DNA of 64,000 nucleotides. It comes from an uncultured Poribacteria bacterium (GTDB lineage Bacteria; Poribacteria; WGA-4E; WGA-3G). The position numbers and the translations under genes were made by a program. The notes beneath the pieces were generated by a model. It saw nothing but the letters and a program-made list of their open reading frames with translations, was not told where the DNA came from and searched no databases. The DNA lies in NCBI GenBank assembly GCA_951828385.1, contig OX639973.1, positions 6,178,845 to 6,242,844 of the forward strand, given 5' to 3'. Positions 1-64,000 of the stretch are shown here, piece by piece (the first letter of the stretch is position 1; each line of letters starts with the position of its first letter).

Positions 1-489
1 AATGTGCGTGTGAAACTCCCACAGATGAATGAATCGCTCATTATAGATTTTATCACCGAAATATCTCGTATCCTCATTCCTTCTGGTCATTTGTTCTTAT
101 GGATGGATAAGTTCCACCTATGTAGTAGTGATTTTAATAATTGGAGTGATGGTACACATCTTAGTGTTGTTGATATGCTAACATGGGATAAGACCAAATT
201 TGGTCTTGGCTATCGAACCCGTCATCAAAGCGAATTCTGCGTTATTCTACAAAAAGAACCGCGTCGGGCAAAGGGAGTTTGGACGCTTCGGAACATACCC
301 GACGTATGGCAAGAGAAGATACCTAAAAAGATCCATCCCCATACCAAACCTATTGATTTACAAAGTAAATTGATAGAGGCAGTGACTTCGGAAGGAGACC
401 TTGTCGTAGACCCCGCTGCTGGCTCGTTCTCTGTTCTTGAAGCCTGTAGGCTAAAAAGTCGTAATTTCCTTGGTTGCGATATAATATGA
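1..489 (+). CDS. Type II DNA methyltransferase, C-terminal part (5' cut by window edge)
   Basis: This is the C-terminal part of an N6-adenine or N4-cytosine DNA methyltransferase; the reading frame is open at base 1, so the gene starts upstream. The motif VVDPAAGSFSVLEA near the end is the AdoMet-binding motif I, and HPHTKP just before it resembles the HxxxKP element that precedes motif I in circularly ordered type II enzymes. The catalytic (D/N)PPY motif would lie upstream and is not visible. The stop codon overlaps the start of the next gene as ATGA, which implies translational coupling to the restriction enzyme. The methyltransferase assignment is secure; the target sequence is unknown. 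Confidence 0.85.
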   Translation, partial: NVRVKLPQMNESLIIDFITEISRILIPSGHLFLWMDKFHLCSSDFNNWSDGTHLSVVDMLTWDKTKFGLGYRTRHQSEFCVILQKEPRRAKGVWTLRNIPDVWQEKIPKKIHPHTKPIDLQSKLIEAVTSEGDLVVDPAAGSFSVLEACRLKSRNFLGCDII

Positions 490-1181
490 CACGTTTAGAA
501 AACACCAAACGCAAGACAGACGCTGAAATTAAGGCGGGGACATATTATCGTTGTTTTGGCGACGTGCAACTTGCCGGCTTGTTGAGTAGAGTGTCAGGAT
601 TAGTCAGCAAAAATGGAACTGAACTCGAGAAATTAATTTCTCTTTTTGCTGAATCCTACCTAATTTCCGATTTAGATGAGTTTCTCCAAGACCAGATTAT
701 GGAGATAGGTGTTCGACTTGTTGAGAAAAAAATCATCAAAACCTCTAATTTAATCAAAGGTAATGGAATTGAACCCGATTTTATAGTCTTTAAGCGAGAA
801 GGCAGTAGCCAGCATTGCTATATTATTGAGTTAAAAGATGGGCATGAGTTTGATACTAAGTCAGCTACGCAAGAATCTCAGAACCTGAGCACCTTCTTGA
901 GTGAGAATAATTCTCCATTACAATACTATAATTCATCTTACAAGATTGTAGGTTTTAATGCTCAAACCCATGAGGAAATTGTTGTTGGATTTAAAAATAA
1001 AATTACACCTGAACACGCCATGACAGGGGCAGAGTTTTGTGAGTTGCTTGGGATTGATTATGATGAGATTCGTGATCTACGCTCTCAGGATAGAGACCAT
1101 AATTTGGATCAATTCGTTGAAGAATTATTAAAGAGTAGTGAAGTCAAATCACTAATTGAGGAAAAATTAAAAGACGACTGA
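486..1181 (+). CDS. Predicted type II restriction endonuclease (PD-(D/E)XK)
   Basis: The 231-residue product is the likely partner nuclease of the upstream methyltransferase. A PD-(D/E)XK core is visible: GIEPDFIVF supplies the PD and YIIELKDG supplies the ExK. The start was placed at the ATG at 486, not the in-frame ATG at 474, because it forms a 4-base ATGA overlap with the methyltransferase stop. The base composition is richer in A+T than in the following tsaD gene, which fits a horizontally acquired module. I do not recognise a named subfamily, so the nuclease role rests on the core motif and on gene order. Confidence 0.72.
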   Translation: MTRLENTKRKTDAEIKAGTYYRCFGDVQLAGLLSRVSGLVSKNGTELEKLISLFAESYLISDLDEFLQDQIMEIGVRLVEKKIIKTSNLIKGNGIEPDFIVFKREGSSQHCYIIELKDGHEFDTKSATQESQNLSTFLSENNSPLQYYNSSYKIVGFNAQTHEEIVVGFKNKITPEHAMTGAEFCELLGIDYDEIRDLRSQDRDHNLDQFVEELLKSSEVKSLIEEKLKDD

Positions 1182-1193
1182 GATCGTTTAAAA

Positions 1194-2243
1194 ATGAAGA
1201 TACTCGGCATTGATACCTCATGTGATGAAACCGCCGCCGCCGTTGTTGCGGATGGCAAAGCAGTGCTTTCTAATATTGTCGCTTCACAGGTTGAGACGCA
1301 CCAAGAATACGGTGGCATCGTCCCGGAACTCGCATCCCGCAAACACATTGAAGCCATTAACTACATCGTCAGCAGGGCATTAGCGGAGGCGGATGTTGCA
1401 TTTAAAGATTTGGAAGCGATAGCAGTAACAAATCGTCCCGGCTTAATCGGGGCACTGCTCGTCGGTGTCGCAGCAGCGAAGAGCCTCGCTTATTGCCACG
1501 GTCTACCACTGCTCGGTATTAATCATATTGAGGGACATATCTATGCCAATTATATGGTACATGATGCCCTAACATTTCCGCATATCTGTCTCACAGTTTC
1601 TGGCGGACATACCCTACTCGTAGAAGTTCACGAAGGATGGAAATACAAAGTATTAGGAAGCACGCAAGACGATGCCGCCGGTGAGGTCTACGATAAGGTT
1701 GCAAAATACCTCGGCCTCGGTTTTCCGGGGGGTAAGGTCATTGATGAACTCGCACAGAAAGGGAACCCTTCAGCGATAAAATTCCCGAGACCGATGCGAA
1801 ATAGTGGGGATTACCAATTCAGCTTTAGCGGTATCAAAACCTCAGTCCGTTATTTTGTAGAGAAAGCACGGCGTGCAGGCATACTCGTGGAAAACGGACA
1901 AGAGCCTGCTAAGGACGCAAATCCTGATACAGTAACCGTTGAAGATATTGCAGCAAGTTTTCAAGCGGCTGTCGTAGATGTCTTGGTTTACAAGTCAATC
2001 CGTGCCGCGAAGTCCACGAGTACCAAAGCGATAACGCTAACGGGGGGCGTTGCCGCAAATAGCCAACTTCGCGCGTCGCTGAAAACCGCCGCCGCTGAAA
2101 TCGGTGCCGAAGTCTACTATCCGCCAATGAACTTGTGTACAGATAACGGCGCAATGATCGCCGGGATTGCTTACGAAAAATATAAGCAGGGACTCCGAGA
2201 CGGTCTCTCTCTGAATGCTACTCCGAACGGTACTATTGAATAA
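1194..2243 (+). CDS. tsaD: tRNA N6-adenosine threonylcarbamoyltransferase TsaD
   Basis: TsaD transfers the threonylcarbamoyl group from threonylcarbamoyl-AMP to A37 of ANN-decoding tRNAs (t6A synthesis). The 349 residues match the usual family length. The N-terminus MKILGIDTSCDETAAA is the family signature of the ASKHA fold, and HIEGH supplies the metal-binding histidines. The glycine-rich VSGGHT and TGGVAANSQLR segments of the ATP site are also present. A TsaC/Sua5-type gene lies 69 bases downstream, so two steps of the same pathway are adjacent. Identification is secure. Confidence 0.97.
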   Translation: MKILGIDTSCDETAAAVVADGKAVLSNIVASQVETHQEYGGIVPELASRKHIEAINYIVSRALAEADVAFKDLEAIAVTNRPGLIGALLVGVAAAKSLAYCHGLPLLGINHIEGHIYANYMVHDALTFPHICLTVSGGHTLLVEVHEGWKYKVLGSTQDDAAGEVYDKVAKYLGLGFPGGKVIDELAQKGNPSAIKFPRPMRNSGDYQFSFSGIKTSVRYFVEKARRAGILVENGQEPAKDANPDTVTVEDIAASFQAAVVDVLVYKSIRAAKSTSTKAITLTGGVAANSQLRASLKTAAAEIGAEVYYPPMNLCTDNGAMIAGIAYEKYKQGLRDGLSLNATPNGTIE

Positions 2244-2312
2244 AGAAAGTGAAAACCGGCATTCAAAAACGTAAGCCCGTAATGTAATGGAGGGCGGATT
2301 TAAGAAACGCGC

Positions 2313-2966
2313 TTGATAATCGAGAGATGCGTTATTTATCCGCAAGGAAAAATTAAAGAATCTGATGTGTGTATTGAAGCCGTGAAATGTCTAAAATCAG
2401 GCGGTATTGTCGCTATCCCTACCGATACGGTCTACGGATTAGGGGCAGATCCTTTCAATCCAGAGGCTGTCCAAAAACTCTATACCTTTAAGGGACGACC
2501 AGACGGTAAACCGATTCCACTCGTCCTGAGCTCGGTTGATGATGTTTATCGCGTCGCCCAAAACTTACCAGACTACTTCTTTCACCTCACGGATCGGTTT
2601 TGGCCCGGGGGTTTGACGATTATTGTTGAGGCGAAAGATCTGCTGCCCGTATTGACAGCCGGTGGTAACACAGTTGGCGTACGCATCCCGGACAACCCAC
2701 TGCTTCTGAAAATCCTGAAAACCTTTGGCGGACCGGCGGCGATAACAAGCGCGAACCTCTCTGGTGAACCGCCAGCCACCTCTCCGCAAGAAATTGGTGA
2801 AGAACTCGCATCGCGAATTGATGTAATTGTTGATGGCGGCAAAACACCAGGACCCATTCCGTCTACGGTCTATGACATCTCTATCTCACCGCCGCTGATC
2901 CGACGGCACGGCGTGATTTCAGAACAGACACTCGCTAAGGAGCTCGCGTGCTACAACAAGCTTTAA
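2313..2966 (+). CDS. tsaC: L-threonylcarbamoyladenylate synthase (TsaC/Sua5/YrdC family)
   Basis: The enzyme makes threonylcarbamoyl-AMP from threonine, bicarbonate and ATP, the substrate used by TsaD. The YrdC fold is shown by IVAIPTDTVYGLGADP near residue 30, by KGRPDGKPIPLVLSS near residue 60, and by PAAITSANLSGEPPAT near residue 145. The 217 residues fit the short TsaC form without the Sua5 C-terminal domain. The start is a TTG at 2313; a purine-rich GGAGGG lies rather far upstream (2289-2294), so the exact start is uncertain. The 3' end overlaps the next gene by 19 bases. Confidence 0.93.
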   Translation: MIIERCVIYPQGKIKESDVCIEAVKCLKSGGIVAIPTDTVYGLGADPFNPEAVQKLYTFKGRPDGKPIPLVLSSVDDVYRVAQNLPDYFFHLTDRFWPGGLTIIVEAKDLLPVLTAGGNTVGVRIPDNPLLLKILKTFGGPAAITSANLSGEPPATSPQEIGEELASRIDVIVDGGKTPGPIPSTVYDISISPPLIRRHGVISEQTLAKELACYNKL

Positions 2967-3532
2967 AGCAGCTGCTGCAATTCTTAGCCACGCCTACCGG
3001 TAATTCGGTCATACTCGGTGTCATCAGTTTTGTCCTATTAGCAATCGTCTATCACAGAAAACGGCAGATTCCAGGATTAACAGTGGAGATGATCCCCGAA
3101 GATACATGGTTTATCAACCGCGACGACAACCATCGCCTCGCCATCGTTGTATCGCTGCATCTGATTAACAAATCAGCCGCGCCTATCCGAATTCGCGCTT
3201 GTAAGTTGAGCGGATATGCCCCCAAACCGCCACCTGAGAAATTGGTCTTAGAGGGACATGATACGAGTGTTGAACTCGCGTATCCGAAGCACGACCTCTT
3301 TGCTGGCGCAGGTGGGCATCCTTCCGAGCACACATCGGAGTACGTTCTCAATCCTTATACGGAACAACGGATGTGGGTCTTCTACCACTCCGGTATTGTC
3401 ACAATGACGAACATGCTGCGCGCCCCAATTGTGATTAAAGATATGAATCGGAAGCGTAAGGCTATCCAAATAGCAGTGCCTCGCAATATGGAGCAGATTC
3501 AGCTCTATCGCGAGGCAGCCATGCGATGGTAA
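2948..3532 (+). CDS. Membrane-anchored protein of unknown function
   Basis: The 194-residue product is not recognised. It starts at a GTG inside the end of the TsaC-type gene, which suggests translational coupling. One hydrophobic segment at about residues 17-36 (SVILGVISFVLLAIVYHRKR) is followed by positive charges, which predicts an N-terminal anchor. The rest looks like a beta-rich soluble domain, with a stretch reading VVSLHLINKSAAPIRIRACK typical of an immunoglobulin-like fold. No catalytic motif was seen. The gene is open to the stop at 3530-3532 and is followed at once by a convergent oxidoreductase gene. Confidence 0.6.
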   Translation: MLQQALKQLLQFLATPTGNSVILGVISFVLLAIVYHRKRQIPGLTVEMIPEDTWFINRDDNHRLAIVVSLHLINKSAAPIRIRACKLSGYAPKPPPEKLVLEGHDTSVELAYPKHDLFAGAGGHPSEHTSEYVLNPYTEQRMWVFYHSGIVTMTNMLRAPIVIKDMNRKRKAIQIAVPRNMEQIQLYREAAMRW

Positions 3533-3533
3533 T

Positions 3534-4577
3534 TTAAGCGAGTTCGGACAGTTTAACAGTTCTGCCACCTGCTTCTGCGGACATATCAGCGGCGAACACG
3601 ACGCGGTGCGTTTCAAACGCCGTATCAAAATCAGTCAACGGCATCGGTTCATCCCGCCCGATACTGTCTATAAACGCTTGGAACTGCGGTTCATACGGAT
3701 GATCGCTAACATCACCGGAGTCAATGAGTGAGGTCTCAAGTGTACTCCACTTACTTTTATCCATCCCTTTAAGTTTCGCGGAGTAGATGCTGTTGTCAAG
3801 TAAGCTGCCTTCACTGCCGACGAGATGGATATGGAAGTAGTAGGGCTGCAAGCAGTCTATACAGGAGGTGACTTTCCCTATCTTTCCGCCGCCTTCAAAC
3901 TTGAGGAGACTCACACTGGTCGTCTTATATTCATAAGGTTGGAAATTAGCACCTGTGGATTGTGTGTGATAACCGGTTACCTCTTCAACGTTTCCATCCA
4001 TGAAAAAGAGGAGGGCATCAAGCGCATGACAGCCAGCGGTGAGTAGGGTGCTACCGCCAAAATCTTTTTTCATGTTCCATTCGTATTGTCCATACCAGGG
4101 TCCGATACCGTGGTAATAATCAACTTCGGCATAGTGAAGTTCGCCGAGCAGTCCATTGTCAATTACGGAGCGGATCATTGTGAAATGCGCACTATATCTG
4201 CACTCAAAGCAGACGCAGACGTTGACACCGTTGCTTTTAACGGCATCGCGAACGGCTTTCGCATCTTCGTACGTAAGGCAAATCGGTTTCTCGATAATGA
4301 GATGTTTTCCCGCTTCCGCAGCAGCGATGGCTTGCTCCGCATGGAAAGGGTGTGGCGTACAAATGTCAATAATATGTACATCTGGGTCGGCAAGCATTTT
4401 ATCAAAATCGGTATAGGCTTTCAGGGGGGTTCCATAAGTTTCCGCCAAGACAGATTCATCGTGTTCGCGCCGTGAGCAGATGGCAGTGACATCCGAACCT
4501 GTAACGGCTTTGAAAGCCTCAATGTGAGCACCAGCGACCCAACCGAGCCCGACAATTCCAACGTTTAGGTTATCCAT
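3534..4577 (-). CDS. Gfo/Idh/MocA-family oxidoreductase
   Basis: This is an NAD(P)-dependent sugar or cyclitol dehydrogenase of the Gfo/Idh/MocA superfamily, 347 residues. The N-terminal Rossmann fold is shown by [18 protein letters not shown]. The family signature [12 protein letters not shown] (about residues 97-108) contains the conserved EKP lysine. The C-terminal substrate domain includes [19 protein letters not shown], with the catalytic-region His in the HALD motif. The substrate cannot be told from sequence. It faces tail-to-tail with the upstream operon and reads away from the guaB promoter region. Such enzymes are numerous in genomes that degrade complex carbohydrates. Confidence 0.9.
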
Positions 4578-4592
4578 TCTAAATCTCCTTCG

Positions 4593-4620
4593 ACAACTGA
4601 TAACTGATAACTGATGACTA
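4593..4620. repeat. AACTGAT-type short tandem repeat
   Basis: The unit AACTGAT(A) is repeated about three times between two divergent genes. Similar strings occur at 54140-54195 and in degenerate form at 38309-38340, always between genes. They look like an interspersed low-complexity repeat family of this genome. Confidence 0.55.
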
Positions 4621-4659
4621 TTATATCACAGATGCAGATTTTTTGAGAGAAAAAATTAG

Positions 4660-4688
4660 TTGATATAATTTTCGTTTTCCTGTATAAT
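4660..4688 (+). promoter_or_regulatory. Sigma-70-type promoter ahead of the coiled-coil gene and guaB
   Basis: TTGATA (4660-4665) and TATAAT (4683-4688) are separated by exactly 17 bases. The next genes downstream on the same strand are the 96-residue coiled-coil protein and guaB, so this is their likely common promoter. Confidence 0.7.
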
Positions 4689-4775
4689 TAAACAGAATAG
4701 CAGTTACGCATCATCGGTTTTTAGCATACACGCTGCGAGGACGGCAAAGTACACTACGCGAAACAGAGGCAGAAA

Positions 4776-5066
4776 ATGAATCAAGAGAAGTTTGAAGAAC
4801 TCCTGTTAAATCAACTTTCTGAGATAAGCGGCAGGATGTTGTCTATGGATGAGCGGATGTCGTCTATGGATGAGCGGATGTCGTCTATGGAAAACAGGAT
4901 AGATGAGAGGATGTCCTCTGTTGAAAACAGGCTCTCATCGCTTGAGCAAGGAATGGCATGGGTGCGCGGGAAGCTTGAAGGACGGGGCGCATTCTGGGCG
5001 GACATAAACTCTTCGATTGCCATCGTTGTTGCTGTCGCAGCCATCATTTTTGTGTGGCTAAAATAA
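4776..5066 (+). CDS. Small coiled-coil protein with C-terminal membrane segment
   Basis: The 96-residue protein has three parts: an N-terminal amphipathic helix, a central coiled coil of perfect heptads (MSSMDER, MSSMDER, MSSMENR), and a C-terminal hydrophobic segment SSIAIVVAVAAIIFVWLK. The heptads are encoded by a 21-base direct repeat (about 4842-4905), so the coil has grown by tandem duplication. The topology resembles small tail-anchored coiled-coil proteins such as the XhlA type, but no family can be named. The gene ends 18 bases before the likely guaB start and appears to share its promoter. Function is unknown. Confidence 0.7.
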   Translation: MNQEKFEELLLNQLSEISGRMLSMDERMSSMDERMSSMENRIDERMSSVENRLSSLEQGMAWVRGKLEGRGAFWADINSSIAIVVAVAAIIFVWLK

Positions 5067-5084
5067 ATGAAGGAGATGATTCCG

Positions 5085-6584
5085 ATGGAGACTAAAATTT
5101 CCGATGTCTTCCCCCCGAGATTTGCAAAAGAAGGGTTAACTTTCGACGATGTTTTGCTGATTCCGGCTGAATCGGATGTACTGCCGGATCAAGTGGATAC
5201 GAGCACACAACTGACACGTAACCTCCGGCTAAACATTCCTATCTGTAGCGCGCCTATGGATACTGTTACCGAATCTGCCCTTGCTATTGCACTCGCGCGG
5301 GAAGGAGGCATCGGAGTCATTCATTATAACTGCTCTATTGATGAGCAGGTGTCTGAAGTCGATCGGGTCAAACGATCCGAGAGCGGTATGATTACTGCAC
5401 CGATCACGCTAACGGCGGACAAGACAATTCGGGATGCACTTGCGGTGACAGAGCGTTACCACATCGGCGGTGTACCTATTGTTACCGAAGACGGGTATCT
5501 CGTCGGTTTAATTACCAACCGCGATCTTAAATATGAAGACAATCTCGAACTCCCTGTAACTGCACGCATGACACCGAAAAACAAACTGATTACCGCTGCA
5601 CCAGGAATTACACTTGATAAAGCAAAAGAAATACTCCACAAATCTCGAAAAGAAAAACTGCCAATCGTGGACGAAGATTCTCGACTCTGTGGGTTAATTA
5701 CCATTAAAGATATCGACAAAGTTCAGATGTTTCCACAAGCATGTAAAGACAAAGCAGGTCGCTTACGGGTCGGTGCCGCTGTCCTACCTTCAACGCCTTT
5801 GGAGGACGTTGACCGTTTGGTCGCAGCCGGGGTTGATGTACTGGTGTTAGATACAGCACACGGGCATTCCAAAAACGTTATCCGTTCAACAGAGTACCTT
5901 AAGTCCCACTTTCCAAACGTTGAACTCGTTGCTGGTAACGTCGTCACGCCTGAAGCGACACGAAGCCTCATTGATGCAGGTGCCGATGCAGTGAAGGTCG
6001 GTGTCGGCCCCGGTTCTATTTGCACAACCCGCGTGGTGGCGGGGGTCAGTATCCCTCAGATTACAGCAATTTACGATTGTGCACAAGAGGCGGATAAAGC
6101 AGATGTACCGATTATCGCTGATGGCGGTATCCGTTATTCTGGGGACATCGCGAAAGCCATCGGGGCAGGGGCGAGTTCTGTCATGATCGGCAGCTTACTT
6201 GCTGGAACCGACGAAAGCCCAGGAGATACAGTCATCTATCAAGGCAGAACGTATAAACTTCACCGCGGCATGGGCTCAATAGGCGCATTACGGAAACGGA
6301 GCGCACGCCAGCCAGCAGAAAGCACCGAAGATATCTCCAAACTTGTACCGCGCGGCATTGAAGGACGGGTGCCACACAAAGGCAAACTCAGCAACTTCGT
6401 CTATCAGTTAGTCGGTGGAATTCGCTCTGCAATGGGATATTGCGGGACCACAGATATTAACACCTTACGCACGAATAGCCAATTTGTCCGGATGTCCAGC
6501 AGCGGTTACCGCGAAAGCCATCCACACGATATTGATATTACAGAGGAAGCACCGAATTACACGGTAGCAAAACTCAACTCGTAG
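5085..6584 (+). CDS. guaB: Inosine-5'-monophosphate dehydrogenase
   Basis: GuaB oxidises IMP to XMP with NAD, the first committed step of GMP synthesis. The catalytic loop GPGSICTTR holds the active-site cysteine near residue 311. A pair of CBS domains is inserted at about residues 95-215, and the flap region reads [12 protein letters not shown]. The start was placed at ATG 5085 because AAGGAG at 5070-5075 lies 9 bases upstream; the in-frame ATGs at 5067 and 5076 are too close to or upstream of that site. The 499-residue length is typical for a full-length bacterial enzyme. Identification is secure. Confidence 0.97.
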
Positions 6585-6657
6585 GTATTATTTCAACGTG
6601 CTTTTCGCCGTATTTCGGTAGTTGGCGTTTCGCACGAACACAGAGAGGAAGTGTTTG

Positions 6658-7206
6658 ATGAAAGTTAACGAAGAAATGTCTTTTTGGGATAGACTCTATA
6701 TCCCTGCCTTGATTAAGGGGATGTTTACAACGCTGAAGCATATCCCGAAAAAGAAATTGACATACCAGTACCCTGAAGATCCGAGGAGTGTGGATGAGCG
6801 GAACGAACGGTATCGCGGCATTCACAAACTGACAACAACCGAGAAAGATGAGATTAAGTGCGTCGCATGTTTCTTGTGCGCGACGGCTTGTCCCGCTGAT
6901 TGCATTACCATTCAGGCGGCACCTGCACCCGAAGGGTGGACAACCAGAGAGGGGTATCAGCGCGAAAAATACCCCGATGTCTTTGAAATCAATATGCTCC
7001 GCTGCATCTTTTGTGGATATTGTGTTGAAGCTTGCCCGGAAGACGCTATACGGATGACAGGCTTGACGCTCCCACAATACTTCCGTGAACGCCAAGAAGA
7101 GGGCGAAAGTCTTGGAAGCTCGCGTAGCGACTTCATTTTTGACCGAGACATGCTTGTCGCTAACAACGACATCCCTCAAGAGGGACTCAGTGTTGAAGCG
7201 AAGTAG
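6658..7206 (+). CDS. NuoI-like 2[4Fe-4S] ferredoxin protein
   Basis: The 182-residue protein resembles NADH-quinone oxidoreductase subunit I. It has two [4Fe-4S] motifs, CVACFLCATACPADCI and CIFCGYCVEACPEDAI, and the N-terminal GMFTTLKHIPKKKLTYQYPE segment typical of NuoI. The start at 6658 is supported by GAGAGGA eight bases upstream; a longer TTG start at 6622 is less likely. In most bacteria nuoI sits between nuoH and nuoJ, but here the neighbours are guaB and a methyltransferase gene. It may serve a dispersed complex I or another electron-transfer partner. Confidence 0.85.
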   Translation: MKVNEEMSFWDRLYIPALIKGMFTTLKHIPKKKLTYQYPEDPRSVDERNERYRGIHKLTTTEKDEIKCVACFLCATACPADCITIQAAPAPEGWTTREGYQREKYPDVFEINMLRCIFCGYCVEACPEDAIRMTGLTLPQYFRERQEEGESLGSSRSDFIFDRDMLVANNDIPQEGLSVEAK

Positions 7207-7207
7207 G

Positions 7208-7275
7208 CCCTTCCCGGATAAAAAGTATGGCATCATACGCTCCCTTTCCGGATAAAAAGTACGGGATTATCTACG
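7208..7275 (+). repeat. 34-bp degenerate tandem duplication at the MT-A70 gene start
   Basis: A segment beginning CCCTTCCCGGATAAAAAGTA (7208) recurs 34 bases later as CCCTTTCCGGATAAAAAGTA (7242). The copies differ at a few positions. The offset is not a multiple of three, and the ATG used by the methyltransferase gene lies inside the first copy. Confidence 0.75.
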
Positions 7276-7778
7276 CAGATCCGCCGTGGGATTACAAAGG
7301 CCAACTTCAACACACAGGAGTCGGCGGCAAAGACAGCGGCGGCGCGATTCGACATTATCCGACGGTACCGGTGTCAGAAATGGAGACCTGGGATATTGCC
7401 GCTATTAGTGAAGAGAATTGCCTGCTTTTTATGTGGAGTTCCTCTCCGCACTTGGATCAAGCAATTCGGCTCGGTAAGGCTTGGGGGTTTCAGTGGGCAA
7501 CAGTCGCCTTTATTTGGGATAAGCAACGCGTAAACCCCGGGTTCTATACGATGAGCCAGTGTGAGTTGTGCCTCGTTTTCAAACGCGGTAAAATTCCGCA
7601 ACCACGGGGCGCGCGAAACGTTCGGCAACTCGTTCAAGTCAAACGGGCACGCCACTCTGAAAAACCGGATGTCGTGCGTGAACGGATTGAAGAGATGTTT
7701 CCGCAGCAGTGTAAGATCGAACTGTTCGCACGCAAGCAAACACAAGGCTGGGACGCATGGGGACTTGAGATTCAATAG
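7227..7778 (+). CDS. MT-A70 family adenine-N6 methyltransferase
   Basis: The 183-residue protein carries the MT-A70 signature YADPPWDYK, where DPPW is the catalytic motif for N6-adenine methylation. LFMWSSSPHLDQAI and the C-terminal KIELFARKQTQGWDAWGLE are also family features. Prokaryotic members act mostly on DNA, and many lie in phage or mobile DNA; the target here is unknown. The start lies in the first copy of a 34-base duplication, so the original start may have been different. No restriction enzyme gene is adjacent, which makes it a solitary methyltransferase. Confidence 0.88.
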   Translation: MASYAPFPDKKYGIIYADPPWDYKGQLQHTGVGGKDSGGAIRHYPTVPVSEMETWDIAAISEENCLLFMWSSSPHLDQAIRLGKAWGFQWATVAFIWDKQRVNPGFYTMSQCELCLVFKRGKIPQPRGARNVRQLVQVKRARHSEKPDVVRERIEEMFPQQCKIELFARKQTQGWDAWGLEIQ

Positions 7779-8141
7779 CCTGCGTGAAACCTATCGGGCA
7801 GCAGTAGAACATCAGATGAGCCGATAAGGCAGGAGCAGAATACTGATTTTTTGTTATTATTTTTCTTGATGTAAGCACAAAGGGCACCTTCTGGCTAAAG
7901 TTACGTTGATAGAACTTACGCAATTGCTTCATAAGTTCCTCTACCGCTTTACCGCTGCCAGAACTTTCATTACGGCACCCACACAGAAAATATCTGTGCG
8001 GGTTGTGTTACCATCAAGCTATCATTCATTTAACTGACTGGGCGTAACGGCCTGCGTTGAAACGAGATCGTTGGGCATATACCGGTCATTTACAAATTCA
8101 TTGCCTAAATCTATTTGAAAGGCACATATTAAATCGACCCA
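7779..8141. other. Intergenic region with one hairpin, otherwise featureless
   Basis: No gene was recognised in these 363 bases. A near-perfect stem at 7978-8001 pairs CACAGA with TCTGTG around AAATA, extended by CCC/GGG across single mismatches. There is no T-run after it, so it is not a classic terminator. No convincing promoter for the following large gene was seen. Confidence 0.5.
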
Positions 8142-10943
8142 ATGCAAGGATTATTACTTAATTTTCGTTCAGAGACGCTTTTTACGTTAGTTGATAAAAT
8201 CAAATCCAGTATTGAGGGACGGATGAGTTGGGGAGATACTTTTGGCTTGGGGCTCGGTGTCAAATCCGATAAACATCTTATCGTTTGGACACCGAAAGAG
8301 ACTTCAGAAGGCGATATTCTACCCGGTTTTGATTCAGAAGATGGTGAACTGACGCTGAAAATGCGACCGCGGCCAGGGGCGTGGGTCTCTTGGATTGACG
8401 AAGCGAAAGTCACTGCTGAGACACAAGACGACTATGACCGGGTCCACAGAAGCATACAAGAATTGGAACGGAACGCACGCCAGATCACAGAATTCGCCGA
8501 TGGCGTTGTCTCAGAAATAACCATCCAAAATTTAGGAAAATCCCTGACGCTTTCTGAACTCACACAGGATGTTTTGAAAGCACGTTTGGCTATACCGAGC
8601 ACTATCAAAACCGGCGCGTATATACTCGCGCAAACTGATGATGTGCATACTGAGGATATGCACTCGGCAACTGTTATTGTTCCGGAGCAGACCCATATCC
8701 ATCGCATCCATCTCAATGAGGATGTACTTTTTGACCGAATGCTCACTGAGGATTACGGCGTACTCCTTGTAGTCCTTCGAACGCATATTAAACAGTACCC
8801 GGATCTCGCTGATTTGAGCTACAGTCTAACACTTCGTACCCGATTGTCCGAGGTTTCTAATAATGAAGATGAAGAGATACCAGAGGCAGTTGAGGTGTTG
8901 GATGCTATCCAAGTGCTTGCTACAGCGGCGGTCTACGACCCACTTGAACCGGAGACGCTCAAGTTAGTACCCGTCACGTTCAACGCACCCGCCGAAGATA
9001 TTGAGACCGCGATTGCTGAGAGCTCAAAGAAGATTGAAGCGTATACGCTGAAAGCGAACCAGCAAGCCCATCAACTTATGGCACAATTCCAGCAAGGCGT
9101 GGAGACCCGTCTCAGGGCACTTGTGTTAGGACCAGGGCAGCGCGTTCACAATAAGGTATGGGACGACCTCGTGGTTCGAGAATTGCGGAGTACAATACTC
9201 GCTTTCGTTGATTTTTATGCCGAATATCTTACCGAACATTTTGAGGACGCAGTCGCAGCGGCGAAAACCGATGTACTCACCCAAAATATCGACGCTATGA
9301 TCGAATTTTGGCAACTACAGGATAACCAACAGTTAACCCTGAATCACCTCATTCAATCCTCTTACAAATTGGCGAATCAGGTACTCGATAGGGCTGCCGG
9401 GTTGTTTCATGATTTAGTGTTTGAACAAGACTTCATTCAGACAGACCTTGTCAGACAGGTTGAACTCCTAACTTTTGAAAACAATGAACGCTTAGATGAG
9501 ATATATCTACCCCAGTGGACGCGCGCAACCGTGCGTGAAAAAATGGCTGGTTTCACGCTCCGATCGACTTTGCATGCTACCCAAATCGAACGTTTGGCGA
9601 CTATCTGGTTGGAATTACTGGAACTCGCTAACTTTGTCAGTCAGCACAAGCAAGACTTTGAAGAGGTTATTCAACCGTTAGTCGATCTCCTACTGATGGC
9701 GAAAGCCGGGCAGGGGCAGCGCCGATCACAACAAGCGCAGCAGCGAAGTAGAACCGCTAATTTCCCCGGTTTTGAAATTCCTGATGACACTTTTCAACGA
9801 CTCCTTGACCATGTGAAATTGTATTTGCCAACTATAAAACAGTGGTTGGCGAACCTTCCACCGAAATCGGAGACACAACAGCATTACGCTACCCTGTGGA
9901 CGTTGGTACTTGATGGTAAACTGCGAGAACGGCTCCTTGCCGAAGTCCAACCCACGTGTGATATTAATCTCAGTGTACCAGACCAGACGAAAAGGCTAAT
10001 CAACCTCATGTTGGAAAGTACACTGATTATTGAAGCCGAAAAGGACCGGAAATCGATAGAACGCAACCTGAATCGGGCGATCCTCTCAAAAACCGGGCAC
10101 GAATTGACGAATATCACTACAGGGGCGATGCTGGCTATCCATGGGGATACGCTACTCGCAATACTATACGAGGAATTGCTGGCGTATCACAACACTTTGG
10201 CGAAGCGCGCAAATAGGCTCACAAATGCCCCCCAAAAGGGAAAAAAGCGGAAACGTGGAAACTCCCAAAATGGCGGCGCAGTAAATGTTGAGGCTGTCGC
10301 GGCAGAACAGCAGAAAGTCGAAGAACTTATGACGTTCCTAAGACCTTACCGGCAGGAAGAAGTTATCGCCACTTTAGCAACAGCCGGGCTTGATCCGCGC
10401 ACTTCTAACCTTGAGGAGATTCGGAAGCAGCAGGTACTTAGTTTTGATGTAAGCGATTTGCCAGCGATAGGTGAAACATGGCTTGAGGAAAGCAAGAGTG
10501 TTGAAGATTATCCAAATTTACGGGTGTTCCTCCTACAAAATCAACTGCCAATATCAACGACGGGCAGACTGCTAATGGAGTTGCGACAACACTTCTCCGA
10601 TGAACTCTTCAACCACGTTTTAGGACTCATTCAAGAGGTGAAGGCACTTCAAAGCACCGACTATCAGGGGGACCTGCTCGACCAGTTTGTCGCCTATATA
10701 TCTGAAAAGGTGTGGCGATGGGAATTAACCCAGATTACTGAGACGGAACTCCCGCTTTTGTTGAAGGAGAAAGTCCTCGCCTCGGCAATCTGTTATGAAA
10801 AAGAAGTGGACACCTTGCTCGAATACGTTGAACGTTACGATGAATTGGTAGCCACAAAATTGGCATCAGATTCCGAAATGGACAGCCACCGTCAATATAT
10901 TGAGGAGCAATTTCAAGCAATCGTTGAGACCCTTTTAGTGTAG
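8142..10943 (+). CDS. Large predicted soluble protein of unknown family
   Basis: The 933-residue product is not recognised. It has no signal peptide and no membrane segment, so it should be cytoplasmic. It is dominated by predicted helices with many Gln, Glu and Leu residues. A basic segment near residue 700 (KGKKRKRGN) and a Gln/Arg-rich one near residue 530 (GQGQRRSQQAQQRSR) may be linkers or nucleic-acid contacts. No Walker, nuclease or other catalytic motif was found. It stands alone, with poor ribosome-binding context at the ATG, between an intergenic hairpin and a repeat-rich region. Confidence 0.65.
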   Translation: MQGLLLNFRSETLFTLVDKIKSSIEGRMSWGDTFGLGLGVKSDKHLIVWTPKETSEGDILPGFDSEDGELTLKMRPRPGAWVSWIDEAKVTAETQDDYDRVHRSIQELERNARQITEFADGVVSEITIQNLGKSLTLSELTQDVLKARLAIPSTIKTGAYILAQTDDVHTEDMHSATVIVPEQTHIHRIHLNEDVLFDRMLTEDYGVLLVVLRTHIKQYPDLADLSYSLTLRTRLSEVSNNEDEEIPEAVEVLDAIQVLATAAVYDPLEPETLKLVPVTFNAPAEDIETAIAESSKKIEAYTLKANQQAHQLMAQFQQGVETRLRALVLGPGQRVHNKVWDDLVVRELRSTILAFVDFYAEYLTEHFEDAVAAAKTDVLTQNIDAMIEFWQLQDNQQLTLNHLIQSSYKLANQVLDRAAGLFHDLVFEQDFIQTDLVRQVELLTFENNERLDEIYLPQWTRATVREKMAGFTLRSTLHATQIERLATIWLELLELANFVSQHKQDFEEVIQPLVDLLLMAKAGQGQRRSQQAQQRSRTANFPGFEIPDDTFQRLLDHVKLYLPTIKQWLANLPPKSETQQHYATLWTLVLDGKLRERLLAEVQPTCDINLSVPDQTKRLINLMLESTLIIEAEKDRKSIERNLNRAILSKTGHELTNITTGAMLAIHGDTLLAILYEELLAYHNTLAKRANRLTNAPQKGKKRKRGNSQNGGAVNVEAVAAEQQKVEELMTFLRPYRQEEVIATLATAGLDPRTSNLEEIRKQQVLSFDVSDLPAIGETWLEESKSVEDYPNLRVFLLQNQLPISTTGRLLMELRQHFSDELFNHVLGLIQEVKALQSTDYQGDLLDQFVAYISEKVWRWELTQITETELPLLLKEKVLASAICYEKEVDTLLEYVERYDELVATKLASDSEMDSHRQYIEEQFQAIVETLLV

Positions 10944-11082
10944 TTTTAACCCAAGTTGCTACTAACGTATTTTGAGCGTTTCAACACAGTTTTTCAGACG
11001 CTTTCCCCACCCCGGGGCCCCCACCCGTTACTGGGAAGGGGGAGGGGTGAGATGTCTATAGAAAAAGGTCCATCAACGTCCC

Positions 11083-11217
11083 GCACTCCAGCGGAGTGCT
11101 ATGTCCGTAAATAGGTGGCAACTTGCGTTAGTTTTAGGTTTCCAACACACATGGTAATGTGGGAGGGGTTGTAATCCCGAACATGTTTTATTTCTCGGAG
11201 GGGTTTGTAATCCCGAA
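11083..11217. repeat. Cluster of short palindromic repeats
   Basis: A perfect 7-bp stem, GCACTCC-AGC-GGAGTGC, lies at 11083-11099. Two copies of GGAGGGGTT(T)GTAATCCCGAA follow at 11162-11181 and 11197-11217; each can pair GGG with CCC around TTGTAA. The remaining bases between 10944 and 11253 hold a G/C-rich stretch near 11004-11046 and no gene. Confidence 0.6.
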
Positions 11218-11294
11218 TTACCAAGATATTTATCATTCTCTTCATTTTCAAAACTCCATGCTTTAGCTTGGAGATTCAGAAAATGCTAATTATG

Positions 11295-11323
11295 TTGACT
11301 TTTTCTAATAATTTTGATATAAT
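11295..11323 (+). promoter_or_regulatory. Near-consensus sigma-70 promoter for tnpB
   Basis: TTGACT at 11295-11300 and TATAAT at 11318-11323 are separated by 17 bases, just inside the left end of the element and about 100 bases before the likely tnpB start. Confidence 0.72.
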
Positions 11324-11337
11324 TTCAGTATCGCATT

Positions 11338-11390
11338 GGCAGGCATGTTAAGCATTGCCGCAAGGCAATGTGCCTGCCTCCCACTTAACA
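11338..11390 (+). promoter_or_regulatory. Bipartite hairpin in the tnpB leader with alternative pairing
   Basis: GGCAGGCA (11338-11345) pairs with TGCCTGCC (11371-11378), and CATTGCC (11353-11359) pairs with GGCAATG (11364-11370) around GCAA. The seven-base bulge TGTTAAG (11346-11352) is exactly complementary to CTTAACA (11384-11390), which allows a pseudoknot or a switch. It lies between the promoter and tnpB and may control expression or be part of the left end. Confidence 0.6.
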
Positions 11391-11420
11391 GGCGATAAAA
11401 GTGCGATATGCGATAAATCC

Positions 11421-12644
11421 ATGAGATTAACAAGAGCGAAAAAACTTAAAATAGAACGGCAAGACATCTTTTCTGAGATTAATGCAGCATCAGCTGATGT
11501 ATGGCGTGAGTGTTGTGATTTGATGGACCGGTATCAGTGGCAGCGTGGTTATGGTCATGCTCACATGGACTTCTATATTGGTGAGGATTGTGAAGGATGG
11601 ATGGACAAGCAGTTAAATAAATCGCAACCTTTACATTCACAGAGTATACAGGCGGTGCGTGCGTCATATTTTAAGTCTTGGCGTTCTTATTCTGTGTTGA
11701 AGAAAACGGGTGGTATCAAGAATCCTAAACCGCCTAATAAAAGAAAGCAGTATCGTACGACTCAGTGGAAGAAGTCTGCTATAACTTTCATTGAGAGTGG
11801 TTTGTTTGGTAAGCGTGTTATTCTTTCTATGGGGCGTGGCAGGTCACGTTTAGATATAAAATTGCCAAAAAGTTTTGATATGTCTACGAGTCATTTGATT
11901 GCCACAATAGAGTTAGTCTATGATTATGGTCAATGGGAATTACATTTCACGTATGTTGAGACTATAGTATCACCTGCAAGCGGTAATGGTATTATGGGTG
12001 TGGATATTGGTGAGGTACATCCTATGGTATGTTTTGATGGTCAGGGCGTTCTAATTTTTAATGGACGGTATATCCGATCGCTATATCGACTTAGAAATAA
12101 AGTGCTTGCTGAATTCAGTCATACTATAAGTGGTTGTGAACGCCATTCCAAACGTTGGTGGAAACTCACGCGACGTAAGTGGAAGCGTATTAGACGGATT
12201 GATAATCAGATACGTGACTGCTTGCACAAACACACGCGTAAGTTTCTGGATCAATGCAAGTTAAAAGGTATTGGTACTATTGTTGTGGGTGATTTGACGG
12301 GTATTCGCGATAATATAGGCTATGGTAAAAAGGCGAATCAGAAGTTACACCAGTGGCCATTTGCGAAGTTAATAGCTATGATAACCTACAAGGCAAAAGC
12401 ATTAGGTATCAAAGTCAAATCTATTAACGAAGCATATACCTCACAAACTTGCCCTAAATGTAGTAACAGGAAGAAACCTACCCATCGCGAGTATAAATGC
12501 AAATGTGGATTTGCGTATCATCGTGATGGTGTGGGTGCGATAAATATAAGACAAAAGTATCTCGGATGCCTCGGTGTCCCTGTAGTGGCGGACATGGCGC
12601 CGCCCTTGGGCTTCAGACTAGAAGCCCCTGTTGCCTTGGCTTAA
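11421..12644 (+). CDS. tnpB: TnpB family RNA-guided nuclease with altered RuvC-II site
   Basis: TnpB proteins are omega-RNA-guided DNA nucleases of IS200/IS605 elements. The start was taken as ATG 11421 (MRLTRAKKLK), not an upstream TTG within the leader hairpin, giving 407 residues. RuvC-I is seen as MGVDIGEVHP near residue 195. The zinc ribbon CPKC...CKCG lies near 343-364, and RuvC-III is HRDGVGAINI near 370. At RuvC-II the usual catalytic Glu is replaced: IVVGDLTGI has Gly. A Glu in SINEAYTSQTC near residue 336 could stand in for it. Whether the nuclease is active is unknown. The predicted omega-RNA overlaps the gene's 3' end. Confidence 0.9.
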   Translation: MRLTRAKKLKIERQDIFSEINAASADVWRECCDLMDRYQWQRGYGHAHMDFYIGEDCEGWMDKQLNKSQPLHSQSIQAVRASYFKSWRSYSVLKKTGGIKNPKPPNKRKQYRTTQWKKSAITFIESGLFGKRVILSMGRGRSRLDIKLPKSFDMSTSHLIATIELVYDYGQWELHFTYVETIVSPASGNGIMGVDIGEVHPMVCFDGQGVLIFNGRYIRSLYRLRNKVLAEFSHTISGCERHSKRWWKLTRRKWKRIRRIDNQIRDCLHKHTRKFLDQCKLKGIGTIVVGDLTGIRDNIGYGKKANQKLHQWPFAKLIAMITYKAKALGIKVKSINEAYTSQTCPKCSNRKKPTHREYKCKCGFAYHRDGVGAINIRQKYLGCLGVPVVADMAPPLGFRLEAPVALA

Positions 12645-12700
12645 AACCAAGGAATGTTCCTATAAGGAACAAAAGGAATCTCCAGGCTTTAGCCTGGAGA
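12634..12700 (+). ncRNA. Predicted 3' portion of TnpB omega-RNA (three hairpins)
   Basis: Three stems follow one another: CCTTGG/CCAAGG across the tnpB stop, GTTCCT-ATA-AGGAAC at 12656-12670, and the ten-base stem TCTCCAGGCT/AGCCTGGAGA at 12679-12700. In this transposon class the guide RNA scaffold is transcribed from the 3' end of tnpB through the right end, and the guide is the flanking DNA. Here the guide would then begin after about 12700, running into the start of the next gene. The boundaries are inferred. Confidence 0.5.
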
Positions 12701-12718
12701 GGGTTCAAAGGGTGATAG

Positions 12719-13636
12719 ATGAAAGTAGCTTTATTGGGCAACAGTCAGCTTGCCGTTTCGGCTGCCTGGGGCTTGTGTCAATCGGAGGCGGCACACGAAA
12801 TTGTCTTCGTGTCGGATGCAACATCCAACAAAAATAGGGGTGTTTCTTCAAAAGAAGATACACCTGGAAGTGGAAGACTTCAAGATCTTGTGGAATCAAA
12901 CGCGTTAAGCGCAAGTGATACTGCAATTTCATTTTCTAATGCGTTGGAAGGTTTATCTGGCGCAGACGTGATTATTCTGCTGCCACCGATGGGACAATCC
13001 GGTTTCCGTTCCGCGCAAGCCTCAAAGACAACAGGCGTCGCACTTGTCAGGCGGTTTGTCCCCGGAATCCAGCAGCACGCACCGGATGCCAAGATATTGA
13101 TGGCGATATCACCTGCGAATTACATCGCCGCATGGACGCATCAGGCACTCGGAGACGCGAAAATTATTGGACTCGGAAACGGTGCTGCTACGGCACACCT
13201 AACCGCTGAAATTGCGAAACGCGTTGAGGTCTCCGTAAAAGATGTAACCGCTTTGGCGATTGGGAGTGATTGGGAGACGTATCCGCTGCCACAATACTGC
13301 CGAGTGAACGGCATCCCTTTAGCGCAACTGATGTCTGAAGCTGAAATCGACAATCTCTCTGAAGCGGTCTCACGGCGGTGCCCTTATACCACGCAATCGG
13401 AATATACCTTGATAAGCCATATTTTGCAAGTGGTGTCAGCGATAGCCCTTGATAAAAAGCGGGTCATGAGTGTCGGCACCCATATATCCGCTGGCGAAAC
13501 ATCGGTTTATCTGAATGTTCCAGCGCAAATTGGAAGCGACGGCGTAACCTCTATTGTTCCACTTGAGTTGGACGCACATCAGCGCGAGCAATTCAAAAAA
13601 TTAGTCACCCAGAGTGCTGAAGATCAATCTCTGTAA
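12719..13636 (+). CDS. Divergent lactate/malate dehydrogenase-like protein
   Basis: The 305-residue protein has the order of elements of the lactate/malate dehydrogenase family. It begins with a nucleotide-binding strand MKVALLGNSQLAVSAA, then GADVIILLPPMGQSGF where family members have the NAD-site loop, then ISPANYIAAWTHQ and the IGLGNGAATAHL segment. The active-site GEHG motif is not present: the equivalent position reads AIGSDW, so the catalytic His appears lost. It may bind a dinucleotide without the usual catalysis, or use another chemistry. The TnpB element ends 19 bases upstream and may have displaced its promoter. Confidence 0.6.
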   Translation: MKVALLGNSQLAVSAAWGLCQSEAAHEIVFVSDATSNKNRGVSSKEDTPGSGRLQDLVESNALSASDTAISFSNALEGLSGADVIILLPPMGQSGFRSAQASKTTGVALVRRFVPGIQQHAPDAKILMAISPANYIAAWTHQALGDAKIIGLGNGAATAHLTAEIAKRVEVSVKDVTALAIGSDWETYPLPQYCRVNGIPLAQLMSEAEIDNLSEAVSRRCPYTTQSEYTLISHILQVVSAIALDKKRVMSVGTHISAGETSVYLNVPAQIGSDGVTSIVPLELDAHQREQFKKLVTQSAEDQSL

Positions 13637-13682
13637 CATTTTCGATGTTTATAGTGAATCCTAAAAATAAATAGGCACATTC

Positions 13683-13705
13683 GTAGCACAAACTTCCAGT
13701 TTGTG
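13683..13705. repeat. GTAGCA-hairpin interspersed repeat
   Basis: GTAGCA is followed by CACAAAC-TTCCA-GTTTGTG, a perfect 7-bp stem that shares the CA of the prefix. The same prefix-plus-hairpin layout with a different stem sequence occurs at 23037-23187, 38237-38259 and 44358-44385. It lies between two genes on the plus strand. Confidence 0.6.
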
Positions 13706-13760
13706 TTTCCAGTCTGAATGCCTGTTATAAGTATTCAGAATTGACTGCTGACAAAAAAAA

Positions 13761-14870
13761 ATGAGAGAAATATATCAAAAAATCCCAGAACTCATTGAAT
13801 CCGATCAAGTCGCTGCCTATTGTACTGTCGTAGAAACGAAGGGTTCAACGCCACAAAAACCGGGGTCAAAGTTACTGATCCTCCCCGATTTGCGGAATAT
13901 CGGCACACTCGGTGGTGGCTGTGTTGAAGCGGAAGCACGCCGACAGGCCATTGGGTTGATGCAAGGCGGGATACCACGGCTCCTTGAGTTTCAATTGGAT
14001 AGCGATTACGGGTGGGATGATGGACTCATCTGTGGCGGAAATATGAAAATCTTCATTGATCTGCCAAAGACCGAAGCCGAAGCGGAGATGTTTGAGCGAC
14101 TCCAAACGCTGAACGCCGAAAACACACCCCTTGTCTATGCTACAGTTGTGACGAGTGCCAAGCAGAATGTCGATGTCGGCATGAAGATGATCTTCGCTGC
14201 TACGGGTGAACGCATCGGCACACTGGGGGATGCAACTTTGGAAGCGGCAGTTGAAGAGGAGACCGCTGGGATCCTTGAAAACAACAGAGCGAGCGTATTT
14301 CGTGAGGACGACTCGACCGCAGTCTTCTTGGAGCCGTTACAACCGCGTCCGACGCTCCTTATTGCTGGTGCAGGGCACGTCGGTCAAGCCCTCTGTCATC
14401 TCGGCAGCTGGTTGGATTTTGATATTGCTATTGTTGACGACCGCGCCGATTTTGCCTCGGCAGAACGCTTGCCAGAGGCAGACGAAATCATCATCGGTGA
14501 TATCGCGACCGAACTCCGAAATTACCCGATTACACCGCTCACTTACGTCGTAATTGTCACCCGTGGGCATCAACACGATGAATCGGCGTTACACAGCGTC
14601 GTTGAATCGGATGCCCGATACATCGGTTTAATAGGCAGCCGTCGCAAGATTAAACTTATTTTCGACGATTTAATGGAAGCCGGGATTTCCACAGAGAGAC
14701 TCCAACGCGTTTACGCACCCATCGGCTTAGATATTAACTCGAAAACCGTGCCAGAGATTGCTGTCAGCATCGCATCGCAGCTCATCCAGATCCGAAATGC
14801 CGCTGAAAGTATCCACACCTTCGACGCGCAACCCGCGCGAATGCCCACCGTTAAAATAGCAGAGGCGTAA
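13761..14870 (+). CDS. XdhC/CoxI family molybdenum-enzyme maturation protein
   Basis: XdhC-type proteins bind molybdenum cofactor and help insert its sulfurated form into xanthine dehydrogenase-like hydroxylases. The N-terminal XdhC_CoxI domain is shown by VVETKGSTPQKPGSKLL and GTLGGGCVEAEAR. The C-terminal Rossmann domain is shown by LLIAGAGHVGQALCHLG near residue 197 and ending GLIGSRRKI. The 369 residues are typical for the two-domain form. No molybdenum hydroxylase subunits are in the window; molybdate uptake genes lie at 55-58 kb. The ATG lacks a clear Shine-Dalgarno site. The next gene starts four bases after its stop. Confidence 0.9.
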   Translation: MREIYQKIPELIESDQVAAYCTVVETKGSTPQKPGSKLLILPDLRNIGTLGGGCVEAEARRQAIGLMQGGIPRLLEFQLDSDYGWDDGLICGGNMKIFIDLPKTEAEAEMFERLQTLNAENTPLVYATVVTSAKQNVDVGMKMIFAATGERIGTLGDATLEAAVEEETAGILENNRASVFREDDSTAVFLEPLQPRPTLLIAGAGHVGQALCHLGSWLDFDIAIVDDRADFASAERLPEADEIIIGDIATELRNYPITPLTYVVIVTRGHQHDESALHSVVESDARYIGLIGSRRKIKLIFDDLMEAGISTERLQRVYAPIGLDINSKTVPEIAVSIASQLIQIRNAAESIHTFDAQPARMPTVKIAEA

Positions 14871-14874
14871 AAAA

Positions 14875-15225
14875 ATGGATGATATTCATGTGTCAGAGGA
14901 TAAGTCTTATACGCTCGGTGAAGTCATTGACGCTGTAAAGCAGACGCTTGATGCCGTCAGCGAACAGTCAGGGGAAAACAAACTCCGGTATACCTCCACC
15001 GATCTCTACTGGCTCCTCCACGACATGCTCCGATATGTAAATCGGAATGTCCCCGGTGAGTTCGTCCTGTACCAAACCAGCAAAGGTGTCTACCGAGTGA
15101 GATACGCCGCCGAGGATTCCGCGAAACGGAGTTCAAGTCGGAAACTCAAAGCGGAGGTCAACCGAACGGCAAGTTATCTCGAAGAACTAACAGGCAAGCG
15201 ACCCTCGTGGGGAGAAAAAGAGTAG
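14875..15225 (+). CDS. Small protein of unknown function
   Basis: The 116-residue product is not recognised. It begins four bases after the xdhC stop and so is probably cotranscribed. It is charged, has no membrane segment, and appears mixed alpha/beta: an N-terminal helix (YTLGEVIDAVKQTLDAVSEQ), a central region with YWLLHDMLRYVNRN and VLYQTSKGVYRVRY, and a basic C-terminus (KRSSSRKLKAEVNR). No catalytic motif stands out. Its position suggests a link with XdhC or the PhyH enzyme after it, but this is only context. Confidence 0.6.
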   Translation: MDDIHVSEDKSYTLGEVIDAVKQTLDAVSEQSGENKLRYTSTDLYWLLHDMLRYVNRNVPGEFVLYQTSKGVYRVRYAAEDSAKRSSSRKLKAEVNRTASYLEELTGKRPSWGEKE

Positions 15226-15278
15226 GCACAAGAAGACTACCGAGTGTCAGCGTACTTACAAATCAAGGAGATATTTGC

Positions 15279-16175
15279 GTGAACCAAGAACCTAAGGTAA
15301 CAGTTGAAGATATTGAAATGTCCGTGGATGCATTAGATGTCCAAAAAGCCGCAGACATCTTTGAAGAACACGGGTGTCTTGTCGTGCGCGGTCTGATGGC
15401 ACCCTATATTGAAGCAATGCACAAGGATATTGAGGCAGCCGCGGCAGAATCCATATCGCTACTCGACAAGGCAGAACGGATTGTTGAAGGGTGGCGGACA
15501 CCCAACGGCACGCTATTCCTACCAGCACCAGAAGGCTACGAACGCGACAAACAGATCATGGTACTGTCGGTAGGCTATCAGACGAGCGCGGCGTTTTTCC
15601 AATCCGCTTTCGATGAAAATACTGCCAATATCGTCGAGGCGATCCTGGGACCGAATGTGGAGATCTTCGGCAACGGGCAGTGCCTCTATAAGGAACCCGT
15701 TGGCGGACATCCGAAGCATCTACATCAGGATTCTGCGTACTTTGAACACCGCTATCAGGGACCCGTCGGCATTCTGAGTTATGTTGTAGACACCGACTTG
15801 GTAAATGGGGCGTTACACGTCGTGCCGGGTTCACACCGACTCGGACAACTCAAGCATATTGACACGTTCTCGCACCTCGGTCTGGCGGAGGATGAGTGGC
15901 CCTGGGAGAGCGCGCTCCCAGTCGAAGGCAAAGCCGGTGATTCGATCTTCTTTAACGTCAAGACCGTACACGGTTCCAAACAAAACATGTCCGACAAACC
16001 GCGTCCGATTTTCATCAACCGTTATCGCCGAACAGATGACTTTGTAATCATCGGCGGAACAACCACAGCAAACCGTGCAGAGGCAGAGAAACGTGCCGCC
16101 GCAGCTGAAGAAGCGAAGAAATCGAATAGTGACCGAGGTTTGATGTTACGTGGGTTCCGCCCCTTTGCTGCATAG
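15279..16175 (+). CDS. Phytanoyl-CoA dioxygenase family protein
   Basis: This is an Fe(II)/2-oxoglutarate-dependent oxygenase of the PhyH family, 298 residues. The facial triad is visible: HQD within KHLHQDSAYFEH gives His and Asp, and VHGSKQNMSDKPRP gives the distal His and the 2-oxoglutarate-binding Arg. ALHVVPGSHRLG is the typical core strand. The start was set at GTG 15279 because AAGGAG at 15265-15270 lies 8 bases upstream; the longer frame from 15207 overlaps the previous gene and has no such site. The substrate is unknown. A strong terminator follows at 16215. Confidence 0.9.
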   Translation: MNQEPKVTVEDIEMSVDALDVQKAADIFEEHGCLVVRGLMAPYIEAMHKDIEAAAAESISLLDKAERIVEGWRTPNGTLFLPAPEGYERDKQIMVLSVGYQTSAAFFQSAFDENTANIVEAILGPNVEIFGNGQCLYKEPVGGHPKHLHQDSAYFEHRYQGPVGILSYVVDTDLVNGALHVVPGSHRLGQLKHIDTFSHLGLAEDEWPWESALPVEGKAGDSIFFNVKTVHGSKQNMSDKPRPIFINRYRRTDDFVIIGGTTTANRAEAEKRAAAAEEAKKSNSDRGLMLRGFRPFAA

Positions 16176-16214
16176 AGACAACAATAGGCAGGTAGGTAAA
16201 TCTTTATTTTAGTC

Positions 16215-16245
16215 GGCGCGGCTTGAAACCGCGCCTATTTTTTTT
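16215..16245 (+). terminator. Rho-independent terminator after the PhyH gene
   Basis: GGCGCGG (16215-16221) pairs with CCGCGCC (16229-16235) around CTTGAAA and is followed by TATTTTTTTT. It ends the plus-strand operon and separates it from the convergent WD40 gene. Confidence 0.88.
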
Positions 16246-16266
16246 CGGCTCCTTCCCTTCTAAAAA

Positions 16267-18447
16267 CTATGGCTCCAGTTCCCAAATTAGAATCGTCCCG
16301 TCCGAGCTGCCGCTTGCAAGGGTGCGTCCATCAGGACTAAAGGCTAAAGAATTCAATCCACTATATCCTGAAAAGGTTGATTTGATTTGGAGTGTGCGCG
16401 TGTCCCAGAAGTGAATTGTTCCGTCCAAATTCCCATTTGCGAGCGTTTTACCGTCAGGACTGAAAACGAGGGACGTAACAGCACTACGGCTACGGGCAGT
16501 GATATACGGAAGATCATCTTTCCTACGTGGTAGATTCGGGGGGCTTGTAAATAGATTATTCCCTATCAACGAAACTTTGTGCTCGCCGGTGATTGGATCC
16601 CATAAATGGATAGCACCATCTCCACATCCACTGACAAGTGTTGACCCATCGGGGCTGAAGGTAACAGTTAGAATGTCTTCCGTATGTCCTGCAAGTGTCG
16701 CTTTAGGTTTTTTCGTACGTAAATCCCAAAGACGGACGGTTTTATCCGAACTGCCGCTTGCGATTGTCTGTCCATCCGGACTAAAAGCGACAGAAAGTAC
16801 ATGATATGTGTGCCCTTTGAGTGTTGCCTTGTGGTGACCAAAAAAGGTCCTCCATAACCGATGAAAAAATGAGTTGCTTACTGCAGTTTTGGCATCCCAC
16901 AACCGAATCGTTCCGTCGCCACTACCACTCGCAAGTATATCGCCATTTGGACTGAAAGCAATACCACTTCGGTTTGGAATCCTGTTGTCCGGAATTTTAC
17001 CGTGTCCTTTGAGGGTGACTTGGTATTCACCAGTAGCCGCATCCCACAGCAGGATCTCAGCTTTGTGATCAGAACTCTGTATGCTGAGGCTTAAACTCGC
17101 AAGTGTGTCCCCGTTGGGGGAAAACGCGATAGACTGAACCCATAATGGATATCGATGTCCTTTGAAAACCTTTTTGAGCTGTCCAGTTGAAACATTCCAT
17201 AATTTTATATTTTTATGTCTATACCCGCTGGCAAGGGATTTTCCATCAGGACTGAACGCGATAGAATTTACTTCCCAACCATAACCGATAATGGTATGTC
17301 GAAGTTCGGATTTTTGAATGTCCGTTGTGTCTATGTTCCACAAGTGAATTCCAGACTCACTCCTCGCAGCAAGCGTACGTCCATCAGGACTGAACAAAAG
17401 GTAATAGAAAGCCTTTTTTTTCGTCAGTATTGCCTTTTGTTCCCCAGTGTTAGGTTCCCAAAGTACAATTTCGCTATCGGTTGAGACCGCGAGGGTGTGT
17501 CCATCAGGACTAAAGGCAATAGAGGAGACCCATCGCGTCATAGGTAGTGCATTCTTCAACTGTCCGGTTTGTGGATCCCATAACTGAACCGTATAGTCTT
17601 TTTCATTCGCACTTGCAATGGTTTGCCCATCAGGTGAGAATATGGGACGTGGTCTATAAGAGCTCTCAACATCTAATCTCATTTTGATTTTTCCAGTATC
17701 AGGGTCCCACAAACGCAGTTCATTCCTACTCGCTCCATAAAGAATAGTTCCATCGGAATTGAAGACAATGTTATTAGTCCCGGCGGTATCCTCCAGACGT
17801 GCCTTAAATTCACCAGTAGCAATATCCCATAACCGAGTATCACTTTCCCTACTACTCACAAGTGTCTGTCTATCCGGACTAAACATCACTTCGGCGACAA
17901 TTTTATGTGGTGTCCGAATTTGTCTGTGTTCACCGGTGTCAATGTCCCACAACCAAATCACACCCTCAAAATCACCACCCGCGAGCATCTTACCATCAGG
18001 GCTAACCGCTACAGAAGCCATTCGCTTCTTATATCCACCAAAAGTCTTTCTAAGTTTGCCGGTGTGTAGATCCCGAAGTTCAACTATGTTACTATTCGCG
18101 CGTATTATGGCAAATGTTTGCCAATTGGGATTTAAAGCAATATCATCGGTTACTCCATTCATGCGTTCTATTGCTAACGTTGATTCTTTACCTGTTTGTA
18201 CATCATATACCCAGATTCCGATCAAACTCATCACAGCAAGTTGGGTGCCATCAGGCGAAAACTGATATGAGCGTGCTCTTCCAATATCGGTTGAGAGTCC
18301 TTCAAAGTTCGCTATTTTGCCCTTTCCAAGGCGCATCTTTGCCCCATCAGGCAATTCCCATCGGATGTAGTCTTGTGCAAAGGCGTGTGAAAGAAATATC
18401 AGAATGGCGAACAGCATTATGAACGTAAAAACGCGCATCGGTTTCAT
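16267..18447 (-). CDS. Exported WD40 repeat protein
   Basis: The 726-residue protein has an N-terminal signal peptide (FTFIMLFAILIFLSHAFA, cleavage after AFA) and then about 15 WD40-type repeats, counted by their closing (L/I)W(D/E/N) strands. That is enough for two seven-bladed propellers. After the signal comes YIRWELPDGAKMRLGKG, shared with the two other WD40 proteins of the window. The last repeat ends ILIWELEP. AAGGAG lies 10 bases before the ATG. WD40 propellers are protein-interaction platforms, and this one should act outside the cytoplasm. It is the downstream copy of a tandem pair, 21 bases from its paralogue. Confidence 0.9.
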   Translation of the reverse strand: MKPMRVFTFIMLFAILIFLSHAFAQDYIRWELPDGAKMRLGKGKIANFEGLSTDIGRARSYQFSPDGTQLAVMSLIGIWVYDVQTGKESTLAIERMNGVTDDIALNPNWQTFAIIRANSNIVELRDLHTGKLRKTFGGYKKRMASVAVSPDGKMLAGGDFEGVIWLWDIDTGEHRQIRTPHKIVAEVMFSPDRQTLVSSRESDTRLWDIATGEFKARLEDTAGTNNIVFNSDGTILYGASRNELRLWDPDTGKIKMRLDVESSYRPRPIFSPDGQTIASANEKDYTVQLWDPQTGQLKNALPMTRWVSSIAFSPDGHTLAVSTDSEIVLWEPNTGEQKAILTKKKAFYYLLFSPDGRTLAARSESGIHLWNIDTTDIQKSELRHTIIGYGWEVNSIAFSPDGKSLASGYRHKNIKLWNVSTGQLKKVFKGHRYPLWVQSIAFSPNGDTLASLSLSIQSSDHKAEILLWDAATGEYQVTLKGHGKIPDNRIPNRSGIAFSPNGDILASGSGDGTIRLWDAKTAVSNSFFHRLWRTFFGHHKATLKGHTYHVLSVAFSPDGQTIASGSSDKTVRLWDLRTKKPKATLAGHTEDILTVTFSPDGSTLVSGCGDGAIHLWDPITGEHKVSLIGNNLFTSPPNLPRRKDDLPYITARSRSAVTSLVFSPDGKTLANGNLDGTIHFWDTRTLQIKSTFSGYSGLNSLAFSPDGRTLASGSSDGTILIWELEP

Positions 18448-18468
18448 GAGTTTTATGCTCCTTAAGAG

Positions 18469-20772
18469 TTATGGCTCCAGTTCCCAAATCAGGATCGTCC
18501 CATCCTTGCTTCCGCTTGCAAGTGTCTGTCCGTCCGGACTGAACGCAACCGAATTCACCCAAGCTCTGTGTCCACTGAAACTCTTTTTCACCTGCAAAGT
18601 TGACAGGTCCAGCAACGCAATTGCGCCACTCGATCCTGCACATGCCAAGGTTTTACCATCAGGACTAAAGGCAAGTGATGCAATGCTAAAAAGATAGAAA
18701 ATGGGATTTGATGGTGTTTTGTTTTTAGTAGACGGGCTCGTCGGCTTGACCATAGGTAGAGACATTCGTTTATCCTCAGTAACGGTGAGGATGTGTTGCT
18801 TGGTACCAGTATCCCACCTCATGATGGGAGTGTTTTTGTGTTCCGCGGTGGCAGCATCCCAGAGTAGGATGCCATTCCTATCGCCACTCGCGAGCATTTT
18901 TCCGTCAGGACTAAAGACGAGTGCTCCCACCCTATCCACATGTCCCCCAAGCGTTGCTTTCAGTTTTCGACGGCGCAAATCCCAAAGACGGACGGTTTTG
19001 TCCGAACTGCCGCTTGCGAGTGTCTGTCCATCCGGACTAAAAGCGACAGAAAGTACATGAGCTGTATGTCCTTTGAGTGTGACTTTATGGTGACCAAAGA
19101 GATCGCCCCACAAATCGTGAAGGAATGAGTCGCGTGCTGTGGTTTTGGCATTCCACAACCGAACTGTTCCATCGCTACTTCCACTCGCAAGTATCTCGCC
19201 ATTTGGACTGAAAGCAAGACCGCTTTGATTTGGAATTTCATTGTCGAGTCTTTTACCATGTCCTTTGAGTGTGACTTGGTATTCACCGGTAACCGCATCC
19301 CATAGAAAAATCTCAGCATTTGAATCCGATGTTGAAGTAAGACGTAAACTCGCGAGTGTTTTCCCATTCGGAGAGACTGCAACGGACTGAACCTGTGATA
19401 GATAAAAAGAATTGAGAACTTGGAACTGACCGTTTGTTGTATTCCACAAGCGGATTAAATTTTTATATCCACTAGCGAGTGTCCGCACATCCGGACTGAA
19501 AGCGATAGAATTCACTTCGCTGTTATGACCAGTAATGATATGCCGAATCACGGATTTTCGGGTATCTGTGGTGTTTATATGCCACAAATAAATGTCAGAC
19601 TCACCTCGCGAATAATCGTAACTTGACGCTGCAAGTGTACGTCCATCCGAACTGAATACAAGACGAGAAAATTCCCCGTTTCCTGTCAGTGTTGTCTGAT
19701 GTGTTCCAGTCGGAATATCCCACAACCGAATCTCGCCGAAACTTGACACTGCCAGGGTATTTCCATCCGGACTGAACGCAATAGACTTAACACGTTTATA
19801 TGCGTGACTCACCACCTTGTGATCACCATCAGCACTAACTTCGATCGCTTTATAATAATTCGTCTCCCCTATGAGTGTATTTTTCGGTTGTCCAGTTTCT
19901 ACATCCCATAATCGAACTGTATAGTTTTTATCCGCAGTCGCGAGTGTGGTTCCGTCGGGGGAAAAGGCGATATGGTTTTCCGATTTCCATCCAATAAGTG
20001 TAGTTTTGAGTTCTCCAGTTTCAGCATCCCATAACTGAATTTCGTCCGTATCCGTATTATAGTAACGAATCGCAAGCGTCCCGCCATCAGGGCTATATAC
20101 AACTTGAGGATACGTCTTTGTATTTTCAAGATTTGTTTTGAGTTCTCCAGTATTAGCGTCCCATAACTGAACCGTTTCACGACCACGACCACTGCTCATG
20201 AGTGTCTGCCCATTCGGACTGAACATCACTTTGATCACGTCTTCATGCGGTGTAAGAGTGTATTTGTGTTTTCCTGATGCAATGTCCCATAACCGAATCG
20301 CTCCTTTTGAATCACTGCTCGCGAGCATTTTTCCATCCGGATGAAATGCTACAGAATTCACCTGCGCATCCTGATTATCAAAGGTAGTTCTAAGTTCACC
20401 GGTGTGTAAATCCCGTAAATTAATCCTTTGATTTTCAGAACTATTGCTCAAATCCGCGAATACTTGCCAATCAGGGCTAAGAGCAGTATTGCCAGTCCGT
20501 CTTACCTTATGTTCTGTTAATAATCTTACCTCTTTTCCTGTTTGGACATCATAGATCCAAATGCCAATTGAGGTGAATACGGCGAGTTGGCGGCTATCAG
20601 GCGAAAATTGATATATGGTGCTTCCTACAATATTCTCTGTGTTACCTTTTCCAAGCCGCATCTTTGCGCCTTCAGGCAATTCCCATCGTGTGTAATCTTG
20701 CGCGAAGCCGTATGGAAGAAAAAGCGTGCTGATGAGCAGCACGACAGAAATAAAAGTAAGTGTCGATTTCAT
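18469..20772 (-). CDS. Exported WD40 repeat protein (paralogue)
   Basis: This 767-residue protein is a clear paralogue of its neighbour. It has a signal peptide (STLTFISVVLLISTLFLPYGFA), the shared YTRWELPEGAKMRLGKG signature, about 15 WD40 repeats and the same ILIWELEP end. The start was taken as ATG 20772 (MKSTL), preceded by GGAG; a TTG six codons upstream is less likely. A low-complexity Ser/Thr/Pro/Lys insertion (KPTSPSTKNKTPSNP) lies between two blades near residue 685. The two genes probably form one transcript. Partner and role are unknown. Confidence 0.9.
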   Translation of the reverse strand: MKSTLTFISVVLLISTLFLPYGFAQDYTRWELPEGAKMRLGKGNTENIVGSTIYQFSPDSRQLAVFTSIGIWIYDVQTGKEVRLLTEHKVRRTGNTALSPDWQVFADLSNSSENQRINLRDLHTGELRTTFDNQDAQVNSVAFHPDGKMLASSDSKGAIRLWDIASGKHKYTLTPHEDVIKVMFSPNGQTLMSSGRGRETVQLWDANTGELKTNLENTKTYPQVVYSPDGGTLAIRYYNTDTDEIQLWDAETGELKTTLIGWKSENHIAFSPDGTTLATADKNYTVRLWDVETGQPKNTLIGETNYYKAIEVSADGDHKVVSHAYKRVKSIAFSPDGNTLAVSSFGEIRLWDIPTGTHQTTLTGNGEFSRLVFSSDGRTLAASSYDYSRGESDIYLWHINTTDTRKSVIRHIITGHNSEVNSIAFSPDVRTLASGYKNLIRLWNTTNGQFQVLNSFYLSQVQSVAVSPNGKTLASLRLTSTSDSNAEIFLWDAVTGEYQVTLKGHGKRLDNEIPNQSGLAFSPNGEILASGSSDGTVRLWNAKTTARDSFLHDLWGDLFGHHKVTLKGHTAHVLSVAFSPDGQTLASGSSDKTVRLWDLRRRKLKATLGGHVDRVGALVFSPDGKMLASGDRNGILLWDAATAEHKNTPIMRWDTGTKQHILTVTEDKRMSLPMVKPTSPSTKNKTPSNPIFYLFSIASLAFSPDGKTLACAGSSGAIALLDLSTLQVKKSFSGHRAWVNSVAFSPDGQTLASGSKDGTILIWELEP

Positions 20773-20838
20773 AAGTCGGATGCTCCGCAAGTAACACTTG
20801 TAGGATTATATGCCACAATCCAATTGCCGTTATCGTGG

Positions 20839-21258
20839 TCAACCTAACTGATACAACATCAGATAGATAATCACGCCTGTTACCGAGACATACAGCCAGA
20901 TCGGGAAGGTAATTTTTGCGATACGACGGTGTGCATCAAACCGTTCGCGCCACGCTAAATAAAGCGTACGCAACGCCAACGGCACGATGACAAACGCTAA
21001 AACGATATGTGAAATCAGGATAGTAAAGTAGACAGGACGAATCCACCCCTGTTGTGTAAATGATTTTGACCCCGCATTGGCGTGATAGATAACATAACTG
21101 ATAAGGAAAAGCACAGACACACCGAATGCCGCGAGCATACAGTTTTTGTGTGCCGTAATTTTCCGCTGCCGAATGAGAATATACCCAATTGTCAGCAGGA
21201 TACCGCTGATTGTGTTTAACGTCGCGTTGACAGTAGGCAGATCTGAGATCTCAAGCAC
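20839..21258 (-). CDS. DUF420 family membrane protein
   Basis: The 139-residue protein has four predicted membrane helices and conserved His residues (ITAHKN, VIYHANAG, ISHIVLAF, DAHRRIAK) in the pattern of the DUF420 family. Some members help assemble haem-copper oxidases (YozB/CtaM type); this is known for relatives, not shown here. It starts at GTG 21258 with AGGAGG five bases upstream. No cytochrome oxidase genes are in the window. It lies between the WD40 pair and two PhyH genes, all on the minus strand. Confidence 0.8.
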   Translation of the reverse strand: MLEISDLPTVNATLNTISGILLTIGYILIRQRKITAHKNCMLAAFGVSVLFLISYVIYHANAGSKSFTQQGWIRPVYFTILISHIVLAFVIVPLALRTLYLAWRERFDAHRRIAKITFPIWLYVSVTGVIIYLMLYQLG

Positions 21259-21294
21259 GTTTTCCTCCTATGTACTTGCTTCGGCTGCTACTTT

Positions 21295-22173
21295 CTATCG
21301 GGGCCACCGATAGGCTTGGGCACCCTTAGAATTCTCTAACGCAAATTCCCACCGTTGACACCACGTTTCATATCGAGTGTTACCGGCTTCAGGGCGCAGA
21401 CGGCTCCGCATCAGAAACGCAGGATAGAACGGACGACCCGTCGGTTGATAAACATCGTGATACCGTAGATCGAAACTCCAGCGGACACTCTCCGATTCAT
21501 TCGGTTTAGCGCTGTGGAGCGTGTAATTATGGAACAGGATAACGCCACCCGCCTGGATCGGCAACGGTTTCGGTGTGAGGTTCGGCGGCTGATGTTCCGG
21601 CGTGACCGCCAATCCGCCTTCGGTCCAGTCGTGTTGGTAAAGTCCCATCTTATGACTCCCCGGCATCACCTGTAGACATCCATTTTCCAACGTCGCATCC
21701 ACAATCGGTATCCAGACAGTCAGCATAAAATAAGGGTCCGTATCGGGCCAGCACACACCTGCATCCTGATGCCAAGGTGTCGGTGCCCGTTGTGAACGCT
21801 GTCTTGGCAAGACCGCACGGATATGTTGGATCGGGTTGCAGATAATCTCGGTACCCACAAAAGACTCCGCAATGTCCAGAATTTTCGGGTTTTTGAGGAA
21901 ATTGAACGTCGCCTCGCCGCGTGCCTGCATAATATCCAGATTCGCTGTTACCTCCGGGGCCTCATTCGCAAGGTGAAGCAGCCGTTCCGTGAACGGTTTA
22001 TCAGCGTGTGGATCGCTAACCTTCTCTTCCGAGTGCAACTTCTCGGCACGTTCTGCGATAATACCCTCGTATTCAGCAATCACAGGACCCAGATCGTTTT
22101 CATCAAGCACATCTTCAAGCAGTAGATACCCGTTGTCATGGAAAAACGAAACATGAGATTCGGTTAAACGCAT
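21295..22173 (-). CDS. Phytanoyl-CoA dioxygenase family protein
   Basis: This Fe(II)/2-oxoglutarate oxygenase has 292 residues. HQDAGVCW supplies the His-x-Asp motif, and TLHSAKPNESESVRW supplies the distal His and the Arg that binds 2-oxoglutarate. ENGCLQVMPGSHKMG is the usual core strand. AAGGAGG lies eight bases before the ATG. It is followed by a DUF420 gene and preceded by another PhyH gene 25 bases away, so the two oxygenases are probably cotranscribed. They are only distantly similar to each other, so they likely have different substrates, which cannot be named. Confidence 0.92.
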   Translation of the reverse strand: MRLTESHVSFFHDNGYLLLEDVLDENDLGPVIAEYEGIIAERAEKLHSEEKVSDPHADKPFTERLLHLANEAPEVTANLDIMQARGEATFNFLKNPKILDIAESFVGTEIICNPIQHIRAVLPRQRSQRAPTPWHQDAGVCWPDTDPYFMLTVWIPIVDATLENGCLQVMPGSHKMGLYQHDWTEGGLAVTPEHQPPNLTPKPLPIQAGGVILFHNYTLHSAKPNESESVRWSFDLRYHDVYQPTGRPFYPAFLMRSRLRPEAGNTRYETWCQRWEFALENSKGAQAYRWPR

Positions 22174-22198
22174 AATTGCGTCCTCCTTGCGTTATAAA

Positions 22199-23002
22199 CT
22201 ATCCCCACCGCTGTTCCGGCGGATCGAAGACGAACCCGTGGAAAAATTTCCGCTGTTCGGATGAAAGTTCCTTGTTATAGAAATCTTTAGGATACCCCCA
22301 ATGTTCTTGTGAGGCGATCATCCACGGGTGTTCATAAGCGTAATAGAGCATTTCACGCCTGCCCTCTGGTTTTGTGAAGATACCCGCGGAATGCCAGACG
22401 GCGTTATGAAACAGAATCGCACTTCCGGGTGGCGCACACACCTCAAGTGCCCCCGGATATTCGTATGGATACCGCAAATCTTCGTGGTTCGGGTCATACA
22501 TCGCCGTGTGACTGCCTGGGATGAGCCACAGATTCCCCTGCCCGCCTTCTGTCATATCCGTCAAATAGTAACCGATTTTCAGTTGCAAAAACGGAATTGG
22601 ACGTAGGTTGCGATAGCCTTCATCGTGTCCATCGATGTGCCACCCCATCGAACGTTCTATCAGTTCCGAACCGTCTTCAATGATCGCATCCGAGGCGTGG
22701 TGGTGCGGCATCTTATTGAGCAATCCTGTGACGTACGGCAAAATCGGCTGCCAATCCAAGAGTTCCAAGAACGCCGGATGGTCGCCAAGGATATAGAAGA
22801 TACGGGTGCTTTTCTCGCCGTGGATGTGTGTCATTCCGGTTTGCGGTAACCCTTTCTCCTCACATTCTCGGCGCATCTCAATAGATTCAGCGAGGGCACT
22901 CCTGAGTGTTTCAATATGTGAAGACTCAAGAAAATTGTCCAGGACGAGATAGCCGTTGTTTTCAAAGAAAAACTTTTCGGCATCAGTCAGTTCGTGGGGC
23001 AT
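22199..23002 (-). CDS. Phytanoyl-CoA dioxygenase family protein
   Basis: This Fe(II)/2-oxoglutarate oxygenase has 267 residues. GWHIDGHDEG supplies His-x-Asp and VWHSAGIFTKPEGRREM the distal His and Arg. GQGNLWLIPGSHT is the core strand. The N-terminal YLVLDNFLESSHIETLR is typical of PhyH proteins. It is the first gene of a run that includes the next PhyH gene and possibly the DUF420 gene. A tandem repeat array lies just upstream, between it and the amidohydrolase gene. The substrate is unknown. Confidence 0.92.
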   Translation of the reverse strand: MPHELTDAEKFFFENNGYLVLDNFLESSHIETLRSALAESIEMRRECEEKGLPQTGMTHIHGEKSTRIFYILGDHPAFLELLDWQPILPYVTGLLNKMPHHHASDAIIEDGSELIERSMGWHIDGHDEGYRNLRPIPFLQLKIGYYLTDMTEGGQGNLWLIPGSHTAMYDPNHEDLRYPYEYPGALEVCAPPGSAILFHNAVWHSAGIFTKPEGRREMLYYAYEHPWMIASQEHWGYPKDFYNKELSSEQRKFFHGFVFDPPEQRWG

Positions 23003-23025
23003 GTCTTCAATCCTCTTTCTGTCAG

Positions 23026-23187
23026 CTGTTGGTTTCCTGTGTTCTTTGTAGCAACGGAGCCTGTTGGTTTCCTATGTTCTTTGTAGCATAGGGAACTGTT
23101 AGTTTTCTGTATTTCTTTGTAGCATAGGCTGTTAGCCTGTGTTCTTTGTAGCATAGGCTGTTAGCCTGTGTTCTTTGTAGCAACGGA
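23026..23187. repeat. Five imperfect tandem copies of a 29-35 bp GTAGCA-hairpin unit
   Basis: The unit reads roughly CTGTTAG-CCTGTG-TTCTTTGTAGCATAGG. Five copies follow directly, and the last two are nearly identical. Each contains GTAGCA followed by a short potential stem such as AGGCT-GTT-AGCCT. Single copies occur at 38237 and 44358. There are no spacers between units, so this is not a CRISPR array. Confidence 0.8.
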
Positions 23188-23192
23188 ATCTA

Positions 23193-24173
23193 CTATAAAT
23201 CGAACAGTTCTACAGCGTTTTCACTAAAAATCCGTGCTTTATCTGCTTCAGAGATAGGCATCTCCTCAATCAAACGGACAAACCGTGGCATATCCACCCA
23301 CGGATGGTCTGTCCCAAACAGCAGCCGATCCGCACCAGAAAACCCGTAGGCATACTGCAGTGCCTGTGCCGATGGCGATACGGTATCCAAATAAATCCGT
23401 TGTAGATATGCACTCGGTGGTTGTGTTATATTCTCTCTCGCTCTGCCTAACACTTCAGTCTGATGGTCAATCCTGCCGCTCATATAGGGTAGGATACCGC
23501 CAACGTGTGGCATCACGAGTTGTAGATCAGGATGACGTTCAAGAATCCCGCTCAGAATCAATCGTAACAACGCAAAACTGTTATCCACCTGTAATCCCAT
23601 CATACCGATCATCCAGTGATCTTTAATTGCCTCACCCCACGTCGGGACAGTGGGATGCATGACAATCGGCATCTGTAACGTTTCGGCGTGTGCATAAACC
23701 GGCTCAAATTCTGGCGCGTCAACAGGTTTCCCACCGATATGGGAATAGAGCATTATCCCGCGAAAACCGAGCCGCTTCACCCGATCCATCTCTGTTATCG
23801 CTTCATCTGGATTTTGCCACGGAAGGCACGCCAATCCGGCAAACCGATCTGGGTATGTATCCACAAGTTCAGCGATGGCATCGTTAATCGCTTGCGCGCC
23901 TGCGTTCCCTAATTCGGGCGCGAGCATACATGGAGGAGGGATATTGGTACTGAGCAGTGCCATGTCAACTCCCGCCTCGTCCATATCTTTGAGTTTGCGT
24001 TTTGGGTCGTATGCCTCGTCTTGTAGCCGAAAAGTCTGGACATCGCCGTACGTAACAACAGCCTCGCTGCCGCTGCGGATTACTTGGGGCGGATGCGGGT
24101 TCTGCGCGAGGATTTCGATATAGGCATTTGGAAATATATGGCTCTGGCAATCAATTCGCATTTTTTTCGTCAA
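23193..24173 (-). CDS. Amidohydrolase 2 family metal-dependent hydrolase or decarboxylase
   Basis: The 326-residue TIM-barrel protein belongs to the amidohydrolase-2 (ACMSD-like) family. The N-terminal metal site is IDCQSHIFP, a variant of DxHxH with Gln or Ser in place of the first His. MLYSHIGG, MHPTVPTWGE and MPHVGGILPYMSGRID supply further His ligands, and LFGTDHPW carries the conserved catalytic Asp. Family members decarboxylate or hydrolyse aromatic and lactone substrates; the one here cannot be told. It lies on the same strand as the helicase gene upstream, 24 bases away. Confidence 0.88.
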   Translation of the reverse strand: MTKKMRIDCQSHIFPNAYIEILAQNPHPPQVIRSGSEAVVTYGDVQTFRLQDEAYDPKRKLKDMDEAGVDMALLSTNIPPPCMLAPELGNAGAQAINDAIAELVDTYPDRFAGLACLPWQNPDEAITEMDRVKRLGFRGIMLYSHIGGKPVDAPEFEPVYAHAETLQMPIVMHPTVPTWGEAIKDHWMIGMMGLQVDNSFALLRLILSGILERHPDLQLVMPHVGGILPYMSGRIDHQTEVLGRARENITQPPSAYLQRIYLDTVSPSAQALQYAYGFSGADRLLFGTDHPWVDMPRFVRLIEEMPISEADKARIFSENAVELFDL

Positions 24174-24197
24174 AAGTGCTTTGTTACTGTGGAATAT

Positions 24198-27100
24198 TTA
24201 CGCACGTCTCGGCTGGGGCCACTTGATTACATAGTTAGACGGCACCTCACGCACAAACATAGACGCAGAACGATCCCGATCACCCGTGCGGTAGGTTGCT
24301 GATGACAGATAGAGTTGGTTTTGCGCGCGCGTCATGCCAACATAGAAAAGACGGCGTTCTTCTTCAATGTCTGCCTCTGTGATGTTCTGCTGCCACATCG
24401 GAAAACTACCCTCCTCCATACCGAGAATGATAACGACCGGAAATTCTGTGCCTTTCGCTGCGTGTAACGTCATTAAGGTCAATTGCTCGGTCTTATCGTC
24501 GAGTTCATCGATATTGGTAAGCAACTTCTGATAGTCCAAGAAATTGGTGAGTTGATGCTCGTCATTCACGGATTCAAAATGGATAGCCGCGTTCATGAAC
24601 TGAATACGGCGTTGCCGCCATTCAATATCTTCTCGGAAGTCCGGGACAACGGTATCTTGTAGCTCTTCCATATAGGCTGTGGCTTCTGCTGCTTCTGAGG
24701 CTTCAAGCGGTAGACGATCCGGCAGGACAGTGTTGTGTGTCTGGACAAAACGCTTTGCGGCATTAAGGAACACATCGGTTTCGGTTAAAGTATCTTTTGT
24801 AGGAGCGATCTCTGGTCGCGATCCTTCCGTTTTGGCAAGAATACCGACGCCAACAAGTGGAAGAAGTTCCGTGAGGGATTTCACTTCACGTTTGTAAGCA
24901 TCGATTTTGATGAGTTCTTTAAAGATTTCTCTATTGACGCTAACATCCTCTAAGGCAGTGTGTAGCCGGTCGTGTTCAATACCAAATTTCTCAGCAAGTG
25001 CGCCGATGCTACACCGTTGTCGCGGGAAAAGCCGGCGCGCCGTAGCGAGGGTATCGTAATGCGGTGCTGATAACCCCGTTTTCAAATACCTTTGGAGATC
25101 GCGCGCAAGAATTGGGTTATCGTATTCTGCCACATTGTGTCCAATCAAAATCCGATCTTGGATAAACCCCGAAAATTCGGGCAATACCATCTCAATGCCG
25201 GGCGCGTTTTTGACGGTCTCTGCGTCAATTTGGTGAATGCGTGTGGCTGCGCGTGGGATATGTCCGCCCGGCGGTTTTACCAAGCAGTGGTACCGCTCTA
25301 CTTCATCACCGATGACGCTGAGACGGTGCGCGGCGATCTCAACAATTTCGGCTGTTTTCGGGTTGATACCGGTTGTCTCCAGATCATAGACAACCATATC
25401 CGCCATATTTGGGCTTTCAAAGCGATTAATGAGGCGTTGGCACAGTTTGAGTGCCGCGATGCTCCGAACGTCTTCGGTTTCGAGGTGGATTACATCGCTA
25501 TCTGCCGTCCCCGCTGGGTTTCCGATGAGAATGATCCGCGTGTCCCGTCCTTTTTCTCCAAGTTCTTCAAAATCACCAATGAGTAGATGGACACCGTTGT
25601 CAAGCTGCGGCGGTCTATTTGCATTAGGTGCTAAGAATTGGAGTTGCGCATGCTGGTTGAGATACGTTTCAAGCGTCTGATGAATGATGTGCGCCGCACA
25701 ATACTCGTCGATGCCGTGGCAGGCAGTAATCTGAATCGGTTCGTCAAGGTCAAGGGCACTATAAAGAACATCCTGCGCCGTCACAAGGTTCGGCAATTCA
25801 GGTTGTTTCTCAATAACTTCCAACTCTTCGGCGCGGTAAGGCGAACGAGAGCGTTCCAAAGCGTCAAAGAGTATCTGAATGATTTTATCAATCTTCTCGC
25901 CCTCGATGTCAGTTGACAGGTTCTCAAGTTGCGTCCAGAACTGGCGGACGTTTCGACGGGTCAAGGGACCGACATCTTCTGCGTATGCCTCAATATTTCT
26001 CAAGAGTTCTATGAACGCAATGTGTTTGCGCTGGGCAAGCCATTTAAGACGCACCCATGTCAAATCGTCAATACAGGTCTCAGGGAAATTGATTGCTTGT
26101 TCAAGGTCTTGCGGGAGCTGCCACTGGATGAGACGCAGATACGCGAGAATGCTTTTGCTGTTTCCTTCGCTAAAGGAATTCGTCGGTAGAATCCGCTGAA
26201 ATTTGATGTCTTTACGTAGCAGCTGCTCCGCCAAAACATCAGCGAGTTTGTGGGTTCGGTAAAAAACCGCAACATCGCGATAGGAATAACTGCGCTGCTT
26301 TACCAAATTCTCAATAACACTAATGATACCAAGTGCTTCCGCTATCGGTGTATCAAAAGTGTAGTGAAAAATATCACGTCCGGCATCTTTGTGAGTTCTG
26401 AGGGTGTGCTGTTTCTGGCGCTCTGGGTTTCTGGAGATGACTTCCTCCGCGGCGCGTAAGATTTTCTCGCTACACCTATAATGATCATCCAGTTCGACAA
26501 TTCGCGGGTCGAAATCCGTTCTGAAATTGTCAATATACTCCGGGTTTGACCCGCGCCAACTATAGATAGACTGGTCTTCATCGGCGACGACCATGAGATT
26601 ATGTGTCGGTGCGGCACAGAGCAGTTGGAGTAGGTGGTACTGCACGCGATTCACATCGTGAAATTCGTCAACAAGAATGTAGGAGATTTCCTGATGATAC
26701 GCTGCTTTTACTTCTTCTACGCCTAAGAGTTCGACGGTTTTCAGCAGAAGATCATCGAAATCGAGCGCATCGTATTCGTCGAGTTTATGCTGGTAGGCTT
26801 GCAGGACACTTCGGATATTTTCAATCGTCTCGGAGTCATAAATATCCGTCTCATCTACCGCATCAACAGGGTTCTGTAGTTTACATTTGGCATCGCTGAT
26901 AATGTTGCGTAGCAACCATGGCGGGTAGTCGTCAGCGTTGAGACTCAGTTCTCGGACGCTTTCTGTTAAAATCTCGTCTTGGAGTTCTTGGTCAAAGATG
27001 GTGAAATTCTCGCTTAATCCGATCTTCAGCGCATGTTTCCGTAGCACTTTGACACAAAAGGCGTGGAAGGTGCAAGCCTTAACGCTGGAGCCGTGCGGTT

Positions 27101-27329
27101 CACCAATCTCGGTGTTAATGCGCTCCTGCATCTCTTCGGCAGCTTTATTCGTAAACGTAATCGCCAGAATCTTCTCAGGTCTGATATTGTGTTCTCGGAT
27201 CAGATGCTCAATGCGGTGTGTGATGACTTTTGTTTTCCCAGTGCCGGGACCTGCAATGACGAGAAGGGGACCGTCTTTATGTGTTACCGCTGCTATCTGT
27301 TTCTCATTTAAGCCGTGTAAAGTGTTCAT
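24198..27329 (-). CDS. UvrD/Rep superfamily 1 helicase with internal DnaQ-type exonuclease
   Basis: The 1043-residue protein is a superfamily 1A 3'-5' helicase. Motif I is VIAGPGTGKT near residue 27, motif II is the VDEFHD box, and GDEDQSIYSWRG-like ADEDQSIYSWRG is motif III. TLMTLHAAKGTEF near 953 and EERRLFYVGMTRA near 1000 are motifs V and VI. Between motifs IV and V, at about 640-805, lies a complete DEDDh exonuclease: VVYDLETTG, then IGHNVAEYDNPIL, and HTALEDV with the catalytic His/Asp. The start at 27329 is backed by GGAGGG six bases upstream. This could combine unwinding with 3' trimming in repair or defence. The insertion site makes the architecture unusual. Confidence 0.9.
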   Translation of the reverse strand: MNTLHGLNEKQIAAVTHKDGPLLVIAGPGTGKTKVITHRIEHLIREHNIRPEKILAITFTNKAAEEMQERINTEIGEPHGSSVKACTFHAFCVKVLRKHALKIGLSENFTIFDQELQDEILTESVRELSLNADDYPPWLLRNIISDAKCKLQNPVDAVDETDIYDSETIENIRSVLQAYQHKLDEYDALDFDDLLLKTVELLGVEEVKAAYHQEISYILVDEFHDVNRVQYHLLQLLCAAPTHNLMVVADEDQSIYSWRGSNPEYIDNFRTDFDPRIVELDDHYRCSEKILRAAEEVISRNPERQKQHTLRTHKDAGRDIFHYTFDTPIAEALGIISVIENLVKQRSYSYRDVAVFYRTHKLADVLAEQLLRKDIKFQRILPTNSFSEGNSKSILAYLRLIQWQLPQDLEQAINFPETCIDDLTWVRLKWLAQRKHIAFIELLRNIEAYAEDVGPLTRRNVRQFWTQLENLSTDIEGEKIDKIIQILFDALERSRSPYRAEELEVIEKQPELPNLVTAQDVLYSALDLDEPIQITACHGIDEYCAAHIIHQTLETYLNQHAQLQFLAPNANRPPQLDNGVHLLIGDFEELGEKGRDTRIILIGNPAGTADSDVIHLETEDVRSIAALKLCQRLINRFESPNMADMVVYDLETTGINPKTAEIVEIAAHRLSVIGDEVERYHCLVKPPGGHIPRAATRIHQIDAETVKNAPGIEMVLPEFSGFIQDRILIGHNVAEYDNPILARDLQRYLKTGLSAPHYDTLATARRLFPRQRCSIGALAEKFGIEHDRLHTALEDVSVNREIFKELIKIDAYKREVKSLTELLPLVGVGILAKTEGSRPEIAPTKDTLTETDVFLNAAKRFVQTHNTVLPDRLPLEASEAAEATAYMEELQDTVVPDFREDIEWRQRRIQFMNAAIHFESVNDEHQLTNFLDYQKLLTNIDELDDKTEQLTLMTLHAAKGTEFPVVIILGMEEGSFPMWQQNITEADIEEERRLFYVGMTRAQNQLYLSSATYRTGDRDRSASMFVREVPSNYVIKWPQPRRA

Positions 27330-27486
27330 CAGGTTCCCTCCGTGCATTCTATTGAAGAAATTGCGTGCTTCTTGTCGTCAGTGTGGTGTACTATTTACGT
27401 CATGAGCATACACAGGATAGTAATCTACCACTCTAAATAAAGCATAATTATTATACCTTATCTGGGGCAAAAAAGCAAGGTTTTTT

Positions 27487-27637
27487 AACATAATTCAGAG
27501 CCATTCAATTCTCGCGAAACACGCTTGTAATAGGGCTTTGTCCGCCCGATTTACAAGTGCCTTAATTGTCATTATCTTGAAAATCCTATAATCTTATAAA
27601 TCTCGGTTCTGACAACTGAATGGCTCTAAACATAATT
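27487..27637. mobile_element. MITE-like element, 133 bp, with terminal inverted repeats and 9-bp target duplication
   Basis: The direct repeat AACATAATT occurs at 27487-27495 and 27629-27637. Immediately inside are inverted repeats AGAGCCATTCA (27497-27507) and TGAATGGCTCT (27617-27627), extending imperfectly to about 15 bases. No open reading frame fits in the 133 bases between, so it would be a non-autonomous element. The family of the mobilising transposase is unknown; ends beginning CAGAG and 9-bp duplications would be compatible with ISAs1- or IS4-like enzymes. Confidence 0.65.
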
Positions 27638-27745
27638 GGATATCATTTTTTTTGAATTCCGTATGATGGATTGGATTAAAGGGAAATAGATGAAATTACT
27701 TGATCCTATTCTATTAATTATTCTGAAAACTCATGATTTAGACCC

Positions 27746-29587
27746 ATGAACACTCAAAACCCACAACCCTACACACAATGGGAACTTCCGCAAGGTGCCT
27801 TAGCGCGTCTCGGCAAAGGCGCGATAGCGGATATTCAGTATTCACCAGATGGTACACGCCTCGCGGTTGCGACTTATATCGGTGTTTGGCTCTATGATGC
27901 ACACACCCGCACCGAACTCGCACTCCTTAAACATGGACAGGATCAGGGTGTCACTTCGCTCACATTTTCGTGTGATGGCACAACCCTTGTAACAGGAAAT
28001 TGGGATAACACAATTTCGCTATGGGATGTTCATACCGGACAGCGTCGCACTACGATGAGGCTCGGTGCTGCTGAAGATGAAGTCTGGGCATTCGTCGTCT
28101 CACCCGATGGCAACACACTCATCAGCGCAGGACTGGACGGAAAGATCCGATTTTGGGACATTCATACGGGTCGCCTGCAGTTTGAGATCGTCGCACACGC
28201 GCATCCGATCAATGCGCTTGCGTTATCACCCGATGGCAAAACCCTCGCCAGCGGCAGTAATGACTTCACCATCAAACTCTGGGATGCCCACACTGGACGA
28301 CAAGTCTCCACACTCACAGGACATACACATGGCGTTATGGCGTTAGCATTTTCACCCAACGGCATGAATCTTGTCAGTGGCAGTCGGGACAAAACGCTCT
28401 GTTTGTGGGATACCACTACCGGTGAAAAACTGGAACCCCTCGCTACAGATGTCGGTGTTGGTAACCTGGAATTTTCACCCGACGGCACACGCCTCGCAAG
28501 TGGAAGTGGTGATAATACCGTTCGACTCTGGAATGCGGATACAGGCACTGAGCAGGCAACCCTCATAGGGCATAAGGATGCTATTTGTGGTATCTCCTTT
28601 TCTCCGGATGGTAAAACGCTCGCCAGCGCGAGTGGGGATCATACCATTCGGTTCTGGGATTTAACCACTCGGGCAGAGAAGGCAATCATCGACGGACATA
28701 CTGAATGGATTTACGCCGTAGCATTCTCACCCGACGGGAGCCTCCTCGCCAGCGGCAGTGATGACGAAACGCTTCGATTGTGGGACCTGTCTACCTACAC
28801 TGAGTCACAAACCTTCAACGGTCATGAATATCTGATTGAGGATGTTGCTTTTTCACCGGATGGCGCAATCCTCGCAAGTGCAAGTCTGGATGAACGGATT
28901 TTCTTATGGAATGTGAATGCAGGCACCGAGACGGCGATATTGGACCACACAGATATGATTACCGCAGTGGCGTTTGTGCCAAATAGCACTACACTTGCAA
29001 GTGGCGGTGAAGACAACGCTGTTCGATTGTGGGATATTGATACCGGAGACCAATTAGTAGTCTTAACAGGTCATACGGATGCTGTTAAGGCAATTACGTT
29101 TTCACCCGATGGCAGAACGCTCGCCAGTAGCAGTGAAGATAACACGGTTCGGTTATGGAATGCTGTTACAGGTCATTATCTTACTGTGCTTACAGGTCAT
29201 ACCGATGCTGTTAAGACACTCGCATTTTCACCAGATAATAGAATCCTTGCCAGTGGAAGTTCCGACAACACCATCAAACTTTGGGATATGAATAATTGCC
29301 AGCATATCGCTACGCTTACAGGGCATGCCGACACTGTTGAAGCAGTTGCCTTTTCACCGGATGGGCGCGCGCTTATAAGCAGCGGTGATGCCGAGGACAG
29401 TACGATCCGTTTATGGGATCCTGTTACCCACCAGCAGCGTGCAATTATTAAGAACTACAGAGTTCGCACATTGGCATTCAGTCCTGATGGTAGGACATTT
29501 GCCAGTGGCAGTGCAGACGGCACAATCCTCATCTGGGACTTCGCAAGGATCGAAAATACATATAGTGAGAGCATATTACATAGATAG
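27746..29587 (+). CDS. Cytoplasmic WD40 repeat protein
   Basis: The 613-residue protein is made almost wholly of 14 WD40 repeats, equal to two seven-bladed propellers. It has no signal peptide, unlike its two exported relatives, yet keeps the same N-terminal signature YTQWELPQGALARLGKG. Repeats are very regular (SPDGxTLASGSxDxTIRLWD), which suggests recent internal duplication. It ends ILIWDFAR plus a short tail. It stands alone between the MITE-like element and an IS3 element, and a strong hairpin follows at 29651. The binding partner is unknown. Confidence 0.92.
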   Translation: MNTQNPQPYTQWELPQGALARLGKGAIADIQYSPDGTRLAVATYIGVWLYDAHTRTELALLKHGQDQGVTSLTFSCDGTTLVTGNWDNTISLWDVHTGQRRTTMRLGAAEDEVWAFVVSPDGNTLISAGLDGKIRFWDIHTGRLQFEIVAHAHPINALALSPDGKTLASGSNDFTIKLWDAHTGRQVSTLTGHTHGVMALAFSPNGMNLVSGSRDKTLCLWDTTTGEKLEPLATDVGVGNLEFSPDGTRLASGSGDNTVRLWNADTGTEQATLIGHKDAICGISFSPDGKTLASASGDHTIRFWDLTTRAEKAIIDGHTEWIYAVAFSPDGSLLASGSDDETLRLWDLSTYTESQTFNGHEYLIEDVAFSPDGAILASASLDERIFLWNVNAGTETAILDHTDMITAVAFVPNSTTLASGGEDNAVRLWDIDTGDQLVVLTGHTDAVKAITFSPDGRTLASSSEDNTVRLWNAVTGHYLTVLTGHTDAVKTLAFSPDNRILASGSSDNTIKLWDMNNCQHIATLTGHADTVEAVAFSPDGRALISSGDAEDSTIRLWDPVTHQQRAIIKNYRVRTLAFSPDGRTFASGSADGTILIWDFARIENTYSESILHR

Positions 29588-29650
29588 ATTTGTTAGACAA
29601 GGTTCGCGTGCTTTGCTCTATTTATAAGTGGAATTTGCATTAATTCTATG

Positions 29651-29683
29651 TAACGGCACACGACGTGTGCCGTTAATATTTTA
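29651..29683 (+). terminator. Hairpin terminator after the WD40 gene
   Basis: TAACGGCACAC (29651-29661) pairs perfectly with GTGTGCCGTTA (29665-29675) around GAC, followed by ATATTTTAAG. The T-run is weak, so termination strength is uncertain. Confidence 0.65.
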
Positions 29684-29743
29684 AGCATAATCGCATTAGG
29701 CGTGTGTAGTGCTACCGTTTATTTAGACCAAAAATTAGCAAAG

Positions 29744-30592
29744 TTAAGACAAGTTTTTTTCCTGATATTCGAGAGGTGTCAAATACCCTAACGCCGAATG
29801 TGGGCGTTTCTGATGATACACCTGTGTGATAAAATGACCGATGCGATCTCTTGCCTCATGGATGTCCTCGTAGTCGTTGAGATGAACTTCTTCCTCCTTG
29901 AGAGTTCGGATGAGTCTTTCGGCATATCCATTCTCCCAAGGGCGCCCTCTGTGTGCTACGGAAATCTCAATCCCATGACGGATGAGAGTGGAAATATAAG
30001 CATTTGAAAGATACTGCACGCCTTGATCGGAATGGTGGATCCCTGGAGACCCGCTTTGGTGTAATGCATCTTCCAAGGGTTTCAAAGTTAGAGAATGCGT
30101 CAAATGCTGACTCAGATGCCACCCTCTAATCATGCGAGTGAAGACATCCATGAGAAGCGCGACATAGACGAAGCGTCCTTTCAGGCGAACGTAGGTAATA
30201 TCGCCAACCCAGACCTGATCGGGGGCAGAAACCTCAAGGGACTCCAAGCGATTCACCCACCGAAACCCGGTTGTCTCCGACGATCTCGTGGTTTGACAGC
30301 AAACCCGTTTGACGCAAACCGAGAGGTTCTCTTCTCTCATCAACCGGGCAACGCGTTTATACCCGACGGTGTATCCTTGACGCAGTAGCAACGCTCTGAT
30401 GCGCCTATATCCATAGGTCGGATACCGAGCAGCTAACGTCTCTATTTCATCTCGTAGAACGTCTTCAGACGGATCGACTTTCGGTTGATAATAGAAGGTA
30501 CTCTTGTTGAAACCCAACGTTTCACAAATCTGTCGCACTGAATACTCCTTGCGCAACGTCTCAATGAGGCATCGCTGTTGAGATGGATTCAA
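29744..30592 (-). CDS. IS3-family transposase OrfB (DDE integrase domain)
   Basis: The 282-residue protein has an N-terminal helical HTH_21 region and an rve integrase core. The DDE triad is visible as WVGDITYV, HHSDQGVQYL and ENGYAERLIRTLK. TTG at 30592 overlaps the orfA stop as TTGA. The frame is open upstream into the A8 run of orfA, so the active enzyme is probably the OrfAB fusion made by -1 frameshifting. Confidence 0.95.
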   Translation of the reverse strand: MNPSQQRCLIETLRKEYSVRQICETLGFNKSTFYYQPKVDPSEDVLRDEIETLAARYPTYGYRRIRALLLRQGYTVGYKRVARLMREENLSVCVKRVCCQTTRSSETTGFRWVNRLESLEVSAPDQVWVGDITYVRLKGRFVYVALLMDVFTRMIRGWHLSQHLTHSLTLKPLEDALHQSGSPGIHHSDQGVQYLSNAYISTLIRHGIEISVAHRGRPWENGYAERLIRTLKEEEVHLNDYEDIHEARDRIGHFITQVYHQKRPHSALGYLTPLEYQEKNLS

Positions 30593-30873
30593 TCCAACAA
30601 AGTCAATGCTTTTTTTTGGATTTCCAACGCCAACGTCAGTCGACCAACAAGTTGCTCAAGTTGAGCGATCCGCTCCGTCGCCTCGCTGGAGTGCTTATCC
30701 GTGGAAGCAAATACAGATGCCACATTTTCAACGACTTGCTGCTTCCACTTCGAGAGCTGTTGTTCGCTGAGGTTATGGCGCCGACAGAGTTCTGCTTGTG
30801 AACTTTGACCGCTGAGTGCCTCAAGCACGACTTCTGCTTTAAACTCAGGGGTGAATTTTCTTCGTTTCGCCAT
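30589..30873 (-). CDS. IS3-family transposase OrfA (helix-turn-helix)
   Basis: The 94-residue protein has the HTH_Tnp_1 pattern (RRKFTPEFKAEVVLEAL...AELCRRHNLSEQQLSKWK) and a C-terminal leucine-zipper region. Near its 3' end the codons CAA AAA AAA G form an A8 run, the usual slippery site for -1 frameshifting into orfB. The slip would read on as KSIDFVGLNPSQQR. Confidence 0.93.
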   Translation of the reverse strand: MAKRRKFTPEFKAEVVLEALSGQSSQAELCRRHNLSEQQLSKWKQQVVENVASVFASTDKHSSEATERIAQLEQLVGRLTLALEIQKKALTLLD

Positions 30874-31048
30874 CGGAATGCTCCTTTCAATAAGATTGTT
30901 ATTGTATCACAATCTTGTTTTAGAGAGTGGTCTAAATTTCCGGTGGCAGTACAGTGCCTAATACTTTAACCAGACTTACGCAGAAAGCGCGCCTACTAAA
31001 AACGATGAATCGCGTAAGCCTTAACTTTAAATATGTGACAACGTACGC

Positions 31049-31364
31049 ATGAAGTTTAATAAAATATTTGGGTAATTCTGCGTTCTCCCAGGTCCGGTAG
31101 GTGCGGTTTGATGAAGTTTAAGAAAATATTTCGGTAATCAACGGGCAATAAATGGTTTCCCTACTACAAACAGACGGGCTCGTAGTAGTGCGATTCTGCG
31201 GTGTACTCACCCAAATTTTGCCCACACGCGGCAAAATTTGTCTTTGCTTTACATTTGCGAAGTGCATTATCGCACGTTCTGATATTACCGAATTAATAAA
31301 TTAATCTTCATCAACCGCACCGGACTTCCCAAAGAAATTACCCGATTAAATTCTTAATCTTCAT
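31049..31364. repeat. Nested inverted repeats of an interspersed palindromic family
   Basis: An inner pair of arms of about 42-48 bases lies at 31091-31138 and 31284-31325 (GGTCCGGTAGGTGCGGTT... and ...AACCGCACCGGAC). An outer pair, ATGAAGTTTAATAAAATATT at 31049 and its degenerate complement ending CTTCAT at 31364, encloses it. In the centre, CAAATTTTGCC and GGCAAAATTTG form a perfect 11-bp stem (31212-31240). The same arms occur at 33655-33728. The rest of 30954-31384 contains no gene. Confidence 0.75.
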
Positions 31365-31400
31365 CTGTGCGTTTACAATGTATAGGAGAAAAGTCAATAA

Positions 31401-31598
31401 CCCCGCCCTAAAGGACGGGGCTTGTACAAGATGGTAGCCAACCTATAACTTGTGTAAGGGTAACTTATTGACTACAGTAGTATATCGCGGTGTCTTGGTG
31501 TGGCAGCCAAAATAATGTTTCGGATGCTCCCCAAGTCTGGTTCTTCTTGGACACTGTGATCTGGATGGGGCAATACATACTCGAAAGAGGTTTACGTC
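31401..31598 (+). ncRNA. Predicted omega-RNA upstream of isrB
   Basis: IscB and IsrB use a structured RNA encoded just 5' of the gene, with the guide taken from DNA flanking the left end. This 198-base untranslated stretch fits. It contains the end hairpin at 31401-31420, a CTTGTACAAG palindrome at 31421-31430, repeated GGTAGCC/GGCAGCC segments, and CTCCCCA complementary to TGGGG about 30 bases later. The assignment is by position and structure; the guide would derive from bases just upstream of about 31390. Confidence 0.55.
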
Positions 31599-32621
31599 AT
31601 GTTCGTGCCAGTTGTAGATAAGAATCAACACCCTCTAATGCCTACGAAGCCTTCAAGGGCGAGGCGTTGGATAGAATCAGGGAAGGCAACTCCTTTTTGG
31701 GATAACGGTATTTTCTGTGTGCGTCTAAACGTTGATCCATCGGATACTGAGTTCCAAGAGATTGCTGTCGGTGTAGACCCAGGCAGTAAAAAGGAAGGCT
31801 TTACTGTTAAATCCGAATCACATACCTATTTGAATGTGCAAGCAGACGCACATAATCAAGTGGGTAAGAAAGTGGAAAAGCGTCGTGAGTTGCGGAGAGG
31901 CAGACGCTCACGGAAGTGTCCAAACAGAAAGAATCGTACCAATAGACTTGCGAATAGAGAACGTATTCCGGCAGGCACCCGCGCCCGTTGGGAATGGAAA
32001 CTCCGTATTCTTGAGTGGTTCTCCAAACTTTATCCAATCACACATGTTTGTGTAGAAGATATTAGGGCTGAAACGAAACAGTATCAAAAGAAGTGGAATC
32101 AATCGTTTAGCCCTCTTGAAGTCGGCAAACAGTGGTTCTATACTGAGGTTCAGAAACGTTGGGAGTTGTTAACACTTCAAGGGTGGGAGACGCAAGCAAT
32201 ACGGGATAGCCTCGGTCTCAAGAAGTCTTCCAAGAAACTCTCTGAAGCCTTTGAAGCCCATTGTGTGGACAGTTGGTGTTTGGCGTATCACACGGTTGGA
32301 GGGGCTTCTCCGCCTGACTATATAGACTTGATGTGTGTTTCACCGATACCTATCATCAGACGCGAACTCCACAGACAAAACCCTCAAAAAGGGGGGAAGC
32401 GTCCACGCTATGGTGGCACGACTTTCAAGGGATTGGTGAAGAACACACTCGTCAAACACGTCAAACACGGTTTGACCCGTATCGGTGGCTTTGGCAAACA
32501 AGGTATTTCGCTATATTCTTTGGAAGGTAAACGTCTTTGCCAAAATGCTAAAATAGCAGACTGTAAGGTACTCACACGCCTTAACTTTAACTATAGGAGC
32601 GGTGTTTCCTCCCCCGCCTAA
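31599..32621 (+). CDS. isrB: IsrB (HNH-less IscB-like RNA-guided RuvC nuclease)
   Basis: The 340-residue protein opens with the PLMP domain (HPLMPTKPSRARRW), which is specific to the IscB/IsrB lineage from which Cas9 arose. RuvC-I is VGVDPGSKKEGF, the arginine-rich bridge helix is KRRELRRGRRSRK, RuvC-II is VCVEDIRAE, and RuvC-III is AHCVDSWCLAY. IscB has an HNH domain between RuvC-II and RuvC-III; here only about 70 residues separate them and there is no CxxC...HxxP pattern, so this is the IsrB type. Characterised IsrB acts as a guided nickase. All RuvC acidic residues are present, so activity is plausible. Confidence 0.88.
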   Translation: MFVPVVDKNQHPLMPTKPSRARRWIESGKATPFWDNGIFCVRLNVDPSDTEFQEIAVGVDPGSKKEGFTVKSESHTYLNVQADAHNQVGKKVEKRRELRRGRRSRKCPNRKNRTNRLANRERIPAGTRARWEWKLRILEWFSKLYPITHVCVEDIRAETKQYQKKWNQSFSPLEVGKQWFYTEVQKRWELLTLQGWETQAIRDSLGLKKSSKKLSEAFEAHCVDSWCLAYHTVGGASPPDYIDLMCVSPIPIIRRELHRQNPQKGGKRPRYGGTTFKGLVKNTLVKHVKHGLTRIGGFGKQGISLYSLEGKRLCQNAKIADCKVLTRLNFNYRSGVSSPA

Positions 32622-32647
32622 AGACAGGGGGTTCCACACCGAAGATT

Positions 32648-33639
32648 TTGATGAATTATTTGAACGTGTTGAAGAATGCAACTTTTTTGGTCTTCGGACT
32701 CTTATTAATCTATATCTGTGGCTGTGATCGGGTTCAGGATATGATCCTCTCTGAACCGCAAGACGCGATGGATGCTGCCCCAATTCAGGTGAGTGTTGTC
32801 TATCCGGGTGACTGCCTTGGCGATTCCTCTTACTGTGATGTCCTCTATAACGGTGTCCAGAAAGCCAAAGCCGAACTTAGCGTTGAGATCACCGAAATGG
32901 AGAGCAATTTCGAGACATGGGATATGCAGTTGCAAGCGGCTGCTGCAAATTCAGGGCTCGTTATCACTTCCGGTTATCAAATGGCAGACCCGATTTCACG
33001 CGTCGCACCAGAATTTCCAGACGTTATGTTTGTCATTTTTGACGCTGCCGTGGATCTGCCGAATGTAGTTTCTTTCACCCATCGAGTCAACGAAGGGACA
33101 TTTCTCGTTGGCGCGATTGCCGGATTAAAATCGAAAACAGGAAAAGTCGGTTACCTCGGCGGCGCGAATGTTCCGTTACTGCACGAATTTGAAGCCGGTT
33201 ACCTCGCCGGTGTCAAAGCCGTCAATCCGGACGCTGAGATTGTCAGAGGTTATGTCGCTGACGATCAACAGGGTTTCTACGATCCGGTGTCGCACCGGGC
33301 ATAATTCTAACAGGGCTGCGCGTCGGAATCGACGAGTCGACATATAAGGTTATCCAAGAATTCGCAGCTGGGAATCTGATGGCAGGTGTTCGGGATCTCG
33401 GTCTCGCTGAAGGCAATGTCGGCTATCTTTTGGGTGAAGGCAACAAGGATTTGATCTCTGATGACATCTTAGCAAAGGTCGAAGCATTGAAGGCGAGCAT
33501 CATAGCTGGTGAGATTGCTGTTCCAACGGTACCGGAACCTAACGTTCAAGGCACAGTTATACCGCCGACGACATCGGATGATGAAGAAGTTACGACACCC
33601 GTGGTTGACGGCACAGAAATACCACCAGTTATACCGTAA
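32648..33639 (+). pseudogene. BMP/PnrA-family substrate-binding lipoprotein, internally deleted and frameshifted
   Basis: The first part (32648-33304) encodes a lipoprotein signal (LLLIYICGC) and the first lobe of a basic-membrane-protein family nucleoside-binding protein, through GKVGYLGGANVPLLHEFEAGYLAGV and IVRGYVADDQQGFYDP. It then hits a stop in another frame. From about 33288 the C-terminal end resumes in a different frame (LRVGIDESTYKVIQEF... to a Thr/Pro-rich tail). The middle of the second lobe is missing, so this is a deletion plus frameshift, not a single sequencing error. Relatives feed ABC transporters; none is adjacent. The IsrB element ends just upstream. Confidence 0.75.
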
Positions 33640-33654
33640 TGTCTATTTTCCGAG

Positions 33655-33728
33655 GCCCGGTAGGTGCGGTTTCCTAACCGCACCGGGCTTCGTTATGAAA
33701 TTACCGAATTAATTTTTAAATCTTCATA
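33655..33728. repeat. Palindromic repeat, compact copy of the nested family
   Basis: GCCCG, a GTAG bulge and GTGCGGTT pair with AACCGCAC and CGGGC around TCCT (33655-33688). The string ATTACCGAATTAATTTTTAA then leads to CTTCAT at 33728, as in the arm at 31284-31313. This appears to be the unsplit form of the palindrome. Bases 33729-33895 show nothing else. Confidence 0.7.
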
Positions 33729-33895
33729 AGCAATTTTCAGTATTAAAACTTCAGTTCTGATCTCCATATGGATTGGACGATAGGAAGCGTGAAAGCAAGT
33801 AAATAGAAGGTTCATTCCATATTGACTTGTTTTCAAATCTTCCTCAAAACTTGAAACTTATTATTTAATATTGCTTAAAACCTCGCCACATAAAA

Positions 33896-34696
33896 TTACG
33901 GCTTGGTATCGGTATTAACAGGGGGTTCGTCGTTGCTAATAAACCGTTCGATTGTGTTAATCGTCGCTGGACTCGTACGGAAGTCAGCAACCCACGGTTC
34001 GCGGAAATATGCCTGCTTTTCACGCGGTAAGGCGGAGAGTACTTCGGGCGGGGTCTTCAGCCGATGCCAATGCGTTGCAAGATGTGCGTAAGCGTTGAGG
34101 ACTGCTACGCGTGGTGCCTCCCGTTGCCATACCGGACCCGCATGACACAGGTTTTCTGTAAAGAAAATCGCACTCCCCGCTGGACATTCATACGTCATCA
34201 AAAACGGACTCCGTTTCCCCGCCTCTAACGACATATGATCCGGATGCATCGGGAAGTTAGACTTATGGCTACCCGCGATGAAATGCGTTGCCCCGTCGTT
34301 CTTGCTAATATCCGTCAGTTCAAAGACAACACGCACCATCCCCGCATGAATCCGTCCGTTATTGACGCGGTACCCGAAAATCGGATCCCCTTGTTGCGGT
34401 CCACCGCCGTGAAGTCCACCGTGTTCTTGTCCTTTTTCACGCCAGACAGAAGAACAGTTCTCTAACCGGACATCAGGGCCAATGATTTCGTGTAGAACAT
34501 CAAGCACCTTCGGATGGTCAATCAAGACACTCGCAGGACCGCCCGGCACAGCGCGTTGTTCAGGGGGTAAGGATTCAGGATTATGGTGTATCCGCTCAAT
34601 CTGATCAACAATTGCCTCCACTTCGTCTCGCTCAAGGATCGCAGGACGTACAAGAAATCCGCTCAAGTCAAATCGAAATTTTTCTTCATCAGTCAT
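33896..34696 (-). CDS. PhyH-family oxygenase-like protein with HxG in place of HxD
   Basis: The 266-residue protein has the PhyH fold markers: FDLSGFLVRPAIL at the N-terminus, GATHFIAGSHKSNFP as the core strand, and LCHAGPVWQREAPRVAVLN with the distal His and Arg. Where relatives have His-x-Asp, it reads EHGGLHGGGP, so the Asp ligand is Gly. In Fe(II)/2-oxoglutarate halogenases the same change opens a halide site, but uncharacterised PhyH subfamilies also show it. The start was taken as ATG 34696 (MTDEEKF); a longer frame begins 24 codons earlier. AAGGAGG lies 14 bases upstream of the ATG. Confidence 0.82.
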   Translation of the reverse strand: MTDEEKFRFDLSGFLVRPAILERDEVEAIVDQIERIHHNPESLPPEQRAVPGGPASVLIDHPKVLDVLHEIIGPDVRLENCSSVWREKGQEHGGLHGGGPQQGDPIFGYRVNNGRIHAGMVRVVFELTDISKNDGATHFIAGSHKSNFPMHPDHMSLEAGKRSPFLMTYECPAGSAIFFTENLCHAGPVWQREAPRVAVLNAYAHLATHWHRLKTPPEVLSALPREKQAYFREPWVADFRTSPATINTIERFISNDEPPVNTDTKP

Positions 34697-34803
34697 AGGT
34701 TTTGCATTTGCCTCCTTAATTCTTTTGCAATGGAAGATTATATCACAATTCCGTATTCTCTGTGGCATCCTTTTTGAAAGCAGTCAGAGGTTTTAAGGCG
34801 TAT

Positions 34804-35319
34804 TTATCCATTCAAAACTGAGACAAGATTTTTTGCTTGATTACACTTACTTCTCTTAATTGCTGGGTTCTGACTAAGGAAGCGGATCTTAGCACGTTCA
34901 AGTTTATAGCGTTGCGACTTATCTATGCCCCTACCATAGAACAAGACAGGAATGCATGTGATTTTGAGTGCTTTTAGGGCTTCTATCGCGGGCTCAGATA
35001 ATTGCCTGAACACCTCCACTACGAAGTCAGCTGCTCCTTGCAATTGGTCGGCTACTCCTGAGGCTTTGAAGGTACCGCTTTTGAGTTCTATGAGAACAAC
35101 AGCTAGGCTGTTTTGGGTGTCATTCCCACAGAAAAGAACATAATCGCACCGTTTCGTGTTTATTTTCCGTTGTTCAAATTCACATTCAAGGTTTACAATA
35201 GTCCTATCGGATGGAACATCGGTGAGGTGTACACGACATCCATCTCCACTACAAGAGTTGCTAAGGCATTCTTGATTAACTTGCTCCTTGATTTCTGCAA
35301 GAAGCTCCTTTAATCCCAC
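34804..35319 (-). CDS. Small PD-(D/E)XK nuclease-like protein, third gene of ATPase module
   Basis: The 171-residue protein is not recognised as a named family. It contains CDYVLFCGND followed by VVLIELKSG, an Asp...Glu-x-Lys arrangement that fits a PD-(D/E)XK core. Cys residues cluster in the N-terminal part (CLSNSCSGDGC), possibly a metal site. It starts at GTG 35319 and overlaps the ATPase gene by ten bases, so the two are translationally coupled. In such pairs an ATPase often controls a nuclease effector, but no function is shown here. Confidence 0.65.
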   Translation of the reverse strand: MGLKELLAEIKEQVNQECLSNSCSGDGCRVHLTDVPSDRTIVNLECEFEQRKINTKRCDYVLFCGNDTQNSLAVVLIELKSGTFKASGVADQLQGAADFVVEVFRQLSEPAIEALKALKITCIPVLFYGRGIDKSQRYKLERAKIRFLSQNPAIKRSKCNQAKNLVSVLNG

Positions 35320-36776
35320 TCGTTGTCCTCCCTGTCAACTTCTTCGAGTAGGTCTTGAAGTTTAACAGAACTGTCGTAAAGTTTATCAGCTACATCTTCA
35401 TAATCCTTCGGCTCTATGCCTTCAGTGGGGTCAAACGGAATATGTTTAACTATCCCGTCCTTTTGGAACCACCATGTGCCTACTTCTTCTGGTAACAACC
35501 AATGTGCTGGTGCCATCTTTTCCACTTTCTGGACCCCTTTTCGCTTGAGTTCACCTATCCGAATCAGATTCGCGATTTCTTTAAGCAGCCAATCGCTGTG
35601 CGTTGTCACAACCACACGCACGCCGGCGCGGACTAAGCCTGCAAGCGTTAAGGCTATCTCGGTTTGTGCCCCCGGGTGCAAGTGTGCTTCCGGTTCCTCA
35701 ATGATGAGCATATCACCAGCACGGATTCCACCGCGGAGAAAAAGCACAATCGGAGCGAGTTCGGACACCATGGACGCTGCGCGTGTAAGACGCATCTCTT
35801 CTTTTGTTTCCTGTGACCGATAGAGAAATTCTGGATATCCACTTGGTGTGGGTTTCATAAGTATCTGTCCCGCGAGCACGTCAGATTCTATGGCGCCGGC
35901 CAGGCGTGTTATTTCTTTGTGAGGTGTTTGGGATTCTTCATAGAGTATAAGTTGTTGCATAAAGTCTGCAACGACTCCTGAGAACGTTGGAACTTCCAAT
36001 GGCGTGAGACCGCCACGAGTCGCACGCTCGACCAATGAGCTCGCAATCACTCGGTGACTTTGCATAATGCCGCTTCGGGCTGCTGGTAGATAGAATCTTT
36101 TTTCTCGATGTCTGTCTAATTCAATAGCGGCCCAAAAAAATAAATCATCACTGTCAAGTTCCTTATGTGAGTGTGAGATCAACGAATCTTTGTCGTAAAT
36201 CATTAAATCTTCGTTGACTGAACCACGTACCGCAAAATTTGATCCGCAGCCCTCTATATTGAAATTCCATAGACGCTGATTTTCCCGACTGACCTCCAGA
36301 GAGACGTTCATTTCACTGCGTTGACCGTTTTTTAAGCGAATCAATTCTGTAATTGAATTTAGGTCAAAGCAGCGCTTGAGCTCGTTCACTGTGCTTTCCG
36401 GATCCTTGAGGTCTGACTCTAAGCTGGCACGAATTTCTGGTGGCAAATCTGAAAACTTAATAGATTGATCAGATGTGTTTAGTTTTTTGAGAATTGAACG
36501 AATCGCATCCCAATTCTGGTTTAACAAGTCATTGAAACCGTGGATACCTAAGCGTTTGAATCGCCCTGGGAATTTTGAGTGTCCTGTAAAAACGCCGTCT
36601 AACGCATAGATTAACGTGGAGAAGTAGGTTTTTCCAGTGTTGCTTGGTCCGACAAATACTGTCAATGGTTGAAGGTCTATTGTCGCTTCTGCAATCGGCC
36701 CGAAATTCCTAACAGCGATTTTGACATTTGGATACTTGGGCATTTCTGATGTTTCAGGCATTTTTGTTTCACTCAT
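35310..36776 (-). CDS. AAA15/OLD-type ATPase
   Basis: The 488-residue protein is an ABC-like ATPase of the AAA15/OLD kind. NFGPIAEATIDLQPLTVFVG leads into Walker A GPSNTGKT (residues 43-50). LIIEEPEAHLHPGAQ near 355 is Walker B with the catalytic Glu, and VVVTTHSDWLLKE near 390 is the switch His. No TOPRIM domain follows, unlike OLD nucleases or GajA; the nuclease-like function seems to be carried by the next gene. The start at 36776 is set by AAAGGAG seven bases upstream, although an ATG at 36806 overlaps the previous stop. Confidence 0.88.
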   Translation of the reverse strand: MSETKMPETSEMPKYPNVKIAVRNFGPIAEATIDLQPLTVFVGPSNTGKTYFSTLIYALDGVFTGHSKFPGRFKRLGIHGFNDLLNQNWDAIRSILKKLNTSDQSIKFSDLPPEIRASLESDLKDPESTVNELKRCFDLNSITELIRLKNGQRSEMNVSLEVSRENQRLWNFNIEGCGSNFAVRGSVNEDLMIYDKDSLISHSHKELDSDDLFFWAAIELDRHREKRFYLPAARSGIMQSHRVIASSLVERATRGGLTPLEVPTFSGVVADFMQQLILYEESQTPHKEITRLAGAIESDVLAGQILMKPTPSGYPEFLYRSQETKEEMRLTRAASMVSELAPIVLFLRGGIRAGDMLIIEEPEAHLHPGAQTEIALTLAGLVRAGVRVVVTTHSDWLLKEIANLIRIGELKRKGVQKVEKMAPAHWLLPEEVGTWWFQKDGIVKHIPFDPTEGIEPKDYEDVADKLYDSSVKLQDLLEEVDREDNEWD

Positions 36777-36802
36777 TGGAATTTCTCCTTTGAAAGAATG
36801 AA

Positions 36803-37051
36803 TCATTGCAGTTTGCCGTCAACCCACAGTTCATATTCAAAGGACCATGCACGATAAAAAATCCGGACGATATAGGGCAAATCATCGACTTTGAAGCGAT
36901 GCTCAAGTCCTATGTCAAATAATTTACGGGATCTTTCGTAGACCAATTCATCATCAACATAGATATGTACCTTGCCTGACCACGTATTCCAGTGATCGAC
37001 GCGAACAGTATGAGGATTTTCGGTTTCTACTAACCATTGACGAGTCGTCAT
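36803..37051 (-). CDS. Small FAIM1-like beta-sandwich protein
   Basis: The 82-residue protein resembles the repeat unit of eukaryotic Fas apoptotic inhibitory molecule 1. HTVRVDHWNTWSGKVHIYVD matches the FAIM pattern of a strand, a (T/S)SGK turn and a YVDG-type strand. Later YRAWSFEYELWVDGK matches the closing strands (FAIM: FAYEYTLEINGK). The match is from memory of the family pattern and covers nearly the whole protein. The likely start is ATG 37051; its TGA overlaps an ATG of the ATPase frame. It lies seven bases after the DUF1611 gene. Function in bacteria is unknown to me. Confidence 0.6.
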   Translation of the reverse strand: MTTRQWLVETENPHTVRVDHWNTWSGKVHIYVDDELVYERSRKLFDIGLEHRFKVDDLPYIVRIFYRAWSFEYELWVDGKLQ

Positions 37052-37058
37052 AAAACAC

Positions 37059-38126
37059 CTATTTGCTATTTTTTCTATGCACTTTCTGAACAGCGTCAAC
37101 CAGTTTATCTGCCCCGAAGCGTACGACATCTGTTGCTGGCAATCCCGTCTCTGCCTCTGCTGCTTTTATTGCCTCCCGTGCCTCGTTTTCAGGGAGATCG
37201 AAGCAATTCAGTGCCAGTCCAATCACTTTAGCAGGTTTTATCGGTGCAGCCAACATCTCATACTGTGCAATCATCTCGGTTAACGATGGGAGTGGGACGG
37301 TATACCGCGCAACGGTATCGCGCGACGGTTGATGACAAAAGATCATCGCATCCGGTAGGCTCCCGTGCAGCAGGCTTAACGTTACACCAGAATATCCCGG
37401 ATGTACCAACGAACCTTGCCCTTCAACGATAAGCAGCTCGTGATTTTTCGCCCCTTCAAGCACAATCTCCTCCGCGGCACCAGCAGTAAAATCGGAGACG
37501 ACCGCATCAATCGCAATCCCCCAACCCCAGACCATAATTCCGTTCTGCCCCGTCGGACAAAATTCAGCATTCACACCACGTTCCCGCGCAGCACGTGTTA
37601 CCTCTATACCAGATAGCATCTTCCCGACACGGCAATCTGAACCCACTGTCAGGATAACCGTAGCATCAACCGCATCGGCTTTGCACGTTGCCACGGGGAG
37701 ATCAGCAGGCGGTTTTCGGGCATCCCATAGAACCACATCGTGTGCCGCTGCCAACTCAGACAGTTCCGCATCCTCACTTAGAAATTGGTGAAGTCCGCTC
37801 ATGACGTGTAAGCCGTTGTGTATCGCTTCGTGAAGGATAGCGCGCCAAGGGTGTGGCAACTCGCCCCCGGGGGGTGCAATGCCGATAGCAAGCATGGTCG
37901 GGTTGAACCGCATCGCCTCAGCGAGATCATGGACAATCGGAATGCCTTCCCCAATCTCAATGACTTCGCTAACACCCCGTCCCGCATTGACACTATCAAT
38001 AACTGCCACCACGTTGTCAGGAAGATACCGCACGAGCACCGTAGCCGTTTTCGATTCAAGGACACCAAACGAGCCTTCGGCAAGAATCGCTATTCTATGT
38101 GATTTCGGTTGTAACTGCTTTTCCAT
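37059..38126 (-). CDS. DUF1611 family P-loop protein (DgcN-like)
   Basis: The 355-residue protein belongs to the DUF1611 family. The N-terminal domain (RIAILAEGSFGVLESKTATVLVRY) has a Rossmann-like form. The C-terminal domain has a P-loop variant, TVGSDCRVGKMLSGIEV, near residue 180, and LLIVEGQGSLVHPGYSGVT further on. Relatives such as DgcN are linked to D-amino-acid metabolism, usually with an enolase-family epimerase (DgcA); no such epimerase is adjacent here. It is the first gene of the run that continues with the FAIM-like protein, the ATPase and the nuclease-like protein. Confidence 0.85.
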   Translation of the reverse strand: MEKQLQPKSHRIAILAEGSFGVLESKTATVLVRYLPDNVVAVIDSVNAGRGVSEVIEIGEGIPIVHDLAEAMRFNPTMLAIGIAPPGGELPHPWRAILHEAIHNGLHVMSGLHQFLSEDAELSELAAAHDVVLWDARKPPADLPVATCKADAVDATVILTVGSDCRVGKMLSGIEVTRAARERGVNAEFCPTGQNGIMVWGWGIAIDAVVSDFTAGAAEEIVLEGAKNHELLIVEGQGSLVHPGYSGVTLSLLHGSLPDAMIFCHQPSRDTVARYTVPLPSLTEMIAQYEMLAAPIKPAKVIGLALNCFDLPENEAREAIKAAEAETGLPATDVVRFGADKLVDAVQKVHRKNSK

Positions 38127-38236
38127 TTTTTGAGTCGTCGTTTCAGACTAAATGATTATACGTGTAGATTACCACAAATCCCAATCAATTTCAAGAGATA
38201 GCGGAATTGATGCCAGAACCATTCAGTTTTCCAACT

Positions 38237-38259
38237 GTAGCATAGGCTGTTAGCCTGTG
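38237..38259. repeat. GTAGCA-hairpin repeat, single copy
   Basis: GTAGCATAGGCT-GTT-AGCCTGTG matches the last units of the array at 23026-23187 exactly over its core. A degenerate run of CTGATTGCTGATCGCTGACTG follows at about 38309-38330. Nothing else was seen between 38127 and 38343. Confidence 0.7.
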
Positions 38260-38343
38260 CCGCGTCTTATGTGTCCGTAGCGGTTGGGTCCCCCAACCTG
38301 TCCTATGACTTCTGATTGCTGATCGCTGACTGCCGACAGCCAA

Positions 38344-39222
38344 TTATAGAAATTGCCGGAGGTGCCTGCCACCGAGCGCAAAACCCTCTAATCCGGGCGC
38401 ACCCCGATCCTCGTTTTCGACACATAACACATAATCATAACCAGATTCTTGCAGCGCCCCGGTGATCGTCCCCCAATTCAGCTGTCCGCGTCCGGGTACA
38501 CGATATTGCCACCACCAGTTCCCGATAATCCCTTGCCGGAACTTCATGCGTGGGCTAATTTCGCAATCTTTTACGTCGGCATAATACCACTTACCGTCAA
38601 ACATACGGATGGCATCCTCAGCGGGTAAAATCCCCATCCATAGCCAGTGCGACGGGTCGCAGGACAACCCCAGCGAATCTGATGGAATCGCATCAAGAAT
38701 CCGTTCCCACATTTCAGGATTACAGGCGATGTTACCCATCCGTACAGCACAATCTAAGGCAAGCTGCACGCCTTTCTCTTCCGCAAACCTGACGACAGGG
38801 GTCCACATCTCCTTGAACCGTCCGACAAGCTCAACCGATCTGTCGCCGGGGTTCCCCGGTTCCGAAGAAAATTGTCCATAAAAGTGCCAACTGACAGGAC
38901 TCCCGGCATACGTCACCACGACTGGCGCGCCGAGGATAGAGGTTGCTTCGATTGCCTGCATCAGTGTATTACGAGCGTTTTCCCGATTTTCTGCGTCATC
39001 ATCAAGGAGGTTACAGTGCGATGTCAAGGCAGCGAGGTAGATACCGTTGGCATCTAAAATTTCCTTGACCCCTTCGCCACCCGATTGTATAATGGCACTC
39101 GATTCAAAAACGCCAGTAGCATTCGGACGGATTGCGTCAAATCCGTTCGCTTTTGCCCATGCTGCGCATTCACCAAGGCTCCAACCGCTGTCGCCTGCGC
39201 TGGTGCTAAAACTTAAATCCAT
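38344..39222 (-). CDS. Sugar phosphate isomerase/epimerase family TIM-barrel protein
   Basis: The 292-residue protein has the AP_endonuc_2/xylose-isomerase-like TIM-barrel pattern: MDLSFSTSAGDSGWSLGECAAWAKANGFDAIRP at the start, LALDCAVRMGNIACNPEMWERIL and LGLSCDPSHWLWMG in the middle, and VLCVENEDR at the end with the metal-binding Glu. The usual Glu of the fourth strand appears replaced by Asp (LALDC). Such proteins isomerise or epimerise sugars and inositols; the substrate is unknown. It is divergent from the glycosylase gene at 39258. Confidence 0.85.
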   Translation of the reverse strand: MDLSFSTSAGDSGWSLGECAAWAKANGFDAIRPNATGVFESSAIIQSGGEGVKEILDANGIYLAALTSHCNLLDDDAENRENARNTLMQAIEATSILGAPVVVTYAGSPVSWHFYGQFSSEPGNPGDRSVELVGRFKEMWTPVVRFAEEKGVQLALDCAVRMGNIACNPEMWERILDAIPSDSLGLSCDPSHWLWMGILPAEDAIRMFDGKWYYADVKDCEISPRMKFRQGIIGNWWWQYRVPGRGQLNWGTITGALQESGYDYVLCVENEDRGAPGLEGFALGGRHLRQFL

Positions 39223-39257
39223 GATTTTCCCCTTATGGTATTGAGGACTGTCTACGT

Positions 39258-39944
39258 ATGCAAATTCTATGTGAAGATAATATTACCGAAAAACTGTATT
39301 CGCTTTATAATCAATTGCTTGCGCAACACGGCGACCGTAAATGGTGGCCCGCAGATACGCCGTTTGAGGTGGCACTCGGTGCAATTCTAACACAAGCGAC
39401 ATCGTGGCGCAATGTCGAAAAAGCGATGGAGAATCTCAGAAACGCGGGTGCCTTTACACCCGAGGAGATAGCCTCTATCAGCCAAGCTGCGTTAGAACGA
39501 TTGATCCGACCCTCGCGCTACTTTCGTATGAAGGCACAGAAAGTACGCGCTTATGTCGATTATATCACAGAACGTCCCATGCATGTAATGTTTCAGCAGG
39601 ATGTCCCTGAATTACGTGAAGAACTGCTCACGATCTACGGTGTCGGTCCCGAAACGGCGGATACGATTATCCTCTACGCCGCGGGGAAACCCAGCTTTGT
39701 TGTCGATTCTTATACCTATAGACTCTTTTCAAGATTGGGGTGGGTTGCCGGGAGATATGATTATACGAAGCTTCGCGCCCTGTTTATGGACAACCTCCCG
39801 CATGATGTTGATCTGTTCAACGAATACCACGCACTGATTGTTCGGCACGGTGCAAGGGTCTGCCACAAGAAAACCCCGAGCTGCCAAGAGTGTCGTCTAC
39901 GGGAATCGTGTGCATATTACAATTCGTCTGAACAGGAATCTTAA
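39258..39944 (+). CDS. EndoIII-superfamily DNA glycosylase (MagIII-like)
   Basis: The 228-residue protein has the helix-hairpin-helix GPD fold. ALGAILTQATSWRNVEKAM is the Nth-type N-terminal segment, and IYGVGPETADTIILYAAGKPSFVVDSYTYRL is the HhH-Asp region. The catalytic Lys of endonuclease III (GVGxKTA) is replaced (GPETA), while the Asp remains (VVDSYT), as in monofunctional glycosylases such as 3-methyladenine glycosylase III. The C-terminal C-x6-C-x2-C-x5-C (VCHKKTPSCQECRLRESC) binds a [4Fe-4S] cluster. It probably excises alkylated or otherwise damaged bases. Confidence 0.9.
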   Translation: MQILCEDNITEKLYSLYNQLLAQHGDRKWWPADTPFEVALGAILTQATSWRNVEKAMENLRNAGAFTPEEIASISQAALERLIRPSRYFRMKAQKVRAYVDYITERPMHVMFQQDVPELREELLTIYGVGPETADTIILYAAGKPSFVVDSYTYRLFSRLGWVAGRYDYTKLRALFMDNLPHDVDLFNEYHALIVRHGARVCHKKTPSCQECRLRESCAYYNSSEQES

Positions 39945-40042
39945 GATTATTGAGATTTACGGCACCTGAAGGACAGCAATTCGGGGCACAAAGAAGAATA
40001 GGGTGGGACACAAAGGTGTTTAGACGCAGAAGTCTGGGGCTG

Positions 40043-42118
<2,076 letters not shown>

Positions 42119-42127
42119 CTATTTGCG

Positions 42128-43558
42128 TCACTGGGTATGTGCTGATAAATTGTTCGCGATCGTTAAGCGTCGCTGACGGGTAAAGGTGCGTGGACGCGTA
42201 AAGCCTTCGCCTGTCGGGCCCGCAATCGTCATTGCTAAAAAACCTTCGCCTTCCAGTCCGCAGGACGCGTAAGAGGGAGCATTGATAACCACAACGCTGC
42301 AATCCATCGCTTTGTTGAATTGCGTAATCCGTTGGGTATTATTGGTGTGGAGCACTGCCGTGTGTCCGCGTCCCCCCTCTGCTCTAACTGCGCCTGCCAA
42401 TGCTTCATCGAAATCGCGACACCGCACTACTGGTAGAATCGGCATCAAGTATTCGTTGATAACGAAATTGTGATCTGCCGGTACTTCCACCACAATAGCG
42501 TCTGTCTGTGCAGGTGCCGTAATGCCAGCGGCGTTCAAAATAGTCGTCGCATCTTTGCCGATGTATTCTTTGTTCGATTCACCTTTTTCGGTGACGACCG
42601 CCTCTAATGCCTCCCGTTGGCTCGCATTCAACAAATGACCACCGTTCTGTGTGAGTTCTCGGACCGTCTCATTTGCAACGGATTCGATGACAAAGAGTGC
42701 CTTCTCACCGATACAGAGCAGGTTGTTGTCGAAACTGGTGCCTGCGATGACGTGCTTTGCCGCTTCCTGAACGTCCGCGGTTTCATCGATAATCGCGGGT
42801 GGGTTGCCGGGACCCGCGGCGATTGTCTTTTTGCCGCTCGATAACGCTGCCCTCACAACCGATGCACCACCGGTCGCGACGAGCATAGCGATATCAGGAT
42901 GCTCCATGATCTCTTTTGCTGTCCGTAGACTCGCATTCGCAACGGAAGTAAGCAGATTCGGCGGCGCACCCGCCTTAACGATCGCCTCGTTGATGACATG
43001 CATCGTCTCTTCGGTACAGTCACGCGCGTTCGGATGCGGACTGAAAACGACAGAATTCCCTGCCGATAGCATTATAATCGCGTGGTTGATCACCGTCGAT
43101 GTCGGGTTCGTAGTAGGTGTGATTGAATTAATAACGCCAAAGGGAACGTATTCAATAAGAAGTGTTCCAGAATCACCCGATATCGCTTCTGAGATAAGAT
43201 CATCCACACCGGGTGAAAGTGTTACGGCACCCTCGTTCTTCATTACTTTGTGTACCGCATTGCCCATATTCGTATCTTGTACTGCCAAATCCGCAAGACG
43301 TTCCGCATTCGCAAGCGAGACCGTTTTGATCGCTTCGATGATCTCGCGTCTTTTGGCAAACCCGAGTTTAACGAATGCTGTCTGTGCTGTTTTCGCTGCT
43401 GCGATAGCCTCCGCCGCTGTCGCGAAAACCCCCGCCCGGGAAGAAGCACTCGCACCGGCAGACAGGGTCGGTTGTACGGCTGTAGAGCCGCCTTGTTGCA
43501 GCGTTTTTAAAACTTGCGAGACAATCTCTTCAATCTGTTTTTCGTCAATTTGTGCCAT
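42128..43558 (-). CDS. Microcompartment CoA-acylating aldehyde dehydrogenase (PduP/EutE type)
   Basis: The enzyme converts aldehydes to acyl-CoA with NAD inside bacterial microcompartments. The 476-residue protein has an N-terminal amphipathic helix (EKQIEEIVSQVLKTLQQG) followed by a Gly/Ala/Ser-rich linker, the usual encapsulation peptide. FDNNLLCIGEKALFVI contains the catalytic Cys near residue 279, and ITPTTNPTSTVINHAIIML is the NAD-site region of this group. GGAGG precedes the ATG. The adjacent upstream gene encodes a shell protein. No aldehyde-producing lyase is in the window, so the pathway substrate is unknown. Confidence 0.93.
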   Translation of the reverse strand: MAQIDEKQIEEIVSQVLKTLQQGGSTAVQPTLSAGASASSRAGVFATAAEAIAAAKTAQTAFVKLGFAKRREIIEAIKTVSLANAERLADLAVQDTNMGNAVHKVMKNEGAVTLSPGVDDLISEAISGDSGTLLIEYVPFGVINSITPTTNPTSTVINHAIIMLSAGNSVVFSPHPNARDCTEETMHVINEAIVKAGAPPNLLTSVANASLRTAKEIMEHPDIAMLVATGGASVVRAALSSGKKTIAAGPGNPPAIIDETADVQEAAKHVIAGTSFDNNLLCIGEKALFVIESVANETVRELTQNGGHLLNASQREALEAVVTEKGESNKEYIGKDATTILNAAGITAPAQTDAIVVEVPADHNFVINEYLMPILPVVRCRDFDEALAGAVRAEGGRGHTAVLHTNNTQRITQFNKAMDCSVVVINAPSYASCGLEGEGFLAMTIAGPTGEGFTRPRTFTRQRRLTIANNLSAHTQ

Positions 43559-43672
43559 TCAGCCCTCCAGTAACTTATCGCGTAGCACACGCCTCAAACA
43601 TAGTAAAACCACTGGGCGGCACCTGAGATACGGAACCCGTGGCAATGTTAACATGTTCGCTGGTAAAGCGGA

Positions 43673-43708
43673 GTAGGGCAAAGGCGAGAAAGCCATCCCT
43701 CGCCCTAC
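43673..43708 (-). terminator. Hairpin downstream of the shell protein gene
   Basis: GTAGGGC (43673-43679) and GCCCTAC (43702-43708) form a 7-bp stem ten bases beyond the shell gene stop. There is no T-run. It may reduce expression of the following aldehyde dehydrogenase relative to the shell protein, or stabilise the mRNA end. Confidence 0.35.
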
Positions 43709-43717
43709 CAAACCGAT

Positions 43718-44020
43718 TTATTTGCTAGTACTCTTTGGCTCTTCTGAGCCACCACCGAGAATAGTCTCCACATCTGCATGTGGGCGAGGGATGACGTGTA
43801 CCGATACCAATTCGCCGACCGCTTTCGCAGCTTCTGCCCCAGCATCCGTCGCAGCTTGCACCGCACCGACATCTCCGCGAACCATGACAGTGACAAAACC
43901 GCCACCGACCTGTTCTTTTCCAACTAATTTAACGTTTGCGGCTTTCACCATGGTGTCGGCGGCTTCAACCGCTCCGACGAGCCCGCGTGTTTCAACCATT
44001 CCTAATGCTTCATTACGCAT
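43718..44020 (-). CDS. Bacterial microcompartment hexameric shell protein (BMC-H)
   Basis: The 100-residue protein is a single BMC domain of the PduA/EutM/CcmK kind. [24 protein letters not shown] is the family N-terminus, followed by [27 protein letters not shown] and [12 protein letters not shown]. It would form hexameric tiles of a shell, with small metabolites crossing the central pore. AAGGAG lies nine bases upstream of ATG 44020; a 22-codon longer frame is less likely. Only this shell gene and one aldehyde dehydrogenase are present, so other shell and vertex proteins must be elsewhere. Confidence 0.95.
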
Positions 44021-44248
44021 GTAGATAGACTCCTTATCTGTCTGTACTGTAGAAAATAGAATACAAGGCACCCTGCAGCGCACCACCGATATGTGTTTGT
44101 AATTCTGATATAGTATAGGTACGCGCGTGGCTCCCTTGATCGAATGTGTTCGTTAATAATGATACTACAAAATCCGTATTTCTGCAAGTCAAATTTTAGT
44201 GTTCATTTAAGGAGAACCTTTGGATTCTTCTCAACCCCAGGCCCGGTA

Positions 44249-44312
44249 GTTTCGATTTTTGCGGCGTGCTCGCCCAGATGCGATGTGCATCGCGGTGTAC
44301 TCACCTGCCCCC
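44249..44312. repeat. Palindromic intergenic repeat
   Basis: GGCCCGGTAG, then GCGGCGTGCTCGCCC and the palindrome GCGATGTGCATCGC, then GCGGTGTACTCACC. The last string also occurs next to the 11-bp stem at 31199-31212, so this is a mosaic of the same repeat family. Confidence 0.55.
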
Positions 44313-44357
44313 TTGAATGAGGTTTATAGTAAAATCCGAAAATAAGTTTACACTTTT

Positions 44358-44385
44358 GTAGCATAGGAAACCGTTAGTCTCCTGT
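44358..44385. repeat. GTAGCA-hairpin repeat, divergent copy
   Basis: GTAGCATAGGA...TCTCCTGTG keeps the GTAGCA prefix and can pair CA-AGGA with TCCT-TG around a longer loop. The rest of 44021-44458 holds no gene. Confidence 0.5.
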
Positions 44386-44458
44386 GGCAGTATAGGACGC
44401 AACTTCACGGTTCGCGCTACCATACGAGTGTATAAGTAATTACAGAATCTACTATAAA

Positions 44459-44566
44459 AGGCAAGATCCAATTGTGTTGGATATGTCCACAAGCGTTGTC
44501 GCATCGGGGAAGATTCGGGTTAAACAGCATCAGGACGAGGCACTTCCGCACGGTTGGTTGATTGAC
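44459..44566 (+). pseudogene. Ldh_2-family dehydrogenase fragment, copy 1 (108 bp)
   Basis: This fragment translates as QDPIVLDMSTSVVASGKIRV and onward to GWLID, a conserved part of malate/L-sulfolactate dehydrogenases. It matches 50250-50357 at all but about five positions, in the same orientation. Nothing of the gene remains on either side. The following stretch to 44833 has no supportable gene, though a minus-strand frame (AVDVAEDARENAKDKADIAY) could be a lost C-terminal extension of the next gene. Confidence 0.8.
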
Positions 44567-44833
44567 TTGGGAGGCCTATGTTATCAGTTCTTCCACCTTC
44601 ACAGGTCCGCTCTGTAGGGATTATCCAACCCCTTCTCGACGAGACGTTGCCGCTGATATAGACGGACACGCTTGCTGCCATCAGTTTTGCTGACGTAACT
44701 ACGACACCGTTGTTGATGTCGGCTTGGTTCGACTCATATTCCGAGCATTGGCATTCCGCATCGTATCGTATGCTATATCGGCTTTGTCTTTCGCGTTCTC
44801 CCTGGCATCCTCTGCGACATCCACGGCACCGTT

Positions 44834-45961
44834 TCAGTCAGATGTTCGCCGCCACAGTGACTCATCGAGTTCAAACGGAAGTAGAGGGCGTGCGCTTTCG
44901 GGGTTGATCCCCTCTGTGAAGGTTGTCGGCCAGCGGTTCGGGTTCAAGGGTGGGATCATGCTCCATGTTATTTTCTGCAAATCACAATTACGGGCAAATT
45001 CCCACGGGTTTTTAAAACCAGCATCATAGTCGCGACGTATGGTATGGTAGAAATCTCTTCGTGCTTTCATCGCTGCGAGGTAGGCAGGGTGGTCGGTCTG
45101 TCCTGTTCGCATATAGTATAGAAACAGATAGGTGTTTCGTGCGAAATCGGCTGCCTCTTGGTCTTCTGGTGGGAACGGTGGGATGTGTTCCGCACTCCAA
45201 TGCCCTAATTCCCAGGCTTGCTGACGGAGTGCTTCCACAGGGTGTGTCTCAAGAAGTTCAACGTGATACGTCAGTGGCTTCCATGTCCCTGTGGGGTTGG
45301 AAACCGTATCAGGCAACATGTCGTCCTGTGGTGTGTCCGTTTTTGCAGGGCGTTGCTGGCTGTCGCGCCTTCCCAAATTTGAGTTCTCAAGTTCTATCGG
45401 ATATAAGGAACGTGCGCTTTCGGGATTGATCCCCTCTGTGAAGGTTGTCACCCAGGACGTTGTCGCTAAGCCCGACAGTCCGGTCGTATCCGGCCATGTT
45501 AACTTCTTTAAATCCAATTTCCGAGCATGTTCCCAGGGGGTTTCCACGACATGATCGCTTAAGGCGTGGCGGAATTCACCCTGTGCTTGATCAGCTGCGA
45601 GGTATGCGGGGTCGTCTATCTGTCCGGTATACTTATAGTACCTCATGATATATAAGTCGCGTGCGAAATTAGCAGCCTCTGGGTCCTCGGGTGGGAACGG
45701 TGGGATGTGTTCCGCACTCCAATGCCCTAATTCTCGGGCTTGCTGTCGGAGGGCTTCCACGGGATGGGTCTCAAGGAGTTCAGCGTGATACGTCAGTTTT
45801 TGCGCCTCAGTTAACGGTTTCACTCTCTCTGGAAGACGCACCAAGTCCTCGGCTGCTTCGCGCTCGGCATGCTTGAAATAAAACACTCTACCCACAACTA
45901 TCAACACAAAAAACAACAAACCAACAAAAAACATACGAGACCTGAAAACTTCTCGCAACAT
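44834..45961 (-). CDS. Membrane-anchored protein with two ~150-residue internal repeats
   Basis: The 375-residue protein is of unknown family. An N-terminal membrane segment (MFFVGLLFFVLIVVGRVFYF) is followed by two homologous halves. Each contains ELLETHPVEALRQQA, ELGHWSAEHIPPFPPED, a YLAA helix, a PWE(H/F)AR segment and TTFTEGINPESAR. The halves are joined by a Pro/Thr/Asp-rich linker (RRDSQQRPAKTDTPQDD). AGGAG lies seven bases before the ATG. It is the last gene of the five-gene minus-strand island. The high conservation of the repeats suggests a recent duplication. No catalytic motif was identified. Confidence 0.75.
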   Translation of the reverse strand: MLREVFRSRMFFVGLLFFVLIVVGRVFYFKHAEREAAEDLVRLPERVKPLTEAQKLTYHAELLETHPVEALRQQARELGHWSAEHIPPFPPEDPEAANFARDLYIMRYYKYTGQIDDPAYLAADQAQGEFRHALSDHVVETPWEHARKLDLKKLTWPDTTGLSGLATTSWVTTFTEGINPESARSLYPIELENSNLGRRDSQQRPAKTDTPQDDMLPDTVSNPTGTWKPLTYHVELLETHPVEALRQQAWELGHWSAEHIPPFPPEDQEAADFARNTYLFLYYMRTGQTDHPAYLAAMKARRDFYHTIRRDYDAGFKNPWEFARNCDLQKITWSMIPPLNPNRWPTTFTEGINPESARPLLPFELDESLWRRTSD

Positions 45962-46205
45962 TTCTATGCTCCTATTCTGAGGGATTTCCAGTCAAGCCCA
46001 AAAAATCGTCCAAACCTCAGCAGTAGTAACAGCATAGCAGAAATAAAAAAACGTGTGAACAAAAAACACACATAGAACTTTGAAATCACGCATCCGTAGG
46101 CAAGCAAGCAATATAAGATAGTGAGTGGAAAGCGCGAAATCTGCCAACACTGCTCCGTTGGCGGTCCTTCATTGGATCCAGAGGTCGGCGTTTCGCCCAA
46201 AGAAG

Positions 46206-46731
46206 TCAGAAACCGCTCGGTAGCATTAGTGTGCAGTGCTGCCCCTGCGTGGAGAGTGTCACCTGCTTCGGCTGGATGTCTACCACTTCGGTGTCCGCGT
46301 CGAGGTTTGAGCCTAATGTCACGATATATGTTTGATGTCCTGTGGTGGATTGTAGAATGGCCTGTGGGGGTGTGGTCTCGTCTGACGCAAGTTTCGGGTT
46401 CTCCGATGAGACGATAGGGTTCTATCGGGCGCGGCGGTGTCCGGTATCCTAACGGACGGAACAGGTTATTCTCTATGATGAGGCGATAGTAGGTTTCGGA
46501 GACCTCAAAGACGCTTTGCGGGGTGAAGTCCACGCGACGCGGCGGTGGCGGTGCGATCCCCTTCACGCTTGGAGTCTCGATCGCCGGCGGTGTCTGGAAT
46601 CCAAAGACGGTCGCCAGTAAGACAAACGCACCCGCAATCAAAAGACCACAAGAAAAGACGCTGCCGGTGGTATGCGCCCGCGCAGCGTCTTTTCTGCGTT
46701 TCAGGTCAGAGGTGGATTGTGTTTCAGACAT
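46206..46731 (-). pseudogene. GspC/PilP-like inner-membrane protein gene with a one-base frameshift
   Basis: From ATG 46731 the frame encodes a cytoplasmic N-terminus, a membrane segment (SCGLLIAGAFVLLATVFGF) and a Pro-rich linker, then YYRLIIENNLFRPLGYR, which resembles the NLF-type motif after the linker of GspC. Near 46393 the frame turns to nonsense. If one T is removed from GAAACTTGCG, translation continues as ETASDETTPPQAILQ through TYIVTLGSNLDADTEVVDI to LMLPSGF and a stop at 46206, a plausible beta domain. It is a recent pseudogene, a sequencing error or a frameshift site. The type II secretion or pilus link is only a resemblance. Confidence 0.62.
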
Positions 46732-46747
46732 CGTTAACAAACACCGA

Positions 46748-48139
46748 CTAACGCGCCGAACAACGTTTTCCCGATTTCGCGGAACAACTCGGTGTTGAAC
46801 TCTGACACAATTGCCACGTATTACCGCACCCACTGCGTCTACAGGTCCGAACGCGGTGTCTGTTTTGCCATTGCGAGACATTCACATTCGGATTACACGT
46901 GTAATACGTATCCCCCGCAGCACACGGACTGCTTTGATGCTCCGTCGAGGAACTCACAGATGCCGTGCAAGCCGACCGACCACATCTCACCGTCGGCGGT
47001 GGTGGCGGCGGGTAGACATGCGTATGCGACTGACACGCATAGAAACTCGTCACGGTGCAGGTTCCATTGGCATTGCTCGAAGAACAACTCGATTGTAAAG
47101 AATGATCCCCACTCGTGCCACTGCTATGCACACCACACGCTAACATCGACGGTGACGATGGCGGATTGCTACCTGACGGCGGTGTGCTACCTCCTCCTGA
47201 TGGCGGTGTGCTACCCGAACCAGAGCCACTGCCAGAACTCCCATACGTATGCGTATGCGGTGAACATTTATAATATGACTGATACATACATGTCTGGTTA
47301 TTCGGGCTTAACGGACAAGATATCTCTATGTGATTACCGGAGTGCTTATAGCATTCGTACCACTCTAAACAGCCGTAGCAGAGCCGTTGATGCTCATGCA
47401 TCCCCACTTCATCTTTACAGACACGACAGCGTTCCTTGTGAACAACCTTCCAAGTGCCACCCCCAGTGCCACCTTCGCCGTTTTGGACGATACTCGACTG
47501 ACTCCACGTGACTTGACCCGATTTCACAAGTGCCGCAGTGCTTAAAGCACCGATGCCATTATGGCTCGTCGTCACACCGGTTGTCAAGGTTACGCCAACG
47601 CTGGCACTCCCACGCCAATAGACGCTATAACAATCTCCACGTCCTGAAGTACTCCAACTATACGTGGTATCCAGACCGGGCGGCGCACCTGCTTCTTTAT
47701 TTACGAAGTGTGTGTAATACGCTTCTTGTGCCTTGGGTTTCATCGCATCATAGTCAATCCACCACGTGCCAGCAGGCCCCGTCGTTACCTTCCCACCGGA
47801 ACCCCTAATCAGCTGCGTGCCGTTGACAATCGCAGAGTCGAGCTGCCCTTGCACATACCCATACCCTTTCGCGGGCGTATCAATAGAGACGGTTATTTTT
47901 CCTGGATAAATGGTCGGTTCCCAATCGTAAACGTGATAGTGTCCATCGCCATCGGGATCCAAATCGGTTATCCAACACTCTTGATACCGCGTGTAGGTGG
48001 TATGTCCGCCATTCGGGGAGATATTGCTTGAGCCTGTCACAGAACCGTTCAAGTTAATCGTCACAGGGCCAGTTTGGCTTTCTGCCTGTAATGCCACAAC
48101 CAACAGCAGAAATAAGACCGTGAAAATTTTTTTTCTCAT
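46748..48139 (-). CDS. Exported Cys/His-rich repeat protein
   Basis: The 463-residue protein has a signal peptide (FTVLFLLLVVALQAESQ) and no known family. The N-terminal half (about 25-230) looks beta-rich. The C-terminal half has a Cys-rich module (CRVCKDEVGMHEHQRLCYGC) like a zinc ribbon. Three related units follow, ending YKCSPHTHTY, YACQSHTHVY and YTCNPNVNV; they are joined by Gly/Ser/Pro linkers (GSGSGSGSTPPSGGG). The last unit ends CRRSGCGNTWQLC, again ribbon-like. GGAGG lies upstream of the ATG. Cys pairs may form disulfides or bind metal outside the cell. It is the third gene of the island. Confidence 0.75.
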   Translation of the reverse strand: MRKKIFTVLFLLLVVALQAESQTGPVTINLNGSVTGSSNISPNGGHTTYTRYQECWITDLDPDGDGHYHVYDWEPTIYPGKITVSIDTPAKGYGYVQGQLDSAIVNGTQLIRGSGGKVTTGPAGTWWIDYDAMKPKAQEAYYTHFVNKEAGAPPGLDTTYSWSTSGRGDCYSVYWRGSASVGVTLTTGVTTSHNGIGALSTAALVKSGQVTWSQSSIVQNGEGGTGGGTWKVVHKERCRVCKDEVGMHEHQRLCYGCLEWYECYKHSGNHIEISCPLSPNNQTCMYQSYYKCSPHTHTYGSSGSGSGSGSTPPSGGGSTPPSGSNPPSSPSMLACGVHSSGTSGDHSLQSSCSSSNANGTCTVTSFYACQSHTHVYPPPPPPTVRCGRSACTASVSSSTEHQSSPCAAGDTYYTCNPNVNVSQWQNRHRVRTCRRSGCGNTWQLCQSSTPSCSAKSGKRCSAR

Positions 48140-48165
48140 GATTCATGCCTCCAGTTTTTCTCGGA

Positions 48166-48990
48166 CTAACGGGGACCGACATAGTAAATTTCGGGACCTT
48201 CGGGACGTATCAGATACGCCATACCCATGTGTATTAGGGCTTTATGACGCAGTTCGTCTCTCATTTTACTCAATCGCGCCCGATAGGCTGGTGTATCCAG
48301 ATGTGTTGGTATCATCCCGCTGCTACTGCCTCCGAAAGGTCCTAAGCCTCTTGCGATTTCTTCTATCTGCCTTATCTCTGTCTGAATCCGCGCAGCCTCC
48401 GCTCTGTCTTCGCGGTGCAGAGCGACTTCGCGATCTTGCTTGAGTTGCTGATACCGTTCCCACTCTTCGCGGGTCGGGGCAAAACCCATGATCATTTCTA
48501 TTTCGTACTCCATGCGCGTCCCATCGGGTAACTCCATCTGTTGAAGAACAGGGGTGCCATCAGGGTTCAAGACGACTTCGTTGCCGTCAATGAGCAGGTA
48601 ACCGTATCCCTCTGGGGGCGGTCCTAATCCGAACCGCTCTTTGTAGAAGGCGTTTCGCTTCTCTATTTCAAGGCGTCTCATGGTTGCCGAGTCGTAGATC
48701 GGTGTCGTGTTCGCAAACGGGTCCGCACTGGCATCGGGGTTCGCTGCGTGAGACACTGTCTCATGCGGTCCCTCGTGCCAAGTGCCATCGGCGTGGACAT
48801 GTCCACCCTGTGAGGTATCGCCAACAGGTGCTTCGGCGGGCGGTTGTTCGGTCGGTTTCTCTATCGGTTCAACAGGTTTGTAAATCACGATCGGCTCTTT
48901 CGGTGGCTGCGTCGCGAGCAGGTAAAGCCCCACGCCTGCGATTGCCACGATAAACACCGACAGCGGTAGCCAGTATTTTCGTAAAAACAT
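48166..48990 (-). CDS. Membrane-anchored protein of unknown function with His-rich segment
   Basis: The 274-residue protein begins with a membrane segment (LPLSVFIVAIAGVGLYLLAT). A Pro/Glu-rich spacer leads to a His-rich stretch (GGHVHADGTWHEGPHE). The remainder is a charged helical region (REEWERYQQLKQDREVALHRE). AAGGAG lies seven bases before ATG 48990; a longer frame by ten codons is unlikely. The His-rich stretch could bind metal. It is followed 26 bases later by the Cys/His-rich exported protein, so both may act at the cell surface. Confidence 0.75.
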   Translation of the reverse strand: MFLRKYWLPLSVFIVAIAGVGLYLLATQPPKEPIVIYKPVEPIEKPTEQPPAEAPVGDTSQGGHVHADGTWHEGPHETVSHAANPDASADPFANTTPIYDSATMRRLEIEKRNAFYKERFGLGPPPEGYGYLLIDGNEVVLNPDGTPVLQQMELPDGTRMEYEIEMIMGFAPTREEWERYQQLKQDREVALHREDRAEAARIQTEIRQIEEIARGLGPFGGSSSGMIPTHLDTPAYRARLSKMRDELRHKALIHMGMAYLIRPEGPEIYYVGPR

Positions 48991-49137
48991 GGTTGTTCTC
49001 CTTGATTTGCACACCGACACACGTCTGCATCGGTGTTCGGTTTGGGTTCTATTGACTCATTGCGCGCAGGACATCCGAAGGGAACCCCATCAACACAGCA
49101 TGGAGTCGGTCCATCGTTGCGGAAAGACTTCTGGACT

Positions 49138-49338
49138 TCACATCACGGGGTCTGTCATCGGTTTTTGCCACGAATGCAGACACGGAATCGTCTCACACGG
49201 AGACCCAGGCGGTGTTTCGGGCTGACACACCGGTGAGGTTGGACAATCGTACGTCTCGGCACTGCCGCGGTATTCCGTCAGCACCGAGAAGCCGGTCAGT
49301 CCACACACAAAAAGAATCAAAAGGATCTTGCGGAACAT
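49138..49338 (-). CDS. Small exported Cys-rich protein
   Basis: The 66-residue product has a signal-like N-terminus (MFRKILLILFVCGLTGFSVL) and a short mature part with four cysteines (YDCPTSPVCQPETPPGSPC, IPC). AAGGAG lies seven bases before the ATG, which supports it as a real gene. It is the first gene of the minus-strand island. Function is unknown. Confidence 0.6.
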   Translation of the reverse strand: MFRKILLILFVCGLTGFSVLTEYRGSAETYDCPTSPVCQPETPPGSPCETIPCLHSWQKPMTDPVM

Positions 49339-49580
49339 CGCATTTCTCCTTTATGGGTTGAATTCATTTTACACCACGCCTTACTCTTTTTTCAAAGAAA
49401 ATCAAGCAATCAGTAGGTAACCGAGGCTCAATGCGAACAAGACAACAGTGCTATCTATCTGTTCCCTCTTTTTACATGAGCGAAACTTTGCTGCTTTGAA
49501 ACCGGTTTACTCATCCAATTGCGTATCTGTATCGCACACCCATTAATATGTGCTGAAAACACGAAAGTGTCATTTTTTTT

Positions 49581-49739
49581 TTACGTCGTGTGCTTGCGCA
49601 TCTTCGCGAGCGCGGCTTTTTCGACTTTAGCAACCCAATCATGGGACCGTCCCAACCGTTTTCCGACGGCGCGGAGGCTCATCTCAACGCCATCATCGAA
49701 CCCATAGCGGAGACGAATTACTTCACGTTCCACCTCCTG
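49581..49739 (-). pseudogene. Sigma-70 region 4 fragment
   Basis: The minus strand encodes about 53 residues that match sigma-70 region 4: EREVIRLRYGFDDGVEMSLR, then AVGKRLGRSHDWVAKVEKAA and LAKMRKHTT before a TAA. This is the helix-turn-helix that reads the -35 element (compare VGxxLGxSRERVRQIEXXAL). There is no start codon upstream before a stop, and regions 2 and 3 are missing. It is therefore a remnant, or the end of a gene whose 5' part was replaced. It lies in the otherwise empty stretch between the island and the Ldh_2 fragment. Confidence 0.75.
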
Positions 49740-49773
49740 GGTCCTACTCCAACGTGAGTTTGATAAATAAATG

Positions 49774-49802
49774 AAGGATTCTTTTGTATAAAGAGAATCC
49801 TT
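49774..49802. repeat. Perfect 9-bp hairpin upstream of the sigma fragment
   Basis: AAGGATTCT (49774-49782) pairs with AGAATCCTT (49794-49802), followed on the plus strand by TTGG after a short T-run. Bases 49803-50096 show no gene; they are A+T-rich. Confidence 0.5.
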
Positions 49803-50096
49803 TTGGTATCAATGAAGTCGTCAACTTTTCACCAAAAGAAGGGCACTGATGCGCGTCGCAGATTGATTTATAGGGCCTCTTACTTTAATTATAGACATGA
49901 AATCGGAAAAGTTAAGGGTAAATGTCATATTTTTTCGGAATTTCACGAAAAATATACGCTGTGATCGTCCAATGAACAGTTCTGGACGAAAAAATATATG
50001 AATGCAGATTTTGTTAGAAAATCTCACAAAGCGCAATTTTTTTTACCATTTACGCTTGACGCTACCAACAAGGAGATATAAAATAATGAAGCAGGG

Positions 50097-50450
50097 CGGT
50101 TAGGTGGATATGCGTGTCTCGCAGCGGATGCGGAGATGATTGGGTTGCTCATGGCAAATGATCACGGCGGTGGTACGTGTGTTGCACCACACGGCGGGGT
50201 TGAAGATAGACTCTCTACGAATCCGATTGCGTGTGCTGTACCGATTGAGAGGCAAGATCCAATCGTGTTGGATATGTCCACGAGTGTTGTCGCATCGGGG
50301 AAGATTCGGGTTAAACAGCATCAAGACGAGGCACTTCCGCCCGGTTGGTTGATTGACGCAGAAGGTGAATCAACGACAAATGCGGACGATTTTTATGGCG
50401 TGCCACCCGCTGCTTTATTACCGTTCGGTGGGATTGCTGCACACATATGA
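50097..50450 (+). pseudogene. Ldh_2-family malate/lactate/sulfolactate dehydrogenase fragment, copy 2
   Basis: The frame reads GGYACLAADAEMIGLLMAND, APHGGVEDRLSTNPIACAVP, LDMSTSVVASGKIRV and WLIDAEGESTTNADDFYG, the middle third of the Ldh_2 family. The N-terminal region, including the catalytic His area, and the C-terminal third are absent, so the gene is dead. Its central 108 bases are almost identical to the fragment at 44459-44566. Confidence 0.85.
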
Positions 50451-50500
50451 AACACCCTCAATTAATTACCTATAAAAGATTCGAGGAAGGGCGATACTTG

Positions 50501-52987
50501 CTATTGGCGTTGTAACTTGAGGAGTGTTTCCCGAGCATGCTGGCGAGTATCAGTATCATTCGCGTCCAAATCTTGCTGAATTAAATCGACTCCAGATATA
50601 TTGCCAAGATATGCTAATTCATAAGCGGCAGCGCGTCTGACAACAGGAATTGCGTGTTCGAGTAACTCTTTAAGACCTTCAAGTGTCACGGCTTTCTCTA
50701 TAATTTCTGCCCAATCTGATGTGAGAGTTGGGGAATCATTTTCATCATAAAATCCGCGAACTGTTAGAGCATTGCGATGATCCCAACTCCATTGCTTCAT
50801 ATTTGAGGGGGGTTGTTGTAGTATGCGAAGCATCTCAGCACCTTTTACGCGTTCCTCTTTTTTCCAATGCCTTAGCTTTCGCTGGGCAAGTTCCGTGCAC
50901 CATTTAACAATGCTATCATCTCCTAATTCTTGAAGAGTAAGTGCAGCAACCATTGACCCTCCGATAGCACTTTGTCGCAACGGCTCAATTGCCCGTGTAT
51001 CTCCTAACGTTCCTAATACCTCTATCATTGCTGCATCGGGTAATATTTCGACGCACTTCGGAACCAATTCAGTATTAGAAAGCGTTAAAAAATATTCACC
51101 CAACCACTGTGCCATAGAAGTGGGTTCGGAGTTGCTAATACTATCTAAAGGTATCAACGCACGTGTTTTCAGAACAGGGAATAATCCGGATTTATTTAAT
51201 TCGCAAAGCTGATGGTAGGTTTTTCCTGGATATGTAATATCGCCAGCATCTATACGAGCGAGCATCGCGTCAAGTTGCTTAGTTGTAGGCGGCGCAATAT
51301 TAAAATCGACCTTGGAAGTAATTGTATAAGGCCACGCCAAAAAACCGTGTCTAATACCACTGTCCCAGCCCCGTGGAGCGATGTGTAGATTAACGGTGTA
51401 TTTTCCTTGTTGATGAAGCCAATATGTGTGCTGAGATATGGAAATTGTACCGGCCAATTCATCACCTGGGTGTAGCGTTTTGTAGTCCTCAAGTTCTGGT
51501 GGAAAAAAGAAGTCAGCATGCACACCGTGATACCTCGCTGAGGTGCCATCAGGTTGCTGAATGCCTAATCCGGCTATTAAACGGATGTTTGGTACTATTT
51601 CGATCTTAATCGGATACTTGTTAACATTCGTGAGGCGGTAAGTCAACGTTATAGGTTGCCCATAATCATATTGCTGCTGGTCGGTTTCGATTTCAAGTTT
51701 CCAATTTGCTTGCCCTGAGAGAATATCCAAGACCAAATGCGCGGCATTTCGTATATTCTCATCAGGGTCCTGCGTGAGTTGTTTTAAGGCGGGGATAGCC
51801 TCGGTCAGCCTTAGCTGACGGATGAGGTCGATGGTAACGAGTTTCACATTTGAGCTGGGGTCTGCAAGTAGTCGGGATATATGTTTGGATACCGCTGCTT
51901 TCCATAACCCCCCAAAAGACGCGAGTAATTGGATGGCCTCCACACGAAATAGAGATGATTCATCTAATGCGTGAGCAGCAATTGCGTCAACAGCGACTGT
52001 TTTGTTGTAGGTTGTTAAAGCTCCCAACACCGTAGGATTCGGTTTCTGTTGGGCGATATTCAGCAGACATACGAGCCCCTCTGTTCCCATATTTTGTAAA
52101 ATTCCTACCATTACGGACTGGAGTTCGGGGTCATTCGTTTCAAGACATACGCTTTCAAAAAAGGAAGCTGATTCCAAAGTGCGTATATTGTGCAATATGT
52201 GAAAAATCCAACTCCGAACATTCATTGATTCAATATCTCCGGGTTCAGTCTGCGCCAGCATCTCCAACAATGGTGGCACAATTGCAACCCCAAACTGTGG
52301 TAGTTCGTGTGCAATATCCGATCCTATCGCCGAGTCATGTAAGCTTAGTAGCCTCGGAATCGTCTGTTCATCGCCAATATGTATGATACTCTTTATTAGT
52401 GCCGAACCCTGACTTTCGGGTTTATCAAGCATATCAAGCAGAACCGGTAAAGCACGTCTGTTTTTGAAAGCCGCCAAGGCATAGGCTGCAGATCTTCGTG
52501 TTTCCGGACTCGCTTTCGGATCCTCCAATCTTTCAATAAGTTTAGGTATGACGCGTTCATCCTTAAGTTTTGAAAGCAAATCTACTACTATTTCTTGTGT
52601 CTTCACATCCGAATTGAGATGTTTTACCATCAGCTGCTTTGCATATTCGGTATCAATACTCGCAATTGCCCACGCTGCGCTGCCACGAATCTGATCATCG
52701 GTGTCGTGGAGAAAAGTGGTTGTGAGTGCAGATAAGGCATTGGGATCTGCATAGTAGTTCGCTAAAAGAGATACTGCTTTTTGACGGCCATACTGATTTT
52801 CGTCCCTAAGAGTTTGTATCAGGAATGGAAGTCTGTTATCACCCATGAGGTAAAGGTCATTCACCACGCTTGGACCAATACTATTATCGGTTGTCCGAAG
52901 CTGTTCAAGGAGATCGAGCTTGGCATGTGTTTGTCCACACCCTGCAACCATCAATAGACATAGTATCCATGTGATCCCACATTTCAT
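50501..52987 (-). CDS. HEAT-repeat lipoprotein
   Basis: The 828-residue protein begins with a lipoprotein signal (WILCLLMVAGC). Residues from about 30 to 430 are a run of HEAT/PBS-lyase-like repeats (EQLRTTDNSIGPSVVNDL, VIPKLIERLEDPKASPETRR). A beta-sandwich region follows at about 440-560 (YDYGQPITLTYRLTNVNKYP), like an Ig-type or BsuPI domain. More HEAT repeats end the protein (VVRRAAAYELAYLGNISGVD). HEAT solenoids bind other proteins; this one should be attached to a membrane outside the cytoplasm. Such eukaryote-like repeat proteins fit the lineage. It appears monocistronic. Confidence 0.88.
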   Translation of the reverse strand: MKCGITWILCLLMVAGCGQTHAKLDLLEQLRTTDNSIGPSVVNDLYLMGDNRLPFLIQTLRDENQYGRQKAVSLLANYYADPNALSALTTTFLHDTDDQIRGSAAWAIASIDTEYAKQLMVKHLNSDVKTQEIVVDLLSKLKDERVIPKLIERLEDPKASPETRRSAAYALAAFKNRRALPVLLDMLDKPESQGSALIKSIIHIGDEQTIPRLLSLHDSAIGSDIAHELPQFGVAIVPPLLEMLAQTEPGDIESMNVRSWIFHILHNIRTLESASFFESVCLETNDPELQSVMVGILQNMGTEGLVCLLNIAQQKPNPTVLGALTTYNKTVAVDAIAAHALDESSLFRVEAIQLLASFGGLWKAAVSKHISRLLADPSSNVKLVTIDLIRQLRLTEAIPALKQLTQDPDENIRNAAHLVLDILSGQANWKLEIETDQQQYDYGQPITLTYRLTNVNKYPIKIEIVPNIRLIAGLGIQQPDGTSARYHGVHADFFFPPELEDYKTLHPGDELAGTISISQHTYWLHQQGKYTVNLHIAPRGWDSGIRHGFLAWPYTITSKVDFNIAPPTTKQLDAMLARIDAGDITYPGKTYHQLCELNKSGLFPVLKTRALIPLDSISNSEPTSMAQWLGEYFLTLSNTELVPKCVEILPDAAMIEVLGTLGDTRAIEPLRQSAIGGSMVAALTLQELGDDSIVKWCTELAQRKLRHWKKEERVKGAEMLRILQQPPSNMKQWSWDHRNALTVRGFYDENDSPTLTSDWAEIIEKAVTLEGLKELLEHAIPVVRRAAAYELAYLGNISGVDLIQQDLDANDTDTRQHARETLLKLQRQ

Positions 52988-53085
52988 GGTTGTTTCCTTT
53001 CTTGTTTTGCAAGTTCTATTGCAGCAGAAATTACACGGAGTCAGACGATTTTAAATTTGTACATGTCCCCATATTATAGCATGAA

Positions 53086-53916
53086 CTACCACATCACCGT
53101 GCCGCCGGTATTGATATCCTGACCCGTCATGTTTGCAGAATCATCTGAGGCGAGGAAGACTGCTAACGCAGCGGCATCCTCAGACCCCGAACCTTTATCT
53201 CTATAGCCCTCATCCGCACACCATCTACCAGCGATGACACTTTTGGGATTTTCCTGCCCGTACCGCTCGCGTAATGCTGCTTCATCAAAGGGTTTGTTCA
53301 TGTACTCCGCTCTGCCCCTTGCAAGCTCAAGGCTTCTCTCTGTATGCCACCCCGGACAGATGGCGTTGACGTTGATATTGTAACGCCCGACATCGGCGGC
53401 GAGTGTGCGTGTGAAACCGATAACCCCCATCTTTGAAGTTGCATAGGGGGCTCTGTGCGAAAGCGGCTGTTTGCCTGTCCCAGAACTGAAGTTGATGATT
53501 TTCCCATATTTCTTGCGGATCATCTCCGGTAGCACGGCTTTAGAACAGATGAAAAGCGAATCGAGATTGACCTCAAGTGTGCGCCGCCATTCTTCTAAAC
53601 TCATATCCCAGACATCTTTCGTCGGTCCAGCGATGCCGACGACATTGGCGAGTATATCAATAGTGCCGAATTTTTCGATGGTGGCTGCGACCATCTCATT
53701 GACGGGGGCTTCTTGCGAAACATCGGTCTCAAAACAAATCACGTCTCCACCGGCGGCTCTAATCTCTGAACCGACTTTCGCCTCTAACGCCGGCACGGGG
53801 ATAACATCACAGATGGAAACCGCTGCACCCTCTTTTGCAAACCGCCTCGCTACTGCTTCGGCATGCCCTCTGGCAGCACCTGTTACGATTGCGACTTTAC
53901 CTTCTAACCTTCCCAT
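53086..53916 (-). CDS. Short-chain dehydrogenase/reductase
   Basis: The 276-residue protein is a classical SDR. GKVAIVTGAARGHAEAVARR carries the NAD(P)-binding glycines; NFSSGTG and APYATSKMG carry the catalytic Ser and the Tyr-x3-Lys. The end DINTGGTVMW fits the family's GxxxxxDGG motif with Thr for Asp. A longer frame begins 32 codons earlier, but its start has no support; MGRLEGK at 53916 is the usual SDR start. A short insertion near residue 225 (ADEGYRDKGSGSED) is unusual. The substrate is unknown. Confidence 0.92.
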   Translation of the reverse strand: MGRLEGKVAIVTGAARGHAEAVARRFAKEGAAVSICDVIPVPALEAKVGSEIRAAGGDVICFETDVSQEAPVNEMVAATIEKFGTIDILANVVGIAGPTKDVWDMSLEEWRRTLEVNLDSLFICSKAVLPEMIRKKYGKIINFSSGTGKQPLSHRAPYATSKMGVIGFTRTLAADVGRYNINVNAICPGWHTERSLELARGRAEYMNKPFDEAALRERYGQENPKSVIAGRWCADEGYRDKGSGSEDAAALAVFLASDDSANMTGQDINTGGTVMW

Positions 53917-54139
53917 AAGAAATCTTGCACTCCCTAAATAAAAATAGACGTAGTAGGTTAACATCATAACAGGAGCAGTCCGTCCTGTCAATATTCTGAC
54001 AACCAGAATCATTCAATTTTAAGAATCTGTTTGGCGTGCCATCTATGGTGGAGGTTTAGTCTTGTGTTACTTTTCAGCATTTTGGGTATCCGTTCAACCC
54101 AACCTACGGGACTTCGCAACTTTAGCACACCTTCTAACA

Positions 54140-54195
54140 TTGATAACTGATAACTATTCGCTCTGATAACCGATAACTGACTGCTGGCTGCTATC
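54140..54195. repeat. AACTGATA-type repeat
   Basis: Degenerate copies of GATAACTGATAACT are found just upstream of coaE, similar to 4593-4620. Confidence 0.5.
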
Positions 54196-54232
54196 CTTGA
54201 CAAATTTCGATGCATAATATACACTCAATAAT

Positions 54233-54883
54233 ATGGAAACAGCAACAACAGACCGCCCACGTGGCATCATCGTCGGGATTACTGGGGGGATCGCCTGCGG
54301 AAAGACGACCGTCTCAGAGCTGCTCGCAGCAAAGGGGGCGATTCCGATTAATGCGGATGAAATCGGACACCAACTCCTCAAGGCGGACAGCCCGGTTATT
54401 GACGAACTCACCGACGCATTTGGACAGGACATTCTTGATGCATCGGGGGATGTGAGCCGCAAGAAACTCGGGGCAATCGTTTTTAAGGATAAAGCCGCAC
54501 GCGAACGATTGAACAGTATCTTACACCCGTTGATTATCCAACGCTCGCGGGCACAGGCACGTCAACGCGTTGAGGAAGATCCGACGTGCATCGTGCTACT
54601 TGACGCGCCACTTCTCATTGAAGCGGGTGCTTATGATACAGTTGATTTGATTGTTGTGGTGACGGCATCAACTGAGACGCAGCTGCGACGCACACTGGAG
54701 CGCAGTGTTGCACAAGGGAGACCGCTCACCGAAACCGACGTCCAAGCCCGGATTGATGCACAAATGCCGGTCACCGAGAAAGTCAAGTATGCGGATGTTG
54801 TGATAGAGAATGAGGGGACGCTTGAAGATCTCCATAGGCAGGTGGATGCACTTTGGGAACGGCTTCAGCGGCGTGGTGCGTAA
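54233..54883 (+). CDS. coaE: Dephospho-CoA kinase
   Basis: CoaE phosphorylates dephospho-CoA, the last step of coenzyme A synthesis. The P-loop GITGGIACGKTTVSELL lies near residue 15, and PINADEIGHQLL contains the catalytic Asp region. LDAPLLIEAGAYDTVDLIVVV is the core strand and lid region of the family. The 216 residues are typical. There is no clear Shine-Dalgarno site before the ATG. It is divergent from the SDR gene and convergent with modC. Confidence 0.95.
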   Translation: METATTDRPRGIIVGITGGIACGKTTVSELLAAKGAIPINADEIGHQLLKADSPVIDELTDAFGQDILDASGDVSRKKLGAIVFKDKAARERLNSILHPLIIQRSRAQARQRVEEDPTCIVLLDAPLLIEAGAYDTVDLIVVVTASTETQLRRTLERSVAQGRPLTETDVQARIDAQMPVTEKVKYADVVIENEGTLEDLHRQVDALWERLQRRGA

Positions 54884-54937
54884 GAATCGCGAGCGCGAAG
54901 AAACACCCAAGCAAAAACACTCGCTCCTACGGAAATA

Positions 54938-56011
54938 CTAATCCCAAAGGAGGTTGATGGCACTTGCCTTGATAACACAGTAAACTTCTGACCCCTCTTG
55001 CAGCTGCAACTGCTTACGCGCTGCGTGTGTGACTTTCACGGCAAGGTGATGCCATTCAACGAGAATAGATAACCATGTGTATTCGCTCTTGACATCCAGA
55101 TACTGAATAGTTCCTTTCAATATGTTCCGGGCACTAATCGAGATATCCGGTTCAAGCGAGATGATAATATCCTCAGCACGAACGGCGACTGGGGCTATTT
55201 CACCAATTCCAATATCCGTATAAGGAATAACCAGAGATTGGTTTCCGATTTCCAACAAAGTCAAACCGCGTGCCTTGTCTGAAGCCGTCACAGGAAGGAA
55301 TAGCGTGTTTTCGACACCCGTCAATTGTGCGATGGGCATCGCGGAAGGGGCGGTTAACAACCGATACGGTTCGCCGTTCGCTATAATTAGACCATTAGCG
55401 ATCAGGAAGGCTTCGTCAGCCAATGCCATCGCCTCGGAAAAAGCATGGGTGATATAAAGGATCGGTATATCAAAAGTATCTTTAACGTGGTGCAGATAGG
55501 GTATAATCCGCGCTTTCAGCGCACTGTCAAGAGAAGCAAGCGGTTCATCCATCAGAAGCATCCGCGGTTCCATAGCGAGGGCGCGAGCGATTGCAACCCG
55601 TTGACGTTGACCCCCAGAGAGTTCTCTTGGATACCGCTGAAGGAACTCGGCAATTTCCAGAACATCTATCGCAGCGGAAGATTTTCGTGGCTTCGGTTGC
55701 CCATATCGGATATTCTGCGCAACAGTGAGATGCGGAAATAGGTGCCCCTCTTGAAAGACATATCCGAAGCGGCGTTTTTCAGGCGATAGATTAATTTTTG
55801 CAGCCGATGCGTAAAGCACCTCTTCCCCAAAAACGATCTCACCGTCATCAGGTGCCAGCGTGCCGCTGATGCAGTTGAGAAGTGTGCTTTTACCACTTCC
55901 AGACGGGCCTAAAAATGCCGAAACCTTCGCTGCCAGCGTGCAATTGATGTCTAACGTGAAACTCCCGAGGCTTTTCCGAAAGTCGAGTTTAATTTGCGGA
56001 CTATCTGCCAT
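54938..56011 (-). CDS. modC: Molybdate ABC transporter ATP-binding protein
   Basis: ModC powers molybdate import. The 357-residue protein has Walker A GPSGSGKST near residue 34, the signature LSGGQRQRVAIARAL near 128 and Walker B MLLMDEPLASLDSA. The switch His is in YITHAFSEAM. A C-terminal TOBE domain (ARNILKGTIQYLDVKSEYTW) is usual for ModC and binds oxyanion. It is the last gene of the mod cluster. Base composition matches its neighbours. Confidence 0.93.
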   Translation of the reverse strand: MADSPQIKLDFRKSLGSFTLDINCTLAAKVSAFLGPSGSGKSTLLNCISGTLAPDDGEIVFGEEVLYASAAKINLSPEKRRFGYVFQEGHLFPHLTVAQNIRYGQPKPRKSSAAIDVLEIAEFLQRYPRELSGGQRQRVAIARALAMEPRMLLMDEPLASLDSALKARIIPYLHHVKDTFDIPILYITHAFSEAMALADEAFLIANGLIIANGEPYRLLTAPSAMPIAQLTGVENTLFLPVTASDKARGLTLLEIGNQSLVIPYTDIGIGEIAPVAVRAEDIIISLEPDISISARNILKGTIQYLDVKSEYTWLSILVEWHHLAVKVTHAARKQLQLQEGSEVYCVIKASAINLLWD

Positions 56012-56022
56012 AACGAACCCTA

Positions 56023-56304
56023 TTACTCAAATCCGCCACTGTCAAATCCACCACCGTCATCCACGCTATCAAGTCCGTCAGAACCCGTATCGTCAGATGG
56101 ATTATCATCATCGTATATTTCGTTGAGCATCAAGCCAGTTAAAAGCAGATCCTCATAGCCGTCATCAGCCTGATCAACAGTATCCGTATTGTCAGTTTGA
56201 TCTTTTTTGTTTTTATCTGCGTCTTTTTGTGAACGTCGGTATAGATACCAGACGAGTCCCCCGCACGCGATTAATCCTAAAAATATCCACATTTCCAAAC
56301 CCAT
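56023..56304 (-). CDS. Small membrane protein with acidic tail, inside the mod cluster
   Basis: The 93-residue product starts with a membrane helix (MWIFLGLIACGGLVWYLYRR), followed by a long Asp-rich tail with repeats such as DNTDTVDQADDGYEDLL and ending DDGGGFDSGGFE. AAGGAG lies eight bases before ATG 56304. It sits between modB and modC, eleven bases before modC, and so is probably cotranscribed. No family is recognised. Asp runs might bind cations, but a molybdate role is only suggested by position. Confidence 0.65.
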   Translation of the reverse strand: MGLEMWIFLGLIACGGLVWYLYRRSQKDADKNKKDQTDNTDTVDQADDGYEDLLLTGLMLNEIYDDDNPSDDTGSDGLDSVDDGGGFDSGGFE

Positions 56305-56330
56305 CAATTTTTCTCCTTATTTATTTCTGT

Positions 56331-56996
56331 CTACCGGAGGGTGAAGCGTTCTGTTAACCAGATCGCAGCGAAGGCAACAACAGTTGAAATGAACACCAGT
56401 CGATAGACAGAGACATCTTCTCCGAGATGTACAGCACTGAAAATCGCTAACGCCATCGTTTGGGTTTTGCCGGGGATGTTGCCTGCCACCATGATTGTGG
56501 CACCAAACTCACCCAGACTCTTCGAGAAACCGAGGATCGTTCCACCGATAACGCCGCGATGCGCCATCGGGAGGGTTATCGTCCAAAATACCTTGATCGG
56601 CGATGCGCCAAGCGTCCGCGCTGCATTTTCAAGCTCCACTGGTACAGCCTCCATCCCTGTTACAATACCCCGTACTAACAACGGAAATGAGATAACCGAG
56701 ACTGCGATGACAACAGATAGTTCGGAAAAAACAATCTCTACGCCGAAAGTTTGGTAGATAAAACGCCCAATGAACCCGTGTTTACCCAATAGGATGAGGA
56801 GTAAATATCCACTGATGATAGGCGGCAGCACCAAGGGTAGCATGACGAGCGTATTTAGAAAAGCCTTTCCCGGAAATGTACGTTTTGCAAGTAACCAACC
56901 GACCAGTAATCCAAGCGGGAACGTCACAATTAGGCTGAGCAACGCAACTTTTATAGATAATGAGAGGGCAGCAACTTCGGCAGCGGTTATCCTCAT
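56331..56996 (-). CDS. modB: Molybdate ABC transporter permease
   Basis: The 221-residue integral membrane protein has five or six helices and the binding-protein-dependent permease motif (ENAARTLGASPIKVFWTITLP), where the EAA loop contacts ModC. MLPLVLPPIISGYLLLILLG is typical of ModB. Its ATG overlaps the modA stop as ATGA, which couples translation of the two. Confidence 0.93.
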   Translation of the reverse strand: MRITAAEVAALSLSIKVALLSLIVTFPLGLLVGWLLAKRTFPGKAFLNTLVMLPLVLPPIISGYLLLILLGKHGFIGRFIYQTFGVEIVFSELSVVIAVSVISFPLLVRGIVTGMEAVPVELENAARTLGASPIKVFWTITLPMAHRGVIGGTILGFSKSLGEFGATIMVAGNIPGKTQTMALAIFSAVHLGEDVSVYRLVFISTVVAFAAIWLTERFTLR

Positions 56997-57775
56997 TTTG
57001 ATGCCAAAAGGGTAAATCCGTGTTTTTCAAAAATTTCACCGCTCTCTATAGACTGTAGATAGGTGATAAATCTACGCGCGTATTGTTTTCGTAAGCTATT
57101 CTTCATAACGACAGCCGGGTAGACGATCGGTGTATATGCTTCCGGTGGTAACTGATAAAGCACATTTATATTCTCGGTCAGTGTTGTATCCGTTTTATAG
57201 ACAATCGCGATATCCACATTTCCAGCGGTGACATAAGCGAGCGTCGCACGCACATCTGTCCCGAAAATCAACTTAGGGTGTAGTGTCTCCCATAATCCAA
57301 AGTGCGTCAAGGCTTCTTTCGCGTAAGCACCTGCAGGCACTATATCAGGGTGCCCGATCGCAATTCTCGAAATCTCAGGCACAACAAGGTTCGTAGGCGT
57401 TTCCACAGAGATTTTCGCCGCTTCATCAGAGACAAGCACTAAACGGTTTGTTAACAAATTTTGGCGACTTTCGGCTTCAAGCAGCCCCTTCGTTTCCAGC
57501 GCAACGACTTGACGCGGACTTGCCGAGATAAAGACATCGCCTGACGCTCCCTTTTCGAGTTGGCGTTGTAACGTCGTAGACGCGGCGAAGTTATAATAAA
57601 CTTTAACCTGATTCTCAGCTGCAAACGCTTCCCCGATCTCAGTGAGTGCATCCTTCAAACTGATTGCAGCGAAGACGCTTAATTCGTTCTGCTGCTGTCT
57701 CTCTGTACACCCCGAAATCAGTATGAGCAAAAATAATAAACAACGTACTGTAAGAGATTTAAAAATTCGGTACAT
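56993..57775 (-). CDS. modA: Molybdate-binding lipoprotein
   Basis: ModA captures molybdate or tungstate for the ModBC importer. The 260-residue precursor has a lipoprotein signal (LLFLLILISGC). NELSVFAAISLKDALTEIGE and VYYNFAASTTLQRQLEKGASGDVFISAS carry the oxyanion-binding Ser and other contact residues; ATLAYVTAGNVDIAIVYKTD is also typical. A consensus promoter lies at 57822-57850. It is the first gene of modA-modB-(small protein)-modC. Confidence 0.95.
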   Translation of the reverse strand: MYRIFKSLTVRCLLFLLILISGCTERQQQNELSVFAAISLKDALTEIGEAFAAENQVKVYYNFAASTTLQRQLEKGASGDVFISASPRQVVALETKGLLEAESRQNLLTNRLVLVSDEAAKISVETPTNLVVPEISRIAIGHPDIVPAGAYAKEALTHFGLWETLHPKLIFGTDVRATLAYVTAGNVDIAIVYKTDTTLTENINVLYQLPPEAYTPIVYPAVVMKNSLRKQYARRFITYLQSIESGEIFEKHGFTLLASK

Positions 57776-57821
57776 TATTTCGCTCTCAACTCATCTATTA
57801 GTTAAATAAAAAATCTTGACA

Positions 57822-57850
57822 AGTATAGCATATCTGTTAAACTGTGTCAA
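57822..57850 (-). promoter_or_regulatory. Consensus sigma-70 promoter for modA
   Basis: On the minus strand TTGACA (57850-57845) and TATACT (57827-57822) are 17 bases apart, 46 bases before the modA start. A TTGACA at 57815-57820 on the plus strand makes an inverted repeat with it, which could be an operator. Confidence 0.72.
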
Positions 57851-57950
57851 AGATTTTACATCTTCGCCTTCGTTAAGCAACTTTTCTTGCAATCCGTTTG
57901 AACCTGTGGTATCCTATTTATACACAATAATAGACAATAGGTGAAAAACT

Positions 57951-58757
57951 ATGAAATTAGGTTTATGCACCATCGCTTTTCAGGAAAAACCGTTGGCAGA
58001 GGTTATAGACATTGCAGCGGATTACGGTTTTGATGGCATTGAACTCTGGGGGAAGCCACCACATTTGCCAGAAGACTACGACGAAACCTACGCCAAAAAC
58101 GTCAGGGACATGGCACAACGGAAAGGCTTAGTTATCTCGGCGTTCGGTTCGTATGTTGACCCTTTAATGCACCTCCACCAGAAGCACTTTGAAGCAGCCT
58201 TTAAAATGGCGCACGACTTAGGCACCGACCTTGTCCGAATCTGGTCGGGTGGCGGTGCTTCAAGATCCATCACCGCTACCGATAAACGGCTGATCCTCTT
58301 TCGATTGGTGAGTATTGCGCAGTGGGCAAATTTTCGCAATATCCAACTCGGATTGGAAATGCACAACAACCATCTCACCGATAGCGTCGCAACCATTTTG
58401 GAGACAATCGAAGAGGTTAAACTGCCTGCGCTGAAAACCTACTATCAACCGCTTGCACGATCGGATGCCGATGAACCGCACGCCGCTGCAGAAAAACTCG
58501 CACCACATATTGCAAACGTCCATGCACAAAATTTTGATGAAACTGGCAAAGCATGTCCAATCGCTGATGGTGTCGTGGATTACACCCGAATCGTTGAAAT
58601 TCTCAAGAATGCTAACTATGACGGATACCTTGAAGTCGAATTCGTTCATGGCGATAACAAATTAGAAGCACTCCAACGCGACCGAGACTACCTTGCGAGC
58701 TTAATTAATACAACAAACGGGGATGCACTGAAAAACTTGGACATTGAGCCCGTCTAA
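57951..58757 (+). CDS. Sugar phosphate isomerase/epimerase family TIM-barrel protein
   Basis: The 268-residue protein shows the xylose-isomerase-like TIM barrel: MKLGLCTIAFQEKPLAEVIDIAADYGFDGIELWG, LVRIWSGG, LGLEMHNNHLTDS with the metal-binding Glu, and YLEVEFVHGD at the last strand. It is more canonical than the paralogue at 38344. The substrate cannot be inferred. It is followed by an unknown gene and the cysteine-synthase-type gene on the same strand. Confidence 0.87.
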   Translation: MKLGLCTIAFQEKPLAEVIDIAADYGFDGIELWGKPPHLPEDYDETYAKNVRDMAQRKGLVISAFGSYVDPLMHLHQKHFEAAFKMAHDLGTDLVRIWSGGGASRSITATDKRLILFRLVSIAQWANFRNIQLGLEMHNNHLTDSVATILETIEEVKLPALKTYYQPLARSDADEPHAAAEKLAPHIANVHAQNFDETGKACPIADGVVDYTRIVEILKNANYDGYLEVEFVHGDNKLEALQRDRDYLASLINTTNGDALKNLDIEPV

Positions 58758-58822
58758 AATTAACACAAGTTTGTCTGAACAACCGTCTATTTGTCTGAGA
58801 CAGAAAGCGTCCCGGTATCTTC

Positions 58823-59452
58823 ATGCGGTTAGAAGTAGGTATCATCGCATTGGTAGAAGAAGTCCTTGGAACAACAGCAGACCGCCGCGCGCAATTTGAC
58901 TGGCTCCGTAACAAACCGAGCTGCAAACATTTTGGAAAACATTACGACGCAGCGATGGCACTTTACACTGAACTTGGCGGGGACTGGAAAGGCACAACTG
59001 CCAAGACCGACGGGTACCTTGTTCCCGATGCCTATTTTCCAGACCCGTATCATTTTATCTTTGAGTTTGACGAGCTGCAACATTTCACGCAATTCAGGGA
59101 GCGGACCTTTCAATTTTATCCAGAACGCATTCCGCTTGCTTATGTGCCGGAACAATACCGTCAGTTTTGCCAGCAACACCATGTCGCAGCACTCGCAAAA
59201 GGACCAGAACGTTTCCGACGACACACCGCGGATTTCCCGTATACAAATGGGCGTGCCGCGCAACGTGCTTTTTTTGACACATTTCGGGATTGGCTACCGC
59301 CCCTGCACGGGCTGAACCCAACCGTTAGGTTAGCCGAATTTGAAGTCGTGCCTATCCTGAGCGGACAATTAAGTGGTGAAACAGCAAAGGTTTACATGGA
59401 AAATTTACTTCACGAACGACTAAAAGACCCAATAATCCAAAAGGTGGGATAA
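58823..59452 (+). CDS. Unknown protein, possibly nuclease-like
   Basis: The 209-residue protein is not assigned to a family. Its core reads AYFPDPYHFIFEFDELQHFT and then RERTFQFYP, with PD, E-x-D-E and Q in an order that resembles some PD-(D/E)XK nucleases, but the lysine is missing. It has no membrane segment. It overlaps no neighbour and ends ten bases before the next gene, so the two may be cotranscribed. Confidence 0.55.
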   Translation: MRLEVGIIALVEEVLGTTADRRAQFDWLRNKPSCKHFGKHYDAAMALYTELGGDWKGTTAKTDGYLVPDAYFPDPYHFIFEFDELQHFTQFRERTFQFYPERIPLAYVPEQYRQFCQQHHVAALAKGPERFRRHTADFPYTNGRAAQRAFFDTFRDWLPPLHGLNPTVRLAEFEVVPILSGQLSGETAKVYMENLLHERLKDPIIQKVG

Positions 59453-59462
59453 ATAACGCTAC

Positions 59463-60392
59463 ATGAGCATGCGAAAGCCTACAAAGGTGAATATTTCAGA
59501 ACATCCACTGCTCCAAATCATAGGACAGACACCGCTCGCGAAGATAGATATCTTCGCTGATGAGCTACCGAACGTTGACATCTACGCGAAGATAGAAACT
59601 TATAACCCCGGAGGTTCGATTAAAGACCGACCGGTCTTAAGAATGCTCACTGAGGCGATTGCCTCGGGCGAACTTACACACAAAAAAGTTATCCTCGACT
59701 CCAGTTCCGGCAACGCGGCGATCGCCTATGCCATGATAGGCGCAGCCCTTGGCTACAAAGTTGAACTCGTAATTCCAGACAACGCCAGCGAAGAGCGGAT
59801 AAAACGCATCCAATCACATGGGGCAAACATCATCTATACCGACGCTCTCCTTGGTTACGATGAAGCACTCCGGGAAGTTGATCGGCGCTATGAAGCGCAA
59901 CCGGATCGGTATTTTTTCAATTCGCAATACGATAATGAAAACAACTGGCGGGCGCACTATGAAACCACCGGTGTCGAAATCTGGGACCAAACAGGTGGAA
60001 AAGTTACACACTTTGTTGCTGGTGTCGGGACTGGCGGGACGATTACGGGGGTCGGTAGGCGGCTCAAAAGCTACAATCCAAACATCCAAGTCTATTCTAT
60101 TTCACCAGAGGTGTTCCCCGGTATTGAGGGGCTCAAACCGCTCGGTGACCCAGAGAATATTGTACCAGCAATTCTGGATGAATCGGTGATTGATTGCCGC
60201 ATCCCCACCACGATTGAAAACGCTTACGAGATGTGCAGTCGTCTCGCGCGCCGCGGTTGGTTCGTCGGACAATCTTCCGGTGGCTACTTGTACGGTGCCT
60301 ACAAAGTCGCCCAACAAATTCAGGAAGGCGTTATCGTTACTGTCTTTAACGACCTCGGTGAACGCTACTTTAGCACAAGACTGTGGGATTAA
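59463..60392 (+). CDS. Cysteine synthase family PLP enzyme
   Basis: The 309-residue protein belongs to the CysK/CysM (O-acetylserine sulfhydrylase / cystathionine beta-synthase) family. NPGGSIKDRPVL holds the PLP-binding Lys near residue 45. SSSGNAAIAYAMIGAALG is the substrate loop, and VAGVGTGGTITGVGRRLK is the phosphate-binding loop. FVGQSSGGYLYGA lies near the end and FNDLGERY is family-typical. Whether it uses O-acetylserine, O-phosphoserine or another substrate cannot be told. Confidence 0.92.
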   Translation: MSMRKPTKVNISEHPLLQIIGQTPLAKIDIFADELPNVDIYAKIETYNPGGSIKDRPVLRMLTEAIASGELTHKKVILDSSSGNAAIAYAMIGAALGYKVELVIPDNASEERIKRIQSHGANIIYTDALLGYDEALREVDRRYEAQPDRYFFNSQYDNENNWRAHYETTGVEIWDQTGGKVTHFVAGVGTGGTITGVGRRLKSYNPNIQVYSISPEVFPGIEGLKPLGDPENIVPAILDESVIDCRIPTTIENAYEMCSRLARRGWFVGQSSGGYLYGAYKVAQQIQEGVIVTVFNDLGERYFSTRLWD

Positions 60393-60405
60393 CCCAAGGA
60401 GTTCT

Positions 60406-61656
60406 ATGGAAACGACAGTTATTCCGTTTCGCGGCTTACGTTATAACGCGACCCAGGTGGAAGGGATCGCGAATCTCATAGCACCCCCGTACGATGTCAT
60501 CAAACCCGAAGAACGTGCCGCTTTAGAAGCGCATCATCCTGCCAACATCATCCGCTTAATTCTGAGCCAGCCCTTTGATGACGACACCGACAACGCAAAT
60601 CAGTACACACGCGCCGCGACACTGATGAACCAATGGATCACGGACGGGACCCTCGTCAGGGATACAACCCCGCGTTATTACATCTACGACCAGTCGTTTA
60701 ACGCGCCAGACGGAAAAAATTATACGCGCCGCGCCTTAATCGGACTTGTGAAACTGGAGCCTTTTGAAAACCGTGTCGTCTTACCGCACGAAAAGACGCA
60801 CGCGGGACCGAAGGCTGACCGGCTCAATCTCATGCGCGAATGCCATGCGAACCTCAGCCCTATTTTCCTCCTCTACGCCGATCCTGCTGGTGACATCGAA
60901 CAGATAATGGAAAGTTTTACCGATACACACCGACCGGAAATTGACTGCCCCGCGACCTTTGGCAGCACACACCAATTGTGGTGCTTAGACGATGCAGAAC
61001 GCAATAACGCAATCCAAAACCTTTTTTCATCGAAACCGCTTCTCATCGCCGATGGGCATCACCGCTATGAAACGGCTCTCGCTTTCCGAGATGAAATGGC
61101 GCATACCGGATTACCCGGCTACAGGTATATGATGGTGAACCTTGTCAGGATGGAATCACCGGGCTTGGCTGTTTTAGCAATTCATCGACTGCTGGATAAA
61201 CTTAGTTCCGACAGGATCAACGCTGCTATCGCCAAACTGCCTGAAGTGTTTGAGGTACATGAGGTTGACACACAAGCAAACCTTATGGCGCAATTAGAGG
61301 CACGTAAAGGGAAATCGCCTGCGGTTGGTATGTATACGGCAGACAATAACTACCGCTTACTGATCCCGCATTCAACAATGCCGGACTCATTAGACGTAAC
61401 TCTGGTTCAAGAAACCCTTATCAAAGAGATATTCCAAGTTGAAACGTTAGCGGATCATATTAGCTACACCGCTTATGCCGACGATGCCGTTGCTCATGTG
61501 AAAGGCAGCGCGGATCGCGTCGCGTTCCTCATGAACCCGACCCCTGTTGAACAGGTCTTGGAAGTGGCTATGGCAGGTTCAACAATGCCACAGAAATCAA
61601 CTTATTTCTATCCGAAGATGGCAACCGGTTTCGTTTTGAATCTGTTAAACCGGTAA
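60406..61656 (+). CDS. DUF1015 family protein
   Basis: The 416-residue protein belongs to the DUF1015 family, marked by VIPFRGLRYN, LIAPPYDVIKPEERAAL, LPHEKTHAGPKADRLNLM and LLIADGHHRYETALAFRDEM. The biochemical role is not settled in my knowledge; the invariant HEKT and DGHHRYETA motifs suggest an enzyme. The start at ATG 60406 follows AAGGAG and lies 13 bases after the previous stop; a longer frame from 60190 runs over the previous gene and is spurious. Confidence 0.85.
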   Translation: METTVIPFRGLRYNATQVEGIANLIAPPYDVIKPEERAALEAHHPANIIRLILSQPFDDDTDNANQYTRAATLMNQWITDGTLVRDTTPRYYIYDQSFNAPDGKNYTRRALIGLVKLEPFENRVVLPHEKTHAGPKADRLNLMRECHANLSPIFLLYADPAGDIEQIMESFTDTHRPEIDCPATFGSTHQLWCLDDAERNNAIQNLFSSKPLLIADGHHRYETALAFRDEMAHTGLPGYRYMMVNLVRMESPGLAVLAIHRLLDKLSSDRINAAIAKLPEVFEVHEVDTQANLMAQLEARKGKSPAVGMYTADNNYRLLIPHSTMPDSLDVTLVQETLIKEIFQVETLADHISYTAYADDAVAHVKGSADRVAFLMNPTPVEQVLEVAMAGSTMPQKSTYFYPKMATGFVLNLLNR

Positions 61657-61690
61657 TGTCGTAAATAGAACAACTTTGGAAGGCAGACCG

Positions 61691-62731
61691 ATGCATCACG
61701 AACAAGAAAGAGACACTTTAGCATTTACGCACCAGTTATACGCCGAGACACCTCGCCAGCTGGCATTTCAAGCGACAACTGTAGCTGAGGCAGAAGCGTG
61801 GCAGGTTGAGCTGCGGGCAAAACTGACCGAATTAGTCGGCGGTTTCCCGCAGGAGAGGTGCGATTTAGAATCGGAAGTTTTGGAGTCGCGGGAATTCCCG
61901 AGTTATATCCGTGAAACCGTGCAGTTCAAGAGCCGTCCGCATTCGGTTATTTTCGGTTACTTCCTCTCTCCGAAGCATTCTAACAGTTCAACACCAAACC
62001 CGACAATTCTCTGTTTAGCAGGGCACGGGCGCGGCGTAGACGACATCGTCGGGATTGAGGAAGATGGCAGCATGCGTGCAGAATGGGGTGGGTATCAGAA
62101 CGATTTCGCGCTCCAATGTTTAGCGCACGGCTACAGTGTGCTTGCCATCGAACAATTTGGGTTTGGGCACCGGCGCGATGCCGTCGCCCATCAAAAAGGT
62201 GGCGGAAGTTCCTCGTGCCAACCGAGTGCGGGTGCCGCACTGCTGTTAGGACACACGATGGTAGGCTGGCGGGTCTACGATGCCATGCGCGCATTTGACT
62301 ATTTAGCAACCCGTCCTGAAGTCGATATGAACCGTCTCGGTATCATGGGGATCTCCGGCGGTGGGACAACCACCTTCTTCACCGCAGCAATAGATACACG
62401 CATCAAGGCAGCTGTCGTGAGCGGCTATTTCAATACATTTCGGGATAGTATCCTGAGTCTCAGCCATTGTATAGACAATTACATACCGAATGTGTTACAA
62501 TATGCTGAGATGTACGATATTGCTGGGTTAATTGCCCCTCGCGCACTATTTATCGAATCCGGCACCGAAGATACGATTTTTCCGATTGAAGCCACCCGAT
62601 TTGCGGTTAACGCAGCAAAAGCAATTTTCAATCGCTTCAATGCCGGCGACAAACTCGGATTCGAGGTGTTTGAGGCGGGGCATAGTTTCTACGGTGTCGG
62701 GGCATTTGAATTTCTCAAACGAGCTCTGTAA
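61691..62731 (+). CDS. Alpha/beta hydrolase (dienelactone hydrolase or acetyl-xylan-esterase-like)
   Basis: The 346-residue protein has the nucleophile elbow MGISGGGTT near residue 222. The acid residue is expected in FIESGTEDTIFP and the His in EAGHSFYG, giving a Ser-Asp-His triad. TILCLAGHGRGVDD carries the oxyanion region. There is no signal peptide, so it is cytoplasmic. GGAAGG lies seven bases before ATG 61691. Substrates of such hydrolases include sugar or plant-derived esters; the one here is unknown. Confidence 0.87.
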   Translation: MHHEQERDTLAFTHQLYAETPRQLAFQATTVAEAEAWQVELRAKLTELVGGFPQERCDLESEVLESREFPSYIRETVQFKSRPHSVIFGYFLSPKHSNSSTPNPTILCLAGHGRGVDDIVGIEEDGSMRAEWGGYQNDFALQCLAHGYSVLAIEQFGFGHRRDAVAHQKGGGSSSCQPSAGAALLLGHTMVGWRVYDAMRAFDYLATRPEVDMNRLGIMGISGGGTTTFFTAAIDTRIKAAVVSGYFNTFRDSILSLSHCIDNYIPNVLQYAEMYDIAGLIAPRALFIESGTEDTIFPIEATRFAVNAAKAIFNRFNAGDKLGFEVFEAGHSFYGVGAFEFLKRAL

Positions 62732-62743
62732 AAGGAGGAGAGC

Positions 62744-63535
62744 GTGGCAATTGAACTATTTTCGATCGGTACAGAGTTAGTACTCGGACAGATTCAGGAT
62801 ACCAATGCCCATTGGATTGCGCAGCAGATTCTTCAGATCGGTGGGGAATTACGAAGGGTTACGATGCTACGCGACAACGCCGATGAGATGTCAGAGGCAT
62901 TGGATTCCGCGATCAAACGGGAAACGTCTCTTATCCTGACAACAGGCGGTCTTGGCCCCACTCCTGACGATATGACTGTTGAGGTGATAGCGTCTCTCAT
63001 CGGTACGCAACCGGTGGTGAGCGAAGAGACGCTCGCCGAATTTCGGAAACGCCGCGAGATGTCAGAGAACGACGCCCTCAGCGAAGCACTCACAAAAATG
63101 GCAACAGTCCCAGAAACCGCTATCGTCTTACAGAATCCAGCAGGTTGGGCACCTTGTATCAGTGTTGAACATAAAGCGTCAACGCTTATGATGATGCCCG
63201 GTCCACCGCGTGAGATGAAAGCTATCTTTGAAACGCATATCCAACCGTTGATCGCCGAACGGTACCGCGCGGAGATTACCACGGCGCGGGTTTATGTTAG
63301 CATGTTTGAAGCCGAAGTTTCACCACTGATGCAAAAAGTGATGGAACGTCACCCAGATGTCTACCTAAAGGCGTATGTCTCGCTCCGCAAGGCGGACGGA
63401 AGCACTATGCCGGTCGACTTAGTCTCAACAAGTACAGACAAATCGGATGCCGAGACGCAATTGCAACTCGCTACCGATTATTTCCGAGCTCTTGTTGTTG
63501 AAGCCGGAAAACATTTTAGTCTTGAAAACGAATAA
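62744..63535 (+). CDS. CinA-type protein (MoCF-biosynthesis domain)
   Basis: The 263-residue protein matches the N-terminal part of CinA: IELFSIGTELVLGQIQDTNAHWIAQQI, ILTTGGLGPTPDDMT and MMPGPPREM. The CinA_C nicotinamide-nucleotide amidase domain is missing, so it is the short form. Short forms may act as pyrophosphatases on nucleotide sugars or NAD-related molecules. GTG 62744 follows AAAGGAGG. The stop of the hydrolase gene is 12 bases upstream. Confidence 0.9.
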   Translation: MAIELFSIGTELVLGQIQDTNAHWIAQQILQIGGELRRVTMLRDNADEMSEALDSAIKRETSLILTTGGLGPTPDDMTVEVIASLIGTQPVVSEETLAEFRKRREMSENDALSEALTKMATVPETAIVLQNPAGWAPCISVEHKASTLMMMPGPPREMKAIFETHIQPLIAERYRAEITTARVYVSMFEAEVSPLMQKVMERHPDVYLKAYVSLRKADGSTMPVDLVSTSTDKSDAETQLQLATDYFRALVVEAGKHFSLENE

Positions 63536-63631
63536 TCGGTGTGCTTTGTAAGTGCGCCACCCCGTAGGTGATTACCGCGTACCGTTGCAAAAAAGTGCTG
63601 TACCGCACCTATGAAAAAGGAGATTTATACT

Positions 63632-64000
63632 GTGAATCGTAAACCTTCAGGAAATAAACGAAAGCCGCAGACGCGGTACGCGAATCCGCCGCGCAAGAAG
63701 CGGAGGTCACAACCGAAAAAGCGAAAGGATAAGGATCCCGATGTCAATCTTGATACGGAAGCCCAAACGGAAGATGAGCCCCAAAAAACCTCTAAAAGCG
63801 ACAAAATAGAGGTTGAAGGTACCGTCGTGGAACCTTTACCGAATGCGATGTTTCGCGTGGAATTGGATAACAAACATCAGATCCTTGCCCACATCTCCGG
63901 CAGGATGCGGAAGTTTTTTATCAAAATTTTGCCCGGTGATAAGGTGACTGTAGAATTATCGCCTTATGATCTGACGAGAGGACGTATCACCTACCGAAAG
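63632..64000 (+). CDS. infA: Translation initiation factor IF-1 with long N-terminal extension (runs to window end)
   Basis: The C-terminal part is a typical IF-1: [40 protein letters not shown] and [19 protein letters not shown]-1 binds the ribosomal A site and stabilises the initiation complex. It is preceded by about 52 extra residues: a very basic part ([15 protein letters not shown]) and then an acidic part (DTEAQTEDE). GTG 63632 is supported by AAGGAG nine bases upstream, and no later start codon has such a site. The frame is open at the window end, where the usual protein would be about to stop. Confidence 0.9.

What the first reader, a model, noticed from the sequence alone, without database searches (positions are those of the whole stretch)
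31385..32632. IsrB element with predicted 5' omega-RNA, seemingly intact
The protein has PLMP, RuvC-I/II/III and a bridge helix but no HNH, which marks the rare IsrB branch of the IscB/Cas9 ancestry. All RuvC acids are present, both ends carry matching CCCCG...CGGGG palindromes, and about 200 untranslated structured bases lie 5' of the gene. It is flanked by repeat copies on both sides, which may be its preferred landing sites.
Basis: partly seen in the sequence, partly recalled or inferred. Interest (0 to 1): 0.72.

Follow-up and report, generated by a model that had tools for sequence, protein, structure and literature searches.

The report
IsrB transposon parked before start codons
This is a real, apparently intact IsrB element (a small RNA-guided DNA nickase from the ancestry of Cas9) in a sponge-symbiont bacterium; it and its relatives often insert exactly between a gene's ribosome-binding sequence and its start codon, and their right end seems to carry a replacement ribosome-binding site, which may let them sit in front of genes without switching them off.

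Summary
The reading "intact IsrB with 5' omega-RNA" holds. The protein matches DtIsrB by sequence and fold, lacks HNH and keeps all RuvC catalytic residues (86/86 relatives). The omega-RNA matches HEARO and covaries strongly across 69 relatives. An orthologous empty site fixes the element at 31393-32650 (1258 bp, no duplication), with guide 31373-31392 and TAM ATGA.

Two things go beyond the finding. (1) The TAM is a host gene's start codon and the guide holds that gene's Shine-Dalgarno. Of 78 independent insertions in Poribacteria, 73 abut ATGA/GTGA and 5 ATGG; 33 lie between a Shine-Dalgarno and the start of an ORF of at least 60 codons (4.2% of control sites). (2) The right end carries its own AGGAG at the foot of a hairpin, mostly 7-10 nt from the start codon if the hairpin is looped out: a 'split' ribosome-binding site, at 66/78 ends (control 3.2%), recurring in viral-contig relatives. 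Its AGG codon is used 54/59 times, against 10% elsewhere. I infer that the element replaces the signal it displaces. Residue 315 covaries with the TAM's fourth base. The flanking 'landing-site' repeats are not supported. Nicking and translation are untested.

The parts
31373..31392 (+). predicted 20-nt guide (host leader; contains the displaced Shine-Dalgarno AGGAG)
   Evidence: directly 5' of the left boundary; relative L130 carries the same 20 nt joined directly to ATGA; guide position by analogy with DtIsrB (PMC9581776)
31393..32650 (+). complete IsrB element, 1258 bp, no target duplication
   Evidence: empty site in L130/L131; sharp loss of similarity at both ends among copies
31393..31598 (+). 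omega-RNA scaffold (HEARO type); terminal stem 31393-31400 with 31465-31472; first hairpin 31401-31420
   Evidence: RF02033 hit 31393-31595; covariation in 69 relatives
31599..32621 (+). isrB, 340 aa; stop codon lies in the loop of the right-end hairpin
32595..32599 (+). AGGAG, right-end Shine-Dalgarno at the 5' foot of the hairpin (overlaps codons of YRSG)
   Evidence: codon bias; same layout in relatives
32600..32641 (+). right-end hairpin (CGGTGT...ACACCG)
   Evidence: similar to the end hairpin of resident IS605 tnpAB elements
32642..32650 (+). 9-nt spacer AAGATTTTG between hairpin and start codon
   Evidence: 7-11 nt in 78 of 80 copies
32651..32654 (+). TAM/target motif ATGA, the start codon of the host gene
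   Evidence: TAM NTGA known for DtIsrB
32651..33301 (+). 5' part of the host gene, a Bmp/PnrA-like lipoprotein gene, now frameshifted by a deletion of about 148 bp
   Evidence: Pfam Bmp 2.1e-37; orthologs open (347-428 aa open frames; 365 aa in L130)

Best explanation
An intact non-autonomous IS200/IS605-type element carrying IsrB and its omega-RNA. Shown by comparison: it inserts without duplication just 5' of ATGA/GTGA (rarely ATGG), very often exactly between a host gene's Shine-Dalgarno and its start codon. Inferred: the host leader is transcribed with the element, giving guide, omega-RNA, isrB and host gene on one message. IsrB with this RNA nicks the unoccupied site (leader plus start-codon TAM) so that repair restores or keeps the element, while the occupied site is spared because the element separates guide match from TAM. 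The right end carries an AGGAG that its hairpin brings to about 7-10 nt from the host start codon, a transposable split ribosome-binding site replacing the one displaced. Mobilisation is by a Y1 transposase in trans, perhaps that of resident IS605 tnpA-tnpB elements with similar end hairpins.
For: IsrB. Omega-RNA. Boundaries and empty site; second case at purD, interrupted in G006 only, with purD single-copy there and a 425-codon ORF. Mobility: near-identical copies at three sites in this genome. Start-codon position: 33 of 78 sites have SD plus ORF of at least 60 codons against 4.2% of control sites, p 5e-25; downstream ORFs include purD, thiI, a dnaN paralogue, a TonB receptor, an ABC ATPase. 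Split RBS: 66/78 against 3.2%; Arg codon AGG 54/59 against 10.2%, Ser AGY 52/52 against 31%; SD kept beyond the isrB stop in L063, L064, L068, L076, L079, L091; the three copies with a non-start motif (ATAG) lack it; same layout in viral-contig relatives, 17/31, and some that lack the hairpin have an SD directly before the ATG. Precedent: T4 genes 38 and 25 (PMC3014915). TAM: residue 315 Q/T with ATGA/GTGA, R with ATGG/ATAG, as for DtIsrB Q326 (PMC9581776). Shared end hairpins with IS605.
Against: No expression, nicking or translation data. In the window the host gene is now a frameshifted pseudogene, so insertion here may have impaired it. About half of the sites lack a convincing SD-plus-ORF context. 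AGGAG could in part be conserved for transposase binding. Counts share ancestry within the element family. The IS605 elements in this genome use other target motifs (TTAT or TTTAA-like), so the actual transposase is unidentified. The HEARO score is below Rfam's curated cut-off. The AF2 model is of modest confidence (pLDDT 62).
Confidence: 0.75

Rival explanations
1. Ordinary IsrB element whose start-codon bias is only target-motif bias plus survivor bias: NTGA resembles start codons, insertions inside genes are purged, and AGGAG at the right end is a transposase-binding or coding constraint with no role in host translation.
For: DtIsrB itself reads NTGA, with TTGA and ATGA nicked (PMC9581776). 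Resident IS605 family B has ATAGGG at the corresponding foot of its own end hairpin. The window's host gene has decayed.
Against: Does not predict insertions between SD and ATG of long ORFs at ten times the control rate, nor purD staying intact and single-copy behind an element, nor absence of the SD in the ATAG copies, nor retention of an SD through different letters in relatives (TATAGGAGC here, TGGAGGACG in viral contigs), nor a nearly constant 7-11 nt spacer.
Confidence: 0.2
2. The downstream gene is translated by reinitiation after isrB, whose stop codon lies about 30 nt before the host ATG, and not through the right-end Shine-Dalgarno as such.
For: In most copies the isrB stop lies in the loop of the right-end hairpin shortly before the host start.
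Against: In L063, L064, L068, L076, L079 and L091 isrB stops before the SD and hairpin, yet SD, hairpin and spacer are kept. The two routes could act together.
Confidence: 0.15
3. The copy in the window is a decaying remnant without activity.
For: Its host gene is a pseudogene, and no other copy in this genome is closer than 79% identity to it.
Against: Full-length ORF, all catalytic and TAM-reading residues, a complete omega-RNA and both ends are kept; dN/dS is low.
Confidence: 0.1

Closest known systems
IsrB of Desulfovirgula thermocuniculi (DtIsrB, PDB 8dmb; PMC9581776)
   Same: Domain order PLMP, RuvC-I, bridge helix, RuvC-II, RuvC-III, C-terminal TAM-interacting domain; about 350 aa; no HNH; 5' omega-RNA; TAM NTGA with ATGA nicked; R323/Q326 correspond to R312/Q315 here (constant offset of 11).
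   Different: About 30% identity over the structural alignment; omega-RNA scaffold about 206 nt here against a 284-nt RNA including a 20-nt guide in DtIsrB; start-codon insertion and a right-end Shine-Dalgarno are not described in the passages read.
HEARO RNA (Rfam RF02033) / IscB omega-RNA
   Same: Full-length covariance match over the 5' region; same position 5' of the nuclease gene.
   Different: Scores below the curated threshold; the partner here lacks HNH.
IS200/IS605 tnpA-tnpB elements (family B in this genome: L118, L121, L123)
   Same: End hairpin very similar (43 nt at 88% identity); insertion next to a tetranucleotide, no duplication.
   Different: They carry their own tnpA and use target TTAT; the IsrB element has no tnpA and uses ATGA (TCAT on the other strand).
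Split ribosome-binding sites of phage T4 genes 38 and 25 (PMC3014915)
   Same: A hairpin between SD and AUG shortens an over-long spacing to a working one.
   Different: Those are fixed gene leaders; here the arrangement sits on a transposon end. Function here is inferred, not measured.

Membership tests
IsrB (OMEGA nickase) | PLMP domain, RuvC I-III with catalytic residues, bridge helix | tested here: met
   D60, E153, H221, D224 in 86/86 relatives and aligned to DtIsrB; Pfam RRXRR 6.7e-36
IsrB (OMEGA nickase) | no HNH domain, about 350 aa | tested here: met
   340 aa, only RRXRR in Pfam; best sequence and fold hit is DtIsrB rather than IscB
IsrB (OMEGA nickase) | structured omega-RNA directly 5' of the gene | tested here: met
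   HEARO hit, covariation with pseudoknot
IsrB (OMEGA nickase) | TAM of NTGA type 3' of the target | tested here: met
   inferred from insertion sites and the empty site: ATGA/GTGA, ATGG with R315
IsrB (OMEGA nickase) | RNA-guided nicking of the non-target strand | not testable with these tools
   no assay data
IscB | HNH domain between RuvC-II and RuvC-III | tested here: not met
   no HNH in Pfam; NCBIfam guided_IscB 96 bits, below its cut-off of 175
HEARO RNA (RF02033) | score above Rfam gathering threshold | tested here: not met
   38.5 bits against 83, E 6.7e-6, full-length match
IS200/IS605 superfamily element | terminal hairpins, insertion beside a short fixed motif, no target duplication | tested here: met
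IS200/IS605 superfamily element | mobilised by a Y1 TnpA | tested here: inconclusive
   no tnpA inside the element; 12 Y1 matches in the genome, some with similar ends but other target motifs
Split ribosome-binding site (T4 gene 25/38 type) | SD, hairpin, short spacer, start codon in this order | tested here: met
   66/78 Poribacteria and 17/31 viral-contig copies, control 3.2%
Split ribosome-binding site (T4 gene 25/38 type) | translation depends on the SD and on the hairpin | not testable with these tools
   needs reporter assays

The most novel reading that the evidence does not exclude
IsrB elements of this clade are specialised for start codons: a start codon is the TAM, the displaced ribosome-binding leader is the guide, and the right end carries a transposable split ribosome-binding site that keeps the host gene translated, a translational counterpart of elements that make their insertions silent.
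Probability: 0.6. Interest if true: 0.78.

Novelty: new variant of a known kind. Interest (0 to 1): 0.62.

Why it matters
It would explain how a transposon in the ancestry of Cas9 can reach 20 or so copies per genome while sitting in front of useful genes, how its guide RNA and nuclease obtain a promoter (the host's), and why TAMs of this family look like start codons. It allows a simple reporter test, and offers a natural series of proteins in which one residue (315) tracks the fourth TAM base.

Tried and rejected
Single-sequence folding of the omega-RNA is uninformative (z -0.26), and so are z-scores of single right ends (-0.4 to -2.1); only covariation and comparative evidence carried weight. 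dnaN as proof of tolerance in an essential gene: dropped, because those genomes hold 5-6 clamp-domain matches. A resident transposase using the same TCAT-type target: not found among the Y1 loci examined. Rfam at the gathering threshold found nothing in the window. Literature: no held paper joins IscB, TnpA and start-codon insertion or, among those listed, describes a right-end Shine-Dalgarno of IsrB/IscB elements. The HEARO, ISC and OMEGA discovery papers are not held, so priority cannot be excluded.

Full report
1. What is there. The ORF 31599-32621 (+, 340 aa) is an IsrB. phmmer against solved structures gives DtIsrB (8dmb) first, E 2.1e-38, over residues 3-281; Pfam gives only RRXRR; NCBIfam's IscB model matches below its cut-off. 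In an alignment of 86 distinct proteins plus the DtIsrB segment, the L-M-P of PLMP, D60, E153, H221, D224 and the bridge-helix arginines R95, R99, R102, R103, R105 are invariant. An AF2 model (pLDDT 62) has DtIsrB as best Foldseek hit, E 1.4e-21, TM 0.64, ahead of IscB structures. dN/dS of this copy against relatives has a median of 0.085 (synonymous sites near saturation); 102 closer pairs give 0.16.

2. Omega-RNA. HEARO (RF02033) matches 31393-31595 end to end, E 6.7e-6, 38.5 bits, below the gathering score of 83. On 69 left ends of relatives RNAalifold finds 33 pairs, 25 with two-sided changes. Adding the terminal stem and the CCCC(A/T)-(T/A)GGGG pseudoknot gives 45 pairs in 8 helices: 93.8% of cells paired, 404 two-sided changes, 0 of 500 shuffles as high; slid controls are 29-40% paired. 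The RNA is supported by covariation, not by single-sequence energy (z -0.26).

3. Exact element and empty site. The genome is one 6.66-Mb contig with eight IsrB genes, one of them interrupted, and a small fragment; relatives are Candidatus Poribacteria. 37 of 60 related genomes have matches, up to 22 each. Near-identical copies L004-L006 share everything from GTCAA to the target motif and diverge outside. Orthologs of the downstream gene in L130 and L131 read tttacaatgtataggagaaaa|ATGAACTATTTG; the window reads the same with 1258 bp (31393-32650) inserted at the bar and nothing duplicated. A second case: in G006 an element splits a 450-bp stretch exactly at the purD start codon; the matches in nearly all other genomes cross that point uninterrupted.

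4. The target is often a start codon. At 78 insertion sites with unrelated flanks the motif after the right end is ATGA 67, GTGA 6, ATGG 5 (five boundaries were re-read so that the element ends in G like the others, and three copies at ATAG or with unclear ends were set aside). At 42 sites an ORF of at least 100 codons begins exactly there (control [AG]TG[AG] sites in the same flanks: 16.9%). At 35 the left flank ends in a Shine-Dalgarno (13.7%). At 33 both hold, with an ORF of at least 60 codons (4.2%, p 5e-25). Reconstituted host spacing is mostly 4-8 nt. Downstream ORFs include purD, thiI, a beta-clamp paralogue, a TonB receptor, enolase-superfamily enzymes, an ABC ATPase and an alcohol dehydrogenase. 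purD is single-copy in G006 and 425 codons long with all three domains.

5. The right end carries a Shine-Dalgarno. In the window: AGGAG 32595-32599, hairpin 32600-32641, spacer AAGATTTTG 32642-32650, ATGA at 32651. Linear distance from AGGAG to ATG is 51 nt; with the 42-nt hairpin looped out it is 9. Across 80 parsed copies an SD-like motif sits at the 5' foot in 65, and the 3' spacer is 7-11 nt in 78. A separate search for SD, perfect stem, spacer and start finds it at 66 of 78 element ends against 3.2% of control ORF starts. The Arg codon in the overlapping YRSG motif is AGG in 54 of 59 against 10.2% elsewhere in the same genes, and Ser is AGC/AGT in 52 of 52 against 31%. In L063, L064, L068, L076, L079 and L091 isrB has already stopped, yet the SD remains. 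L080, L082 and L083, whose motif is ATAG and hence no start codon, lack it; these three are related and may count as one event.

6. Beyond Poribacteria. 36 viral-contig loci encode relatives at 43-58% identity. Of 31 distinct ones 17 show the same layout, 15 with an ORF of at least 50 codons. There the SD is written TGGAGGA(C) instead of TATAGGAGC, so the letters shift while the SD stays. Several copies without the hairpin have an SD directly before the ATG (L200, L210, L213, L217, L223). In Leptolyngbya (L161, 55% identity) the left flank ends TTGGAGAGTAACT, the right end reads CGGAGATTTCTT|ATGA, and an annotated CDS starts there. Stanieria and Dolichospermum plasmids also have GGAGG or GAGG just before the ATGA.

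7. TAM and protein change together. DtIsrB reads TAM base 4 with Q326, and Q326R accepts G (PMC9581776). The equivalent residue 315 (offset 11, inferred from equal spacing and length because the retrieved DtIsrB alignment ends earlier) is Q or T in copies at ATGA/GTGA and R in copies at ATGG or ATAG; Fisher p 6e-12 on 81 copies counted by hand, uncorrected for ancestry. This links protein, TAM and insertion site independently of the RNA evidence.

8. Mechanism. Shown by comparison: element limits, target motif, omega-RNA structure, conserved catalytic protein, start-codon position, SD-hairpin at the right end. Inferred: transcription from the host promoter through the guide; nicking of the vacated site and re-copying of the element, as proposed for TnpB, whose TAM equals TnpA's insertion motif (PMC11870625), with the open question of how a nick suffices; looping-out during initiation, as measured for T4 genes 38 and 25 (PMC3014915); mobilisation in trans by a Y1 transposase. 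Resident IS605 family B shares 43 nt of end hairpin at 88% identity but targets TTAT.

9. Limits. The window's own host gene is a pseudogene now (148-bp deletion), so benign insertion is not universal. Nearly half of the sites lack a long ORF at the ATG. AGGAG might partly serve transposase binding. Related copies inflate the codon statistics. From memory, the HEARO report noted integration at ATGA/GTGA; that paper could not be read here.

10. Verdict. The element is a new member of IsrB with a right-end arrangement that I did not find reported in the papers searched; hence new variant of a known kind, interest 0.62.

Noticed in passing
window 31047-31366: MITE-like inverted-repeat element (nested arms, 76-81% complementary) inserted in the leader of the same gene, absent from orthologous loci L130/L131.
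   Followed up: partly
window 32651-33800: Bmp/PnrA-like lipoprotein gene decayed: about 148-bp frameshifting deletion and a later insertion relative to the 365-aa ortholog in L130.
   Followed up: partly
window 29744-30873, - strand: Two-ORF IS3-family-like transposase (by eye) just upstream of the MITE-like element; a cluster of mobile elements.
   Followed up: no
L070 / L173 (G017:C2): An IsrB element inserted exactly at the start codon of a tnpA gene of an IS605-type element.
   Followed up: partly
L059, L060: IsrB element before the start codon of a DNA polymerase beta-clamp paralogue in two genomes; these genomes hold several clamp-like genes, two of them adjacent.
   Followed up: partly
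L164 1415-1492: A group II intron match (RF00029) ends just 5' of an IsrB gene on a Dolichospermum plasmid, where the omega-RNA should be.
   Followed up: no
L007 and L009 (G000:C1:4960216-4961311): One IsrB copy in this genome is interrupted near codon 270 by inserted sequence.
   Followed up: no
L080, L082, L083: Related IsrB copies at ATAG rather than a start codon, with Arg at residue 315 and no right-end Shine-Dalgarno.
   Followed up: partly
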